Source: Ectocarpus siliculosus (lineage: Eukaryota > Sar > Phaeophyceae > Ectocarpales > Ectocarpaceae). From it: a DNA stretch of 64,000 nt. Position numbers and translations under genes: made by a program. The stretch is from the NCBI GenBank assembly GCA_000310025.1, contig FN648626.1:1-64000 (forward strand). Reading direction: 5' to 3'. Below, in pieces: positions 1 through 64,000 of this stretch (positions are counted from its first letter, which is position 1; each line of letters begins with the position of its first letter). Below the pieces are notes generated by a model that searched no databases, had not been told where the DNA came from, and saw only the letters and a program-made list of their open reading frames with translations.

Positions 1-1579
1 TGCTTTGGTCGACAGACATGTTCGCACGTAGACAAGGAATGGAGTACGAAGTGTACAAGGTTTGCAGATACCAAGGTTTGCAGATAAAATCGAAAGAAGT
101 CTTCGGCATCTAGATAGACAACGTTTTCCTGGCACTTTAGTTTTTTCACTGCGTGCGGTGTAGTCTAGTCCTTTCGTGCGACAACGTCATACACACCACG
201 TGCCGGTGGTGCTCACCAGTAGTTCAGAGACCACAAACGGCATCGGAATCCAACCGTGTGCCAATGACAGACATTCCGGAGACCTTCATGCGATCAAGTC
301 GTGAATACTTGCAAGATCATTTGTTCCATGTTTATTCCATTTCTTCATCTCGAAACCAAGGCGCTGATCTCTGCGAAAATGCAATACACATCTCCCGGCG
401 AGTGCGCCTGCAACATGCGACGAAACATACGGAATTTTCAGATCACACCATTGCACCATCGGTTGTTCCACCGAGTTGTGCCTTGCAGCACTCTTTCTCC
501 AAATAACCCCAGCGAATTGAACGACAAACCCAGCGAACTCAAAGTCATGCGGGGGCACGACGCCCTGCAAACTAGCCAAGCGCAAACCTTGAGGGTCTGC
601 TCGAAACTCTTGTAAGTACGAAACCCTCTCCACCCCCCCACCCCACCCCTCAGGCTCCATGATCAGCCTAAAACACGCGCTCGAGAATCACGACAATGCC
701 TCCGCAATGGCCGCTGGTATGGCTTCGTCTCCCGGCCACACCGCGCGGCACGCCTGCGTGAAGCAGTCCCTCCTCGTGATTTGAACGCCACGACCCCTCG
801 CGTTGAGGCGGGTGCTCACGTCGAACGAAGCCTGCACGTTGCGGGGGAAAAAACGACGACGTAGGCTTGTTTTTTTAGAGCGTGCACTCCAGTCTTTCGT
901 GGGAAAATGGAGAGCCAACAAACGTTACGTGGCATGCAGTATCTGTGAGAGACAGACGTTCACGCAATGGGGCGGCGCGTGCGTCTTTTTCTCCGTTCGG
1001 ACTACTAACCGCCCGTTCGGATTACAAAACCTAACTTCGGACAAGACAGAAAATTATGCTCGGCCTCCCCAGTACATCGTTACCCCTACTGCTGTCTAAT
1101 GCGGGGAGTACAAAGCTGCGGGCTGCCAGCCTATTCGTACGAAATGGGAGAGTCTCCAACCTAACTGATACGGAAGATAACACCATATCTGTCTCAAAAG
1201 GGGAGTCGACGCGCTGGGCGCCGCTTGTCTTTCCAGAGCATTTGCTGAGCATTGCGGAGGTTCATAGGGATAGGGTTGCTGTAAACGCGTCTTTCAGGTC
1301 TCTCATCCCTCTTTCCTGTCTACTTCGTGTGGTGATATGATCTGTCTGGCAGCTGCATTGATCCGCAGGCTCGAAAAACACACGCACGTTAGTCCAGGTT
1401 GAAGTTTGTGGGCCTAGTGTACTGTTGTAGCACTCTTACAAGCCACCATGTCAAACAAAGCTGAACGTGAAGCACACCTATAATACACGAGGTGCAACGC
1501 GCACAGCAGGTGCACAACCGATCTGGGTCAGCAGCCCATCATTTGTGGGGTTGCCAAATATCAATTGTACTATACTTAC
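1..1579. other. Anonymous noncoding stretch
   Basis: No reading frame here shows a recognisable domain or convincing codon pattern. Short overlapping ORFs occur on both strands but look like chance openings. Downstream exons of the minus-strand gene beginning at 1939 would have to lie here, but I could not identify them. Confidence 0.4.
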
Positions 1580-1939
1580 TTGATTCCTCAGACGCTTCGC
1601 TGTGACCTGCCCCCCCGAGCTCCTCTCGGCTGCCTTTGCGAAATCTACATCCCCGATCCAGCGGGAGTGGTGGTACCCGCAGAGTCCGGGGTGCTGCTGA
1701 GCTGCGGTCCTCCTTGCTGCCAGGTCCCTTATGTCTGGGAGGGGCTGGGGCTCGTTGTCCCCGTGGCAGCAGAACCGCTTCCCAACCGCCCTGGCTGCAG
1801 CAGATGTCGCCTCGGGCAGGAGCTGGGGTGTTGTGTCCGCGATGAGAACCAGCTCGTCCCACACAACTAGGGGAGCATTCACTGGGTCCCACTCAGCCGC
1901 TTTGGCCTCCCAGAACTGAGCGATGTCCTCTGGGTCCAT
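1580..1939 (-). CDS. First coding exon of an unidentified minus-strand gene
   Basis: On the minus strand an ATG at 1939 opens a 120-codon frame (start MDPEDIAQFWEAKAAEW) that ends exactly at a strong donor-like site: the exon finishes at 1580 and GTAAGTATAG begins at 1579, giving a phase-0 junction. The segment is acidic at its N-terminus. It carries a Cys/His-rich part (RFCCHG ... PGLCGYHHSRW) that might bind zinc, but the spacing matches no finger class I can name. The frame also stays open upstream of the ATG through a CAG-encoded glutamine run, which is probably leader. Later exons were not found. I do not recognise the family, and it could be a remnant of a mobile element like its neighbours. 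Confidence 0.35.
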
Positions 1940-3121
1940 GGTGGTGATGTTGGTACTGCTGTACTGCTGTTGTTGCTGCTGTTGTGCTGGCAGGCTGTGG
2001 CGGAGTGACAAAGTGTCAAAAAGAGACACCCGCCCCCGTGCCTTCGCGTTTTTGAGAGGGTTTTCGTGACTACAGGCACGATAGGAGGCATGATAAAACC
2101 TGTCTTTATCTGGCACGATAAAGCATGCTCTCGCTGTTGACTTGTGTGCCTTCTTCCTTGCCTTCGGAAATGTGGTTGCAGAACTGAAGGCCAAGCTTAC
2201 GAGGCCTCTCCCCGAGTTCTCCTGCGCGAGTGTGTGTTCGAGTGTATTCCTTGTCCGTCTTCAACCAACCGCCACCACAAGGCATAGTTTATCTCTCGCG
2301 CGGCTCGTGCTTGCTGCTGCTGCTGCGGCGGGCTGCTGCTGCTGCTGCTGGTGCTTTTTCATTTCGTTTCGCATGCATGCATCCAACAAACAAACCGCGT
2401 GCGTGTGTGCTTCTTGTCTCCGCTGGATTTACCACCCAACCAAGTGGCATTGGAGGCGGTGCCATGCCTTGCGCCAGTGTGCTGCATCGGCGGCGGGGTA
2501 GAACTGCTGTGCATGCGATGTATCTCTACTGCTGCTGCTGTATCCATGTAGACTATCACCATGTAATCGTGTTTGGGGTAAAGAAATACGGCGCCCTCTC
2601 CTCTCTCTCTCCTCCGGTTTCCGACAGCACCTACATACAGCAGTACAGCAGTCAGTGTAGTTATCGGTCACTCATCACATTCTTCACGTGAGGGTTACGC
2701 TGCTGTTGGGCACTAAACCTTTGTGGCACCATGGGGTGCGTGCGGTTGACCCATGTGGGAACCTGTTGGTGCGCAAACAAACGTGCAAACGTTCAAGTGC
2801 GGGTGTCGTGTGTGTGTGTCTCATGACTCATCGGTCTATTCGGTCCCGGCAGAACAAAAAAAAACGCGGAAGATCCAGAAAGAACCCAGTCACGAAAGGG
2901 TTAACGTCCTCCGGATGATGTATTTTAATTCAAAGCCACAGCGCTGTGCGGTGAAATCCAATCGTGCTTATTACGAGGAAGCTTTGATTTGGATGCCTCC
3001 GACAACCAACATGTAGACTGCGATATATTTCAGCTTGGGAATCCAACTGCTGTCTACACAAGCCCTTCTAGAGTTCGAGGACAGGTGTCGGGACACCACC
3101 TCATACGTCACCGTGTGTGTG
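1940..3121. other. Noncoding DNA with CTG/CAG microsatellites
   Basis: Contains interrupted CTG/TGC runs (about 1965-1985, 2310-2352 and 2527-2542) and a GT run directly before the LTR (3112-3121). No supported gene. Confidence 0.5.
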
Positions 3122-3417
3122 TGTCACGGTTAATTTAGTTACGGTTTCAAGGAGTTGCACCTTTGGGAGGTTTGCATTATTCCCATAGAGTGCTGTATAG
3201 TTCTGTACATTCCGCAGAGCTCCTTGTAGAGCGTGTCGCCCGCGCACACGCTGCTCACTTCCTTTGTTGGCACTTGTGCTTAGCAATAATCAAAGCGAAT
3301 ACCGTATCCACGACCGGAGACCTTCTCCACGTTCCACAAGCCTCCTTCTAGGCTTTCTCTACCGCTGTTCAAGCGCTCCTTCGAACTCGGTGCAAGAGCG
3401 AGAGACTGCTACCAACA
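3122..3417 (+). repeat. 5' LTR of the Ty3-like element
   Basis: 296 bp, TG...CA ends. Its sequence is repeated at 11115-11410 with an offset of 7993 and no difference that I could see. It is followed directly by a perfect 12-bp palindrome (GCACGTACGTGC, 3418-3429) where a tRNA primer site would be expected. Confidence 0.95.
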
Positions 3418-3750
3418 GCACGTACGTGCAGCAGCGCCTTTTGTTCCTATATTTTTTTGTGTATGCGCACCGGCGCTCTAGTCTAGTATGGGTGGCGCCG
3501 CCAGCGCAGTTGTGCGCTAGCGTTTTCCTGAAATCACAGGTGCTACGTCGACCGCCTAGAGCCCCAGCGGCACCAATGCCCCGGATGGATGAGTGCTCGG
3601 GAGTCAGAGCCACACACACCGAGTTACCCCCGATCGCAGTTTTTCCCCACCGGCAGCCGAAAAAGATAATGATGATGAGATTTGAGTGCCTAAGTCCGGG
3701 CTGGAGTCGCAGACGCCTTGCGGAAACCGGTGTGTGTTGGTCTCTCTCCC

Positions 3751-4125
3751 GCCGCTACCGCCTGGACTTTGGATGCCTGGGCCTGGCGCTAGCTGCCGGA
3801 TTTCTCTGGGCTCGGGAGCTCTTTCGCCGCTACCGCCTGGGCTTTGGATGCATGGGCCTGGCGCTAGCTGCCGGATTTCTCTGGGCTCGGGAGCTCTCTC
3901 GCCGCTACCGCCTGGACTTTGGATGCCTGGGCCTGGCGCTAGCTGCCGGATTTCTCTGGGCTCGGGAGCTCTTTCGCCGCTACCGCCTGGACTTTGGATG
4001 CCTGGGCCTGGCGCTAGCTGCCGGATTTCTCTGGGCTCGGGAGCTCTCTCGCCGCTACCGCCTGGGCTTTGGATGCATGGGCCTGGCGCTAGCTGCCGGA
4101 TTTCTCTGGGCTCGAGAGCTGAGGA
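3751..4125 (+). repeat. Five-copy 75-bp minisatellite in the retrotransposon leader
   Basis: Copies start at 3751, 3826, 3901, 3976 and 4051. Two variants alternate: copies 1, 3 and 4 carry CTGGACTTTGGATGCCTGGG, while copies 2 and 5 carry CTGGGCTTTGGATGCATGGG. Because 75 is a multiple of 3, several frames on both strands stay open through the array and encode 25-residue repeats. I treat these as a by-product, not genes. Confidence 0.9.
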
Positions 4126-4418
4126 CCGGACCCGGGCGCTGCTAGGAGCCACCACACTGCTGCGCCGCTGCCTTTCGACCACCGTTTTTTTTCTTTTTCG
4201 CGCGATTCTACACCCCGCCGTTCCATCATTGTTTCAACTCTGCTGTTACACACCACCTTGACCATTGTTGCTGTGCTGAGTGGGGTTCCTTTCAACCAAT
4301 TTCGCGTCCTTACCCCATATGTATCGGCCAGATCTATTCCGTTACCCCTACTCTTCATTTTTTTAATTGTAATGTTACACTCACGCCAGCCCCGCCCTCC
4401 CGCCTCGCCCTAGCAGTG

Positions 4419-5096
4419 ATGTCCTCTCGCGATTCTCAGGTGTTGTCGGGTGGTGCGGCCGGTACCGTGCAGGCCCCCGAGAGCGCTCAGGAGTCAACCA
4501 GTCGCTCCCGCTCCCATGACCGCCAGCCCTCGGAGACGGCAACTCGCTCGGCGTCCCTCGACTACGCCGCACAGGCCTCATCTCGCGGCCGGAGCCCGGG
4601 CACCGGTTCCGGCAGCCGCAAACGCCCGAGCAGTAGTAGCGACAAGCGTAGCGGGTCCAGTAGCGGCAGCAAGAGTAAATGCCGTAGCCAGACAACGTCT
4701 CGTAGCGGCGGTAGCGGCAGCGGTAACGGCATGGGAGACACAGGCCACAATAGCGGTACAGGCGCCAGCAGTAGTCGCAACGGTCACAGTAGCCATACGA
4801 GCTCTAGTAAACGGCGCCGCACGGCGGACTGGAACGACATTGTCAACTACATGCGCTCGCACAATATCTGTTTCCGTCACGCCTTTTCCGGTAATTGCCG
4901 TCGCCCCTCGTGCGAGTGGACCCACGATCCGTTTCCCGCAGGCTTCTACAAGAGCGTCCCGATGAGGCAACACGGCGGCGCGGGCCGACACCAGGTGGCG
5001 TCGTTGACGGAGATGCAGTACCAGATGGCATGCGACATGGGGATTTTGGCGCGGGGAGACAGCGAGGACGAGCAGGATGGCGCCACCCACGCTTAG
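4419..5096 (+). CDS. gag: Gag-like protein with a CCCH zinc finger
   Basis: ATG at 4419 (a GTG codon lies just upstream in the same frame), stop TAG at 5094-5096, 225 residues. About the first 135 residues are low-complexity Ser/Arg/Gly. A compact part then begins near DWNDIVNYMRSHNICF. It contains C-x8-C-x4-C-x3-H (Cys of ICFRHAF to His of CEWTH), the spacing of a CCCH RNA-binding finger, not the CCHC knuckle usual in Gag. No capsid homology domain is visible, and the protein is short for a Ty3 Gag. Its place, first ORF after the leader and before the protease, is what identifies it as Gag. It probably packages element RNA through the basic/CCCH region (inference). The same finger spacing appears in the Gag-like ORF of the unrelated element at 29398-37119. 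Confidence 0.75.
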   Translation: MSSRDSQVLSGGAAGTVQAPESAQESTSRSRSHDRQPSETATRSASLDYAAQASSRGRSPGTGSGSRKRPSSSSDKRSGSSSGSKSKCRSQTTSRSGGSGSGNGMGDTGHNSGTGASSSRNGHSSHTSSSKRRRTADWNDIVNYMRSHNICFRHAFSGNCRRPSCEWTHDPFPAGFYKSVPMRQHGGAGRHQVASLTEMQYQMACDMGILARGDSEDEQDGATHA

Positions 5097-5120
5097 GCAG
5101 CACCGGACGGTACTTCCTGA

Positions 5121-5657
5121 AGGTGCGCCACAGGCACGGCACATCCAGGCCTGGGGGACTCGTTGGCAGCTGTGGACACCCCGCCCGGTAAGGAGAAGAG
5201 TGGTAGAGACCAGTTGTGGGTAGAGGGTCAGGTTTGGCACCGCCATCGCCGCCGCCGACCTCGGTCGGTGGAAATCCTGTTGGATACCGGCGCTGGCGGT
5301 GGTAGAAACGTTCCCTTTCCGTTTTGGCGTGGGCTTAAGCGACTTCTCCGGCGCAGTTTGGATGTGAGTAGAGCAGGGGCTTTGGAAGCAGCCAACCCTC
5401 ATGACAGTCAGACACCACCGATGCGCATCTTAGGATCAGTAGTGTTGCCGATACTGTTCCAGGGTGATGCACGAGTAAGGAGCGTGGACGTGCGTGTCGT
5501 AGAAGGGTTGCCATGCGGGTTCATAGTAGGAGCGGATTTCTTTCGGGGAAACAGTAGTTTGCTTGACTTTAGCCCTGGCAAAGGCTTTAGGCCCGTGCCA
5601 GCGGCACCTTGGGTACCGTTTCTTAGACGCTGCACCACACGCCCCGGCTGCTGCTAG
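5121..5657 (+). CDS. pro: Retropepsin-type aspartic protease ORF
   Basis: This frame is the same as gag but separated from it by two in-frame stops (TAG 5094, TGA 5118). It runs open from 5121 to TAG at 5655 with no obvious ATG. The active-site motif LLDTGAG is followed about 60 residues later by GFIVGADFF ... LLDF, the flap/C-terminal signature of retroviral-type aspartic proteases. Such proteases cut the Gag and Pol precursors in the particle. Because it has no own start codon, expression would need readthrough of gag stops or reinitiation. The downstream pol frame overlaps it from 5530 to 5657. Confidence 0.8.
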   Translation, partial: RCATGTAHPGLGDSLAAVDTPPGKEKSGRDQLWVEGQVWHRHRRRRPRSVEILLDTGAGGGRNVPFPFWRGLKRLLRRSLDVSRAGALEAANPHDSQTPPMRILGSVVLPILFQGDARVRSVDVRVVEGLPCGFIVGADFFRGNSSLLDFSPGKGFRPVPAAPWVPFLRRCTTRPGCC

Positions 5658-8600
5658 CCCCCTCTGCCTAGGAAGGGACCGGTTTAGTCTGCTCACTGCC
5701 TTCGAGACCACCCCCGTGTTAGAGCCGCCTGCTGTTCCCACAGTCGTTCCCAGCTATGAAGACATCGTGTGGGAAGACGACAGCTCTTTCGAGTGGGACG
5801 TGCGTCAGGTTCCCGAGGCTACCGCGGTGGAGGGCTTTACGGCACGCGCGGTAGAGGCTGCTGCAATAGGGCCCCAACCGCAGGACAGACAGCTCGTGAT
5901 GGTCCTGCCGACAGCGCGGTTTGATCTCGAGCAAGATGCGGTAGTAGGAGTTGCTCGTTCAGTGATGTGGTGGATTCCAGGGCCGCCTGTCTACTGCAAG
6001 CTTGTCAATCGTGGTAAAGAGACGGTGTCGGTCGAGGGTAACCGCGTGATAGCTCGCATGATAGCTCTCAACGTTCGGGACCGCCCGGGTTTTGACTCCC
6101 TTTTCGATGCCACCCCTGCTGCCGCCGATCCGCCGTTGCCGCCGCGAGAGGCCAACCCGCCCCCCGATCCAAGCCCGGCCGTCGATCCCAGCCCGCGAGT
6201 TCGTGTAGAGGATGCCAACCTGGGGACGCTAGGGTCACTCAAGAAGCAGCAGCTGGTCAACGTGCTTGCTGCTTTCATCGAAGATGGCCTGTTTCCCATC
6301 GATCCGAAGCGTGTGCCTGCTTGCATGAACGGTGAGCTAGAGCTTCCTCTGATCAACGAGTTTTGCACTCCGTTCGCAGCCAAGCAACGACGTTTTTCTC
6401 CTGAAGAACGTCGTATGATTCGAGCCGAGATACAACAGTTAGTTGACCGGGGGGTGATACGGCAATCCATGTCCCCGTGGGCAGCCCAATGCTTGTGCGT
6501 GAAGAAGAAAGACGGTACCCTACGGCTGTGCATCGACTGGCGTGAGCTCAACAAACTCTTGGTTTCGGATAGCGGAGGTCTAGGCGACATGCAAACGATA
6601 TTCGACGGTTTGAAAGGCAAAAAGTATTTCACGCAGCTAGATCTCGCCTCAGGTTTTCACCAGATGGAAATTGCCGAGAAGGACCGTTACAAAACGGCCT
6701 TTCGAGACGCTGATGGTATGCTTTGGGAGTTCACTCGCGCGGGTTTCGGATTGACGGTGCTGCCGGCGGCTTTCACGCGTAGAGTAAAGTCGGCCTTGGG
6801 GCAACTGCCTGGTGTGTTTAGCTGGCTTGACGACATCCTCATCGCTAGTGATACGTGGGAAGAACACCTGGCCACCCTTACGCTCGTTCTGACACGCCTC
6901 TTAGCTGCGGGATTGTCAGTAAACTTCGCGAAATGCATCTTTGGCGCTGCGTCTCAGGAGTTTCTTGGCATGATCATTGACGGGACGGGTCTGTACCCTG
7001 CCCCGTCCAAGCTCGACGCGATTGCCCACATGCCTCGCCCGTGTACGGTAGAGGGGTTGCGCACTTTTTTGGGTTTGACCGGCTACCTTCGGCAGTTTGT
7101 ACCCAACTACAGTCTGACGGCGGCACCACTCACCAACATCTTGCGCAACAAAGCCTTCGCCTCGAAACGTGCTCGCAAGCTTGCTATCCCTTGGACCGCT
7201 GCAGAAGAAGACGCTTTTCGGTCGTTGCGAGCCACTTTGGCTTCCCCAACCGTGCTCGCCTTCCCCGACCTCGAGCGGCCCTTTGAGCTGCACACCGATG
7301 CTAGCACGCTAGGCGTAGGAGCTTCACTCATGCAGACGATCGACGGCGCGACAAGAGCAGTAGCATTTGCGAGTCACAGGTTTTCGCAGACGGACGCCAG
7401 AAGGGGCCCTACCGAGAGGGAGTGCATGGGCGTGTTGTGGGCGGTTGAACACTTGCGGCCGTACCTCGCGGGTAGGCAGTTCAAGCTGGTGACCGATTGT
7501 TCCGCACTGACGTGGCTTTTCCGAAGTAGAGAGCTCTGCCCCAAGTTGCACAGGTGGGCGGTTCGGCTCATGGAATACGACATGGTGTTGGAGTGGAAAA
7601 CGGGAGTGGAGCACGTGGTGCCTGACGCTCTCTCTCGGCTACCTATCGCTGGTCCAGCCGTGGTGGACGTCGACGACTCTTTCCCGGATGACATGTCGTC
7701 GGCGGTTGCCGGCGCTGCAGTAGAGCCTCTTGGCCCAGAGCTGGATGGTGTAAGGTTGGCTGAACTAGACCCCGTACAGGCAGAACCAGCAGAGGACACG
7801 GTTGTCCATGATCGTGCCTCACATTCCGCCCTGGAGGCGGTTGACGCTAACCTTTCCGCCCTCCGAGTGTTGCCTTTTGCGACGTGCGCGGCGTTGGATG
7901 CTGAGTCAGGCGGCCCCCGTAGAAGCGGCCGATCCCGCACGCCGTCCGTACGTCTGCGGCCCATCGGCGACGTACAGTTGCCACCGGTCGGGGAGACGGG
8001 GCGTCTACCGAGCAGGATGGCGGCCGGCCCTACGCCAGTCGAGTCGGCAGACCCGGTGCCCCCGCTCCCGACGCTTCCACCGTTACCCGTCCAACCGGGC
8101 CATGACGACATCGGCGAAGTGCTTGCTGCACGGGGGGAGGTTCCGAGGTCGTCCTCAGGACCAGGCTGGAGTGGAACGGCAGTCATCGACTCGACTGCAC
8201 AGGTGCTCACCAAGCCAGCCCTGCTGGCTCAACGGCAACGAGACGACACTCTCTTGGGTCAGGTTCGCAAGAGTTTGAATGAGAATGCGAACACTAGCCA
8301 GCGGGGAAGGGCGGATAAGCGGTACGACCTAGGTGAAGATGATGTTATCCGGTACGTGGATGGTAAGGGTAGGAAACTGCCCACTATCCCCGACTCCATG
8401 GTAGCAGACATCATCGCTCTGGTACACACGCTGCATGGTCATGCAGGGACGGGAGCAACTTTGTCCTTACTGCGAGATCATTTCCACTGGCCCACGATGA
8501 CGCGAGACACCCGACAGTACGTGTTGTCGTGTAGTTGTCGTAGACGCAAGAGACCGCAGAGCAGACGGGTAGCCATGATGCCAGGTAGACCGCTCGAGCC

Positions 8601-9987
8601 GTGGGATGAGCTGCAAATGGATATCCTCAAGATTGACACGCCGTCGCTGACCAGCAACAACTACGTTCTGCTCGTGGTAGACCGCGCCTCTAAGTTCCCT
8701 TTCGGTTTCCCGTTAGAGACAAAGCAAGCAGTAGGCGTTGCGCGCGTCTTGATCGAGCTATGCCTGACCTTCGGTGTTCCAAAAACCATTCGCTGCGATG
8801 GGGGTTCAGAGTTCGGAGCGGAGGTAGTGAGGCACCTGTGTAGGTGGTTGCATGCAGACATCGTGTTTGGCCCTGCGGATCATCCACGAGGTCAGGGGTC
8901 TGTCGAGAGGCTGGGGGGATGGCTCCAGGAGCTATTGGCGGAGCTGTGTAGGTCGTGGCCTGACAGGTGGGACGAGTATGTTTCACCGTCGATTTGGATC
9001 AAGCGTACGCTGCCAGACACTTCGCTCCCCTCCCACATGACCCCTTTCGAGCTGCTGTTCGGCCGCAAGCCCCGCACGACTTTGGACTCGTTAGTGCCTC
9101 TCACAGACGAGGCAGGACAGGAGCGAGGCCTTGACAATTTCGTGGAGCGACGCAAGCAGAATCTCCGCGAAGTACGGCTGGCACTCGAGAAGCGCCACGA
9201 GTTGCAAGTAGCGGCGCGGGCGAAAGCCAACGCGTCGATCGAGAGGTCATCCGCAGGAGTGGCGGTGGGACAGGACAGCTTAGTGCTGGTCCGCGAGACC
9301 GACAGTCGACGACACCGAGATCGCAGAGGGAGGAAGCTGCAGCACGACTTGTACACAGGGCCCTGGAAAGTAACGGACGTGATACAACCGGGTCTTAGTG
9401 TAGGAGTCAGCATGCAGGGTAGAAAGAAGCGTAGCCGGAGAGTGTCTACCGCCGATGTTAAGCCTTTCCACCTTCGACCCCCCTCGCTCAGACATTCCAT
9501 CGCCGACGAGTTCGCGACTTACGCTTGGGGATCCGATTTCAAACTCCCTGCGGGGGCCGCAGAGATGTTGGGATTTGTCTCCATTGTGGACTGCCATAGA
9601 ACCCGATCAACCTCTGGCGCCCAGTTAGTTTGGGAGTATAAGGGGATGTCTGGAAATGGGGTGGTGTCGGACTGGGTGTCAGAAGAGGTCATGCTGCAGA
9701 GTTTCACGCCCCTTCAGTTGGATGGCTTCGTCGCACTGTGGCATCTGTACTACCCGCAACGCGCCACCGATCCTTTGCCTGTCTTACCCAAGTCCCGTGC
9801 CCCGCTGTCGCACGCCGAAGCTCTGAAGCTGTTTCCGATAGGTTTCACCTTCTGGAAGGAGCTGGATGGAGGAATCAGGTTGCAAGGCCAGGTGTACGAC
9901 TATCTCCACCCTTACTGGCGTGTACGTTACAACGACCAGAACTGGGAAGAGCTCTCCCGCCGAGAGCTGGAGCGACTAGCGAAGTAG
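5563..9987 (+). CDS. pol: Pol polyprotein: RT, RNase H, integrase, chromodomain- and Tudor-like tail
   Basis: Long intact frame, open from 5530 and in +1 relation to the protease frame; no ATG near its start, so frameshift or linked expression from pro is likely. Residue numbers count from 5563. RT spans about 285-470: CIDWRELN, FTQLDLASGF (Asp near 360) and WLDDILIAS (421-429), which holds the paired catalytic Asp. RNase H starts near LHTDASTLGVGASL (577). A disordered Pro/Ser-rich linker follows. Integrase has the HHCC region near 955-996 and a DDE core at LQMDILKID, IRCDGGSEF and GSVERLGGW. A region with YTGPWKV resembles a GPY/F module. The C-terminus adds a chromodomain-like stretch (about 1336-1392) and a Tudor-like stretch (WRVRYNDQNWEEL), which probably target chromatin. 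All key acidic residues are present, so the enzyme looks functional. Confidence 0.95.
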   Translation: MTLALAKALGPCQRHLGYRFLDAAPHAPAAASPLCLGRDRFSLLTAFETTPVLEPPAVPTVVPSYEDIVWEDDSSFEWDVRQVPEATAVEGFTARAVEAAAIGPQPQDRQLVMVLPTARFDLEQDAVVGVARSVMWWIPGPPVYCKLVNRGKETVSVEGNRVIARMIALNVRDRPGFDSLFDATPAAADPPLPPREANPPPDPSPAVDPSPRVRVEDANLGTLGSLKKQQLVNVLAAFIEDGLFPIDPKRVPACMNGELELPLINEFCTPFAAKQRRFSPEERRMIRAEIQQLVDRGVIRQSMSPWAAQCLCVKKKDGTLRLCIDWRELNKLLVSDSGGLGDMQTIFDGLKGKKYFTQLDLASGFHQMEIAEKDRYKTAFRDADGMLWEFTRAGFGLTVLPAAFTRRVKSALGQLPGVFSWLDDILIASDTWEEHLATLTLVLTRLLAAGLSVNFAKCIFGAASQEFLGMIIDGTGLYPAPSKLDAIAHMPRPCTVEGLRTFLGLTGYLRQFVPNYSLTAAPLTNILRNKAFASKRARKLAIPWTAAEEDAFRSLRATLASPTVLAFPDLERPFELHTDASTLGVGASLMQTIDGATRAVAFASHRFSQTDARRGPTERECMGVLWAVEHLRPYLAGRQFKLVTDCSALTWLFRSRELCPKLHRWAVRLMEYDMVLEWKTGVEHVVPDALSRLPIAGPAVVDVDDSFPDDMSSAVAGAAVEPLGPELDGVRLAELDPVQAEPAEDTVVHDRASHSALEAVDANLSALRVLPFATCAALDAESGGPRRSGRSRTPSVRLRPIGDVQLPPVGETGRLPSRMAAGPTPVESADPVPPLPTLPPLPVQPGHDDIGEVLAARGEVPRSSSGPGWSGTAVIDSTAQVLTKPALLAQRQRDDTLLGQVRKSLNENANTSQRGRADKRYDLGEDDVIRYVDGKGRKLPTIPDSMVADIIALVHTLHGHAGTGATLSLLRDHFHWPTMTRDTRQYVLSCSCRRRKRPQSRRVAMMPGRPLEPWDELQMDILKIDTPSLTSNNYVLLVVDRASKFPFGFPLETKQAVGVARVLIELCLTFGVPKTIRCDGGSEFGAEVVRHLCRWLHADIVFGPADHPRGQGSVERLGGWLQELLAELCRSWPDRWDEYVSPSIWIKRTLPDTSLPSHMTPFELLFGRKPRTTLDSLVPLTDEAGQERGLDNFVERRKQNLREVRLALEKRHELQVAARAKANASIERSSAGVAVGQDSLVLVRETDSRRHRDRRGRKLQHDLYTGPWKVTDVIQPGLSVGVSMQGRKKRSRRVSTADVKPFHLRPPSLRHSIADEFATYAWGSDFKLPAGAAEMLGFVSIVDCHRTRSTSGAQLVWEYKGMSGNGVVSDWVSEEVMLQSFTPLQLDGFVALWHLYYPQRATDPLPVLPKSRAPLSHAEALKLFPIGFTFWKELDGGIRLQGQVYDYLHPYWRVRYNDQNWEELSRRELERLAK

Positions 9988-10140
9988 CGGCCAATGGCTT
10001 GCGTGGCCGGACTATGGTGCCTTTCGATTGCAGAACGTTCGTTTCTTAGACGGGGCACGGCCGTTTTCAGGTGGTCCAGAGACGCCAGTACACGAGTCGG
10101 TTTTGCGCTGCGTTGGGTGGTAGGATGTAGGTGTTGATTC

Positions 10141-10314
10141 CTAGGGATAGTGCGTCCGTATGCAGGCAGTCTTACGATGCCCGTACACCGGTCGGTACGC
10201 GCTGATTCCCCCGATGCGTGTGGGTGGTAGTTGGAAGCCCTAGGAATAGTGCGTCCGTATGCAGGTAGTTCTACAATACCCGTACACTAGTCGGCACGTT
10301 CTGATTCTCCCGAT
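10141..10314 (+). repeat. 75-bp direct duplication in the 3' region of the Ty3-like element
   Basis: Copies at 10141-10215 and 10240-10314 (period 99), differing at roughly one base in seven. It lies in the 1.1 kb between pol and the 3' LTR, which has no supported gene. Confidence 0.8.
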
Positions 10315-11114
10315 AGATAGCTAGTTTGGAGTGTGTACCTTGCCGTAGCGCGCGTAGTTCACGGTTTCCTTTTGGCGAGTAGATTGTTTCGCGTGTCTAG
10401 ACGTACTATTTTATTTAGCCCTTGTGAAGCGTAGGGTATTTTGAGTGTTATGTGTGTCCTGATTGTACTTGTATAGCCGGAGGATTTGATACCTGGTTGC
10501 TGATTTTGCAGTACCCGGTGGCACCCTTGTGGGCACTTCGTAGTGGCGTCTTGATGCGTGGAGTGTGTTGATTTTGTGTCGTAGGTGTACGAGTGCCATC
10601 GCAGTGATCGAATTGTACGGTTGCAGCTGCGGTGTGGTTTTGGTTTTGGTTTGGTGTTGTAGGTGCTTTGCGCAATGGGATTATCCCTGGATGGCCAGGT
10701 TTTTCCCGCGCTGTAGATGAGGGTCGGGCCAGCCACTACAGTGAATTCACCAAGTGAAGGACGGTTTTTTGTAAGAGTATTTTACGTCCAAGTGGCACTT
10801 GGTGTTTTCGGTCGCTGGCCTGAATTCTTTGGCTCTCGGGATGGGGGCGAAGGGTTTCTCCCGGACACCGGGTTTTTCCTTCGCACAAGTCGATGTCGGG
10901 CCTGTTCAACGCGCAGTGAGAATGTCGAGACGAGCGGTTTTTATGTAGGTTTTTTCGCTGTCCCCTCTCGATATTCTCGGTCGAACTTTCGGTCCAACTT
11001 ATAGGCATCGCATGGTAGTTTTTCAAGAGGAAGTGCGCCACTTTGCGGTGTCCGCAATTCCCGCTACCGTTTAGCATGTGACAGCTGACAAATAGCTGTT
11101 CATGCTAGGGGGGA

Positions 11115-11410
11115 TGTCACGGTTAATTTAGTTACGGTTTCAAGGAGTTGCACCTTTGGGAGGTTTGCATTATTCCCATAGAGTGCTGTATAGTTCTGTA
11201 CATTCCGCAGAGCTCCTTGTAGAGCGTGTCGCCCGCGCACACGCTGCTCACTTCCTTTGTTGGCACTTGTGCTTAGCAATAATCAAAGCGAATACCGTAT
11301 CCACGACCGGAGACCTTCTCCACGTTCCACAAGCCTCCTTCTAGGCTTTCTCTACCGCTGTTCAAGCGCTCCTTCGAACTCGGTGCAAGAGCGAGAGACT
11401 GCTACCAACA
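11115..11410 (+). repeat. 3' LTR of the Ty3-like element
   Basis: 296 bp, matching 3122-3417 throughout. It is preceded by the polypurine tract AGGGGGGA (about 11107-11114), the normal plus-strand primer position. Confidence 0.95.
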
Positions 11411-11689
11411 GGTCGGTAGCTGTTTAGTCACCATTTAGTCATGCGTGGGATCCTCTCAGAAAGCAGACATGTGCATATGTGGCCCCTGCGAGCCTTGAAC
11501 CAGAAGCTCGAGTCTTCTCCTACAAGACCTTCTCAAGTCACAGGATCCCTCTCAGATTACAGTCTCTCCACTTGCTACATGTGTGCCGCTCCCTCCCGCG
11601 AAACCCTACCTATGTCCACCATTGCCCCGAGCAGCCGTCTCGCTAGCACAGCCTGTTGTCCTTGATCAGGAAGAACGGCGTACACCACG

Positions 11690-14589
11690 ATGAGTCACGC
11701 CGGCCGTTCACGCAGGACTCGCGCTGCTTGGGCAGCAGCGTCTGCTGCTGCTGCTGCTGAAACCGCGGCTGCGTCCGCTGCCTCCGATGCTTCCGCTGCC
11801 ACCGCGGCTGCGTCCGCTGAGGCTGGCGGACCATCGGCGCCACCACCAGCATCGGCACCGGCATCGGCATCACCAGCGCCAGCCTCAGCACCAGTACGAG
11901 CATCTTCGACGAGGTCAGCAGCAGTAGCGGCACGGGGAGGAGAACGACAAGCATCGTACCAGCAGGAAACAGGAGGAAGCGGTCGGCGTGCATCTTCTTC
12001 TGTCCATCTTCACGATGGAGCGGGTGCGGGAGGTATGCTGAAGGAGCGTAGCCTCGGGATGCACTACATCTTACTGGAAAGGCTGATCAACACGAGCCAC
12101 GCTCGGCAGATTAGCCAAAGGAGCGTGAAGCTCCTTCAACAATCGATCCAGTCCCAGGACTTCATGGAGCATGGAGAACCAGCCGCTTTCTGTGATATTC
12201 AAAGGGGTTCATCAAGCGCCTTTCACACAAGAGGATGCCGACAAAGCCGGGCCCGCCAGCGTCTTGGACGGGAACCATCGTTTGTAGCCCCCAAGGCCGT
12301 CATGCCTGGTGATTTTCTGGTCCCGTGCCAATGCTACTCGGACATCAAGGACGCAAACGTGAAGAGGATAGTGGCAGATGGTGAGTTCATGGCAGTTGCT
12401 AGACTTAACATGATGTTTGTAGTGTTGGCGCAGTATCTTACGGGTCCTACCGCTTTTTTGCTGCTGCTGAATCGTTCGTATTGACGTATCCGAAAACGAC
12501 TAGGGGGTCGATGTTTGACGATGTCCACACACACATATACTTAGAACAATACACCATTATCTCACTCAACATTCAAGTGCTCTGACCTTTTTCCCTGTTT
12601 GTTCTTCACTACTCCTCAGCGTGCAATGATGCCACCTCGACGTTCGCCGAACGCACTATCTACGATCGGCTGTACTTCTTCAGCTCCCTCTACAAGGGAG
12701 CACAGGCTTCGCTGGAAACGTCACGGTCCCGTAGTAGGCAAGTGAACCCCAAGGACATCAAGGAACTCTACGCGAAGGTAAGCACGTGTTTGGTAAGAAG
12801 ATTATCATGAAAAGTCAACAACAACGCTATATCAAACGGATGTTCTTCACCGATCGACGTAGTAGTGGTATCGTTTTGTTGTGTGGAATACTCTGTGTAC
12901 TTGCCGTAGCTCATACGGTAGTCGTACATACTAATTGCACAATACCCCCGCTCAATAGTTTGTGTATCAGCAGCAGCAGCAGCAGCAGTAACTATCTGGT
13001 TGTCGCTTTCGCTTCTTCAGGCAAAGCAGGCGGTCCCCAGCGACTCCACGCTTCGCAGCTGGCTGAAGGCCGTGAGGGGCATCAAAGAGGAAGCACTCAC
13101 CGCCCTAGAGGACCTGGTCGAGTCCGAAGATAAGTCCGTCGACCTCAACCTCGTCACCCTAGCTTACATCAGCAAGGTTGACTTCATGGCGCTTTCAGCT
13201 GAGGAGCAGGGCTTCAATCTACAGATCCTGGCCAGGCAATGTTGGACTAGATAGACGTACGCGACTGTTACAGCAGCAACGAAGGTCAAACTTACCGTTG
13301 GCAGTACCTGTCTCCGACAGACCGTTATTTCTTCGTTCCCGCGGAATCCACTCTCTCGACCATGATCTATGGACCATGATCCCAACTTCATGTTCTTCCC
13401 CCATCGTCGAACCCAAATCCACGATATACTTGTAACGTGTCAGGTGGAAGAAGTTCCAACAAGGAAGAGCATTCAAGGCGGACGTCGACACCCCCCCGAT
13501 CATTGCGCAGGCTAAGGACGTGGCACAATGGTACTTCGCCCTTTGTGGCATCGTGCCTTACCAGGATTGGTCGCAGGAGCTTAAAAGGCAGGTGCCCACG
13601 TTTGTTTTTCTTAGGCAGCGCAAAGAACGTCTCAGCCCTCTGAAAAACTCCTGTCCAGGAACGGGTACCTCGCATGTCTGATCGATGCAGTTGACACCTA
13701 GGTACCCATGATTGTGCCCCTCGCAATTGTTGCCATTCGTCCCGTCGTCGCCCCCTCGTTAAATCTATCCAACAGCAAGTTCGAAAATATGGCCTACGCG
13801 AAGCCTGCTTTGTGGTCGTTCCAGAAAGCCTTCCTCGACGGTCTCGAGGATGAGGTTTTGAAGCTCAGCAAAGGTCTCCCACAACACGGCGGTAAAAGCG
13901 TCCCCAAGCTTGAGGAATGGATCGTCCAGGCCCTTCGCTCACAGCAGCCCAGCAGGATCAAAAAGGTCGTTTCCCTACAGTATGGGTTAATAAATCTCGT
14001 CGGCCACCCCACTCCCCCGTAGTCCTTGAAGTAATGTACCGTGATGAGCTAGTGAGCGCAAGCTTAAGGCCCAATAAGCATCGCGGGCATAACATTGTCC
14101 ATGCAGATACATTAGTCTGACTGATCGTCTGGCCCTATCAACACACGATCTCTGCCACTTCTGTAACGGCTGCATCCCGCTCAAGTCGTGCCCAGATGGT
14201 CGCGATGACACTTGTGTTCAATGGAATGTTGAGATGTATATCTACCTTGCGCTGCTACGCGCTTTTTTCTGTGTTGTTTGCCATTTTTTGTTCTCGCATC
14301 TTGAGTGAAGATTCTGGAGTCCGACGCCTCTCTACGGCCATCGTACGAGGATTTTATGAAGAGGCTCAAGGAGGCGAAGAATGCGGTTACGAGGAAGAAG
14401 CTGCAGCTGGCGAAACCCATGAAACGCCCTTCCGAGCGCAAGAGGAAAGGGAAGTCGTGGGGGGGAGCAGGGAGAGGGAGTAGAGGGGCGAAAGGACGGA
14501 GACGAACTGCAAGGAAGAGCAAAACCCAAGGGGGGGGGGAGGAAGACGAGGAGGAGGAGGAGGAGGCACCGTCGTTGATGATAACGTAA
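11690..14589 (+). CDS. Unrecognised six-exon gene, predicted 558 residues
   Basis: Proposed exons: 11690-12380, 12620-12777, 13021-13235, 13444-13587, 13776-13965, 14311-14589. Each junction keeps phase and the total is 1677 nt, an exact multiple of three ending in TAA. Donors are GTGAGT, GTAAGC, GCAATG, GCAGGT and GTCGTT, so two introns would be GC-AG. The protein starts with a long Ala/Ser/Pro-rich tract. A helical middle follows (for example LRSWLKAVRGIKEEALTALE and WKKFQQGRAFKADVD). It ends in a very basic stretch and a run of glutamates (EEDEEEEEEAP), a pattern common in nuclear proteins. I recognise no domain. Within exon 1 (about 12190-12285) another frame looks more protein-like than the annotated one, so a pair of compensating indels is possible. 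It could be a host gene or a mobile-element accessory gene. It begins 279 bp after the Ty3 3' LTR. Confidence 0.5.
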
Positions 14590-15792
14590 AATCTTTGTAG
14601 AGAGCCATGTAGGTAAATTGTAGGTAAGGTGAATTATTCGGGGTGCGTGTACATCACGTTGTAAGTAGTGGGCATGAAGACTCAACAAAAACAGACGGAC
14701 TGGCCAGTATGGACTGGGCGTTTTGCTGTCAACGCGTTGCTTCTGAAAGCTTCGTCAGCAACGGTTCGAGGAGGTATGTATGCTCGTAGCTGGATAAACT
14801 GACTGCCGTTCTTTGCTCTGTGTAAGTATTTGTTAACAGCGAGCGGTGTACGTAGGGTGTAGCGATAGAACTCGACATGTATATTTTCTTTCGTCGATGT
14901 CGGCTGATTCTAAGGAAGGTAACACTGCATTTCGGTGGTGTGATGGTAGGCCTCCTCCCGTTTTGCGTGCGGGAGTTTAACTCTGACAATTTTCTTCCGT
15001 GCATGACTGAGAAGAGGCAGCAAAACTGGGTGGTCAGGGATGGCAGTAAGTATTGTACATTGATTGGTATTTTTGTGTAGTGTTGTGTATCTTCCCATGT
15101 ATTTATTATTGTGGGAGACAGTATACACCAACCGGGTCGCTCCCGAGGAGAGACGTAGACACTGGACTTTTGTTTTTCTTCTCGAACGGTCACCCGGCGG
15201 TTTGCCTGGATGTTGCCTGGTTGCTAACTGTAGTTTTAAGTGAAGCAGGAGAGAAAGAAGGATTCAATCAGCAGATAGTTCGCTCTGTTTCGTCCAATGC
15301 CTTTTTTCCTTGGGTCTTCGAAAGCGCAGCAACCAGCAGTCGACCTGGGATTTTCAAGCACTGTTTTCGATTTCACGGGTGTACATCAACACCCAATTAC
15401 AACTTCCAGGTCAGCAAGGAGTCCTCTCGCACCACCACGCCTACCGTAAAGGTATGCAAAAAACGAAGTAGATCAAATTAACTGTCCTCCATGCTGGCGT
15501 ATCATTTCACGAGGTTTCGAGCAATCACCCGCCACGAAGAAGCTGTCAGTACCTCGAACTTCCAGCTTACACACCGCTAAACCTAGCAGCCGACATACGT
15601 CGACGAATAAGCCATGTCAGCACGTACACCGACTCTATTGAAGGCAGTTTGGCAACGAACGTTTGCCCTCTTACTTGCTGTAAAAAAAAAAAAGGAAGCA
15701 TACAGTAGACTATACACACGTGAAACGAAAGAAAGCAGCACCTACTTTCCGGCCTTCAGTTTTGGTGTTTCCCTCTTCCCAGATATACTCCT
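14590..15792. other. Noncoding stretch
   Basis: No supported gene. Short ORFs on both strands have no recognisable motif. Confidence 0.4.
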
Positions 15793-16260
15793 AGCAGCCT
15801 GAAACGGCGGTTGAGTTGTAAGTCATCCTCCCCATTAACAAGTGTATACATGCTTCAAAGGAGAAGGGCAGCATACGCACCTAATATAAACAATAATACG
15901 CAGCAATGACGGCCCCCATTCTTATGCATGCATCTACGTCCTGCCAAGCAGCAGCCTGAAACGACGGTTGGCTCATCCTCCCCACCAACTGTATTCCTAA
16001 AAAAAACGAGGCAGCATACCCCCCCCAAGAAAAAATGCAGCGACGACGGCCTCCGTCTTTACGCATATCCACCATCCCAAGCAGCAGCCTGAAACGGCGG
16101 TTGAGAAGTAAGTAATCCTCCCCAACAACACCTTTACATGCCTAAAATAAGGGCACCACACACACCTAAATAATAAACGCGGCCACGACGGCCTCCATCT
16201 TTATGTACATCCATCCTCCCAAGGAGCAGCCTGGAACCGACGCGTTAGCCATCCTCCCAA
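15793..16260 (+). repeat. Degenerate tandem repeat, about 140-bp unit, four copies
   Basis: Units begin with AGCAGCCTG at 15793, 15950, 16083 and 16225 (spacings 157, 133 and 142). Each then shows a GGCGGTTG-like block, CATCCTCCCC, an A-rich tract and a GACGGCCTCC-like block. Noncoding in appearance. Confidence 0.75.
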
Positions 16261-18480
16261 ACGACAGTAAATAGCTTCGAGCGAACGGCTCGTCCGAGAG
16301 GCAGTCACGGCACCCCAAGTTTCGCTTCTCCAACGAGTCCGCCCGGTCTGTGCGTGGTTGTACCTGTCAACAAAAAAAAATGCCGCGCGTGTGGAAGCAA
16401 CACCCTTCAGTCCTTGGAGCGTAAATGCTATCCCGGGCCGGCCCGAAACCAAGACGTTTTGAACCGCCCGTTTCGCGCCGAAACTGTGTGTGTCGAAGGC
16501 ACCCGGCCCACTACCGTAACGCTGAAGCTTCATCTCGTCGTCGACGGGGGGACTGAACAACTATCCTCTAGGCACGCTTGAGCCTTCATGTTTGTGGTGT
16601 AAGACAACGAAATGCGAAGTCCTACAGCAGTAGATGGCGAGTACTGAATAATGCGGATTTTTATCGAGCTCGATAGGCAGTAGTAGCGGGGCCGTGCGCC
16701 TGTCCGAAGTGCGGGCTTAGCGTTCTCACATCTCATCAGTTAGTTGGTTCTCTGGGAACATTTTTTTTTTTCTGTGGCACACACGATCCCGCGACAACTT
16801 CTCTCAAGATGCCCTGGGGAAAAGGGGTTTCGCGCAAGCATGATGTCGTACGTTTTGAACACCCCGCTCGGTCGGTTAGATGCACGGTAGGATTGCAGGG
16901 AACCTCTTGCAAGCCGCCGACAAAACATGCGAACAGCCGTCATTATGCACGACTTCCTTCAAAACCAAAGCAATAAGCTTCTTCTCGTAGCTACATACAA
17001 GTAGGATTGGGGGCTAGAGTCCACAACCAACCCTGTTGATCTTTCTTGGCCGTTCACCTTGCTTGCGCGTGTTGGAACGACCTCACGGCCAGCGAACACT
17101 CTGCTTCGCCAGTGTCATCCACCCGAATGCCCTCGCTTGAAGTTTCGCCACCGAGATACCATCGCGCGAGCCAATGTCGTCTGCCGTCGAGACAAACAAA
17201 CGCCGTGGCAGATAACCTATTTTCTTTTAGAATAGGCGCAAAAAACTGCTGCTGCTGTGCTACTACTGCTGGGTGCCTACACCGTACGTAACTGATGAAC
17301 GTGCGTACCAGACCCAACCCGGGGCTGTTACGGGTTACTGAAGCACGTACGTCTAGTCTACACTCGAACACACTACTTTTTATATTACTACTGCTGCATT
17401 GGTATATGAAAACACCAGGCCCTACACGGCTGTGGTGGCTACATGCAGCTGCATGTAGACTATGGAGTGCTGTCTTGCTTGCCGAGAAAGAGGCAGGTAT
17501 TTGTGTGCACAACAACATGCACTGTTGGTGACACAAGATACCACGCACACCCTGCACCGATTTTCAGCAAGAAAGCTCGATTTCTCAAGACACAGGAGAA
17601 GGTGTGGCGATGCCGCAACCGGCGGCGTTCTAGCCGTCCTGTCGAGAGCTTTCCACCATTTAATTTCGACATCTTCTTCTCCGTCCCGTGGCGTTGTAGA
17701 CATTTGAAAACCGGTCGGTGGGGTGGGTGGTATCATGTGTCATTTGCGTAGAGGTGGAACACCTATGTAGCGGCAGCGTTGGCTTCCTGCAGGTAGAAGT
17801 GCTACTCGTGACCCGTAGGCTACTGCTCCTTTCCTGTAGATGTATGAACATATGTGCGCTGTGGAAGCAGGTGAGGGAGGTAGGTGGGTCTTCGACTCAA
17901 CATCAACAATTTTTGCTCCCATTGTTGCGGCAACACAACTACGCCGAGAACAGAGATAGCAAGGGAAACAGTCCAAGCAGACCAGGCCAAAGACATACAC
18001 GGAGTTTGGCTGTCCTCTGTCTTCTTGCAGCGCGGTGTTGTTGTACTTCTTTGTGGTTGTTGGAGGGGAGCCACGTCATCTTGGCAACAAAAAAACACAC
18101 ACACACACAAACGGACAGGACTCGGCAGCAGCTATGTAGCTGCCAGGGTGGGTTGGTGCGGCACCGAGAATACCCTAGGCATGTGAGACTCACTGCTGTA
18201 CACGGGCAGCAGGGGTATCATAGGTCCATGGGGCCTCACAACGCTCGTCTACCTCTCTCTGTCGCGCTCTCGTGGGACGTACGCGCAGGTTGTTGCTGTG
18301 GTGGGAGTTCGTTGCCGGGGACCACGTTTGCCATCAAGAAGGAAGGGGGAAAACAGGAGAGAGGGGACGCAGCAGCTGCAACTAGACCTGTCTGTGGCAC
18401 CGCGCATAACGTATGCGTGTGACACGCAGCTATAAAAGTGTGGCAGGGACACTATAAGCCTGTGGCGCCCCACTGCACCC
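16261..18480. other. Noncoding stretch
   Basis: Over 2 kb without a supported gene; a short CA run lies near 18098-18110. Nothing else stands out. Confidence 0.4.
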
Positions 18481-19070
18481 GCCTGATCCTATACATGCCC
18501 TGTCCCAGCTGCCGCGGTTGCTTGAAACTCGGTTGTGCCGCCTTTTTTTCTAACCGGTGAGGGGTGCCAACCTGTGTCACCCACGTGGTGGCTCCATGGC
18601 CCAATGACGCACGGATTTGAGGGCACCTGGTATGGGGACACTCTCTCTAGGACGTACGGGCTTACCTGGAGCATGCTGGTGAAGCTCTCGACAAGGCATG
18701 TGGGCCGGGCTGCTATGGATTTGGCCTCCAGGGTGGACCAGTGGAATTTCGTTTTCGGAATTCTAAGCGGGTCGTGCGGCGAAATCGCCGCCGATTTGAT
18801 AGGTAAGAAAAAAGTGATAGGTAATAGGTAAGTTAGAGAATTCCTTGTTTTTTCCGCTCGCGTATCGTGCGATAACTTTCGATTCATGTCGAATAGACAG
18901 AATTTCAGCCACGATAGTAACCCCCACATCAAAGCAAACAACAAAGGTTTCAACCGAAAAGGAAATTGCACCACACTAGTTTCAAGTTGTTTTGCTGACA
19001 GAATGTTGAAGACTGGAGAAAAATCTCAGGTTTACACACAATGTGGAATTTCTCGCGGAATTTTGTTTTT

Positions 19071-19330
19071 AGGAAAAATCGGGAAAATGCGTCATCTGTG
19101 GAATTTCGAGAGGAATCGTTTGCCTCACTCTATCCTAAAATCGTGAAGTTGTTTCTTGCAGGAGATCTTGAACAAGACGCCCTTCCGGATCCAGTTATTG
19201 GGGCGTTTCTGGTGAAATTTAGGTTCTAGGAAAAATCGGGAAGATGAGCCATCTACGGAATTTCGACAGGAATCGTTTGCCGCACTCTATTCTAAAATCA
19301 TGAAGTTGGTTCTCGCAGGAGATCTTGAAC
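19071..19330 (+). repeat. 157-bp-period tandem duplication ending in a splice-acceptor-like motif
   Basis: Two copies of about 103 bp (19071-19173 and 19228-19330) end in a pyrimidine-rich tract, GCAG and then GAGATCTTGAAC. The repeated acceptor plus exon-start pattern suggests a duplicated exon boundary, but no complete gene could be assembled around it. Confidence 0.6.
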
Positions 19331-19934
19331 CAATTTTCCCGTTTATTCGGTGGTAGAAGGCGAAAAGCAAACAAAAAAATCGATCACGATATTCGTGCGC
19401 CTGGAGACGGGGCGTTATACGGTGTTTTGAAATATTTAACAACCTCCCCTACCCCGAGAAAATTACACCGAAGGGCACGGCGGCAAAGTGGATCGGAAGC
19501 CCCTGACGGACCAAGAACTCAGCTAGCTAGTGAGCTGCAGGTGAGAGTGTAGCCTCGTCTCCGTTACATGGTACACGTCATGGATAGAGCGTAGGCGCCA
19601 GCGTTGTTGATCGCCCTTGCTTGCTGTTCATGGAACCCAGCGTTGTTCATCGCGTGTTCGTCCTGCAATTAATTGCTTAATAAAACAATCTGCTTGCGTA
19701 TGTCACCACTCTCGTCTTTTTTTTTGTTTGGTGTGTGTGGAACTATTGATCGCGCATTCTTCCCCACGCAATACCTTACCATACCATCACTTGTTTGTGC
19801 CGAGTTAATCTGTGAGGAGTCCGTCTTGACTATGTGCGTGTTTTGCTTGGCTTGGTGTGTGTACTCTTGACGTGTTCGCGTGCACATACATGTGGACCCT
19901 ACCGGAAACTACACTGCACATTACTTACGCTCTG

Positions 19935-20330
19935 TTTGGTTGTTGTTGTCGTTGTTGTCTTCACGTTAAAAATCATTGCGATCTCTCCCTACCCAGTACT
20001 TTCATATGTCCGTACTGATCCAACACTTGACGCGGTCGATTCCCGTCGTCACAGGCTTACTTACCCTCAAAAGGTACGCTCAAACAAACTGGCCCCGAGG
20101 GGTCCGCAAGTCAATAGAAATCAACGACAGATATTCTTTAGTCCTCCGCTCCCTCTGCGCGCTATGCGAGGTAACAACTGAGACTAGGAGTCAGCATCAC
20201 GGGCCAGAGAGAAAGAGGTACACCCCCTTGGTTCAGTCTTGGTGCTTCACACGCAAGCAGAGATGAGGCCATCTGACACAGAAAAAGAGAGAAAAAAGAG
20301 CGACAAAGAGAAAAAAAAAAAAAAGAGAAA
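19935..20330 (+). repeat. R2 repeat, copy 1
   Basis: Starts with a TTG-rich tract, continues through a CTTCACRTTAAAAA block and ends in an A/G-rich run. The same block recurs at about 48834-49075 and 54985-55440 in this orientation. It recurs inverted near 40690-40860 and 42920-43110 (inside R1) and partly at 45300-45375. Confidence 0.8.
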
Positions 20331-20388
20331 ACAATTAGTGTTTTTTGGGGTGTTCGATTTAATTAATTGTTTTTGGGTTCGGGGAGTA

Positions 20389-20412
20389 CAGTCGTGGGCC
20401 CGGTTTAGCGGT
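20389..20412 (+). repeat. Left terminal inverted repeat of the Tigger element
   Basis: 24 bp, exact reverse complement of 25432-25455, preceded by the TA target dinucleotide. Confidence 0.92.
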
Positions 20413-20675
20413 TCCCTGTTCAGCGGGATGCCCTCAATAGCGGTCATAAAATCTTGTGGCACGGCTGCACCCCGGTTTAGCGGTTTATGTAGCCGCTAAA
20501 CCGGTCGTGCCCTCAATAGCGCTTATTGGATATATATGTTTGCAGCCATAAAAAAAAGCGGCTAAATTTATCAGTTCAATTTTTGCGGAGACCCCGCGCG
20601 CGCTTCGCTTGCACACACTCACGCATTGGTCAACCGGCTCGTAGTACAAAGCACACAGCGAGGCACACAAGCACC

Positions 20676-23417
20676 ATGCGGTGCGCGGATGGAGAACTGT
20701 GCAAGCTTCCAGATGCTCCACTGGGTTCAAGCGGGGCGCAGCATTGTAAAGGTGGGTACGGTGGCCGCATGCACGGCATGTGTGGGGAGGTAGAGGATCC
20801 GGATGGCAACGAGATGCACCGCATTTGCCACCAGTGTGCAACCAAGAAAGCACAGAGTTCCCCTCACGCCTCAAATACACCCAAGCACAAAGAGGTGGAA
20901 GGTGGCTTTCTAGCACCCGGCGCGCGGAAACAAACAACTCGCGCTGCAGCTGCACAACAGCCCCGCACGCTTTGGCCAGAAGCTTGACGTCTTGAAGCTT
21001 CTGGACCAGAAGGTAGCACACTCGGAAATAGCGCGCAGATTCAGCTGCGGCACCACGGCGATTGGAACGACCAACAAGGACAGGGCAACCCTCCTGGCAG
21101 ACGAAGCAGCTAGTTCGCGCAGTGCTTCGTCGAAGAGCTCGAAAGGAGGGGATTTTCCCAAGGTGCGCGAGAGCGGAGTTTTGATTTGTGTTTATACAGA
21201 GAGAGAGAGAGAGAGTAGACACATGTGTCCAACACAAAATCGCTCAAAAACCTCGACTGTACGGCTGCTGTGGTAGACGTGGTCAGTTTCCCGCTGCAGG
21301 ATACTGTATGCTGTAAATTCTCGAAAAACAGTAGATGTTCGTACTTTCTGTTCGATTGTGCAGTTGACACAGCAGTACCGCACGCAGCGCATCCCTCCTG
21401 CACAACACGAAAATAATCGATGACATTTTATCCATACAGCCAGCGGTTGTTTTTCGTGCTCTTCGTTAGATTTTATTGTGCGATTGGCACAGCAGTACCG
21501 CACACATCGCATCTCTACTGCACAACACGAAAAAGAATGCAACGCTCATTCATTCCATCACAGCGAGCAACGGCTGACTCCGACTCCATTCTCCACATGT
21601 CCCCCCCCTCTCTCATCTAGGTAGAAAAGGCCGTCCTCGAGTTTGTTGAGGAAGCCAGGAAGGCACGGCTACCTGTCACGCGGGCTACCATAATGTCGTT
21701 CGGGGTCGCCATTAAGAAGAAATGTTTGGCGGCGGTCTCTACCACCGATGGCGAGAAGAAGAGGCTCGAGGGCTTCACCGCAAGCGACAGGTGGGCCAAG
21801 AACTTCATTGCGTGGAACGGCCTGTCGAGCACCATGCTGCACGGCGAAGCCGGGAGTGTCGATGACGAGGCCATCGCGGAAGGCGTCGAGAAGATCCGCG
21901 AGGCATGCAAGGATTACAAGTTAGAGAACATCTTCAACGTCGACGAGACAGGCATCTTCTTCAAGCTGCTACCGAACCGCACGTATCTGGCGAATTGGGA
22001 GAACCGCAAGTCGGCCAGGGGCACGAAGGGAATGAAGGCCAAAGATCGCGTGTCAGCTTACATGTGCACCAACGCAACCGGGACCGCCAAAGTGCCGATG
22101 GCAATCATCGGGAAGTCCAAGAACCCGCGCTGCTTCCGCAACAGGGTTCCCTCCATTAAGTACTTCTCTCAGGCTAACACGTGGTCCGACGGTGCTACAT
22201 TCAAGAAGTGGCTCGAGGTGTTTATTTCCTTCATCAGGAGATGGACTCACCTGCCAGTGCTGCTGCTCATGGACGGCTGTGCCTCGCACGACCTTTTGGT
22301 CGACCCCTCGGGACAGATCAAAACGATGGTGTACCCACCCAACTGCACGAGCAAGCACCAACCGATGGACATGGGCATCATCGCGGCTACCAAGCACCAC
22401 TACCGGCAGAGGCTACTGAGCGTGCGCGTGTCGACAATGTCGGTGACGAGCACCCTTCGTGCCCAGGCGAAGGCGCGCAAGATGGCGGCGGGCACAATGG
22501 GGCTGGCGGAGGGCCACCCGGCCCACGTGAGTGACGCGGCCGAGCTGATGGAGGCTGCGTGGGCCGGCGTGACCGAGACTACCATCGCAAGGTGAGCGGC
22601 CTACACTTGCTGTCATTCCAGAGATAGATGAAAACGCATCTAAAAATAACACATTTTTGCTCGATCACGTTGAGTTGCGCAAAGTATTTACACATGTGGT
22701 TCAACGACGTCCTTCTATTGTTGCGGTGCCCAGTCCGTAGAACACTCTGACGTTGACACTGTATGCCCTCCTTGTGCGCGCCCCTCCTGCCTGCATTGCT
22801 GTAGGTGCTGGTGGAAGGCTAACACACTTCCTCCGGCAAACCAAGCTCACCTTGCGCAAGACTCGGGGAAAGGGGCGGTCAACGGTGCCAACGATGCCGG
22901 GGTGGCGGAGCTCACGGTTGCTCTGAATACGCTCAGCATGAAGCCTGCGGAGGATGGGGACCGCGTGGACGACCCGGAGTTGTGCGAGGTACTGGCGCAC
23001 CTTGGCATCACCGCGGGAAACAATGCCCCCCCTGCGGCCATCGCAGAGGCTCTGTCTTGGGCGGAGCTAGAGGAGCAGGAAGAGATCGCCGAGGCTCTGC
23101 AAAAGGACGCGAATGACGAGCTCGTTGAGAAGTTGTCCAGTACGTACATGGAAGAGACTAACCCCTCCGACGACGAGCTAGAGCTAGAGCTAGAGCTAGA
23201 TAGCACGACAGAATTTGACGGTGCGAAGGGCAGGGGGGTGACGGCGCCGCCGCCATACTCGGAGCTATCGCCGCATTTTGGCAAGCTTCAAGAGTGCGCG
23301 GAGTCGTGCGGCGTGAGCGACGCAACACACTATCTTCGCAAGGCAAAAATGGCGTTCCTCGCGGCGCACGCAGCTCAAACAGCGCCCCAGGCAGATATCA
23401 GAGAGATATTGGGTTAA
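20676..23417 (+). CDS. Tigger-type DDD transposase, three exons, probably one frameshift
   Basis: Exon 1 opens at ATG 20676 with a Cys/His module (GYGGRMHGMCGEVEDP, then HRICHQC). A CENP-B-like helix-turn-helix follows (LDVLKLLDQKVAHSEIARRF) ending at 21162. Exon 2 (21621-22591) continues the DNA-binding region and the catalytic core: FNVDETG, LLLMDGCASHD and SKHQPMDMG supply the three acidic residues. Exon 3 (22805-23417) joins in phase (intron GTGAGC ... GTAG) and gives the Cys-Trp-Trp start and an acidic tail to TAA 23415. The Cys/His module and the helix-turn-helix are in different frames (junction about 20910-20980) with no credible intron, so the copy is probably inactivated. A functional enzyme would cut and paste the element at TA. 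Confidence 0.85.
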
Positions 23418-23914
23418 GCATGATCGATACACGCCACCAAAACAAGCAGAAATGAGATGTCACAGTGGTTATAACGCTATCGCTTAGGGTAGCTCACTCA
23501 TGTGTTAGCGTAACAAGCACTGGCTAGGGTTCAATTAGTTTCTTCCATTTCATGGTCAGTTTCATCCATTTCATGGTCAGGTTCATGGTATCTTACCATT
23601 GGATTCAAGTTGGGGGCTAGCAAAAGGGATACAATCCCGGTGGGTCTAGTCAAGGTGGGACTAATCAAGGGGGGACTAACAAGGAGGGTCTACCTCCTGC
23701 ATTGACTCACAACTGGTTGCTGCTTAGCGATGTGGGTCAAAGTTCCTCTTCCGAGATTGGCCGTGTTATCAGTGAGCGATCACCCAAAACACGTGTTGAG
23801 GCGGAGCTCTAGACGGGCTCCGCCAATGATTCAGGTACACCCGGGGGTATACCCTAGCCCTCCTCAAACCATCGTGAAATGGAATGATTCTCAGTATTTA
23901 GCGCCCGTTCATGC

Positions 23915-24640
23915 TACCGTGACACCCCCCCAGCGTACATGTGTTGAAAAACACAAAATGCTAAGGAGGTAGCAGAACGTGCGCTTCTCCCTCCTCAGAT
24001 CAAACCACGCCGGGAATATAGATCTGAAAAGGGAGGATGCCGCCCTCCCCCAGGTTAAACCGCAAAAAATGGATATGAACCTCGAGAGGACGGATGCCGG
24101 TGTGTTCGACGTCGATGTTACATTGCTGAAATCATCGACCCCGAATGACGGCCGTTAGTACTTTGGCCGCCGTATACCGGACTCCTTGACGATGACGATC
24201 TTGGACTGAAGAAGGCGATCGTCCACTGAAGAAGGTGATCTTCCACTGTTGAAGACGTTCTTCCACAAACAGTCTCCACAGACCGACGACTATGACGACG
24301 ATCTTGCATCTTGACCGATGATCACCGACTGTTGAGGACGATCTTCCGCTATAGAAGACGATTTTGGAACTCCTCATTCGTGACACTGCCGTCACACACC
24401 CCCCAGCTTCCCGCATGGAGGACGGAAGATGGCAGGCAGTGTACGACTTCACGATTCTTGAGCGGTCAGCGGTGGGAGTCTGGTGGCAAGATCCATTCCA
24501 CGCCTTAGCTCCCTGCGATTGAGCTCTTCCCAATCTCCGTCGCTGAACTCCACTCTCCAATACGGACCATAGAAATCGCAGACCTTCCCTCTGCTGAGCA
24601 CAGTATTGTTCTCTTGATCCATGAGCTCCCGTCCAACCAT
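23915..24640 (-). pseudogene. 3'-end relic of a second Ty3-like element
   Basis: The minus-strand frame 24640-24449 encodes a module with YWRVEFSDGDWEELNRREL, closely matching the last residues of the intact pol (WRVRYNDQNWEELSRREL). Just past its stop, G-rich tracts followed by TGT (minus strand, about 24403) and by TGTCACGGT (about 23925) look like a polypurine tract plus LTR start. TGTCACGGT is also how the intact element's LTR begins. The rest of pol is absent. It lies inside the Tigger element in opposite orientation. Between the two tracts are short GAAGAtCGTC-type repeats (about 24190-24360). Confidence 0.6.
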
Positions 24641-25431
24641 GGTTCCACAGGGAAATTACGCGAGAGCTTCGGTGCGCGTTGCTAGTTCGCGTTCTCCTCG
24701 CGACGGCGGTCCCGGGGGTCGTGGTGCAATATTCACCCCGTGAAGTCTTCCCATAGTGCATGAAAAACATCAAGTTGCAGAGAGAGGCGATAAACTGTCC
24801 CTGGCAGTGTCTTCGGTGATCCACGGAGAAGTGGTGCCATCCTCATACTTTCCTCTATACTCCCATGCCCATGCGGACGCTATTCCTCCAGCGCCCTGGA
24901 CCACCGGTCTGTCACCAAAGTATACAGAGGTGCCGCGACGACGGAGTCTTCAGCTTATCCTAAATCCGGCGACCATACAAAATGACCAATCTCATCTTCA
25001 AATTGATGTCTGATGTCTTGTGAGATGCTCAAGCACGTGGTTGGTTGCCATTGCGTTGTCGCGAATTTGCTCCACGTTCGTTACAGACGCGAACGATTTT
25101 TCCCGTCTTTATCAGGGGCATATAGCCCAGAAGGGAGAACAAGCTTTTGTGTTTTTTTCGTGAAATGAAATGCACTAATGTACTGGCTGTGTTCTCCTCC
25201 TTCAGGGGGGTACTTATTCATCCACACCTTCGTATGACTGCTGCAATGAGACACATGCATGGCCCTATCAAGATAAGCTTTCGACGCTGCATTTGTGGGC
25301 CAAAAATGGCTTTTTCCCGGTTTAGCGGTCCATAACCGCTATTGAGCCTCCCGGTTTAGCTGTTCATGACCGCTAAAGAGGTTTAGCGGTGATGCCCTGA
25401 ATAGCGGTTATGAAATTTCGTGACACTATGG

Positions 25432-25455
25432 ACCGCTAAACCGGGCCCACGACTG
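25432..25455 (-). repeat. Right terminal inverted repeat of the Tigger element
   Basis: Reverse complement of 20389-20412, followed by TA. Additional inverted and direct copies of the GGTTTAGCGG motif lie at 25318-25440. Confidence 0.92.
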
Positions 25456-26196
25456 TATATAGATATATGTGTGTTGTTTCTTATTTCATTATTATATTTT
25501 GGGGTTTTGGTAGACAAGTAAAAGGAACCAGAAGAGAAGAGAAAACAAACCGAAAAAGAAAAAAAGCGAGGACAAAATGAGCGAGAACAAAAAGAGACCA
25601 GGCCGAAAATAACAGGAAATCACCGAAGAGCTATATGCGACGATCTCCCACGGACATGCATACGTACGTATGCCCATACCGGAACAAAAAGACAGAGTTT
25701 TTTTCTGCCATGCCCAACGATCAACGACTCGGTCTGATCTCTGCGTGGGTTTGTGTACCACTCAGAGCACAACGCTGACAGCCAGGATCCCTATCGCACG
25801 GTGCGTTCATCGCATCGTAAGGGGGGGGCATCTTGGTAAGTCTTGTGGGACGAGATAAGTAAGCTCTTGGCCGGTATTTCTCTTCCCCAAGCCCGGCCAA
25901 GATGACACTCCTGCAAAATGAAATGTTTCGCAACTCACCAGTGCCGTTTTTATTGTATTACCAAAATCAACAGTAAACACGGCTGTCGTGGACCACGGCA
26001 CCTCTTGTGCGACCAACTTAACTGCACCACTGAAGGGATCGTTTGTAGTGGAAGTCAGCCAGACACACAGGCCCGGCGGGAGAAAGGGTGTGTAGAATAG
26101 ACACAGCAACGTGCTCGGTGTGCGTTCTGAATTCTGAAGCTATAGAGTCAGTCTCATCTTTCAATATCCGTGGAACTTTTATTCGCATAGCCCACC

Positions 26197-26411
26197 GCTT
26201 CATTATTTCTTCGGTTTCTAGGCTACGTGTTGGGGAGAGAGACGCACGAAACGCTCATCGTCTCTCCGGCCGCGTTAGCTGCAAAGGCCGGCGTCAACTC
26301 TTACAAATCCATCTCTCTCCCCACAAATACTAGCCGAGGGACTACGACTGCAAACGCAGGAGTCCCAAAACTGACTAAGTCCTCAAATGGTACACACCAT
26401 TCTACAACACC
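26197..26411 (-). repeat. YR2 split direct repeat B2
   Basis: 215 bp, identical by eye to 26766-26980. Its low-coordinate edge abuts R1 flank sequence and so marks the end of the element. Confidence 0.85.
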
Positions 26412-26765
26412 TGACTAGATACCGAATATTCCCGAACTTATGCCCCCACCTTCGAAAGAAAAGGGATGGGAGGGCGGGATTTTCTAAACTGCCGCCGCTA
26501 CTGCGTTAGGCGGCTGCTGCTGTCCTTCCGTTGCTTCACGCGCTCTGTAGCTGTCACACGTTACCCGACTTTGCTACAGCCCCTGCATGGACTCGATCAC
26601 GGAATGACACCCCCAACTATAGACTAATAATTCCAAACACCGTGACCCTGGGTTTCCGGTAGAAAATGAAGCCAAATTCTAATTCGACTGTTACAAAATA
26701 AACACCAGTTTATTCTATCTGCTTCGACGAACAAACCTTCCTTTTATTTTGTTTTCTTTCGAATT

Positions 26766-26980
26766 GCTTCATTATTTCTTCGGTTTCTAGGCTACGTGTT
26801 GGGGAGAGAGACGCACGAAACGCTCATCGTCTCTCCGGCCGCGTTAGCTGCAAAGGCCGGCGTCAACTCTTACAAATCCATCTCTCTCCCCACAAATACT
26901 AGCCGAGGGACTACGACTGCAAACGCAGGAGTCCCAAAACTGACTAAGTCCTCAAATGGTACACACCATTCTACAACACC
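26766..26980 (-). repeat. YR2 split direct repeat B1
   Basis: 215 bp, same sequence as 26197-26411. The internal B1/A2 junction falls at the position where B2 meets the flank. Confidence 0.85.
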
Positions 26981-27021
26981 CACATCGAGGTCAGTTTCTG
27001 GACGACTACCGAATAAGTCAA

Positions 27022-27757
27022 CTATCCGTTCCCCCAGACGGTCCCCTCCCCCGGCTGTCTCGATACGATCCTACTGCCGTCTGTAAGTTTCCGTGACACT
27101 CGCCGCGAATCCTCTACATTGTTTCGCGCGTACGGCTTGTATGCATCCGACCTCCACTTCCCTTCTCTCTGAATCACTCGTTCTGCGATGTCTCCGCCCG
27201 ATGCAAGAGCCGTCGCGCCTCCAATTCGCAACGAGTGCAACGCGTACTCCTGGGGGTTACGCCCCGACTTCGCTACCACTTCTCTGACTACACGGAGGGC
27301 AGCAGTATACCTCACTACTCTCACTGCTCTTCCACTACGGTACGAAGCCAACGGTGCGGAGTCAGGCAACGTCGCATGACACGATAACAGCTCCACCACA
27401 AGAGCCACCGCGCCGCCGCGTGCTCTCACACCTGACTGCGGTCCGGCGACTTCGTCTCGCGTACGAACCCGTATGTTTCCTTTCTGCTCTTGATCGGCCT
27501 TGTGCCCTCTAAACCGCATTTCGACACGGTCTGCTCTACGATAGTGACTAAAGACTAATTGCGTCTCGCCAGCAAACAATGCTACGTCCGCCCTCGTAAG
27601 ACAGTGTGCCTCATGCACCCTGCCCGCATCATTCGCGAACACCTCATCAGACCGTGTGATAAAGAGATAGGACAAGCACAGACACAGCCACATCACTCTG
27701 CCCCCTTCCCCCCAGTTCTGGTTTGCGCTTTCCCCGTCCAGCAGCATACGCCAAGAC
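27022..27757 (-). CDS. Tyrosine recombinase catalytic domain of YR2 (N-terminus missing)
   Basis: The open frame runs from the insert edge near 27757 to a stop at 27022, about 245 codons, with no internal break. It carries the family signatures: an Arg region (YLFITRSDEVFAND), the His-x-x-Arg box (ALHSLRIGGATALASGG), and a C-terminal GKWRSDAYKPYA with the likely nucleophilic Tyr. Such enzymes integrate circular cDNA of DIRS/Ngaro-type elements by strand exchange. The N-terminal core-binding domain is gone: the frame enters from R1 sequence right before the catalytic part (the upstream residues of the open frame belong to R1). It is related to, but clearly distinct from, the recombinase of YR1. 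Without a start codon of its own, expression is doubtful. Confidence 0.8.
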
Positions 27758-29397
27758 TTTGGCCGACCCTGTCTCAAATGCCGATCTCGAGCTACAGTGA
27801 AAATCTCGTGGCGCCTCGAGTATGGTTCGGTGTGGAATCGCAAACCATGAGCCGTCCCCGAGTTTGAGCAGCTTCCGCCTCCTGTGGCCGGCAAGAGTCG
27901 ACCTTGACTGTTCCTTGCCCTGTTTCGCCATGGGAACGGCCGGTTGAAACAGCGAAAGAGGGTCCTGCGTGCTGCGCGCCACGATATTTATTTATTTATT
28001 TGTGCGTTTGTTCTTGAGCGATCATTGTACACAGCATGCGGCTGCTGCTGCGGTTGCTGCTGTTATGGTCGGAATGTGCTGCGATGGTCGTACGGTTATC
28101 GTAGTCAGGTTTGACAACAGTCTGCTCGTTCGTATAGCGGTAGCGGTGCGCATCTATCGCAAGGGCAAGCGCATTGAGATAATAGTTCGTCCGTCGTGCT
28201 TCTAGTCTACACAGACAGATTGTCGTGTTCTTCTTTGCTTCCACTTCATACCAGAAAAGAAAGAGAGTCTCCACCAACTTACAGTATCTCCACATCTCCA
28301 CAGCAGTTCGGAAACGACGACTAGACTATTTTTCTTTTGTCGTGTTTGTTGTTGCTGAGCGCACATCGGATGTCGCCGTTCGTTACACGTGCTCAAGCCT
28401 GCGGTGGGCCAGAGGGATGAGAGTGGATGTCTTCTCTAGAGTTCATACCTTGTCTTCTCGAGTCTCCCTTCCTTTAGTCTACCTCTCTCTCTCTCTGTTG
28501 CATTTTTGCCGTTAGGGTTCCAATAACATCGAACGTCAATGGCAATCGTTTTGCATCTTGCTGAGTAGGAGGCTACCCGTGTACCCGGTTGCTGCATGTG
28601 AGGCGATGGGCGCCGCCTCTTTCCGTCAAGCAATGCGCATGGCCCCTACGGTTCGCCGCACATGCAGTGCTGTGGGACAGCTTCCAGCGGTTCAGAGCGG
28701 CGACGATGTTTTTCGCCGGTAGGGCCCCAGAACAACGCGGACCGCGACTGTTTCATTGCTTTGGGGTCCCCCACTCACCCAACTCACCCATGGTTTGGTT
28801 TTTTTCCTCTTGTTTTTTGTGTTTCCCTGCCGACTAACAACCTCGGCTACTGCAGTGCAAATTTCATGGCGCCCTAAGTACGGTTCCGTAGGGAATTGCA
28901 AATCACGACCCCTCCCCAACTTGGAGTATAGCTTCAACCTCCAGCGGCGGATAAGACCGACATCAAACCCTACATTTTGTCTGTCTGTGTCGCCATGTGG
29001 CCATGCACGAACAGCAAGTAGTTGGAGAGTCACAATAAAGAAGGGTTCGCTTCGCCACCAAGAAAACATCTACAGCTGGATATGATGCTACCATGTATCG
29101 GGTACAGCTGTGGTTGAGCTTGAGGGATAGGGTCTACGGGAGCATAATATTCTGTGCGGGGAGTTAACGCCTTCCTCGCGTAACGATGCGCATCTCCCAC
29201 GGCAAGCAGAATGAAGTACGTCATCATGACGCTATTTCTTGTGACTAAGTTCAAGTTCGCCTGGGCGTTTTTGTTCTTACCGGAGAGAGACTAAACTTCT
29301 ACTACAATACGTACCACGTCCGTTTCCTTCGTGCCGGAGAGGAAACCTACTGTGAAAAGCGCATCTTCTGGGGTCCGCATTCATGTAGTCCCGGATT

Positions 29398-29597
29398 TAT
29401 GTTTGCTCGAGAATTCTGGATTATTTTTCTGCTGGCCACCAAAGAATTATCAAGATACATGAAACAAATTGAGAGCGCAGGTAAAATGCCGTCTTGCTCC
29501 CGACGTTTTCTTATCGGACTAACCCGTTCCAAACTTTCCAAGATTGCCCTTCTATCATTACTATTGTTTCGGCCTCTGGCCTAGACATATCTTACTC
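29398..29597 (-). repeat. YR1 split direct repeat B2 (3' terminus)
   Basis: 200 bp, about 90 percent like B1 at 29920-30119. Its outer edge joins R1 flank ending GGATT. Confidence 0.88.
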
Positions 29598-29692
29598 GTA
29601 AACAACCACCTACACTTGGTACCTCCTAGTCGTCGACCGACTAGACCCCCCCATGCTTCCCCCTCTCTTGAGCGATAGGTGTGGGTGGGTGG

Positions 29693-29919
29693 GAAATCGA
29701 TCAAGTCCTAGGCGGCACCCCGTGTTTGCTGCTCCTCAAAGCTGCTATATGTGCTACTCCTATCTTTCTCTCAAACGCACTTGCTTGTCTCTCGCCCAGC
29801 GAGAGCACAAAACTTTTCTGACACCGAGGCTGTCTCTATTTTTCGTCGATCCCCGCTTTTCCGAATTCCAACACGCCTCCACAAACCACAGATTCACATA
29901 CGTACTGAATCTTCAAGTT
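29693..29919 (-). repeat. YR1 split direct repeat A2 (internal)
   Basis: About 227 bp, matching A1 (36896-37119) with a few substitutions and small indels. It joins B1 at 29919/29920. Confidence 0.88.
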
Positions 29920-30119
29920 TATGTTTGCTCAAGGATTCTGGATTATTTTTCTGCAGGCAACCAAAGAAAAACCAAGACACATGAAACAAATTGAGAGCGC
30001 AGGTAAAATGCCGGCTTGCTCCCAACGTTTTCTTATCGGACTAACCCGTTGCAAACTTCCCAAGATTGCCCTCCTATCATTACTATTGTTTCGGCCTCTG
30101 GCCTAAACATATCTTACTC
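29920..30119 (-). repeat. YR1 split direct repeat B1 (internal)
   Basis: 200 bp, paired with B2. It starts 45 bp beyond the recombinase stop codon. Confidence 0.88.
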
Positions 30120-30164
30120 CATGAGGCATGTCCGATGACCTACTCCTCCGAAACCGCTCCCCGG

Positions 30165-31168
30165 TCACTCCTCGGGTTCCGTAAGGGCCTGAGACACGTA
30201 CTTCGCTCCTTCACCCCCAGCCCAAACGTACACCATAAAAGCCGATGATTTCCACCTCCCGGCTCTCTGAATTTGGATTACCGACGCCCCCATACTTGCT
30301 AGGTGCGTGGCCCCCCCGATCCTTCCTGAATGCAATGCATACTTCTGCGGGTCTCTACCCGCCACGCTCACGAGTAACCTGAGGTGTCTCGATGCCTCTG
30401 CCCTCGAAATAACCTTCCACCCGTCTTGTGTCCACGATTGCATCAATGGCGCATGACTCCCGAGCTCGGGGTGCAGATCTAACAGATCCAGTAACACCTT
30501 CAACGCCTCTCCTGATCTAGTGACGGTTGCTCCCAAACGTTTTTGATCTGCTTTTGACGCTCTGAACGTGACTTCCACTCGGCTAGCCTGCCTTCTGTCT
30601 GCCCATGCAACCCTTACCGGACCGCAAAAGAAACCCAGGTCTCCTCTAGTCAGGCAAAAATCTGAGTGCACGAGCCCCGAGTCGTCCGCCCAGATTTCTG
30701 AAGCTCGGCACATCAGCAGGTACGAGAGGGCAAGTCCATACCAGATCAACTTCCCTGATTCTCCCGAATGTTCGACCACGCTCTTTCCAGCTGCTAGCAT
30801 GTCCCACGAAAGTGGATTCCTAATCTTAGGCTTCGTCTGCGTATTGGCGTGGACCCTATCAATGGTCTTCAACATGGCAAGGATCTGGAAATGCGAAGTG
30901 GGCAACACTCCCATCCTGCGTGCATCTTATGGAAGTACTTGATGGCTGACAGATACCCGCGAATAGTCTGACTCTGGTTCTTGTGACCGAAACACCGGCA
31001 AGCCATGAACACAGACAAGTCACGCACCGCACTTTCCACCCCGTCGCTCTCGCTGAGCCACGGGCCCGAACCCGCCCCTGCTCGAGCCTCCTCCCACGTG
31101 TTCCACATCCGTTGATACACCTTATTGGTACCACTTCCCAACGACCCTAAGGTGAGTGCGTTGACCAA
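30165..31168 (-). pseudogene. Tyrosine recombinase of YR1, one frameshift
   Basis: The N-terminal part (31168 to about 30905) has the helical core-binding pattern (SGTNKVYQRMWNTWEEA, TIRGYLSAIKYFHKMH). The catalytic part continues in another frame to the stop at 30165. It shows LLMCRASEIWADD, YALHSGRIGGATHLASMG and AGRWKSSAFMVYV, supplying Arg, His-x-x-Arg and the Tyr region. A single small indel near 30905 separates the two. The open frame may extend upstream of 31168. The protein would integrate the circular DNA form. It lies between RNase H and the B1 repeat, the normal position in Ngaro/PAT elements. Confidence 0.85.
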
Positions 31169-31529
31169 CCGCTCCCCCTCGTCGCTCGTGCCTCCCCGGC
31201 CATCTTTTCCCTGTGTTCCTGATATTCGATCACCGGGTTTTCACAGCGTAAGGAAAGCGTACATTTCGAGGTTCTATTCTAAGGTTCGACAAATTCATGC
31301 CGAACCCGGGATAGCCCCAACTTGGCTTGAGGGGAGATCAGAAAACTTGGTCGTCCAAACCAACTCTACCTCCCCCGGCTATCGATTTTATCAAGGCGTC
31401 ATGAAACCGTGAGTGTGATGCGTGTCCACCGCTCCAGCTTACTCGATATCTCAATTCCTTTGATAATTCGTTGATCGACCAGAACGCGGAGCGGTGTCCT
31501 ACTGCCCTACCTTCGATCTCTTTGCCGTG

Positions 31530-33786
31530 TCAGACATTTTCTGTTCCTTGGACCATAATGTCCCATACCGAGTCGTCCAGACTATCTTTCGGTAATTTCT
31601 TTTGGAGAATAATGCTGAGCAACGCTGGTCCCCCTTCCCCGATATCCTGCTGTGTCCACCCTGAGTCTTTCGTGAGCATTCTTCCGTTGGCGGCGATCTC
31701 GTTTTCTTCCCAACGTGAGATCCCGTCCGCGAGTGTGTTCTTTCGACCAGGGATGTGCTTGGCCACGTGGCACCAGCCGCAAGAAATCTCCATCCTACCC
31801 ATGAGTCTCATTATGAGGCTAGCGCGCCTGTCACGCGACCCCCCACACCTGTTAGTCCAGCTGACGGCTGACACGTTGTCCCCGCGCATCAACACCGACT
31901 GCCCTTCTTCTACGGGTCTGTCTTTCAGGATCATTTGGACTACCCACGCCGTCATGAACATGCCCGTGAGGTCTAACAGATTGATCGTAATTTCTGACGT
32001 CTCCTTCACCTGCGCCTTGCGCTTGAGCTCCGCAGACAACGAGGGTTCGATCGTGTATCTCCAGAAAGTCTTTAGTTCGGGGCAGTAGCCGCCAATCGCT
32101 GTGAAGCTAGGGTCTGAGAGGTAGAGGCGTGATGGTGCTCGTTTTAACGTGGAGTAGGAACGATGCGCTGAGGGACTCCCCTCGATGGGCCAGGGGCTGG
32201 TTGAGGGCCCACTTCCAGAAGGCGATATCGCCGTGGAACTCTCTACCCAAGTCCACTAGACGTCGTGACCGTGTGTGTCGACTGGCTTGCGTATGCAGAC
32301 CCGATAGGCGGCACAGTTGCCACACAAAGTACCTACCAGCCCTGATGACATAGGTGAGGTTCCAAAGTTTTCCTGCGAGGCTGAGGACTTCTTGAACACT
32401 GGCCTTCTTCCTATCGTGGGGCCAATCTACCTCTAGGGTGTTCCGGATCGCGCTTACCCGTTCGGGAGTAGTTGCAATTCTGCCATCATGCGTGTATATG
32501 GTGTACCTCGGGGCCTCTATGACCGTGTCCCAGTCGGTGCTCTTTTTCGGGGCAAGAATGGGGGTTTCTCCAACTTCTCCCTTGCCAAACAGTCTGACAT
32601 GGTCCTAAGCTAGCGAGGCGGAAGCCATGAGTGCCGACTCGTCAGTAGGGTCATGCTGGACCTTCGTGAGAAAGAAATCGTCAACGTAGACCCTGGCCAA
32701 GAAATCGTCCGCGGGTCCCCCGCCTCTGTGCGGTTGTACGCCTGCCGACGATGGTATTGGGGTTGGGGTGCCTTTTTCCCAAGGGGGGGTTATTTTACCG
32801 TGAGACATCATTGCGATTCCTTCTGGTAGTAGTCGGGCGTTCGCGAGGGACGTGTTGCGGTGCGAGTGCTCTGCAGCGGAGGCTAACACACCCCACAATC
32901 CTGGTGAAGCTGCCCAGCCAAATGTCAGCCGTAGATCCGCTACTAGCACGTCTCCTATCACGTAGCAAAAGTTGTGAGCATGATCTGGTGAAATCCTAAC
33001 ATTTCTGAACGCTGAGGTGACATCAGCCTTGGCTGCAAGAATTCTCTTGTCAGGCCATCTTACTCGTAGGCTAGTGAGCTCCTCGAGGAAAGCTGGTAGT
33101 GCTTCGCCGCACAGGCAACGTGGTACTCCAGACATGATGGTATCTTTGTTGAGCCCACATTTTGACCCCTTGCTTGTGCTTGGATCAAAAGAGAAGTCGT
33201 TGATGATCCTCACTTTTTTTCCTGGGACCTCTCCCAACGGAGCTACTCTAGTCCCACGTACGTCCGATGCGTTCGCCTTTCAAAGGACGATACACCTATT
33301 ACGCTTGACATCGTCGCATAGTTTTCCCCACACTTGTGTGTGGTGATCGTCTACGCTACGGTGGTTGCCGTATGCCAAGGCTTTCTTGAGATTTTGCTGC
33401 GAGACTAGAGTGGGGGCAGGGGCTCCTTCACCGACTATCTCAATGAGGTCATCGATACCCGGGAAACCCTTCTCCTCTCCGAAATACTGCTTGACGTCGC
33501 TCACATCCAACGGCGGTGACACCAAAGTGCGGCCGATTCCCCTCGCGACGTCTGACAGCCTTCCATCGTGGAGCTTTACCAAATCACTACCAATATCCGC
33601 CATTTTCCGAATGATACATTGTTTCTCGTCTAGTGAGTGTAGGCTTGACGCGAGCATGCTTCTCTGTGCCTCGAGTCTATCGGTCAGAGTTTTTAAGTTT
33701 CTCGAAAAGTTGTCTTTTTTGGACTCTCTAGGGCCGAAGGTTCTTTCCCCGCCCCAAAGTGAGAAATCGCTGAATTCGACCCGCAA
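31530..33786 (-). pseudogene. Reverse transcriptase-RNase H of YR1, two stops and a frameshift
   Basis: One minus-strand frame starts at 33786 and covers an N-terminal helical region and then RT. RT shows VRIINDFSF, KADVTSAFRNV (motif A Asp) and ARVYVDDFFL (YVDD box). In-frame stops occur at 33280 (TGA) and 32605 (TAG). The frame continues to about 32150, where a shift leads into RNase H: SDPSFTAIGGYC (first catalytic Asp), RGDNVSAVSWTN and HIPGRKNTLADGISRW, ending at 31530. Order and motifs are those of DIRS-type elements. RT would make cDNA and RNase H would remove the RNA. Stops and shift mean the copy is dead unless suppressed. Confidence 0.88.
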
Positions 33787-33820
33787 CCCTGTCGCATTAC
33801 TTTTGTGATGTCAGCGGCCC

Positions 33821-34768
33821 TAGCAGTGTCCGCCGCTAGTTCCCTACGTGCCAACGATGCATCCCCCGGGGTGTCCGCCCCCGGGGTAGCTTTTGAGACG
33901 GTCATGGTGTCCGCCAATTCCGTGCCGTTCCCGCGAATGGTGTCCGCCAATCGGGGCTGTGTGACTTACAAATTCTTACGCAGTATTTTCTGTTTACCGA
34001 CAACGTTCGCGGCGTCCACCGCTTGCGTGCCGCGGGGCCAATAATGGTCGCCCGGGGTGTCCTCCCCCGAGGCGACTGCATTGCATTGTTCAGCACGTGT
34101 GGTGTCCGCCACAGTCTTTGTGGTGTACAAGGAAGAGCAGTTATTGATCCCGCTATTGGTGTCCGCCAATAGTTTTTCCGTTAGTGTGTTTTCCGCGGGA
34201 ACGGCGTCCACCGTTTGCGGGAGTGAGGGTAATGCATGTTCACATTGCACACTACTGGTGTCCGCCAGTATTTTTTGGTTACCGACAACGCTCGCGGCGT
34301 CCACCGCTTGCGTGCCGCGGGGCCAATTATATTCGCCCGGGGTGTCCTCCCCCGAGGGGACTGCATTGCATTGTTCAGCACGTGTGGCGTCCACCACAGT
34401 CTTCGTGGAGTACAAGGCAGAGCAGTAATTGATCCCGCTATTGGTGTCCGCCAATAGGTTTTCCGTTAGTGTGTTCTTCGCGGGAACGGCGTCCACCGTT
34501 TGCGGGAGTGATAGGTTTTCCGATAGTGCGTTTATCGCGGGAACGGCGTCCACCGTATGCGGGAGTGAGGGTAATGCATGTTCACACCGGGTGTCCGCCC
34601 AGTGTGTGTCAATATTCGCATGATTGGTGTCCGCCAATAGTTGTGACTTATCTATCACCAGTGCGGTGTCCTCCGCTTGTGTGTTACATGACCCGTACTT
34701 AGCGCCGGGGGTGTCCGCCCCCGTAGCTACTGTTTTTCACGTTTTGGCGTGAGTGGTGTCCGCCACTA
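33821..34768 (-). repeat. Array of about 21 small hairpins with a near-constant loop
   Basis: Read on the plus strand, each unit is a variable stem around the core GG-(T/C)GTCC(G/A/T)-CC. Loops start at 33827, 33872, 33908, 33941, 34013, 34058, 34103, 34160, 34205, 34259, 34298, 34343, 34388, 34445, 34490, 34547, 34592, 34628, 34667, 34712 and 34757. Stems vary but stay self-complementary: CTATTGG/CCAATAG, TACTGG/CCAGTA, TGTGG/CCACA, AACGG/CCGTT, CGGGGG/CCCCCG. A 285-bp higher-order unit repeats from 33996 to 34281. On the minus strand nearly every core encodes Ala-Asp-Thr or Val-Asp-Ala in one frame, open from about 34979 to 33693 apart from stops at 34737 and 33966. It lies between the Gag-like and RT ORFs of YR1. 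Confidence 0.85.
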
Positions 34769-34888
34769 TGCAGGGTGAAAACGAATCCAAACAGTTGACA
34801 GTATGGGAAATTACAGGTTCGCAACTCATGCTCTCACCGTAAAACACAGCGGGTGCCACCGACCCGGGAAGGGGAACTCCCACACTCG

Positions 34889-35991
34889 CTACTGTCCTTC
34901 TGCTGTCCGCAAAGGCATTCGCTCCCGTGCCAAGCTCGCCACCCCCCATTGTCGGCCCCACCTCGTGGAAGTGGGGCACGCACCGTCACGGATTGGTACC
35001 GCCACGGCCTCCTCCCGCGCGCCCTCCACCTCCTCCTCCTCCAGCTGCTCCTCTTCCCCGGCCGCCTCCATGACTGTACCTCGCGACTGGTGCTTGTGTC
35101 GCTCTCGGAGCAGGGGGGGCACGAGCGGGCGGAGCGGGCGGAGGGGGGGGGGGGGGGAGGAACAGCAGGCAAGAGTGACGGGTGCCGCTGGGTGTGCCCC
35201 TTCTCGCACCGCGGGCGTGTGCAGGACATGCCCGACCACGTGTAGAAGCACTCGTTGTCGGGAGTGTTCCAGGCGGCAACGGTCTGTGCAAACGCGTTGG
35301 CGGCTGCCGTGGAAGAGTATGGGACTGGTGCGGCGGGGGTGCGGGCAGCTTGACCCTTTGAAGTAGCTTTGCGCTTGGTGCCAGCGGCGGCCGTTTTTGG
35401 CTGTTGCTGACGGGCTAGACCCCCCTGCAGGAGACCCACCATCGAAGAAGCCGTACCCTCCGCAATCAGGATCAACGTCCGTGAGAACTGCGGGACTTGG
35501 ATCGCCCCCACCGTATTGGGGGGTGGAGGGGAGAGGATGTTGCGCTGCCGGAGCGCCCTCGCTTCGGTGGTCACACGACTGACGAAATCTGCCCAATCGA
35601 GGTTGGCGTCTAGCTTGAACCTGGCGAAGACGTCGGCCTCGCGGCCCCTGAACTCAGCGCAGTGGCGGGAAGTGTAGCGGCGGAGGTCCTCGGAGATCCT
35701 GAAAAGTTCCCGGAAAAACAGGCCAACCCGGTCGGCCCCGGCCGGCGAGGCGCCCGCCATGCCGTCCTTGGTGAAGACTTCCAGGACGCGAACGAAGGTG
35801 TCGAGATGCACGTCGAACGTGCGTGTCACCGCCGCTACCCCCGGGGGGCGCGGCGGCGAGGACGCCGCAACGTCGATGGCGCCGAAGGTAAGCAGCGCGT
35901 GCAGGCCTGGTTGCGGGTGGCCCGCGTCACGAATGATGTGGTCGAATTCGCCCCCCGTCATGACGACAGGCGAGAAGGTAGCCCCTCGCAT
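34889..35991 (-). pseudogene. Gag-like ORF of YR1 with CCCH finger, frameshifted at a G run
   Basis: ATG at 35991 on the minus strand. The first part is folded-looking (FDVHLDTFVRVLEVFTKDG, GLFFRELFRISEDLRRY). A basic linker (GTKRKATSKGQ) follows, and then C-x8-C-x4-C-x3-H (ECFYTWSGMSCTRPRCEKGH). This spacing equals that of the Ty3-like Gag at 4419. A 15-base G run at 35143-35157 comes next. The frame that continues sensibly beyond it (acidic EEEQLEEEEVEG, stop at 34889) differs from the frame before it, so the run has probably slipped. I call it Gag-like from position and the RNA-binding finger; no capsid domain is recognisable. Confidence 0.65.
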
Positions 35992-36254
35992 TAGCTACAG
36001 GGCCGCTTGGCCGTCTTTTTCCCACGTGCGGCCCTCCAGCTTTTGGGCTTCTTTCAGCCGATGGGCATTGTAAACAGGCGCGGCCCCCGGGGATGCTCGC
36101 GAGCTGTTGGTATCCCTGGGGCGCGGCCGACGAGGACTGGAGGTAGTGCTGGTGGGGGTAGGCCTGGAGTTGTTGGTGTTGATACTGTTGTTGCAACGGT
36201 TGCGGCTGCGACTGCTGCCGGTGCTGCTGCTGCTGCTGCTGCTGGTGAGGTTGA

Positions 36255-36286
<32 letters not shown>

Positions 36287-36892
36287 AGGTTGTTGCTGCT
36301 GCTGCTGTTGCGGCGGCGGCGCTTGGACCAGGGGGAGGACTACTGACTGACTATTGTTGTAGGCGAGGCCATCCCGGGCATTGTTGTGGGCAGCGGCGCC
36401 CTGGGCGGGCTGCCGGTTGCCGGTCAAATTTATGACCACCTCCTGGAGAGACCGAATCTGTTGTTGCTGGCGACTGCCCTGGGTCACGAGCTGTTGTGGC
36501 AGCGAGAAGAGGTTCGGAATACTCCCACTGCCCTCCTGCTGCTTTTGCTGGGGCTGTTGCTGCTGCTGTTGCATCAGCTGAGGTTGGGGGCTCCGTGAAT
36601 CATGGGTGGCGGCGGCGGAATTGCTGCCGCCGGACCGCCGTCGTTTTGTTGCTGCGGGTGACCAATCTGGAGATCCTGCTGCTGCTGCTGCTGCGGCACC
36701 TGACCTGCTGCTGCTGCTGCTGCTGTTCCTCCTGCTGCCTGTTGTTGTTGCTGCTGCTGCTGCCTGTTTTGGGCGTCCCCGCCACCGGCGGCCGAGCATG
36801 GGGGACTGCCGTCCGCCGGATTGCCTTGACTGGCCGCCGCGACGCCCGCGGCGCGGGTTCGCCCTCGCCGGTTGCCCATCATTGCCGTCCAT
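35927..36892 (-). CDS. Q-rich ORF1 of YR1
   Basis: ATG at 36892, four bases inside the A1 repeat boundary, so A1 serves as its leader. 321 codons to the stop at 35927. The start is Arg/Gly-rich (NPRRGRRGGQSRQSGG). The middle is Ser, Ala and Gln tracts encoded by CAG/CTG microsatellites, with a predicted helix (QQIRSLQEVVINLTG) near residue 150. It overlaps the start of the Gag-like ORF by 65 bases in another frame. It may be the N-terminal half of Gag separated by a frameshift, or a separate ORF. No domain is recognised. Confidence 0.55.
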
Positions 36893-36895
36893 CCC

Positions 36896-37119
36896 GAAAT
36901 CGATCAAATCCTATGCGGCACCCCGTGTTTGCTGCTCCTCAAAGCTGCTATATCTGCTACTCCTCTCCTCTCAAACGCACTTGCTTGTCTCTCGCCCAGC
37001 TAGATCACAAAAACTTTCTGACACCGAGGCTGTCTCTATTTTTCTTCGATCCCCGCTTTTCCGAATTCCAAAACGCCTCCACAAACCACAGATTCACATA
37101 CGTACTGAATCTTCACGTT
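36896..37119 (-). repeat. YR1 split direct repeat A1 (5' terminus)
   Basis: About 224 bp, paired with A2. Its outer edge joins R1 flank starting CTTTTCCAGCG, which matches R1b from 40316. Confidence 0.88.
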
Positions 37120-39260
37120 CTTTTCCAGCGTGCGGAGAGCGCGTTCTGGTGTGACGTGCGTACTACATGTGTGTATGTAAACGACAGAAAAACATCAACG
37201 AGATGATTGGCGGCATTCATTCTTGAAAGCATGGAGTCCCTCGGCACCAAAACGTGCATGCGAATGGATGGGCGTAGTAAGGGCCGATCTTAACGAAGAA
37301 ATCAGATCTCGAAATCACATTCAGATTTGGTTGTAAGACCGGAAGATCCACTGAACTCTTTCGTTGATTGCCTGAAATGTTATGGAACCCGTCGAATCTT
37401 AAGGACTTAAAACAGGACGACCCAAAACCAAATCGGGATTCCAAAGGTAAAATTCTGAAGCTTTAGCTTCAGTCTCATCTTTCAATATCCGTGGAACTTT
37501 TATTCGCATAGCCCACCCCTTGCCCGACCCTGTCTCAAATGCCGATCTCGAGCTACGGTGTAAAGCTCGTGGCGTTCGAGTATGGTTCGGTGTGGAATCG
37601 CAAACCATGAGCCGTCGCCGAGTTTGAGCAGCTTCCGCCTCCTGTGGCCGGCAAGAGTCGACCTTAACTGTTCCTTGCCCTGTTTCGCCATGGGAACGGC
37701 CGGTTGAACAGCGAAAGAGGGTCCTGCGTGCTGCGCGCCACATTTTATTTTTAATTTTTTTGCGTTTGTTCTTGAGTAACCATTGTACACATGCGGCTGC
37801 TGCTGCGGTTGCTGCTGTTATGGTCGGAATGTGCTGCAATGGTCGCGCGGTTATCGTAGTCAGGTTTGACAACAGTCTGCTCGTTCGTATAGCGGCAGCG
37901 GTGCGCATCTATCGCGAGGGCAAGCGCATTGAGATAATAGTTCGTCCGTCGTGCTTCTAGTCTACACAGATAGTCGTGTTCTTCTTTTGCGGTTACTTCA
38001 TACCAGACGAAAAAAAAAAAGTCTCCACCAACTTACAGGAAGTATCTCCACAGCAGTTCGGAAACGACGACTAGACTATTTTTCTTTTGTCGTGTTTGTT
38101 GTTGCTGAGCGCACATCGGATGTCGCCGTTCGTTACACGTGCTCAAGCCTGCGGTGGGCCAGAGGGATGAGAGTGGGTGTCTTCTCTAGAGTCCATGCCT
38201 TGTCTTCTCGAGTCTCCCTTCCTTTAGTCTACCTCTCTCTCTCTCTGTTGCATTTTTGCCGTTAGGGTTCCAATAACATCGAACGTCAATGGCAATCGTT
38301 TTGCATCTTGCTGAGTAGGAGGCTACCCGTGTACCCGGTTGCTGCATGTGAGGCGATGGGCGCCGCCTCTTTCCGTCAAGCAATGCGCATGGCCCCTACG
38401 GTTCGCCGCACATGCAGTGCTGTGGGACAGCTTCCAGCGGTTCAGAGCGGCGACGATGATTTTCGCCGGTAGGGCCCCAGAACAACGCGGACCGCGACTG
38501 TTTCATTGTTTGGGGGTCCCCCACTCACCCAACCCACCCATGAATTTGTTTTTTGTGTTTCCCTGCCGACTAACAACCTCGGCTACTGCAGTGCAAATTT
38601 CATGGCGCCCTAAGTACGGTTCCGTAGGGAATTGCAAATCACGACCCCTCCCCCAACTTTGAGTATAGCTTCAACCTCCAGCGGCGGATAAGACCGACAT
38701 CAAACCCTACATTTTGTCTGTCTGTGTCGCCATGTGGCCATGCACGAACAGCAAGTAGTTGGAGAGTCACAATAAAGAAGGGTTCGCTTCGCCACCAAGA
38801 AGACAGTTTTTTTTTCGATTCTTCTACAGCTGGATATGATGCTACCATGTATCGGGTATAGCTGTGGTTGAGCTTGAGGGATGAGGGTCTACGGCAGCAT
38901 AATATTCTGTGCGAGGAGTTAACGCCTTCCTCGCGTAGCGATGCGCATCTCCCACGGCAAGCAGAATGAAGTACGTCATCATGACGCTGTTTCTTGTGAC
39001 TACAAGTTCAAGTTCGCCTGGGCGTTATTGTTCTTACCGGAGAGAGAGACTAAACTTCTACTACAATACGTACCAGTACGTGTACCCGGGTACTGCATGC
39101 TGTGAGGTAGTGGGTGCTGCCCCTCCTGTTTGCTGCGGTACATGGAAAGCTTCCGGTGGGTCAGAGTGGCAAGTGGGCCTTGTTTCTTCTCTTGTTTCTT
39201 AGCTCTGCTCTCCTCTACTTCTTTGTTTCCTGTCGCTGTTTGTCTCTCTTATTTTATCGC

Positions 39261-39614
39261 CCTGTCGGTTTGATTCGTGGTCTCCAATATTTTCAGCGTA
39301 CGTAGTTAGGTGTCTACTACAGGACATGCGCTACTACTGCTGCGTCCCGTCCATGGGTGGGTGCAACAGAAGAGACCCACCTGTCGGTTTGATTCGTGGT
39401 CTCCAATATTTTCAGCGTACGTAGTTAGGTGTCTACTACAGGACATGCGCTACTACTGCTGCGTCCCGTCCATGGGTGGGTGCAACAGAAGAGACCCACC
39501 TGTCGGTTTGATTCGTGGTCTCCAATATTTTCAGCGTACGTAGTTAGTTGTCTACTACAGGACATGCGCTACTACTGCTGCGTCCGTCCATGGGTGGGTG
39601 CAACAGAAGAGCCC
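39261..39614 (+). repeat. Three-copy 119-bp tandem repeat
   Basis: Copies start at 39261, 39380 and 39499 (each CCTGTCGGTTTGATTCG) and are nearly identical. Absent from R1a. Confidence 0.92.
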
Positions 39615-40001
39615 CGGGGACTGGTGGCCTTCTGACCTGATCGCAGAGAGAGGTTCCTGCCACTACCACAATGGGACTCTTATTAAATGTCCATGACGGG
39701 GAACACGTACTAAGTCTCTTGTTTTTTTATTTCTCTTAATATGACACAACGAATCCATCTCTATCATAGAAAAGAGTCAGAGACAGATAAGCAATGGATT
39801 CGTAGCGTCGGAAAAAGCCACCTGTATGTCTTTGATTTCCCAGACAGCATATAGGGACATCTCCCCTGCGGGTAACAGGCTCAACAAAAACAGTTTGGTA
39901 GCTGTCTTTTTCTTTTCCCCTCTCTCCCGTCCGTTTCTTTCGTTTCGGAGAGGAAACCTACTGTGAAAAGCGCATCTTCTGGGGTCCGCATTCATATAGT
40001 C

Positions 40002-40304
40002 TGCCGGTCGCCCCGGTGGTCTAGTTGGTATCCTCGAAACCTTCTAGAGGTCAGGTCAGGGGTTTGAATCCCGGCGTAAGCGAGCTTTTCTTGCAAAGTG
40101 AGTTTTTCTCTCGCTTCCGCTCCTGGCCTAGTGGATAGCGCTAGTTCGTGTGTACACAGAGGGAAGAGAGTGCTGAACTCTTCTCGCATAAAAAATCGAA
40201 GGCAAAGTACCGCAGGAGGGGAGGGTAGAGTGGGGCTCTTCTGTGCGACCACGGGTTGGAGTAAACGGCACTGGTGCTGTGAGCGCTGATTACGAAAGTA
40301 AGTA
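40002..40304 (+). mobile_element. tRNA-derived SINE
   Basis: 303-bp insert in R1b flanked by AGTC (39998-40001 and 40305-40308). R1a lacks it at the homologous place (about 29388-29391). It has a pol III A box (TGGTCTAGTTGG, 40017-40028) and B box (GGTTTGAATCC, 40061-40071) at tRNA-like spacing. A second A-box-like block (CTGGCCTAGTGGATAGCGC, about 40122-40140) follows, and the 3' end is a short GTAA repeat. No intact tRNA cloverleaf could be drawn. Confidence 0.75.
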
Positions 40305-42074
40305 AGTCCCGGATTCTTTCCCAGCGTGCGGAGAGCGCGTTCTGGTGTGGTCTCCTTTTCATTCGGGTGTGACGTGCGTACTACATGTATGTATGTGTGT
40401 AAACGACAGAAAAATATCAACGAGATGATTGGCGGCCGTCCTTCTTGAACGCATGGAGTCCCTCGGCACCAAAAAGTGCATGCGCATGGATGGGCGTAGT
40501 GAGAAGTGCCGGTCGAAGACTGACGTTTTGTTCGGGTGCGCGCGAGGTCGCCTCTATCATTATTTTGCTTTTTTTTGCTTTATTGTCCAGGCTATGGCTA
40601 CTACCTCGCAAAGCGTGTATTGAAGCGAGCGGGGGGTCCTAGACTAATCTATCTGTCGTCGACTTGCGGACCCTTCTTACGGTCAATTTTATTTTCGTGT
40701 AGCTTTTTTGGGTAAGTTAGCCTGTGACCACGGCGGGGATCGACCGCGTCAAGTGTCAGACTATCATACATAGTAGTACGGACAGACGAAGAAGGTACTG
40801 GGTAGAGAGAGCAGAACCGACGGGAGTGTAAGTGATTGTGAAGACAACAACAACGGAACTGCTGGGTTCGTCCATGGATAGTTTTTGCAGCACTTATGAA
40901 GTATTAGCGTATAAAACGACTTCTTCTTGGATGGGTATAATGAGAGGTTTCAATTCAACTTAATGGAGTATGGAGGGTGCTACTTGTTCTTATTCATGGC
41001 ATGTACCGGCAGTAGGTGACATAATATATCGCATCATCGATATTCACAGCTAATAATGTTAGTCCACGATGACGAGGATGTCAAACGATAGGTTTGTTTC
41101 GGAAAGCTCTCGGCGCGAACGCCGCCCGGCCACGCCACGTTTTCTGCTGTGGAGTAATTGAGCTTTGAAAATTATAAAAACTGTTCAGGGGGTGTGACAT
41201 CTTAGTATGTCATCTACTCTGTGTACAGAACTCTATGTCGTGCTCGGTGGGCGAGCGTGTCGCGAGGTGCGCCCTCGACTTCATTAACCGCTAAAAAACT
41301 GGAAAGCTTCAGACAGGCAACGCGACGATATTCGTCGAGTTGCTATCACAATCATTTAATCGGATCCCGATTTGGGTGAACAACATCCATCCATAGTTAG
41401 TTGCGGGGCCACGGTCTACTCGCATACACGGCGCGTGCCCACCTACTCCCATCCACACGAACTACACCCATCGCCGAGCACGGAGAAAAGAAAGAGCACA
41501 CAAAGCCAACCCAAAGGGAGGGCGACTGCGCATTGTTGTTTATTGTGACTGATGCCGAAAAAAACGTGTGTGGAATGTGTTGGTCTGTGAGGCAATCCCC
41601 CGTGGGTTGCCGAACTTCAAATGCACAGACGAATTCGCGGCTTTCCGTCGGACGAGGGTCGATTCAAAGTGTCACATGCATAGACATCGTGTCAGTACCG
41701 CACAGAGGCCATGTACGCGTTTGGTGTGTGCTTCTCGGGAGCGATGATAGCTATGGCCACGTCATAACAGTACGTCACAACAGCAATCTGGCAGTTGGCA
41801 AGCGGCGGACCTCTCGGGTTGTTCGCGGTGGACTGCAGAGATTCATTTCCATTTGACAGATCTCCCGTTAAGACACACAGGCCATTTCTGTCCGGATTTG
41901 GGTAGATGCGACTCTATTGTTCTTATATCGAAATCTGATTTCGAGATCTGATTTCTTCGTTAAGGACGACCCTGAGAAGTGCCGGTCGAAGACTGACGGT
42001 TTTTTCGGGTGCGCGCGAGGTCGCCTCTATTATTCTGTTGCTTTTTTTTTTCTTTATTGTCCAGCCTATGGTTA

Positions 42075-42862
42075 GGGTCGTTCTTAACGAAGAACTCAGA
42101 TCTCGAAATCACATTTCGATATAAGAATAAAAGAGTCGGATCTACCCAAATCCGGACAGAAATGGCCTGTGTGTCTTAACGGGAGATCTGCCAAATGGAA
42201 ACGAATCTCTGCAGTCCACCACCAACAACCCGAGAGGTCCGCCGCTTGCCAACTGCCAGATTGCTGTTGTGACGTACTGTTATGACGTGGCCATAGCTAT
42301 CATCGCTCCCGAGAAGCACACACCAAACGCTACATGGCCTTTGTGCGGTACTGACACGATGTCCATGCATGTGACACTTTGAATCGACCCTCGTCCTACG
42401 GAAAGCCTGGAATTCGTCTGTGCATTTGAAGTTCGACAACCCACGGGAGATTACCCCACACACCAACACATCCCACACACGTTTTTTTTCGGGACCAGTC
42501 ACGTGCAGCAACGATGCGCAGTCACCCTCCCTTTGGGTTGGCTTTTTTGTGCTCTTTCTTTCCTCTGTGCTCGGCGGTGGATGGAGTTCGTGTGGATGGG
42601 GGTAGGTGGGCACGCGCCGTGTATGCGAGTAGACCGTGGTCCCGCAACTATGGACGCTGTTCACCCAAATCGGGATCCGATTAAAAGATTTCACCTTTTT
42701 CAAATCCCGATTTGGTTTTTGGTCGTCCTGTTATCAGTCCTGAAGATTCGACGGGTTCCATAACATTTCAGCCAATCAACGAAAGAGTTCTGTAGATCTT
42801 CCGGTCTTATAACCAAATCTGAATGTGATTTCGAGATCTGATTTCTTGGTTAAGACCGACCC
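42075..42862 (-). mobile_element. MITE-2, PIF/Harbinger-like non-autonomous transposon
   Basis: 788 bp with terminal inverted repeats starting GGGTCGTTCTTAACG / GGGTCGGTCTTAACC and extending about 38 bp. It is flanked by TTA on both sides (42072-42074, 42863-42865). A 3-bp TTA duplication with GGG termini is typical of PIF/Harbinger. The interior has no transposase. It lies inverted relative to MITE-1, producing a 620-bp inverted repeat around 41973-42071. The empty site is in R1b near 40597. Confidence 0.82.
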
Positions 42863-43716
42863 TTAGTACCTCGCATAGCGTATTGAAGCGAGCGGGGGGT
42901 CCTAGACTAATCTATCTGCCGTTGACTTGCGGACCCTTCTTAGGGTCAATTTTATTTTCGTGTAACTTTTTTGGGTAAGTTAGCCTTTGACCACGGCGAG
43001 GATCGTGTCAGACTATCATACATATTAGTAGGACGGACAGACGAAGAAGGTACTGGGTAGAGAGAGCAGAACGGACGGGATTGATTGTAATTGATTGTGA
43101 AGACAACAACAACGGAACTGCTGGGTTCGTCCATGGACAGTTTTTGCAGCATTTATGATGTATTAGCGTATAACACGACTTCTTCCTGGATGGATGGGTA
43201 TAATGAGAGGTTTCACTTCAACTACAATATAATAAATACCAAAACCTACTGGAGTATGGAGGGTGCTCGTTGTTCTTATGCATGGCATGTACCGGCAGTA
43301 GGTGACATAATATATCGCATCATCGAAATGCACAGCTAATAATGTTAGTCCACGACGACGAGGATGTCAAACGATAGGTAGGTTTGTTTCGGAAAGCTAT
43401 CGGTGCCAACGCCGCCCGGCCACGCCACGCTTGGCTTTCTACTGCTGTCGAGTAATCGAGCTTTGAAAAAAAAAAAAAAATGTTCAGGGGGTGTGACATC
43501 TTATGTCATCTACTCTGTGTTCAGAACTTTTTGTCGTGCTCAGCGGGCGAGCGTGTCGCGGTGTGCGCCCTCGACTTCATTAACAGCTAAAAATATGGAA
43601 AGCTTCAGACAGGCAACGCGACGATGAGGGACCAGCATATTCGTAGGAATGTCTGCGTGCCCCTTCATCATGTTAACTGGATGTCGTCGTCAGAGATTTA
43701 ACTTGATTTTAGTCTG

Positions 43717-44190
43717 CACCAAAATTGGTGCCGTATTTTTTTGTTTTGTGTGCCACACAGCAGTTGGGTTGCGACGAAATGCCTAGGTTTGTGGCCACGA
43801 CATGTATATCTGACGAACTTCGTGCAGCAACTACGACGTGTATCCCTTAAGGTGCCCTCGTCACACCCTGTCATGAGTGCACTTTTCGACGGCTCACGTT
43901 TGCTTTTAGGGTTGTTTTCATGTTGTAGCGATCACGTGCTCTTGCTGCGTGTACACCAAACTGGTGCCGTCTGCATTCTGTTGGCGCCACGCAGCATGCG
44001 TTGCGACGGAATGCCCAACGTCGAGGCCACCACATGTTGAACGAACTTTGGTGCAGCAATGCCAGCGTGTACTGCACCCTTGCGCGCTATCGTCACACTT
44101 TGTCGTGGATGCACGTAACGACGGTTCACGTTTGGTGTTGGTGTTGTTTTGAAGTTATTGCGACCACATGCGTGCGGCACCGATCACGAA
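43717..44190 (+). repeat. Two-copy tandem duplication, 237-bp period
   Basis: Copies start at 43717 and 43954 with a CACCAAAmTTGGTGCCG-like block; similarity is moderate. Noncoding in appearance. Confidence 0.75.
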
Positions 44191-44280
44191 TGAAAGAGTA
44201 TGTTCGTCTACGGCATGTCGCTTTGCAGCCTTCACTCCTGTCAAACTCCTATCAACTACTGCTGTATGTATGTGCTGTAG

Positions 44281-44450
44281 TTAACAAGAGTGTGTTCGGA
44301 AAGGTACGGGTACGTTCGGTAAGGTATTAAAAAAGTACCGAAGCGTATCAAGATTTCCGGTAACGTATCGAAAAAGTACCGAAGCATACCGAACATTTCG
44401 GTATGGTATTGAAAAATTACGAAAGTATACGGAGTGTTTCGGTGAGGTAT
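44281..44450 (+). repeat. Short AT-rich repeats with GTACCGAAGC motif
   Basis: Four loosely repeated units built on GGTAtcG-AAAAA-GTACCGAAGC. A related patch lies at 50578-50640. Confidence 0.5.
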
Positions 44451-44577
44451 TCTGAAGCTTTAGCTTCAGTCTCATCTTTCAATATCCGTGGGTGGGTGGG
44501 TGGGTGGAACTTTTATTCGCATAGCCCACCCCTTGCCCGACCCTGTCTCAAATGCCGATCTCGAGCTACAGTGTAAA
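44451..44577 (+). repeat. R1 fragment (R1c)
   Basis: The left end of R1 (TCTGAAGC plus its hairpin) followed by about 100 bp matching 37500-37560. It is cut where the large inverted repeat begins. Confidence 0.8.
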
Positions 44578-46275
44578 CTAGGGTTAAGGATTGGCCCCCC
44601 GCCCCCCAATGGGGCTGGGGGCCAACATCCAGGACCGATGGTGGTTAGTGTCCGGCAGGAAGGGAAGAATAAGAATAAGGGGAGAGGTTTTGTAGGGGCG
44701 GGAAGAAGGGACGGTGTTGGGACAGGCAAGGAAGTGGTGAAGAATCTCGGCATTCGAAGATCGCGCGGTCCCGTCGGGGGTGAAAGGGACATACATGTCA
44801 GTCCGTAGTCTTGTCTATTGGATCGAAAAGTCGAAAAATCGAGGCGTACATTATGTATGTATGTAACGATGGAGAAGGCCGACGTGGAAGGTACGAAGAG
44901 AGGAAATTGCACCCCACGTTCGAAGTCGGTGAGAAAACCGCCGCAAGGAAGGAGTGCGAAGGAAAAAACAAAAAGTAGACGTCGACGTTTGCGTCGTGGA
45001 ACGATCCTTTCGTATAACGCAGGTACTCACCAATGCAAGACGGGGGGGTAAAATACCCATCGTGAAAGTCAAAGCGCAGGTCATAATAACTACATACTTA
45101 TGCCTCATGCGCGGAGAAGTTACCACGGAGACTTATCAACAAGAGGTTTGAAGGCTGGCTGAGAAGGTTTGAAGACAACAACACTTAATTTAGCGACGAT
45201 GGCAAGCGCAACGTCAAAACTTCACAACAAGAAGAGAAGTGCATACAAAAAAAGAAAAGGCCGGATGCCGACCTATTATGGCTCTCCCGCAATTTCCAAC
45301 GGTAATCCACAAGTAAGTACGGACATTTGAAGGTACTGGGTAGAGAGAGATCGGAACGGTTTTTAATGTGAAGACACAGCAACAACACCACTGATGAAGG
45401 TCGACCCGTCCTGCGTCGTTCGCGGTGTAAAATGATAAATGCGAAAGATGGACTGCATAAAGATCCAGCGGTCTTTTTCGGCAGTGGCAAAGAAATACTG
45501 TATGCAACTACATGCCGCAAAAAAAAAAAAAGTTGAGCGGGATTGTCGTAGTAAATAGAACACCGCCTTCTCTGTTGTTGCAGGTAGATTCTTCCACAAC
45601 CCGGGAGCCCAACCCACTCTTTCTTGTATTTCGGCCTACAAGACTCCAATCGACACAGGCACCGGTAGGAGAGTGCGTGGGAGATGCCGTGACAGCACAA
45701 CTCCACTCTCCTACGACATCTATGTACAGTAGTACTGCTGTCGTTGTAGCACCATGTGGAAGATCTCCGAGGGGTCCTCCTGCGCGGTAACGACAACATG
45801 GCGAGAACTCTACGTGTACCGGTCGTCGACACATGTGGCAGCCGCACATCACACGAACGGAAGATTGCATCGCATGGTAGTATGGTTCGCCGTGGCAGGA
45901 AGTATCCCATCCAGTTAGGTCGTTGCGGTAGTACGCGGGCGTCGTTCGGCGTCTAGTCCATACTGCTGTTGCAAAAACACGGCAGTAATCGAGCTAGACT
46001 ATACATGAAATTTTTTGCTCTGGTTCACTTTTGCCTCTACAACCCGAGAATCCCACTGCTGTATCTCGACCTACAAGACTCCAATCAACAAACCAGCCCT
46101 GGCAGAAGTGCGTGGAAGATGCTGTGACAGCACAACTAAGTCGATACTCGGCAACTTCTATTACAGTCGGCGTCTGGTCCATACTGCTGTAGAAATACAA
46201 AAATCGAGCCATCTTTTTTTTTATATTTTTCCATACTAATAACAAGAAATGTATCACGTCACGACGACCATCCTG
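44578..46275 (+). repeat. Left arm of a large inverted repeat
   Basis: Reverse complement of 54335-55890, high similarity by eye. It contains a GC-rich patch at the outer end (GGCCCCCCGCCCCCCAATGG) and an inverted partial R2 block. A stretch of about 225 bp near 45950-46190 is duplicated relative to the right arm. No gene is supported. Confidence 0.8.
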
Positions 46276-46289
46276 TGAGTATATATATA

Positions 46290-47411
46290 ACATGATCTTG
46301 TGGCGCCCGAAGTATGGTTCGGTAGGCAATCGCAAACCATTACCCCTCCCCGAGTTTCAGCAGCTTCCACCTGCTGTGGCCGACACGACTCGGCCTGGAC
46401 TGTTCCTTGTCTGTGTCGCCATGGGAACGGCCGGTCGAACAACGAAAGAGGGTCCTGCGTGCTGCGCGGCACCATTTTTTTTTTTTGTGATTTTCTTCGT
46501 GAGTGACCATCCATGCGGCTGTTGCTGAATTGCTTCAGTCTCTGTCGCGTTGGGCTGCACGCGTTGCTCGCGTAGGCGTTGCTCGCGTTGTAGGCGATAC
46601 GCGTCACTTACTTTTCGCCTGTTGCAACAGCAGCACAACAGTTGAAGAGACAGAGAGCAGCAGGCCTTTTTTTCTTTTGCTGCATATGCATGGGTGGTAT
46701 GCATCGCACAGCAGTGTATTATAAGCGGCATATATATATGCATGTGGTGTGGAATACATCGTATAAGCGTGTTGCCCTTTTGGAGTCACTGCGTAGTCAG
46801 TTGTAACTTGAGCCATAAGGTAGATGGCAGCACAATCGTATTTATTAGGTGTGTGGCAACGTACACTTTCCCTCCTTCGTGCAGCGGTGCACATCTATCG
46901 CGGACAGACTTGATACTACTGCTGCAGTTCGTCCGTGTACAGCAGTGGTCATGTTCTTTTTTGTTATCACTTCGTCACAGGAGATGAAAGTCCGCCGTGT
47001 TCTTTGGTTGTGTTGTTGAGAGCCCACATCGGATACCGCCGTCCGTTACACATGTCTGACAGCCTGCGGTGGGCCAAAGGGACGAGAGTGAGTGGGAGTC
47101 TTTTCGAGAGTGGATCCCTTGTCTGCTCTCTGCTCTCTTCTTTGTTGTCTACCTACAGTACCTGTCTCTCTCGCCTCTCGCCGGTTGGTGGGGTCCCAAC
47201 AACATCGAACTACGTCAACCGCAGGTGGTTTCGCTGCTTGCTCAGTAAGAGCAGTAAGAGCCTACCCGTGCACCCGGCTGGTGCATGTGAGGCGATTTGC
47301 GCTACCTGTTTATTATGTCAAGCGATGGACTTGGGCCCTACCTGATACTGGGCATGCAGTGCTAAGTGACATCTTCCAACGGCCCAGAGCGAGCAACGAA
47401 CAGGTTGGGTT
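46290..47411 (+). repeat. R1 copy R1d
   Basis: Matches R1a/R1b internal blocks (TATGGTTCGGTrGG, CGAAAGAGGGTCCTGCGTGC and others) in the same order. It lacks the left hairpin end. First of three direct copies. Confidence 0.75.
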
Positions 47412-48715
47412 TCCTAAAGCTTTAGCTTCAGCCTCATATCATTGTTCGATATCCGTGGGTGGAATTTCATTCGCATCCCCCACCCCCGACCTGGTCTCTA
47501 GCCCGACCTGGTCTCAAATGCTGATCTCGGGGTACAGTGCAAATCTCGTGGCGCCTCAAGCATGGTTTGGTAGGGAGTCACAAATCATGACCCCTCCCCG
47601 AGCTTGAGCAGCTTGCCCCTCCTGTGGGCGACACGACTCGGCCTTGACTGGTCCTTGTCTGCTTCGCCGTGGGAACGGCCGGTTGAACAGCGAAAGAGGG
47701 TCCTGCGTGTTCGCGCCACAACCTTTCTTTTTTTTCGTTTGCGATTTTCTTCCTTTGTCTATAGTGACCGTTGTACACATGCGGTGGCTGCTGTTATGTT
47801 CGGAATATGCTGCAAAGGTCGTAAGGTTATCGTCTCTGTCGCTTGGGCTGCACGCCGTGCTCGCGTAGGAGATGCGCATTCCTCATTTTTTTCTCTGTGC
47901 CGATATCCATGAAGAAAAGCAAAGGCAGCACGGTTGAAGATACAGACAACAGACGGTCCGTCATAGTTTTTTTTTATTTTCTCCCCTGACATGCATGGGT
48001 GGTAAAGCATCGTAAGCGTGTTGCTGCCTTACCTTTAGTGTGCTGCGTAGTCGTAATTTGAGCGATAAGGGGTAGATGGCAGCACATTATTATCTCCGTA
48101 GTGAGGTTTGACAACTGGTCGTTCGTGTAACGGTGCGCGTCTATCGCGACGGCAAGCGTATTGAGAAAATAGTGTATCCGTGGTGCGTCTCGTCATCATG
48201 TTCTTTTTCGTTGTCACTTCATACTTCATACCACAAGTGATGAAAGAGAGTCTCCACAGTTCGGAAACGGCGACTATATTATGTTCGTTGTGTTTGTTGT
48301 TGCTGAGCGCACGTCGGATGTCGCCGTTCGTTACAGCCTGCGGTGGGCCACAGGGACGAGAGTGAGTGTCTTCTCGAGAGTTAATTAATGCCTTCTCTAC
48401 GCTTTCTTCTGTTGGTTTACGTAGTAGTAGTACCTGTCTCTCTCTCGCCTATGATCGCCGTTGGGGTCCCAACAACATCGAACGTCAACCGCCATCGTTT
48501 TGCTTCTTGCTTAGTCTTGTTGAGTAAGAGGCTACCCGTGTACCCGGCTGCTGTATGTGAGGCGATGGGCGCTGCCTCCTTACTTGAAGCAAAGGGGGCA
48601 TGGCCCCTATACTGTTTGCTGCATGCTGTGCTATGCGACAGCTTCCAGCGGTTCAGATCGGCGACGGTGGTTTTCGTGTGCTCTCTTTGGCCACCTCCCT
48701 GAAGCCTGTCGCGTC
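47412..48715 (+). repeat. R1 copy R1e
   Basis: Starts with the degenerate end hairpin (AAGCTTTAGCTTCAG) and is collinear with R1d and R1f. An R2 block follows at 48834-49075. Confidence 0.75.
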
Positions 48716-48833
48716 TGGCTCACTTGTCTTTGTTGTCCCTTCATTTTTTTCTCCTTTTTTCTTAATATATATTATATTTTTCATCTTGCTTTTTGGGATC
48801 CGCCGGTCGTGCACCCGCCCATTAGTTCCGTTT

Positions 48834-48852
48834 TGAATGTTGTTGTCGTTGT

Positions 48853-48886
<34 letters not shown>

Positions 48887-49075
48887 GTTGTTGTCTTCAC
48901 ATTAAAAACCGTTCCGATCTCTTTCTACCCAGTACCTTCATATGTCCGTGCTGATCCAACACTTGACGCGGTCGATTCCCGTGGTCACAGGCTAGCTTAC
49001 CCTAAAAAGGTACGCTAAAACAAACTGGCCCCGAGAGGTCCGCAAGTCAATAGAAATCTACGACAGATATTCTTT
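48834..49075 (+). repeat. R2 repeat, copy with expanded TTG tract
   Basis: A TTG/TCG run of about 60 bases, followed by the same block as 19935-20140 and 54985-55200. Confidence 0.8.
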
Positions 49076-49139
49076 GGAAGGGGGTGTTTACTTGCCATGT
49101 CTATGACTGGGCCCTGCAAGTTTCACAATTCTGAAGCTT

Positions 49140-50568
49140 TTCTGAACCTATTTGAAACGGTAGTGTCATCGTTCGATATCCGTTCCGTGGGGAATCAATC
49201 GCAAATCATGACCCGTCCCCGAGTTTGAGCAGCTTCCGCCTCCTGTGGCCGGGAAGAGTCGGCCTTCACTGCTGTACCTTGTCTGTTTCGCCATGGGAAT
49301 GGCCGGTTGATGAACAGCGAAAGAGGGTCCTGCGTGCTGCGCGCCACCACCTTTTTTTTTTTGCGTTTGTTTTTGTGATTTTCTTCCTGAGTGACCGTTG
49401 TACACAACATGCGGCTGCTGCTGTACACATACTTGTGGTTGCTGCAGTACATGCTCGGAATGTGCTGCAAAGGTCGTAAGGTTATCGTCTCTGTTGTTTT
49501 GGGCTGCACGCGTTGCTCACGTAGGCGATGCGCGTCTCCTACTTTTTTCCAGTGTCGTTGTCGGCAGCACAGTTAGTTGAAGAGACAAACAACAACAGAC
49601 GGTCCCCCTTAGTTTTTTTTGTTTTGCTGCATGCATGGGTGGTATGCATCGGCAAGCGTGTTGCTTCCTTGCCTTGAGTCTGCTGCGTAGTCGTAATTTG
49701 AGCGATAAGTAAGGTAGATGGCAGCACAATCTCATTTACTACGTGGTGAGGTATGATAACCATCAGCTCGTTCTTGCAGCGGTGCGCATCTATGGCGGAC
49801 GGCAAGCGTATCGAGATAATAGTTCGTCCGTGGTGCTATGTAGTCATGCTCTTTTTGGTTGTCACTTCCTACAACAAGATAGTCCACAGCTCGCACACGG
49901 CGACAATATTTGTTTGTTGTGCTTGTTTGCTGTTGCTGAGCCGACATCGGATATTGCCGTTCGATACACAACGTGAGGTCATGTCTGACAGCCTGCGGTG
50001 GGCCAGAGGGACGAGAGTGAGTGTCTTCTCCAGAGAGTAAATGCCTTGTCTTCTCGAGAGAGTCAATGCTTTGTCTTGTCTCCGCCTTCTTCTTTTTGTC
50101 TACCTCTCTCTCTCTCGCTCTCTCGCCTTTCGCCGGTAGGGTCCCAACAACATCGAACGTCAACCAACCGCAGTCGTTTCGCTTTTTGCTGAGTAAGCGG
50201 CTACCCGTGCATCCGGCTGCTGCATGTGAACCGATGGGCGTTATGCCAAGCAATGGACTTGGGTCCTGCCTAACGTTTGCTGCATAAGTAGTGCTATGTG
50301 AGAGTTTCCAGCGGTCCGGGGCGAGCGGCGACGGTGCCTTTCTTCTATGCTCTGTTTTGCCTCCTCCCTGAAGCGTGTCGCGTCTGGCTTGTTTGTTCTC
50401 GCTTCTTTCTTTCTTTTGTTTTTCATGCTTTGTTTTTTGGGGTCCCCCGGTTCCTGTGTGCTCATCGGGCGTCTTCTTGGTGTCGTCTACCTTGATTGTT
50501 ACCCGCTGCAAAAATCGAAAGCTTCAGACAGGCAACGCGACGATACTCGTCGAGTTGCCATACACAAT
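49140..50568 (+). repeat. R1 copy R1f with both ends
   Basis: 1429 bp from TCTGAAGC (49140) to the right hairpin (50532-50558, TAC loop) and ...CACAAT. It is internally deleted relative to R1b. CACAAT occurs at both edges. Confidence 0.75.
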
Positions 50569-51289
50569 TTAGATATTACCAAAGCATACCGAGACGCTCG
50601 GTATGGTAAATACCGGCGGTAAATACCGGCGGTATGCCTCGGTCGAAACGTCCCTTTCGCCAGCAGCCAGTCTATTCCTAATATAATACGCATACCATGC
50701 TGCTCGTTCGCCGCTATACCATCCATGTCAGAGGCTCTGCTGTTGTTCACCTTCAAAGCAGCGGTGGGTTGCGCTTGGCTACAACAGACGCATCAACACA
50801 TGTAGTCATACACTTGATGCCAGTCCTGGTGCCTTGAGACTACAGGTTGCCTCGCTGCCCAGCGTGCTCGGTATACTACCGCGTGTGCCCAGATAGGCAC
50901 GGTCTTGTGATGTTCGGGAGGGTGCAGCAGTGTGTGTTGTGCGTATATCCGGCACAGGAAGAAGATTGCTACTTCGTATTATAGCTGTGATGGGCGGGGG
51001 ATACTTCCCTCTGGTTGGTGTTCAAGTCTTGAAGTTCAGTGCTTGGAGACATGCCCCCAAACTGAACTCATAATTTTCTGCTTCTGCGACAAGTCCGCGA
51101 CATGTTATATATACAAGGGCTCCGGACCTCGGGCGCAGAGGCGCCCTCGTCCTCAGTAGTAGGCTTAAAGGGAAGGTGTGAAGGCTGTGCACTGCATACC
51201 AAGGGCATGAAGCCGCAGGGTGACCGAATGAACGGCGTGAAGATGTTCGCGTTGTATTTGAGAAATGTGCCGTTCCCGGTGTAACATGA

Positions 51290-53022
51290 AGCCAAAAGAG
51301 TCGCGTGTACGTGAATTTTTGTCTAGGTTCGCCCGGTGCGAACGAAAAAGAGATGTAAGCTACGGTCGCCGGTAAGAACGTAGCCGTGGAGCATTACCAT
51401 CGCAAACTGAAGAATTTCGTACGCTGCACCCCACAGGGGCAGGAACCTAGGCTTGTCGTCCGGACTGTCACGTGTAAGTTACTACAGCACGTGATCCGCT
51501 GTTTTCCTGACCTGATGTGAAGATTAAAGCTGCAATTTCCGGTGCGGAAACTTTTTCACCTACAACGGGTCCGTCGTTTGTTCCGCTTACTTCAGCGAAC
51601 TCAATGTACGCAGGGTCCGCGGATTCAGCGAGGTGGGCGTTAGGTTGATTAACAATGCTATGTACAGCAGATCGGTATTGTTGTGCCCACGGAAAGTTGT
51701 TGTGCACATGCGTTCGTAAAGTTGTCGCGATGTTTGCGTCAAATTTTAGGGATGAAATGTTCTGTGTGAATTCAGAATCGTAATTGTAAAACCTCGAGTT
51801 GTTCGACACGGAATAGTTCTCATAATGAATGTTGTTGGAGGTCGAATATACGGTGGTAAGCACGTCCATGCAAGGTGAGCATTGAAGGGACTGGCGATTC
51901 AGTCCATGTCTTTTTTTCAATACCACCTGCGCCTATTGCAGTAAATCCGAAAAGCTCGTTGTACCTTCTTTAAGCAGAAATGAATTTAGTAGTTTCAAAC
52001 AGCGCCATAAGATGGTGGGGGATAGATTTGAGAGAATGGATATACGACTTGGCTTTGTTACAACGATAAAATATTTTTTCTTTTTTCCAAAGTTGAGCAT
52101 TGCTGTGAGAACATGTGATATTTTGTGGATCATCCAAATCCGTGTGTTTTAGCTCGAAAGGCGTGCCAATTGCGAGTCAATGTCTTGCACTCGAAGGCGT
52201 ATTTGGTTATTAGCATCACCGCGATGACTGTCTAGACTCGGTGCCGGTAACCTTGGTGCACCATTCCTCATTTGGCTAAAATGTTGACGTATCATATCGA
52301 GTTCAGGGTCTGAGTCGTGTGGTGTATTATTGTTTGCATTGCGACGTCGACGTTCCGTTGAGATTCCAGCACGTCTTCGTCTGCGAGATCTTGCTTGTTC
52401 TGCGTGTTGCGCGTTATCCGCATACGGTGACGTGCTTGAACTTCTTGCCGTCGGAAGAGTTGGCACCAGCGTAGAGACGCCACACCGCGTGGATATTATT
52501 TCACTCTGACAACAACAGCAAGCAAAAAGGGCATTGTTGTGGAGAGATTTAGCGGTTGCGGTTGCGATGCAGTTTCAGGTCAGGGCTTCATGCAACACCT
52601 GAACAACATTCGGGCACATATCAGGCGGATATTTACTTGATATAATTAAAGAGAGAAATTGCTTTTACCTTTGTAGCCGCGGCTGTTGACCTGTTCGGTC
52701 GGGATCCCGAGCGAAGGAGTACCTCCCACCGGGGCGAGGCAGAGCTGGCACGGCTTGGGGTACGTGGTCGACGGGGTGAGGATGGTGCAGGATACGGTAC
52801 GACTGTGTCCTCGCCGCGGTTGTTGTTACGGTCGCAAGGGGCAAACTTGCCTTTACCGTCGCGCTTGTTAATGAGGTAAAGGTGACCGCCGTCGTCGCAG
52901 TCGTGCCCAGGGCAAGGCCAGTTGGTGTCGGCCTTTTGTACAGGGCGGCGGGACTCTCCACTACGACTCTCTGACTGGGTGGACTTACGCTTTGCTGGGG
53001 AGCGACGGGAGAGGGCGTTCAT
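51290..53022 (-). pseudogene. Helitron-like Rep N-terminal region, fragment
   Basis: The minus-strand exons 53022-52669 and 52505-52149 join in phase (donor GTAAAAGC, acceptor TTGTCAG) into 236 codons. They give a Ser/Arg-rich start, a Cys/His cluster (WPCPGHDCDDGGH) and a basic tract (RSRRRRRAGISTERRRRN). Past a stop, the frame 51926-51468 reads SLKFDANIATTLRTHV, NFPWAQQYRSAVHSIV and KVSAPEIAALIFTSG. A shifted frame then reads RFLPLWGAAYEILQFAMVMLHG. The order of a finger, an Arg-rich tract, the APEIAALI block and the PLW...LQF block resembles the N-terminal region of Helitron Rep/helicase proteins. The HUH and helicase domains are absent. The assignment is from memory of the family pattern and tentative. 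The first two exons could instead be a separate small gene. Confidence 0.5.
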
Positions 53023-53920
53023 GTTGTGTTGCAGCTGAAGGTCGATGCGGGGATGAGAGGGGGAGATGTCGAAAATGAGAGTGACCGGGTGGGGCCGGTG
53101 GGGCTGGAGCACGCTTTACAGACTAAATTCTGACTAACTTGGAGAGGAAATTCGGAACATTCGACGAAATATGCACTCTTTCATTCACTCTGAACAGACT
53201 AACTTCTGAAAAACTTCCAGCAAATATTCTAACTTCTGACTAACTTCCAGCAATTTTCCATGAAGCGGTGTGGTATCACGAAAAGTTCATCTCTCTTGTT
53301 TGACTGTACATATACGATATAGCGCAGTCTACAGCTGCACCTTCAATACAACAACAACAGTACAACAACAGCAGTGTTTACCGTATTACAGAAGACATAT
53401 GCCTCCAACCTTGCAGCACATGCAGCAATTGATGATGCCGTGAGATTTGCGTGCATGTTCAAGCTTAAAAGACAGCAAGTTAAGTCTAAAGTTGTGGCGT
53501 ACCACAACAACAACAATCAATCTACGTTTGTCCAATCTTCCTTGCTACAGCTCTAGAATATGTGCATCTTGGAGGGTGTGTGTGGCATATACGTAGTACG
53601 CAACCATCCGCGCGGTGACAATACACGATGCACATACTCCAGTTCGCGTTGCCTACGCTAGAGAAGGCGACAGGATGCATGCATGCACTACTCTACCTAC
53701 AACGCATACCACATAGATAGTACGGACAGTCTGTCGATATCTATCTACATGAGACCATGCGACAAAAAAAAGTCTGTGCTAGATACTACATGAATGTATG
53801 CTTGTACTTCAAGTATGTGTCATGATTTATGAGTTGACGTTCTGAGTGATTCTTTAGAGATCACAGTCCCTTGAAGCCCCTCGCGTAGACGCGCCCGGAT
53901 GCAGGAGATTTAGCCGTACT

Positions 53921-54200
53921 TCACGGTGCTGTAACTCGGCTCGCCCTTGGAGTCTAGAGCTCGCGACAGGGGCGCTGTGATCGAGAGAGTGGCGCACCCA
54001 CGTCGGCGAAGACGGCCGAAAAAAATGTTTAAACCCCATTTAAAAACAATTAAAACCGATTTACCGCACCGCAACCTCTAGCTCAATGACTGAAAAAGTC
54101 GTTGCGTGCATTCACCGTGCTGTAACTCTACTCGCCTTTGGAGATTCGAGCGCGACAGGGGCGCTGTGATCCAAAGACTGGCCCGCTGCAACGGGCAACA
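53921..54200 (+). repeat. Two-copy duplication, 191-bp period
   Basis: Blocks at 53921 and 54112 begin TCACsGTGCTGTAACT and share GCGACAGGGGCGCTGTGATC. No coding function seen. Confidence 0.75.
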
Positions 54201-54334
54201 GCCGGCGAAATAAATAGTCTCAAGGCGACCGCGAACTGATGCACCGAAAAAAAACGTCTTGCTTTTAGAGTGCAATAATGGTGGTACTCTTGCGTCTCAG
54301 GCCTCCGACATAATTATTGTAGTTGAGTCCATAC

Positions 54335-54980
54335 TCTCAGGATGGTCGTCGTGACGTGATACATTTCTTGTTATTGGTACGAAAAAGAATAAAAAGATGG
54401 CTCGATTTTTGTATTTCTACAGCAGTGTGGACCAGACGCCCGCGTACTACGGCAACGACCTAACTGGATGGGATACTTCCTGCCGCGGCGAACCATAGTA
54501 CCATGCGATGCATTCGTCCGTTCGTGTGTCGCGCGGCTGCCACATGTGTCGACGACAGGTACACGTAGAGTTCTCGCCATGTTGTCGTTACCGCGCAGGA
54601 GGACCCCTCGGAGATCTTCCACATGGTGCTACAACGAGAGCAGTACAACTGTACATCGATGTCGTAGGAGAGTGGAGTTGTGCTGTCACGGCATCTTCCA
54701 CGCACTCTCCTACCGGTGCTTGCGTCGATTGGAGTCTTGTAGGCCGAAATACAAGAGTGGGTTGGGTTCCCGGGTTGTGGAAGCAAACCGGCCTGAAACA
54801 ACAGAGAAGGCGGTGTTCTATTTACTACAATATCCCGCTCAACAGTTTTTTTTTTTTTGCGACATGGGGTTGCATATTTCTTTGTCACTGCCGAAAAAGA
54901 CCGCTGAATATTTACGCAGTCCATCTTTCGCATTTATTATTTACACCGAACGACGCAGGACGGGTGTGTCTACTTTCATT

Positions 54981-55019
<39 letters not shown>

Positions 55020-55890
55020 CTCTTCCCAATAAAAACCGTTCCGATCTCTCTCTTTCCAGTACCTTCATATGTCCGTACTGATCCAACACTTGACGCGGTC
55101 GTTCCCGTGGTCACAGGCTAACTTACCCTAAAAAGGTACGCTCAAACAACTGGCCCCGAGGGGTCCGCAAGTAAGTCAATAGAAATCAACGACAAATATT
55201 CTGGAGTCCTCCGCTCCCTCTACGCGCTATGCGAGGTAACAACTGAGACTCGGAGTCCGCATCACGGGCCAGAGAGAAAGAGGTACACCCCCTTGGTTCA
55301 ATATTGGTGCTTCACACGCAAGCAGAGACAAGGCCATCTGACCCAGAAAAAGAGAGAAAAAAGAGCGACAAAGCGAAAAAAAAGAAAGAGAGAAAAAAGA
55401 GAAAAGGAAACAGGAAGAAAAGACAATCGTTTTCCACGACGCAAACGTCGACGTCTCCGTTTTTTTTTTGTTCCCTTCGCACTCCTTCCTTGCGGCGGTT
55501 TTCACACCAACTTCGAACCAGAACGTGGGGTGCAATTTCCTCTCTTCGTACCTTCCTCGTCGGTCTTCTCCATCGTTATGTACAGAATGTATACAACCTC
55601 GATTTTTCGGCTCTTCGATTCCGATAGACAAGACTACGGACTGACATGTCCCTTTCACCCCTGACGGGACCACGCGGTCGTTGAGTGCCGAAATTCTTCA
55701 CCACTTCCTTGCCTCTCCCAACACCGCCGCTTCTTCCCGCCCCTACAAATCCTCTCCCCGTAGCAAGCTCATTGAGGGATCCGGACAATCCTTCTTCGTC
55801 CTCTTTCCTTTCTCCCGGGCACTCACCACCATCCGTCCTGGGTGTTGGCCCCCAGCCCCATTGGGGGGCGGGGGGCCAATCCAACCCTAG
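54335..55890 (-). repeat. Right arm of the large inverted repeat
   Basis: Partner of 44578-46275. It includes an R2 copy (54985-55440) with a 42-base TTG run and ends in the GC-rich patch and CCAACCCTAG. The space between the arms is about 8 kb. Confidence 0.8.
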
Positions 55891-56120
55891 TTTAGTTTAC
55901 CTTGGGCGAATTTGGCGAGATAGCACAAACAAAGGACACACCAGAACCAAAGGACACAAAAAACGTACGTCGAAACGTCATCAATCGAAGCATATATTTT
56001 TCGAGCCGGCAACATTCCGGAGGAGAGGCTGTCGATCACCCTACGGTGGTGGCATCACCTTCGCCACGTGCAACGCCGTACACAATTCATTGCCATTTGC
56101 CGTGCGTCGTACTTCTTTAC

Positions 56121-56307
56121 AGTTTGGGGTGCTCGGCAGAGTATACTCTCTACGGGGCCTCCGGGGGATACGTGGATGGTATGTATTGACGGACGTGCTG
56201 CATGGCGATGGTGTGGCCTACCGCATGTCTCTCACTCTCTAAGCAACAAGGTCTTGAGTCAAACCTTCTTTCTCTTTCGGCCTCTGACAAGCTACCGCAC
56301 CCAAACA
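56121..56307 (+). repeat. 5' LTR of the plus Gag-only element
   Basis: 187 bp, starting AGTTTGGGG where the other copies have TGTTTGGGG and ending CCCAAACA. Confidence 0.88.
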
Positions 56308-56572
56308 CAACACATTGTGAGGCCTGGTGTTGGTAGTGGGTATTGGCGTCTGAGCTGAATGTGCCTGGCCAATGGGGCGGCGAATACGTTTTTTATAACC
56401 AAGCTGGGACGTGGCCAACGGGGACGGGACAGCACGGCAGCGGGTAGTATAAAGCTGGGACGGTGGCCATCGGGGACCGGGGCAGCAGAGAGAGGGTGTA
56501 TTGCTGGGACAGCGCTTCAGGGCTGGGAAAGGAGGGTACGGGATATTTTTCAAGCGTAGATTATAGCAGAGA

Positions 56573-58512
56573 GGAGCGGCGGAATAGGAGGAGATTTCGC
56601 CCGGAGAGGAGACTACAGCTGTGCGCATCAAGATGGAGGAGTGGTCGCGCAGCGCAGCAGAGAAGCTACGAGCTGCCGAGTCCGAGGTGGAGAGGCTGGT
56701 GAAGGCACTTAGAGTTACGGAGGCTGCCGAGTATGAGAGGGAGAGACTTAGGCAGCAGCAACACCAACAACAACAACAACAACAACAGCAGCAGCAGCGA
56801 TGGAGTGCTCAATCGCAGCAGCAGTCATCGCAGTTACAGCAGCGTTCTCGTGGTTTTGTCCGTCAACAGAACCAAGACTGCGTTTTCGCTCAGAGTCACC
56901 AGGCCCGGCAGCACCAGCAATCGGCGCGGCAGCAGCAGCAGTCGCCGCCAACCAGCCTTAGTGGGATGTATGACTGCGGGAGCAACGCTGTGTATTTCCA
57001 GCAGGAATCACCCCCTCCGTCCGGTACGGTATACCATTGCACTGGGTACGGCAGGAACAGCCACCACGGCGGAGAATGTGCCGGTCCCCGCAGGTTCGAG
57101 AGTACCTGCGGCGCCTGTGGTCAGGACGGCCATATGTGGCGGAACTGCGCCGTGCATCTTCATGGCCGCAGCGGCGAGGATGACTGCCGTATCGTCCGCG
57201 GTGGCTGCTGGATGGACGTCAATGGTGGCGGCAGCTGCATCGACATGGGTGGTGGCGTCGGTGGAAGCCCGGTTGTGCAGCAGCAGGTGGTGGTAGACAA
57301 CAACCACCGCTCTGATTTTGTTGACCTGGTTCACGTTGGCCGCGAGGTGGTGGCAGAGAGCGAGGACCGCTCTGATTTTGTCGACCTGGTTCACGCTGGC
57401 GGCGCTGTGGACGGTGATGATGACGGATGGTGTGGATGGAATGGTTCTGTCGACATGGTTCACGCTGGTGGCAGTGTCTGAGTTGATGTTCTCACCGCTT
57501 CTGCGGCGAGGACAATGGCCGGAGCGCCCGCGGTGGCGGCAGGAGTGGCGGCATCGGAAGCAGCTCGAGCGGCGACGGCGGTGAAATCCGGTGGCAGTGT
57601 TTCCCCCGCTGCGGCGGCCGGGGGGTGGCCGGAGTCCCCGCCGTGGCGGGAGGAGCGGCAGCATCGGCGGCAGTTCCAGCGGCGACGGCGGCGAACTCTT
57701 GCGACAGTGTTCCCTCCGCGACGGCGGCGTGGGAAATCGCCGGGGTCCCTGCAGTGGCGACAGGAGCAACGGCATCGGCAGCAGCTCCAGAGGCGACGGC
57801 GGTGACCTCCGGCGGCGGTAGTGTTTCCCTCGTAGCGACGGCGGGGGAAGCGCCCGATGGGCTCGCGGCGGCAGCTGGAGCAGCGGCATCGGCGGCGGTT
57901 CCAGCGCCGACGGCGACAGTGCCCGGCGACACTGATATTTCCGTAACGGTGGCGGGGAGAACGACCGGAGCACCCGCGTTGGTGGTTGGAGCGTCGGCAT
58001 GGACGGCGGTTCCAGCGGAGACGGCGGCGGCACCCGACGGTGTTGTTTTCCCCGCTGCGGCGGCGGCGGCGAAAATGCCTCGAGATCCCGCGCAGGTGGC
58101 TACAGCGGCGGCATCGGCGGTTGGAGTGGTGACATCTGTGACGGCGCCACCCGCGACGGGGGTGCGCGGGGCCAACGGTCCCGGGGCGGACGACCCGGTC
58201 GATTGCTCCGGCAGTTGCAGCGGCAGCAGCAGCAGCAGCAGCAGCGGCGGCAGCAGTAGCAAAGACGAGGTAGGGGAGACCGATGTGGCCTGGTTTCGGG
58301 CACTGCTACGCCGCTTCGACCTGGGGAAGCTCTGCCGGTTGAAGGCTGGGAGAGTGGGGCCGGTGCTGGGTGTGGGCATCCCGGTCGACCGTGGAAAGAT
58401 GTCGTGGGGGCAACGGCCGGGGCGCGCGTATTCGCGACCGGAGCAGGGGCAGGAGGGCCGTGAAGCGGAGAACGGATTAGAACATGATATATCTCTGAGG
58501 AGTTTGTTTTGA
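56573..58512 (+). pseudogene. Decayed gag of the plus Gag-only element
   Basis: Homologous to the intact minus-strand ORF at 61633-63717. The expected start codon is ATA, an early one-base insertion shifts the frame, and the first knuckle has lost a Cys (CTGYGRN where the other copy has CTRCGRN). A TGA at 57479 interrupts the frame, and later parts lie in other frames. The second knuckle (CGACGQDGHMWRNC) and the tandem Ala-rich repeats are still visible. Confidence 0.82.
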
Positions 58513-58744
58513 GTAATTGGGGCACGTTTTCCCGAAGTTTCCCGTCCACGTTCTGACGCAACTCCGATGTAATGCTTAACTTTACTCGGTATTTTTCCAA
58601 GTAATTGTTTGCGTTTGACTGCTTGAGAATATAGTTGAGCATTTTCTCAATAGGGTGATCTGTTAATTGACAGACCTTTTAGGGTATAGCAATTTGACTC
58701 TATCAGAATGTTCGTAGATCGTATCTCGTACCGAGCAGGGCGGC

Positions 58745-58930
58745 TGTTTGGGGTGCTCGGCAGAGTATACTATCTACGAGGCCTCCGGGAGATACGCGGA
58801 TGGTATGTATTGACGGACATGCTGCATGGCGATGGTGTGGCCTACCGCATGTCTTTACCTCCCTAAGCATCAAGGATTTGAGTCAACCTTCTTCCTCTTT
58901 CGGCCTCTGACGAACTACCGCACCCAATCA
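58745..58930 (+). repeat. 3' LTR of the plus Gag-only element
   Basis: 186 bp; TGTTTGGGG start, CCCAATCA end, followed by the TTTAC duplication. A GAGCAGGGCGGC tract precedes it as a possible polypurine primer. Confidence 0.88.
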
Positions 58931-59044
58931 TTTACTCCCCAAACCCCCTTCACCTTTCTCAACAAGACTCAACCACCGTTTCTTCGAACGGTTTCGCGTC
59001 CAGCGCCTTCTTCGCGTTCCTCCTACTCCTCTTTCGTCATCCTC

Positions 59045-59377
59045 TTACTCCTTTCCCTCCCTGTCCGCCGCCTTCTCGTCCTCGAAGTCCTCCTCCGACT
59101 CGGAGCTCTTGTCCTCAACCGAGCCCCCCTTCTCCGCTGACGACTCGTCTGAGAGTGACTCGTCTTGAGAGTGACTCGTAGGTTTCTGGTGTGGGAAATT
59201 TCGTCGTGTGACGGGATCGTTGATAGGGATCCCCTCCGAAAGGAGACTGTGCTCATCATAACCACTCTCCCGCAAGCTCTTTCTCTCTCTCTCTCTCTCC
59301 TCTGCTACGGACGGCACCGCAGCTGCGGTGCACGCAAGCTCGCCAGGGGCTACGTGGGTTTTTCTACCCCCGTGCAT
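59045..59377 (-). CDS. Small acidic ORF, uncertain
   Basis: ATG at 59377, 110 codons, Ser/Glu/Asp-rich C-terminus (DESLSDESSAEKGGS). It lies between the two Gag-only elements. No domain; it may be a chance frame or an exon of an interrupted gene. Confidence 0.2.
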   Translation of the reverse strand: MHGGRKTHVAPGELACTAAAVPSVAEERERERKSLRESGYDEHSLLSEGIPINDPVTRRNFPHQKPTSHSQDESLSDESSAEKGGSVEDKSSESEEDFEDEKAADREGKE

Positions 59378-59575
59378 GAACTCCGCGCCTTGTAAATATA
59401 ATTTGGAATGGCCTTGTTCATATAGGAAATTGCTTGGTGTTAGGGGGGGGGGCGTCCCCCCCCCCAGCCCCGGAGAGGTCCAAATTTAATATTTGGCGGG
59501 TAGGTTTCGGAATCGTTTTTTGTTGCGGCTCCTTGAGGCCCTCCACATTTTTCTGCTTGCTGGCTCCTGTAACAG

Positions 59576-59763
59576 TGTTTGGGTGCGGTAGCCCGTCAGA
59601 GGCCGAAAGAGAAAGAAGGTTGACTCAAGACCTTTGGTTGATTAGAGAGTGAGAGACATGCGGTAGGCAACACCATCGCCATGCAGCATGTCCATCAACA
59701 CATTTCATCCGCGTACCCCCCGGAGGCCCCGTAGACAGTATACTCTGCCGAGCACCCCAAACA
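59576..59763 (-). repeat. 3' LTR of the minus Gag-only element
   Basis: 188 bp, TGTTTGGGG ... CCCAAACA on the minus strand, preceded by CCGGGGGGC as a likely polypurine tract. Confidence 0.85.
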
Positions 59764-61632
59764 GCCCCCCGGCTCGGTACGAGATACGATCTACGAAATC
59801 CTCGTCACGACTATCATTGCCAGGTAAAACGGCGATAAATCAAACTATGCATCCACACGGAAATCATCCACCATTCATTCCAATTCAAACAATTTCCCAA
59901 TAAAATATGCTCTACGAAATGTTTCAAATCTTCTGATGATATCAAATTACTATCTCCTAAAAGGTCTGTCAATAAACAATTCACCCTCTTGAGAAAAATG
60001 CTTTACCAAATTGTCAAGAAGTCAAAACACAAACAGTCACCCTTGGAAAAATACCCAACAAAGATACACATTACATCAGAATCACGTCAGAACGGGGACG
60101 GGTAACTCCGGGAAAACGTGTCCAACGTCCTGACTTAGTCAGAACAAATTCCTCAGATAGACATTCATGTTTCAACTCATTGACCAGCTCAAATAACAAT
60201 CGGAAGCACAAAGGCTTCAACCATGACTTACGAGAACATGCCAAATCCTTCCTCCAATACCCAATACCTTGATAAATATACCAGTCCAACACCCCCCCTG
60301 CTGTAACATCCATCCCAAACACGAAGAAACCAAACAAACAAGTCCAAAACAAACATGAAGAAACCAACAAATCCCAAACAGACAATAAACAATCCAGCAG
60401 CCCCCTTGCTGGGACATTTCAGATAAACGCAACAAAAATCCCATTCAATATTCAATTCCATGTCACCTCTGCAGGTAAAACGCGGAAAACGATCCCCAGG
60501 GAAAACACGGAAAATCTCACCATGAACTGCCAAACCCGATGTCAGAAACACTGCTTGTTGTACTGCGGCGGACAGCATGGTATCACATCCCCCCCCCATG
60601 ATTTCCGACAGCAGTACAACAATCAGGCGAGATACGCAAAATCCAGCATGCTAATTCTGCATCGAACTTCACCAACTCCAAACCCCAAACAAGAAAACAA
60701 AATATATCAAAGAAAAGGCGTCACACGTCCAGCACATACCAGTCTGCCGTACAGGCCTACTTGGGAAGGAAAATTGCTACTCCGCAAGGATTGGCTCGCC
60801 GGATACGGTACATCGGAGGGACAGAGAAACGGTGCGTGCCCCCCAACGTCTTTACCCAGCACGTCGCACGCCAAGCCAACGCCTACTTACATATGTCCAG
60901 TACCATCAGAAAAACATAGCGGTAACTACCATAGAGAATGTTATCCCAACAAAGAAGGAAAAACCAAAGTGGAACAAACCGCCATAGAGAATGTTATCCC
61001 AACAAAGAAGGAAAAACCAAAGTGGAACAAACCGTACGCAGAAACTATACTACCACCGCCATTTGAGATATTTTACTGGCAAACAACAGCCCCCCGGCCG
61101 CAACATTCCATTTGCCTCCCAGAAAAACAATAATCTACCATGGAGATTCCCTGCCATTTGGCCGTGGAAATTAGTATCTACCATGGAGATTCCCTGCCAT
61201 TTGGCCGTGGAAATTAGTGTCCCTGCAAAGTAAAACGCGGGTGGGCATCTCGACAGAACAAAACAAAAACAAATCCAAACCTGCAAATGTGCCAACGATA
61301 GGAAAAATGATTTGCAGACGGTGAAAAATGCAGCATTGTATCTGAAGATCAAAACACAAGAACAACATCCTGCACAAAACAAATTTCAGAAAAATGACAA
61401 GAATACGCAAACAAACATCACGTGCCTTGGCGAGTTAAAGACCCCAGCAGAAGTCGCGCTGCTTGCCCTCATTGTTGGACTCGCCTGGTCCTCCGAACTC
61501 CCTTCCCCGCTTCATGATCCTCCTCTCGTTGCTCCGGTCGCGAACACGGGCTCCCCGGCCGTTGCCCCCGCGACATCTTTCCACGGTCGAACGGGCTGTC
61601 CACCCCCATCACCGGCCCCACTCTCCCAGCCT

Positions 61633-63717
61633 TCAGCCGGCAAAGCTCCCCCAGGTCGAAGGGGCGCAGCAGTGCCCCAAACCAGGCCACATCCATCCCC
61701 TCTGCCTCGTCGTTGCTACTGCTGCCGCTGCAGCTGCTGCTGCTGCCGCTGCAGCTGCTGCTGCTGCTGCTGCTGCTGGAACCATGGACCAGGTCGTCCA
61801 CCCCGGGATAGTTGGCGCCGCGCACCCCCGAACACACGGTGCCGGGATCGAAAGGGTGCGTGGACGCCCCCCTCTCGCCACAGACGCTGTCACATAGCAG
61901 CCATCAACCTCACCTGCGCACCAACCGCCATCATCGCTGCCGTCGTCGATGCCGTTGACCACCGCTTCTCCGTTGCTGGCCGCCCCCCCAACCGATATGG
62001 TGGGGGAAACGTTACCGACGGTCGCCATCGTAGCGGCCGGTGCCGTCGCCGCGGGCGCGGGTCGTGCCGTCACCGATGTCGCCACTCCAGCCGCCGATGC
62101 CGCCACTGTAGACACCTGCGCGGGCTCTCGAGCCATTCTCCCCGCCGCCGCAGCGGGAGAAACAACACCGTCGGGTGCCGCCGCCGTCGCCGCTGGAACC
62201 GCCGTCGATACCGACGCTCCAACCACCATCGCGGGCGCTCCGGTTGTTCTACCCGCCACCGTCGCGGAGATAACAGTGTCGCCGGGCACCGCCGCCGTCG
62301 CCGCTGGAACCGCCGCCGATGCCGCTACTCCAGCTGTCGCCGCGAGCCCTCCGGGCGCTTCCTCCGCCGTCGCTGCGAAGGAAACACTACCACCGACGTA
62401 GGTCGCCACCGTCGCCTCTGGAGCTGCTGCCGATGCCGCCGCTCCTGCCGCCACTGCAGGGACCCCGGCAATTCCCCCCGCCGCCGTCGCGGCGACAACA
62501 CTACCGCCGCCGTAGGTCGCCGCCGTAGCCGTTGGAGCTGCCGCCGATGCCGCCGCTCCTGCCGCCACCGCGGGGACTCCGGCCACCCCCCCTGCCGCCG
62601 CCGCGGGGAAAACACTGCCGCCAGAGGTCACCGCCGTCGCCGCCGGAGCTGCTGCCGATGCCGCCGCTCCTGCCGCCACCGCGGGGACCCCGGCCGTTCC
62701 CCCCGCCGCCACCGCGGGGAAACCACTGCCGCCGGAGATCGCCGCCGTCGCCGCTCGAGCTGCTGCCGATGCCGCCACTCCAGTCGCCAACGCAGGCGCT
62801 CCGGCCATTTCCCCCGCCCCAGCAGCGGGGAAAACATCATCGCAGACACTTCCACCAGCGTGAACCATGTCCACAGAATCATTCCATCCAAACCATCCGT
62901 CATCATCACCGTCCACAGCGCCGCCAGCGTGAACCAGGTCGACAAAATCAGAGCGGTCCTCGCTCTCTGCCACCACCTCGCGGCCAACGTGAACCAGGTC
63001 AACAAAATCAGAGCGGTACTCGCTCTCTACCACCAACTGCTGCTGTACGACCGAGCTTCCACCGATGTCCATGCAGCTTCCGCCGCCATTGACGCCCATC
63101 CAGCAGCCACGGCGGACGATACGGCCGTCATCCTCGCCGCTGCTGCCATGAAGATGCACGGCGCAGTTCCGCCACATATGGCCGTCCTGACCACAGGCGC
63201 CGCACGTACCCTCGAACCTGCGGGGTGCGGTGCATTCTTCGCCGTGGTGGCCGTTCCTGCCGCACCGAGTGCAATGGTATACCCTACCAGGCGGAGGGGG
63301 TGATTCCTGCTGGAAATACACGGCGTTTCTCCCGCAGTCATATATCCCACCAACTCCGGTTGGCGGCAGCTGCTGTTGCTGCCGCGCCTGGTGGCTCTGA
63401 GTGAAAACGCAGTGTTGGTTCTGCTGAGGGACAAAACCACCACGAGAACACTGCTGTACCTGCGATGGCTGCTGCTGCCATTGAGCACTCCATCGCTGCT
63501 GCTGTTGTTGTTGTTGTTGTTGCTGCCGCCTAAGTCTCTCCTTCTCATACCCGGCAGCCTCCGCAGCTCTGAGCACCTTTACCAGTCTCTCGACCTCCGA
63601 CTCGGCAGCTCGTAGCTTCTCTGCTGCGTTGCGCGACCTCTCCTCCATCTTGATGCGCACAACTGTAGTCTCATCCCTTTGCGAATCTCTTCCTATTCCG
63701 CCGCTTCTCTCCGCCAT
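61633..63717 (-). CDS. gag: Gag of the minus Gag-only element, two CCHC knuckles
   Basis: ATG at 63717, 694 codons without a break. It starts with a charged helix likely to form a coiled coil (AAEKLRAAESEVERLVKVLR), then a Gln tract. Two zinc knuckles with C-x2-C-x4-H-x4-C spacing (CTRCGRNGHHGEEC and CGACGQDGHMWRNC) are the signature of nucleocapsid RNA binding. Three acidic repeats built on RSDFVDLVH/DSVDMVH follow. The last half is about six imperfect Ala-rich repeats of 37-39 residues (VAAGAAASAAAPAAT core) and a poly-Ala tract. No protease, RT or integrase follows. It probably packages element RNA while relying on enzymes of a partner element (inference). Confidence 0.8.
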   Translation of the reverse strand: MAERSGGIGRDSQRDETTVVRIKMEERSRNAAEKLRAAESEVERLVKVLRAAEAAGYEKERLRRQQQQQQQQQQRWSAQWQQQPSQVQQCSRGGFVPQQNQHCVFTQSHQARQQQQLPPTGVGGIYDCGRNAVYFQQESPPPPGRVYHCTRCGRNGHHGEECTAPRRFEGTCGACGQDGHMWRNCAVHLHGSSGEDDGRIVRRGCWMGVNGGGSCMDIGGSSVVQQQLVVESEYRSDFVDLVHVGREVVAESEDRSDFVDLVHAGGAVDGDDDGWFGWNDSVDMVHAGGSVCDDVFPAAGAGEMAGAPALATGVAASAAARAATAAISGGSGFPAVAAGGTAGVPAVAAGAAASAAAPAATAVTSGGSVFPAAAAGGVAGVPAVAAGAAASAAAPTATAATYGGGSVVAATAAGGIAGVPAVAAGAAASAAAPEATVATYVGGSVSFAATAEEAPGGLAATAGVAASAAVPAATAAVPGDTVISATVAGRTTGAPAMVVGASVSTAVPAATAAAPDGVVSPAAAAGRMAREPAQVSTVAASAAGVATSVTARPAPAATAPAATMATVGNVSPTISVGGAASNGEAVVNGIDDGSDDGGWCAGEVDGCYVTASVARGGRPRTLSIPAPCVRGCAAPTIPGWTTWSMVPAAAAAAAAAAAAAAAAAAAVATTRQRGWMWPGLGHCCAPSTWGSFAG

Positions 63718-63968
63718 AGTCTACACTTGAAAAATATCCCGTACCCTGCTGTCCCAGCCCTGAAGCGCTGTCCCAGCAATACACCCCCTGCTGTCCCGGT
63801 CCCCGATGGCCACCGTCCCAGCTATACACTACCCGCTGCCGTGCTGTCCCGTCCCCGTTGGCCACGTCCCAGCTTAGCTATATATATCGTATTCGCCGCC
63901 CCATTGACCCGGCACATACAGCTCAGACGCCAATACCCACTACCAACATCAGGCCATACAATATATCG

Positions 63969-64000
63969 TGTTTGGGTGCGGTAGCCCGTCAGAGACCGAA
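63969..64000 (-). repeat. Start of the 5' LTR of the minus Gag-only element (partial)
   Basis: TGTTTGGG at 63969 and the following bases match the end of the other LTRs. The rest lies outside the window. Confidence 0.8.

Follow-up and report, generated by a model that had tools for sequence, protein, structure and literature searches.

The stretch of DNA analysed here (the window) comprises 64,000 nucleotides of Ectocarpus siliculosus contig FN648626.1. Its minus strand carries a Ngaro-like tyrosine recombinase (YR) retroelement at positions 29396–37119, which repeat analysis resolves into the order A1-[gag-array-RT-YR]-B1A2B2. The split direct repeat A1 (36896–37119; repeats D10 and D16) forms the 5′ end of the element, and B1 (29918–30119; D6), A2 (29693–29919; D10 and D16) and B2 (29396–29597; D6) occur in the order expected for the Ngaro type. 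Ngaro elements are described as having A1-[ORFs]-B1A2B2 repeats, a Gag-like ORF, RT/RNase H and a YR (PMC8547959), and 15 Ngaro families have been reported in Ectocarpus (PMC12477816). The gag region (34834–36910) occupies two frames in the window copy (ORFs 35927–36910 and 34834–35994). It is followed by an in-frame array of 21 hairpin units that makes up the 5′ portion of the pol frame (33821–34768), a pol segment (33280–33810), the putative reverse transcriptase core (32605–33279), the rest of the RT with an RNase-H-like region (31530–32604, again in two frames) and, as the last ORFs, the tyrosine recombinase (30165–31240). The split repeats, together with a Cre-like relative of the recombinase, bear out the YR-retroelement context given in an earlier note on this DNA, and the layout confirms the position that it had assigned to the array, between Gag and RT. 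The window copy is decayed, with stops in the frame of the array and an RT frame that is out of register. Copy L040 has a single open frame that runs from the start of the locus, within the array, through the RT to a stop at codon 1082. DNA further upstream revealed that the array/pol frame overlaps the end of gag.

The recombinase was identified through a relative, P0020, which is 72% identical to the window YR ORF. Its structure model (pLDDT 80) matches Cre with an E value of 4.8e-7 and a TM score of 0.64, and integron integrases appear lower in the list (ranks 38, 39 and 41, E 0.015–0.04). Pfam alone gave an E value of 0.15 for the YR. The closest named match comes from Ectocarpus sp. CCAP 1310/34 (93% identity over 65%). 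The RT core contains FGW..SPG and YVDD motifs, which we take to mark this segment as an RT. No RT family of Pfam or NCBIfam matched the window segments; nor was an RT family match obtained for 12 aligned relatives or among PDB sequences, and the RT structure model (pLDDT 38) was too poor for a structure search. RVT_1 was found below threshold in all three distant relatives scanned (E 0.003–0.012). The RT assignment is thus putative and combines homology within the group, the motifs and these three sub-threshold matches. The RNase-H-like segment of the window had no Pfam or NCBIfam match and is presumed from its position and from motifs. The Gag of family A, the family of the window copy, had no Pfam match either. 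In copy C11 of this family it carries a C-x8-C-x4-C-x3-H motif, which is present at the Gag C-terminus in each of families A, B and C described below (one copy each).

Several other features surround the element. Long direct repeats at 28035–29247 and 37790–39002, about 9.75 kb apart, flank it, and an ORF at 27022–27987, which has no Pfam match, is putatively recombinase-like by its motif; the Ngaro-like element seems to sit inside another element or between two copies of one. Elsewhere in the window, inverted ends of about 130 bp (58793–58920 and 59586–59715) point to a non-autonomous DNA transposon of small size, about 0.9 kb, within which lie a perfect 18-bp palindrome (59314–59331) and a G10/C10 run (59443–59465). 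Other tandem repeats are located at 3744–4120 (75-bp units), 39261–39615 (119 bp), 57515–57915 (110 bp) and 62090–62836 (111/225 bp), and three of these four overlap long ORFs.

The units of the array share the minus-strand core GG[C/T/A]GGAC[A/G]C[C/T]. The corresponding plus-strand pattern GGYGTCCNCC has 21 matches in the 64-kb window, for an expectation of 1.36 ± 1.08; 20 of them fall within 33870–34764 and one in the poly-G/C run at 59451. Together with a variant core at 33825–33834, this amounts to 21 units, the number of hairpins with a common core that had originally been estimated. In order along the minus strand, and with perfect stems counted including the constant GG/CC, the cores are unit 1 at 34755–34764 (5 bp), unit 2 at 34710–34719 (6 bp), unit 3 at 34665–34674 (4 bp, with A..A flanking GGAC), unit 4 at 34626–34635 (5 bp), unit 5 at 34590–34599 (3 bp, continuing past a G-U pair), unit 6 at 34545–34554 (T..G, 4 bp), unit 7 at 34488–34497 (T..G, 5 bp), unit 8 at 34443–34452 (7 bp), unit 9 at 34386–34395 (T..G, 5 bp), unit 10 at 34341–34350 (A..A, 4 bp) and unit 11 at 34296–34305 (T..G, 4 bp and outer pairs). 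They continue with unit 12 at 34257–34266 (6 bp), unit 13 at 34203–34212 (T..G, 5 bp), unit 14 at 34158–34167 (7 bp), unit 15 at 34101–34110 (5 bp), unit 16 at 34056–34065 (A..A, 4 bp), unit 17 at 34011–34020 (T..G, 4 bp), unit 18 at 33939–33948 (3 bp), unit 19 at 33906–33915 (3 bp), unit 20 at 33870–33879 (4 bp) and unit 21, the variant ending in CT, at 33825–33834 (1 bp perfect). Seventeen of the 21 units therefore have stems of 4 bp or more, close to the 16 or so noted before, and ten have 5 bp or more. The homologue of unit 5 in copy L073 has 9 perfect bp if the count begins at one of the core's G-C pairs, and the counterpart of unit 21 in the same copy has 7 bp with G-U counted. The GGAC loop is common to all 21 units, while the stems differ from one to the next. 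Spacings range from 33 to 72 nt (11–24 codons) and all 20 are multiples of 3; in L040 all 22 cores lie in a single codon phase, consistent with the one minus-strand frame claimed for the array.

The stem arms within each unit are complementary far beyond chance. Exchanging right arms between units was used as a control on the 17 window units that are distinct in their 5-mer arms. The summed stem beyond GG/CC was 45, compared to 10.2 ± 4.3 after swapping, and none of 20000 swaps reached the observed value. For 54 units pooled from several copies, the sum was 114 compared to 29.3 ± 7.0 (0/20000). Shuffling synonymous codons of L040 gave 41.5 ± 6.9 pairs against 97 observed, with a maximum of 66 in 2000 shuffles. 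Covariation across the 21 units of the window, which form 19 distinct rows, was scored with 500 shuffles: the score was 0.411 compared to 0.142 ± 0.030 (0/500), and 73.7% of cells were paired compared to 58.3% (0/500), falling to 36–45% when the partner was slid by 1–3 bases. Immediately outside GG/CC, nine rows have U-A, six have C-G and four have G-C, and no row is unpaired there. Six pairs change on both sides, a number equalled by 178 of the 500 shuffles and thus not unusual; at the level of cells, however, double-sided changes number 31 compared to 11.5 in shuffles (0/500).

Folding of whole regions gave the same picture. Against 20 dinucleotide shuffles, the family A array has a z score of −6.5 on the minus strand and −5.0 on the plus strand; the corresponding values are −6.8 for the sense strand of family B, −3.5 (sense) and −7.5 (antisense) for family C, and −0.7 for an RT control. 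Against 100 synonymous shuffles each, they are −5.0 (sense) and −4.5 (antisense) for family A, and −7.0 and −1.4 for family B, with RT segments as a control at −0.9 and +0.7 (sense). For 498-nt pieces of family C, the scores are −1.8 and −3.5 (sense) and −5.1 and −5.4 (antisense). In local 60-nt windows, sense and antisense scores are −4.6 and −2.9 for L040, −6.1 and −1.3 for family B, and −1.3 and −2.5 for family C. Elsewhere they are 0.2 for the family A stretch after the array, −1.7 for gag, −1.0 for YR and −1.5 for the distant locus L077; the stretch preceding the family B array (+2.6) is less structured than its shuffles. In a scan of the whole window for stems of at least 6 bp, the array was not the most hairpin-rich part; the top region was 59001–59750, where the count is inflated by the G10/C10 run. 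The earlier note had held that a protein repeat alone would not make the arms complementary and that the DNA or RNA fold appeared constrained. The shuffled and codon-matched controls (0/20000 arm swaps, 0/2000 synonymous shuffles, fold z of −5.0 against synonymous shuffles) support this, as do relatives within the genome, and the hairpin as such is very probably under constraint.

Across this genome, two cores 23–50 nt apart occur 205 times, whereas the reversed pattern does not occur. A DNA search located the array in 16 places (22 matches), four of them divergent or partial (C55, C25, C14 and C16). It accompanies 11 of the 12 fetched RT loci of at least 83% identity, the exception being L045, and the number of units varies between copies. 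Thirteen family A copies were aligned, and nine were used for codon-position counts, after C2, C30, C55 and C25 were dropped, with the hairpin defined as the core and 4 bases on each side. Outside hairpins, each codon position is represented by 187 sites, of which 32 (first), 28 (second) and 29 (third) are variable; inside, the corresponding counts are 11/127, 6/128 and 3/128. Third positions are thus far less variable in hairpins than outside (3/128 compared to 29/187, p = 9e-5), and so are four-fold sites (3/82 compared to 15/95, p = 0.011). Third positions of the core are nearly fixed (2/85 variable). With the array halved, the core-versus-outside difference at third positions is weaker but keeps its direction (p = 0.06 and 0.013). 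Over six copies, RT diversity by codon position is 0.015, 0.020 and 0.054, an ordinary coding pattern, and linker diversity in the same six copies is 0.040, 0.030 and 0.047. At bases 5–10 from the core it is 0.052, 0.027 and 0.050 in the nine copies, lower at position 2. Because of the linker values and the lower position 2 near the core, some weak peptide constraint may act on the array. Nevertheless, since third positions in hairpins are near-fixed and codon-level constraint outside them is slight, it looks as if the hairpins, and hence the nucleic acid rather than the peptide, are conserved. An antisense-encoded protein was also considered and was rejected on the scant codon periodicity outside hairpins.

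The bases flanking GGAC also covary. Among 75 distinct units, which are related by descent and in which the second base is limited to A or G, the combinations are C..A (52), T..G (12), A..A (9) and T..A (2), with a Fisher p value of 3e-12. Without limiting the second base, 226 instances comprise 140 C..A, 52 T..G, 31 A..A, 2 T..A and 1 A..C. C-A and U-G are near-isosteric wobble pairs, and this covariation hints at RNA geometry. At alignment column 880, one orthologous pair is G-C, G-U or A-U depending on the copy; some units pair poorly wherever they occur (e.g. column 972). Inside stems, 15 G-U and 13 A-C appositions indicate no strand preference. The lack of a G-U bias and the stronger antisense fold of family C both weigh against a firm choice of strand for the functional form.

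Related families carry hairpins of other designs at the same place. Sister family B (58–68% RT identity; loci L048, L049, L052, L053, L055–L059 and L061, and L060 beside L053) has an array composed mostly of 120-nt repeats of four hairpins each, plus singletons. Its hairpins keep largely constant flanks, AGACC and GGAGA, and differ in their interiors. For six recurrent hairpin types, 25 of 30 arm positions match compared to 15.8 when permuted (exact permutation 4/720, G-U counted). The linkers are rich in A, and folding is much stronger on the sense strand than on the antisense strand. Two of ten loci (L048 and L049) have an uninterrupted RT frame in the 1500 nt that precede the RT; the other eight have 4–40 stops there. 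Among the family B units (14 distinct of 27), no excess stem conservation was found over 14 variable positions placed by eye. In family C (54–56% RT identity; L062–L068), the corresponding region shows no codon periodicity (0.061, 0.072, 0.059) and contains imperfect palindromes of about 90 nt, in which single mismatches about every fourth base separate short paired blocks. They lie at about 145–235 and 829–919 on the sense strand of L062, and L063–L068 are alike. Sister family B, with its own hairpin array, and the aligned family A copies, with their low third-position variation in hairpins, are the relatives within the genome referred to above.

Twelve further RT loci are more distant (35–41% identity, L080 at 67%); upstream of L074 and L080 the sequence is wholly or mostly masked. 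In the ten others, the RT frame when translated shows no tandem array, and hairpin counts lie within about 2 sd of shuffles, the highest being L077 (14 compared to 8.2 ± 2.9). There are at least 17 protein relatives; among the 11 examined, several carry repeats at the N-terminus that differ markedly in sequence, and P0001 and P0002 retain the [AVE]-D-[TA] motif. In these two, codons flanking the core are complementary in 9 of 16 cases compared to 4.3 expected (40/5000, G-U allowed), or 6 of 16 compared to 3.3 without G-U (355/5000), and P0001 alone is not significant. A palindrome test based on peptides only failed to detect the known positives, families A and B, across the relatives, so that a nominal match for P0004 (0/40) was discounted. 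No external DNA of the relatives was found in viral_contigs or genome_contigs. The core pattern matched at least 120 stretches of viral_contigs; because 77 of the 80 stretches listed had a single match and three had two, these were taken as chance. Rfam gave two weak matches (E up to 1) within 30000–37500, both below the gathering score and neither in the array.

We tentatively propose that the array acts in cis as a structured region of nucleic acid, and that this is most probably the RNA form, in the genomic transcript. The machinery of the element itself would recognise the hairpins as structures that share a loop. A constant loop with variable stems is what a loop-reading protein would leave. 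The leading candidate for this reader is Gag, through the C-terminal CCCH zinc-finger motif. CCCH fingers commonly bind RNA, and multi-site binding by Gag is favoured because of this motif in the Gag of families A, B and C and because of the constant-loop design. Many weak, similar sites would concentrate Gag on full-length RNA for packaging or assembly. A point against the link is the Gag of a distant family without the array, in which zf-CCCH scores above the Pfam cut-off (L076, residues 234–258, frame from base 2). The peptide encoded by the array would be a tolerated linker, translated in passing, and the only reason for its frame to stay open would be the position of the array ahead of the RT in the same ORF. 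As a somewhat bolder and rather less probable version, each family may have its own hairpin recognition code, consisting of the loop in A, the flanks in B and the mismatched palindromes in C, read by its own Gag or another element protein. The element would then package or handle only its own RNA, with the encoded peptide as evolutionary ballast.

RNA packaging was one of the roles first suggested for the array, and it is possible by analogy. MS2 and other RNA viruses have multiple dispersed packaging signals that contact the particle protein (PMC4751978, PMC6281560). The likeness lies in the many RNA sites of a common kind, here hairpins with a shared GGAC loop in coding RNA (21/21). Unlike those signals, the sites are clustered in an array of a retroelement, Gag binding is putative, and family B keeps the flanks rather than the loop; dispersal over the whole genome of the element is not observed either, as the core pattern in the window is confined to the array except for the one poly-G/C site. 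The spread of a mini-hairpin, another of the early suggestions, is disfavoured, since the loop is constant while the stems differ and a spreading hairpin would bring its own constant stem.

An unlikely alternative is that the hairpins slow or redirect ribosomes after the gag-pol junction and so control frameshifting, readthrough or reinitiation, or meter a delay. The array does begin just downstream of the end of gag, and pol is in a different frame from gag in family A (copy C11) and in family B, while in family C it is in the same frame after one stop (copies L206, L208 and L209); in the distant L076, gag and pol also share one frame separated by a stop. However, this frame relation differs between families and even between two A copies. 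Moreover, known frameshift stimulators are single structures that lie within a few bases of the shift site, as opposed to some 20 structures over 1 kb, the first of them tens of bases downstream.

It is equally improbable that the palindromes are a mutational by-product, generated when template switching by RT at quasi-palindromes perfects imperfect repeats in a region where the peptide drifts freely. Such a process gives no reason to expect that some 20 units whose stems diverge should keep a constant loop, that third positions in the core should be nearly fixed or that C..A and T..G should covary. It would account for the slight codon constraint on bases outside hairpins and for the unrelated forms that palindromy takes in the three families. 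No excess of hairpins is found just after the array, another point against it, although that stretch is probably under protein constraint.

Less probable still is a role of the hairpin, as DNA or cDNA, as a folded single-strand site for the Cre-like recombinase of the element, loosely comparable to the folded attC sites recognised by integron integrases, with units being lost or gained. In this context, the presence of the recombinase, the integron integrases among its structural matches, the variable number of units and the fact that the families agree better in palindromy than in strand preference would all fit. Yet the boundaries of duplications and deletions, as judged by eye, fall within arms or linkers rather than in the core and resemble ordinary slippage, and contact of the recombinase with the array is purely conjectural. 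Finally, an ordinary tandem [AVE]-D-[TA] protein repeat whose palindromes are an accident of codon usage is strongly disfavoured and has very little chance of being correct: the single codon phase of the L040 cores and the recurrence of the motif in P0001 and P0002 agree with it, but the arm-swap and codon-shuffle results, the slight peptide constraint outside hairpins and the nearly fixed third positions of the core do not.

Literature searches found no such hairpin array described for a retroelement; the nearest class is that of PARCELs (PMC2996958). The main texts of the two Ngaro papers (PMC8547959, PMC12477816) contain neither "hairpin" nor "palindrom". PARCELs are likewise tandem in-frame coding repeats with DNA dyad symmetry, located in some taxa within ORFs linked to mobile elements, and their authors regard the significance of the palindromy as unclear (PMC2996958). 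Their defining feature is DUF285, an amphipathic repeat of 25 aa that is conserved (PMC2996958). The array shares the dyad symmetry in tandem coding repeats; however, DUF285 was absent from a Pfam scan of the array ORF, and the 33–72 nt spacing does not correspond to the PARCEL repeat. Here the peptide looks little constrained, the units lie 11–24 codons apart, the loop is constant and the stems covary. Palindromic elements in coding genes of Rickettsia and Wolbachia, which are named in the same source (PMC2996958), resemble the array in that palindromic DNA lies in frame within protein genes. The array differs from them in being tandem, with differing stems, within one retroelement gene, and it does not consist of one conserved palindrome at many sites. 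The Rickettsia and Wolbachia elements are dispersed single insertions of related sequence.

We know of next to nothing on RNA packaging and selection by YR retroelements. A dense array of short hairpins whose position is defined, and of which two or more families have natural variants, provides a directly testable substrate for this question. An ORF of more than 300 codons also appears to be conserved for the shape of its nucleic acid and not for its protein, which is a warning for the annotation of repeat proteins.
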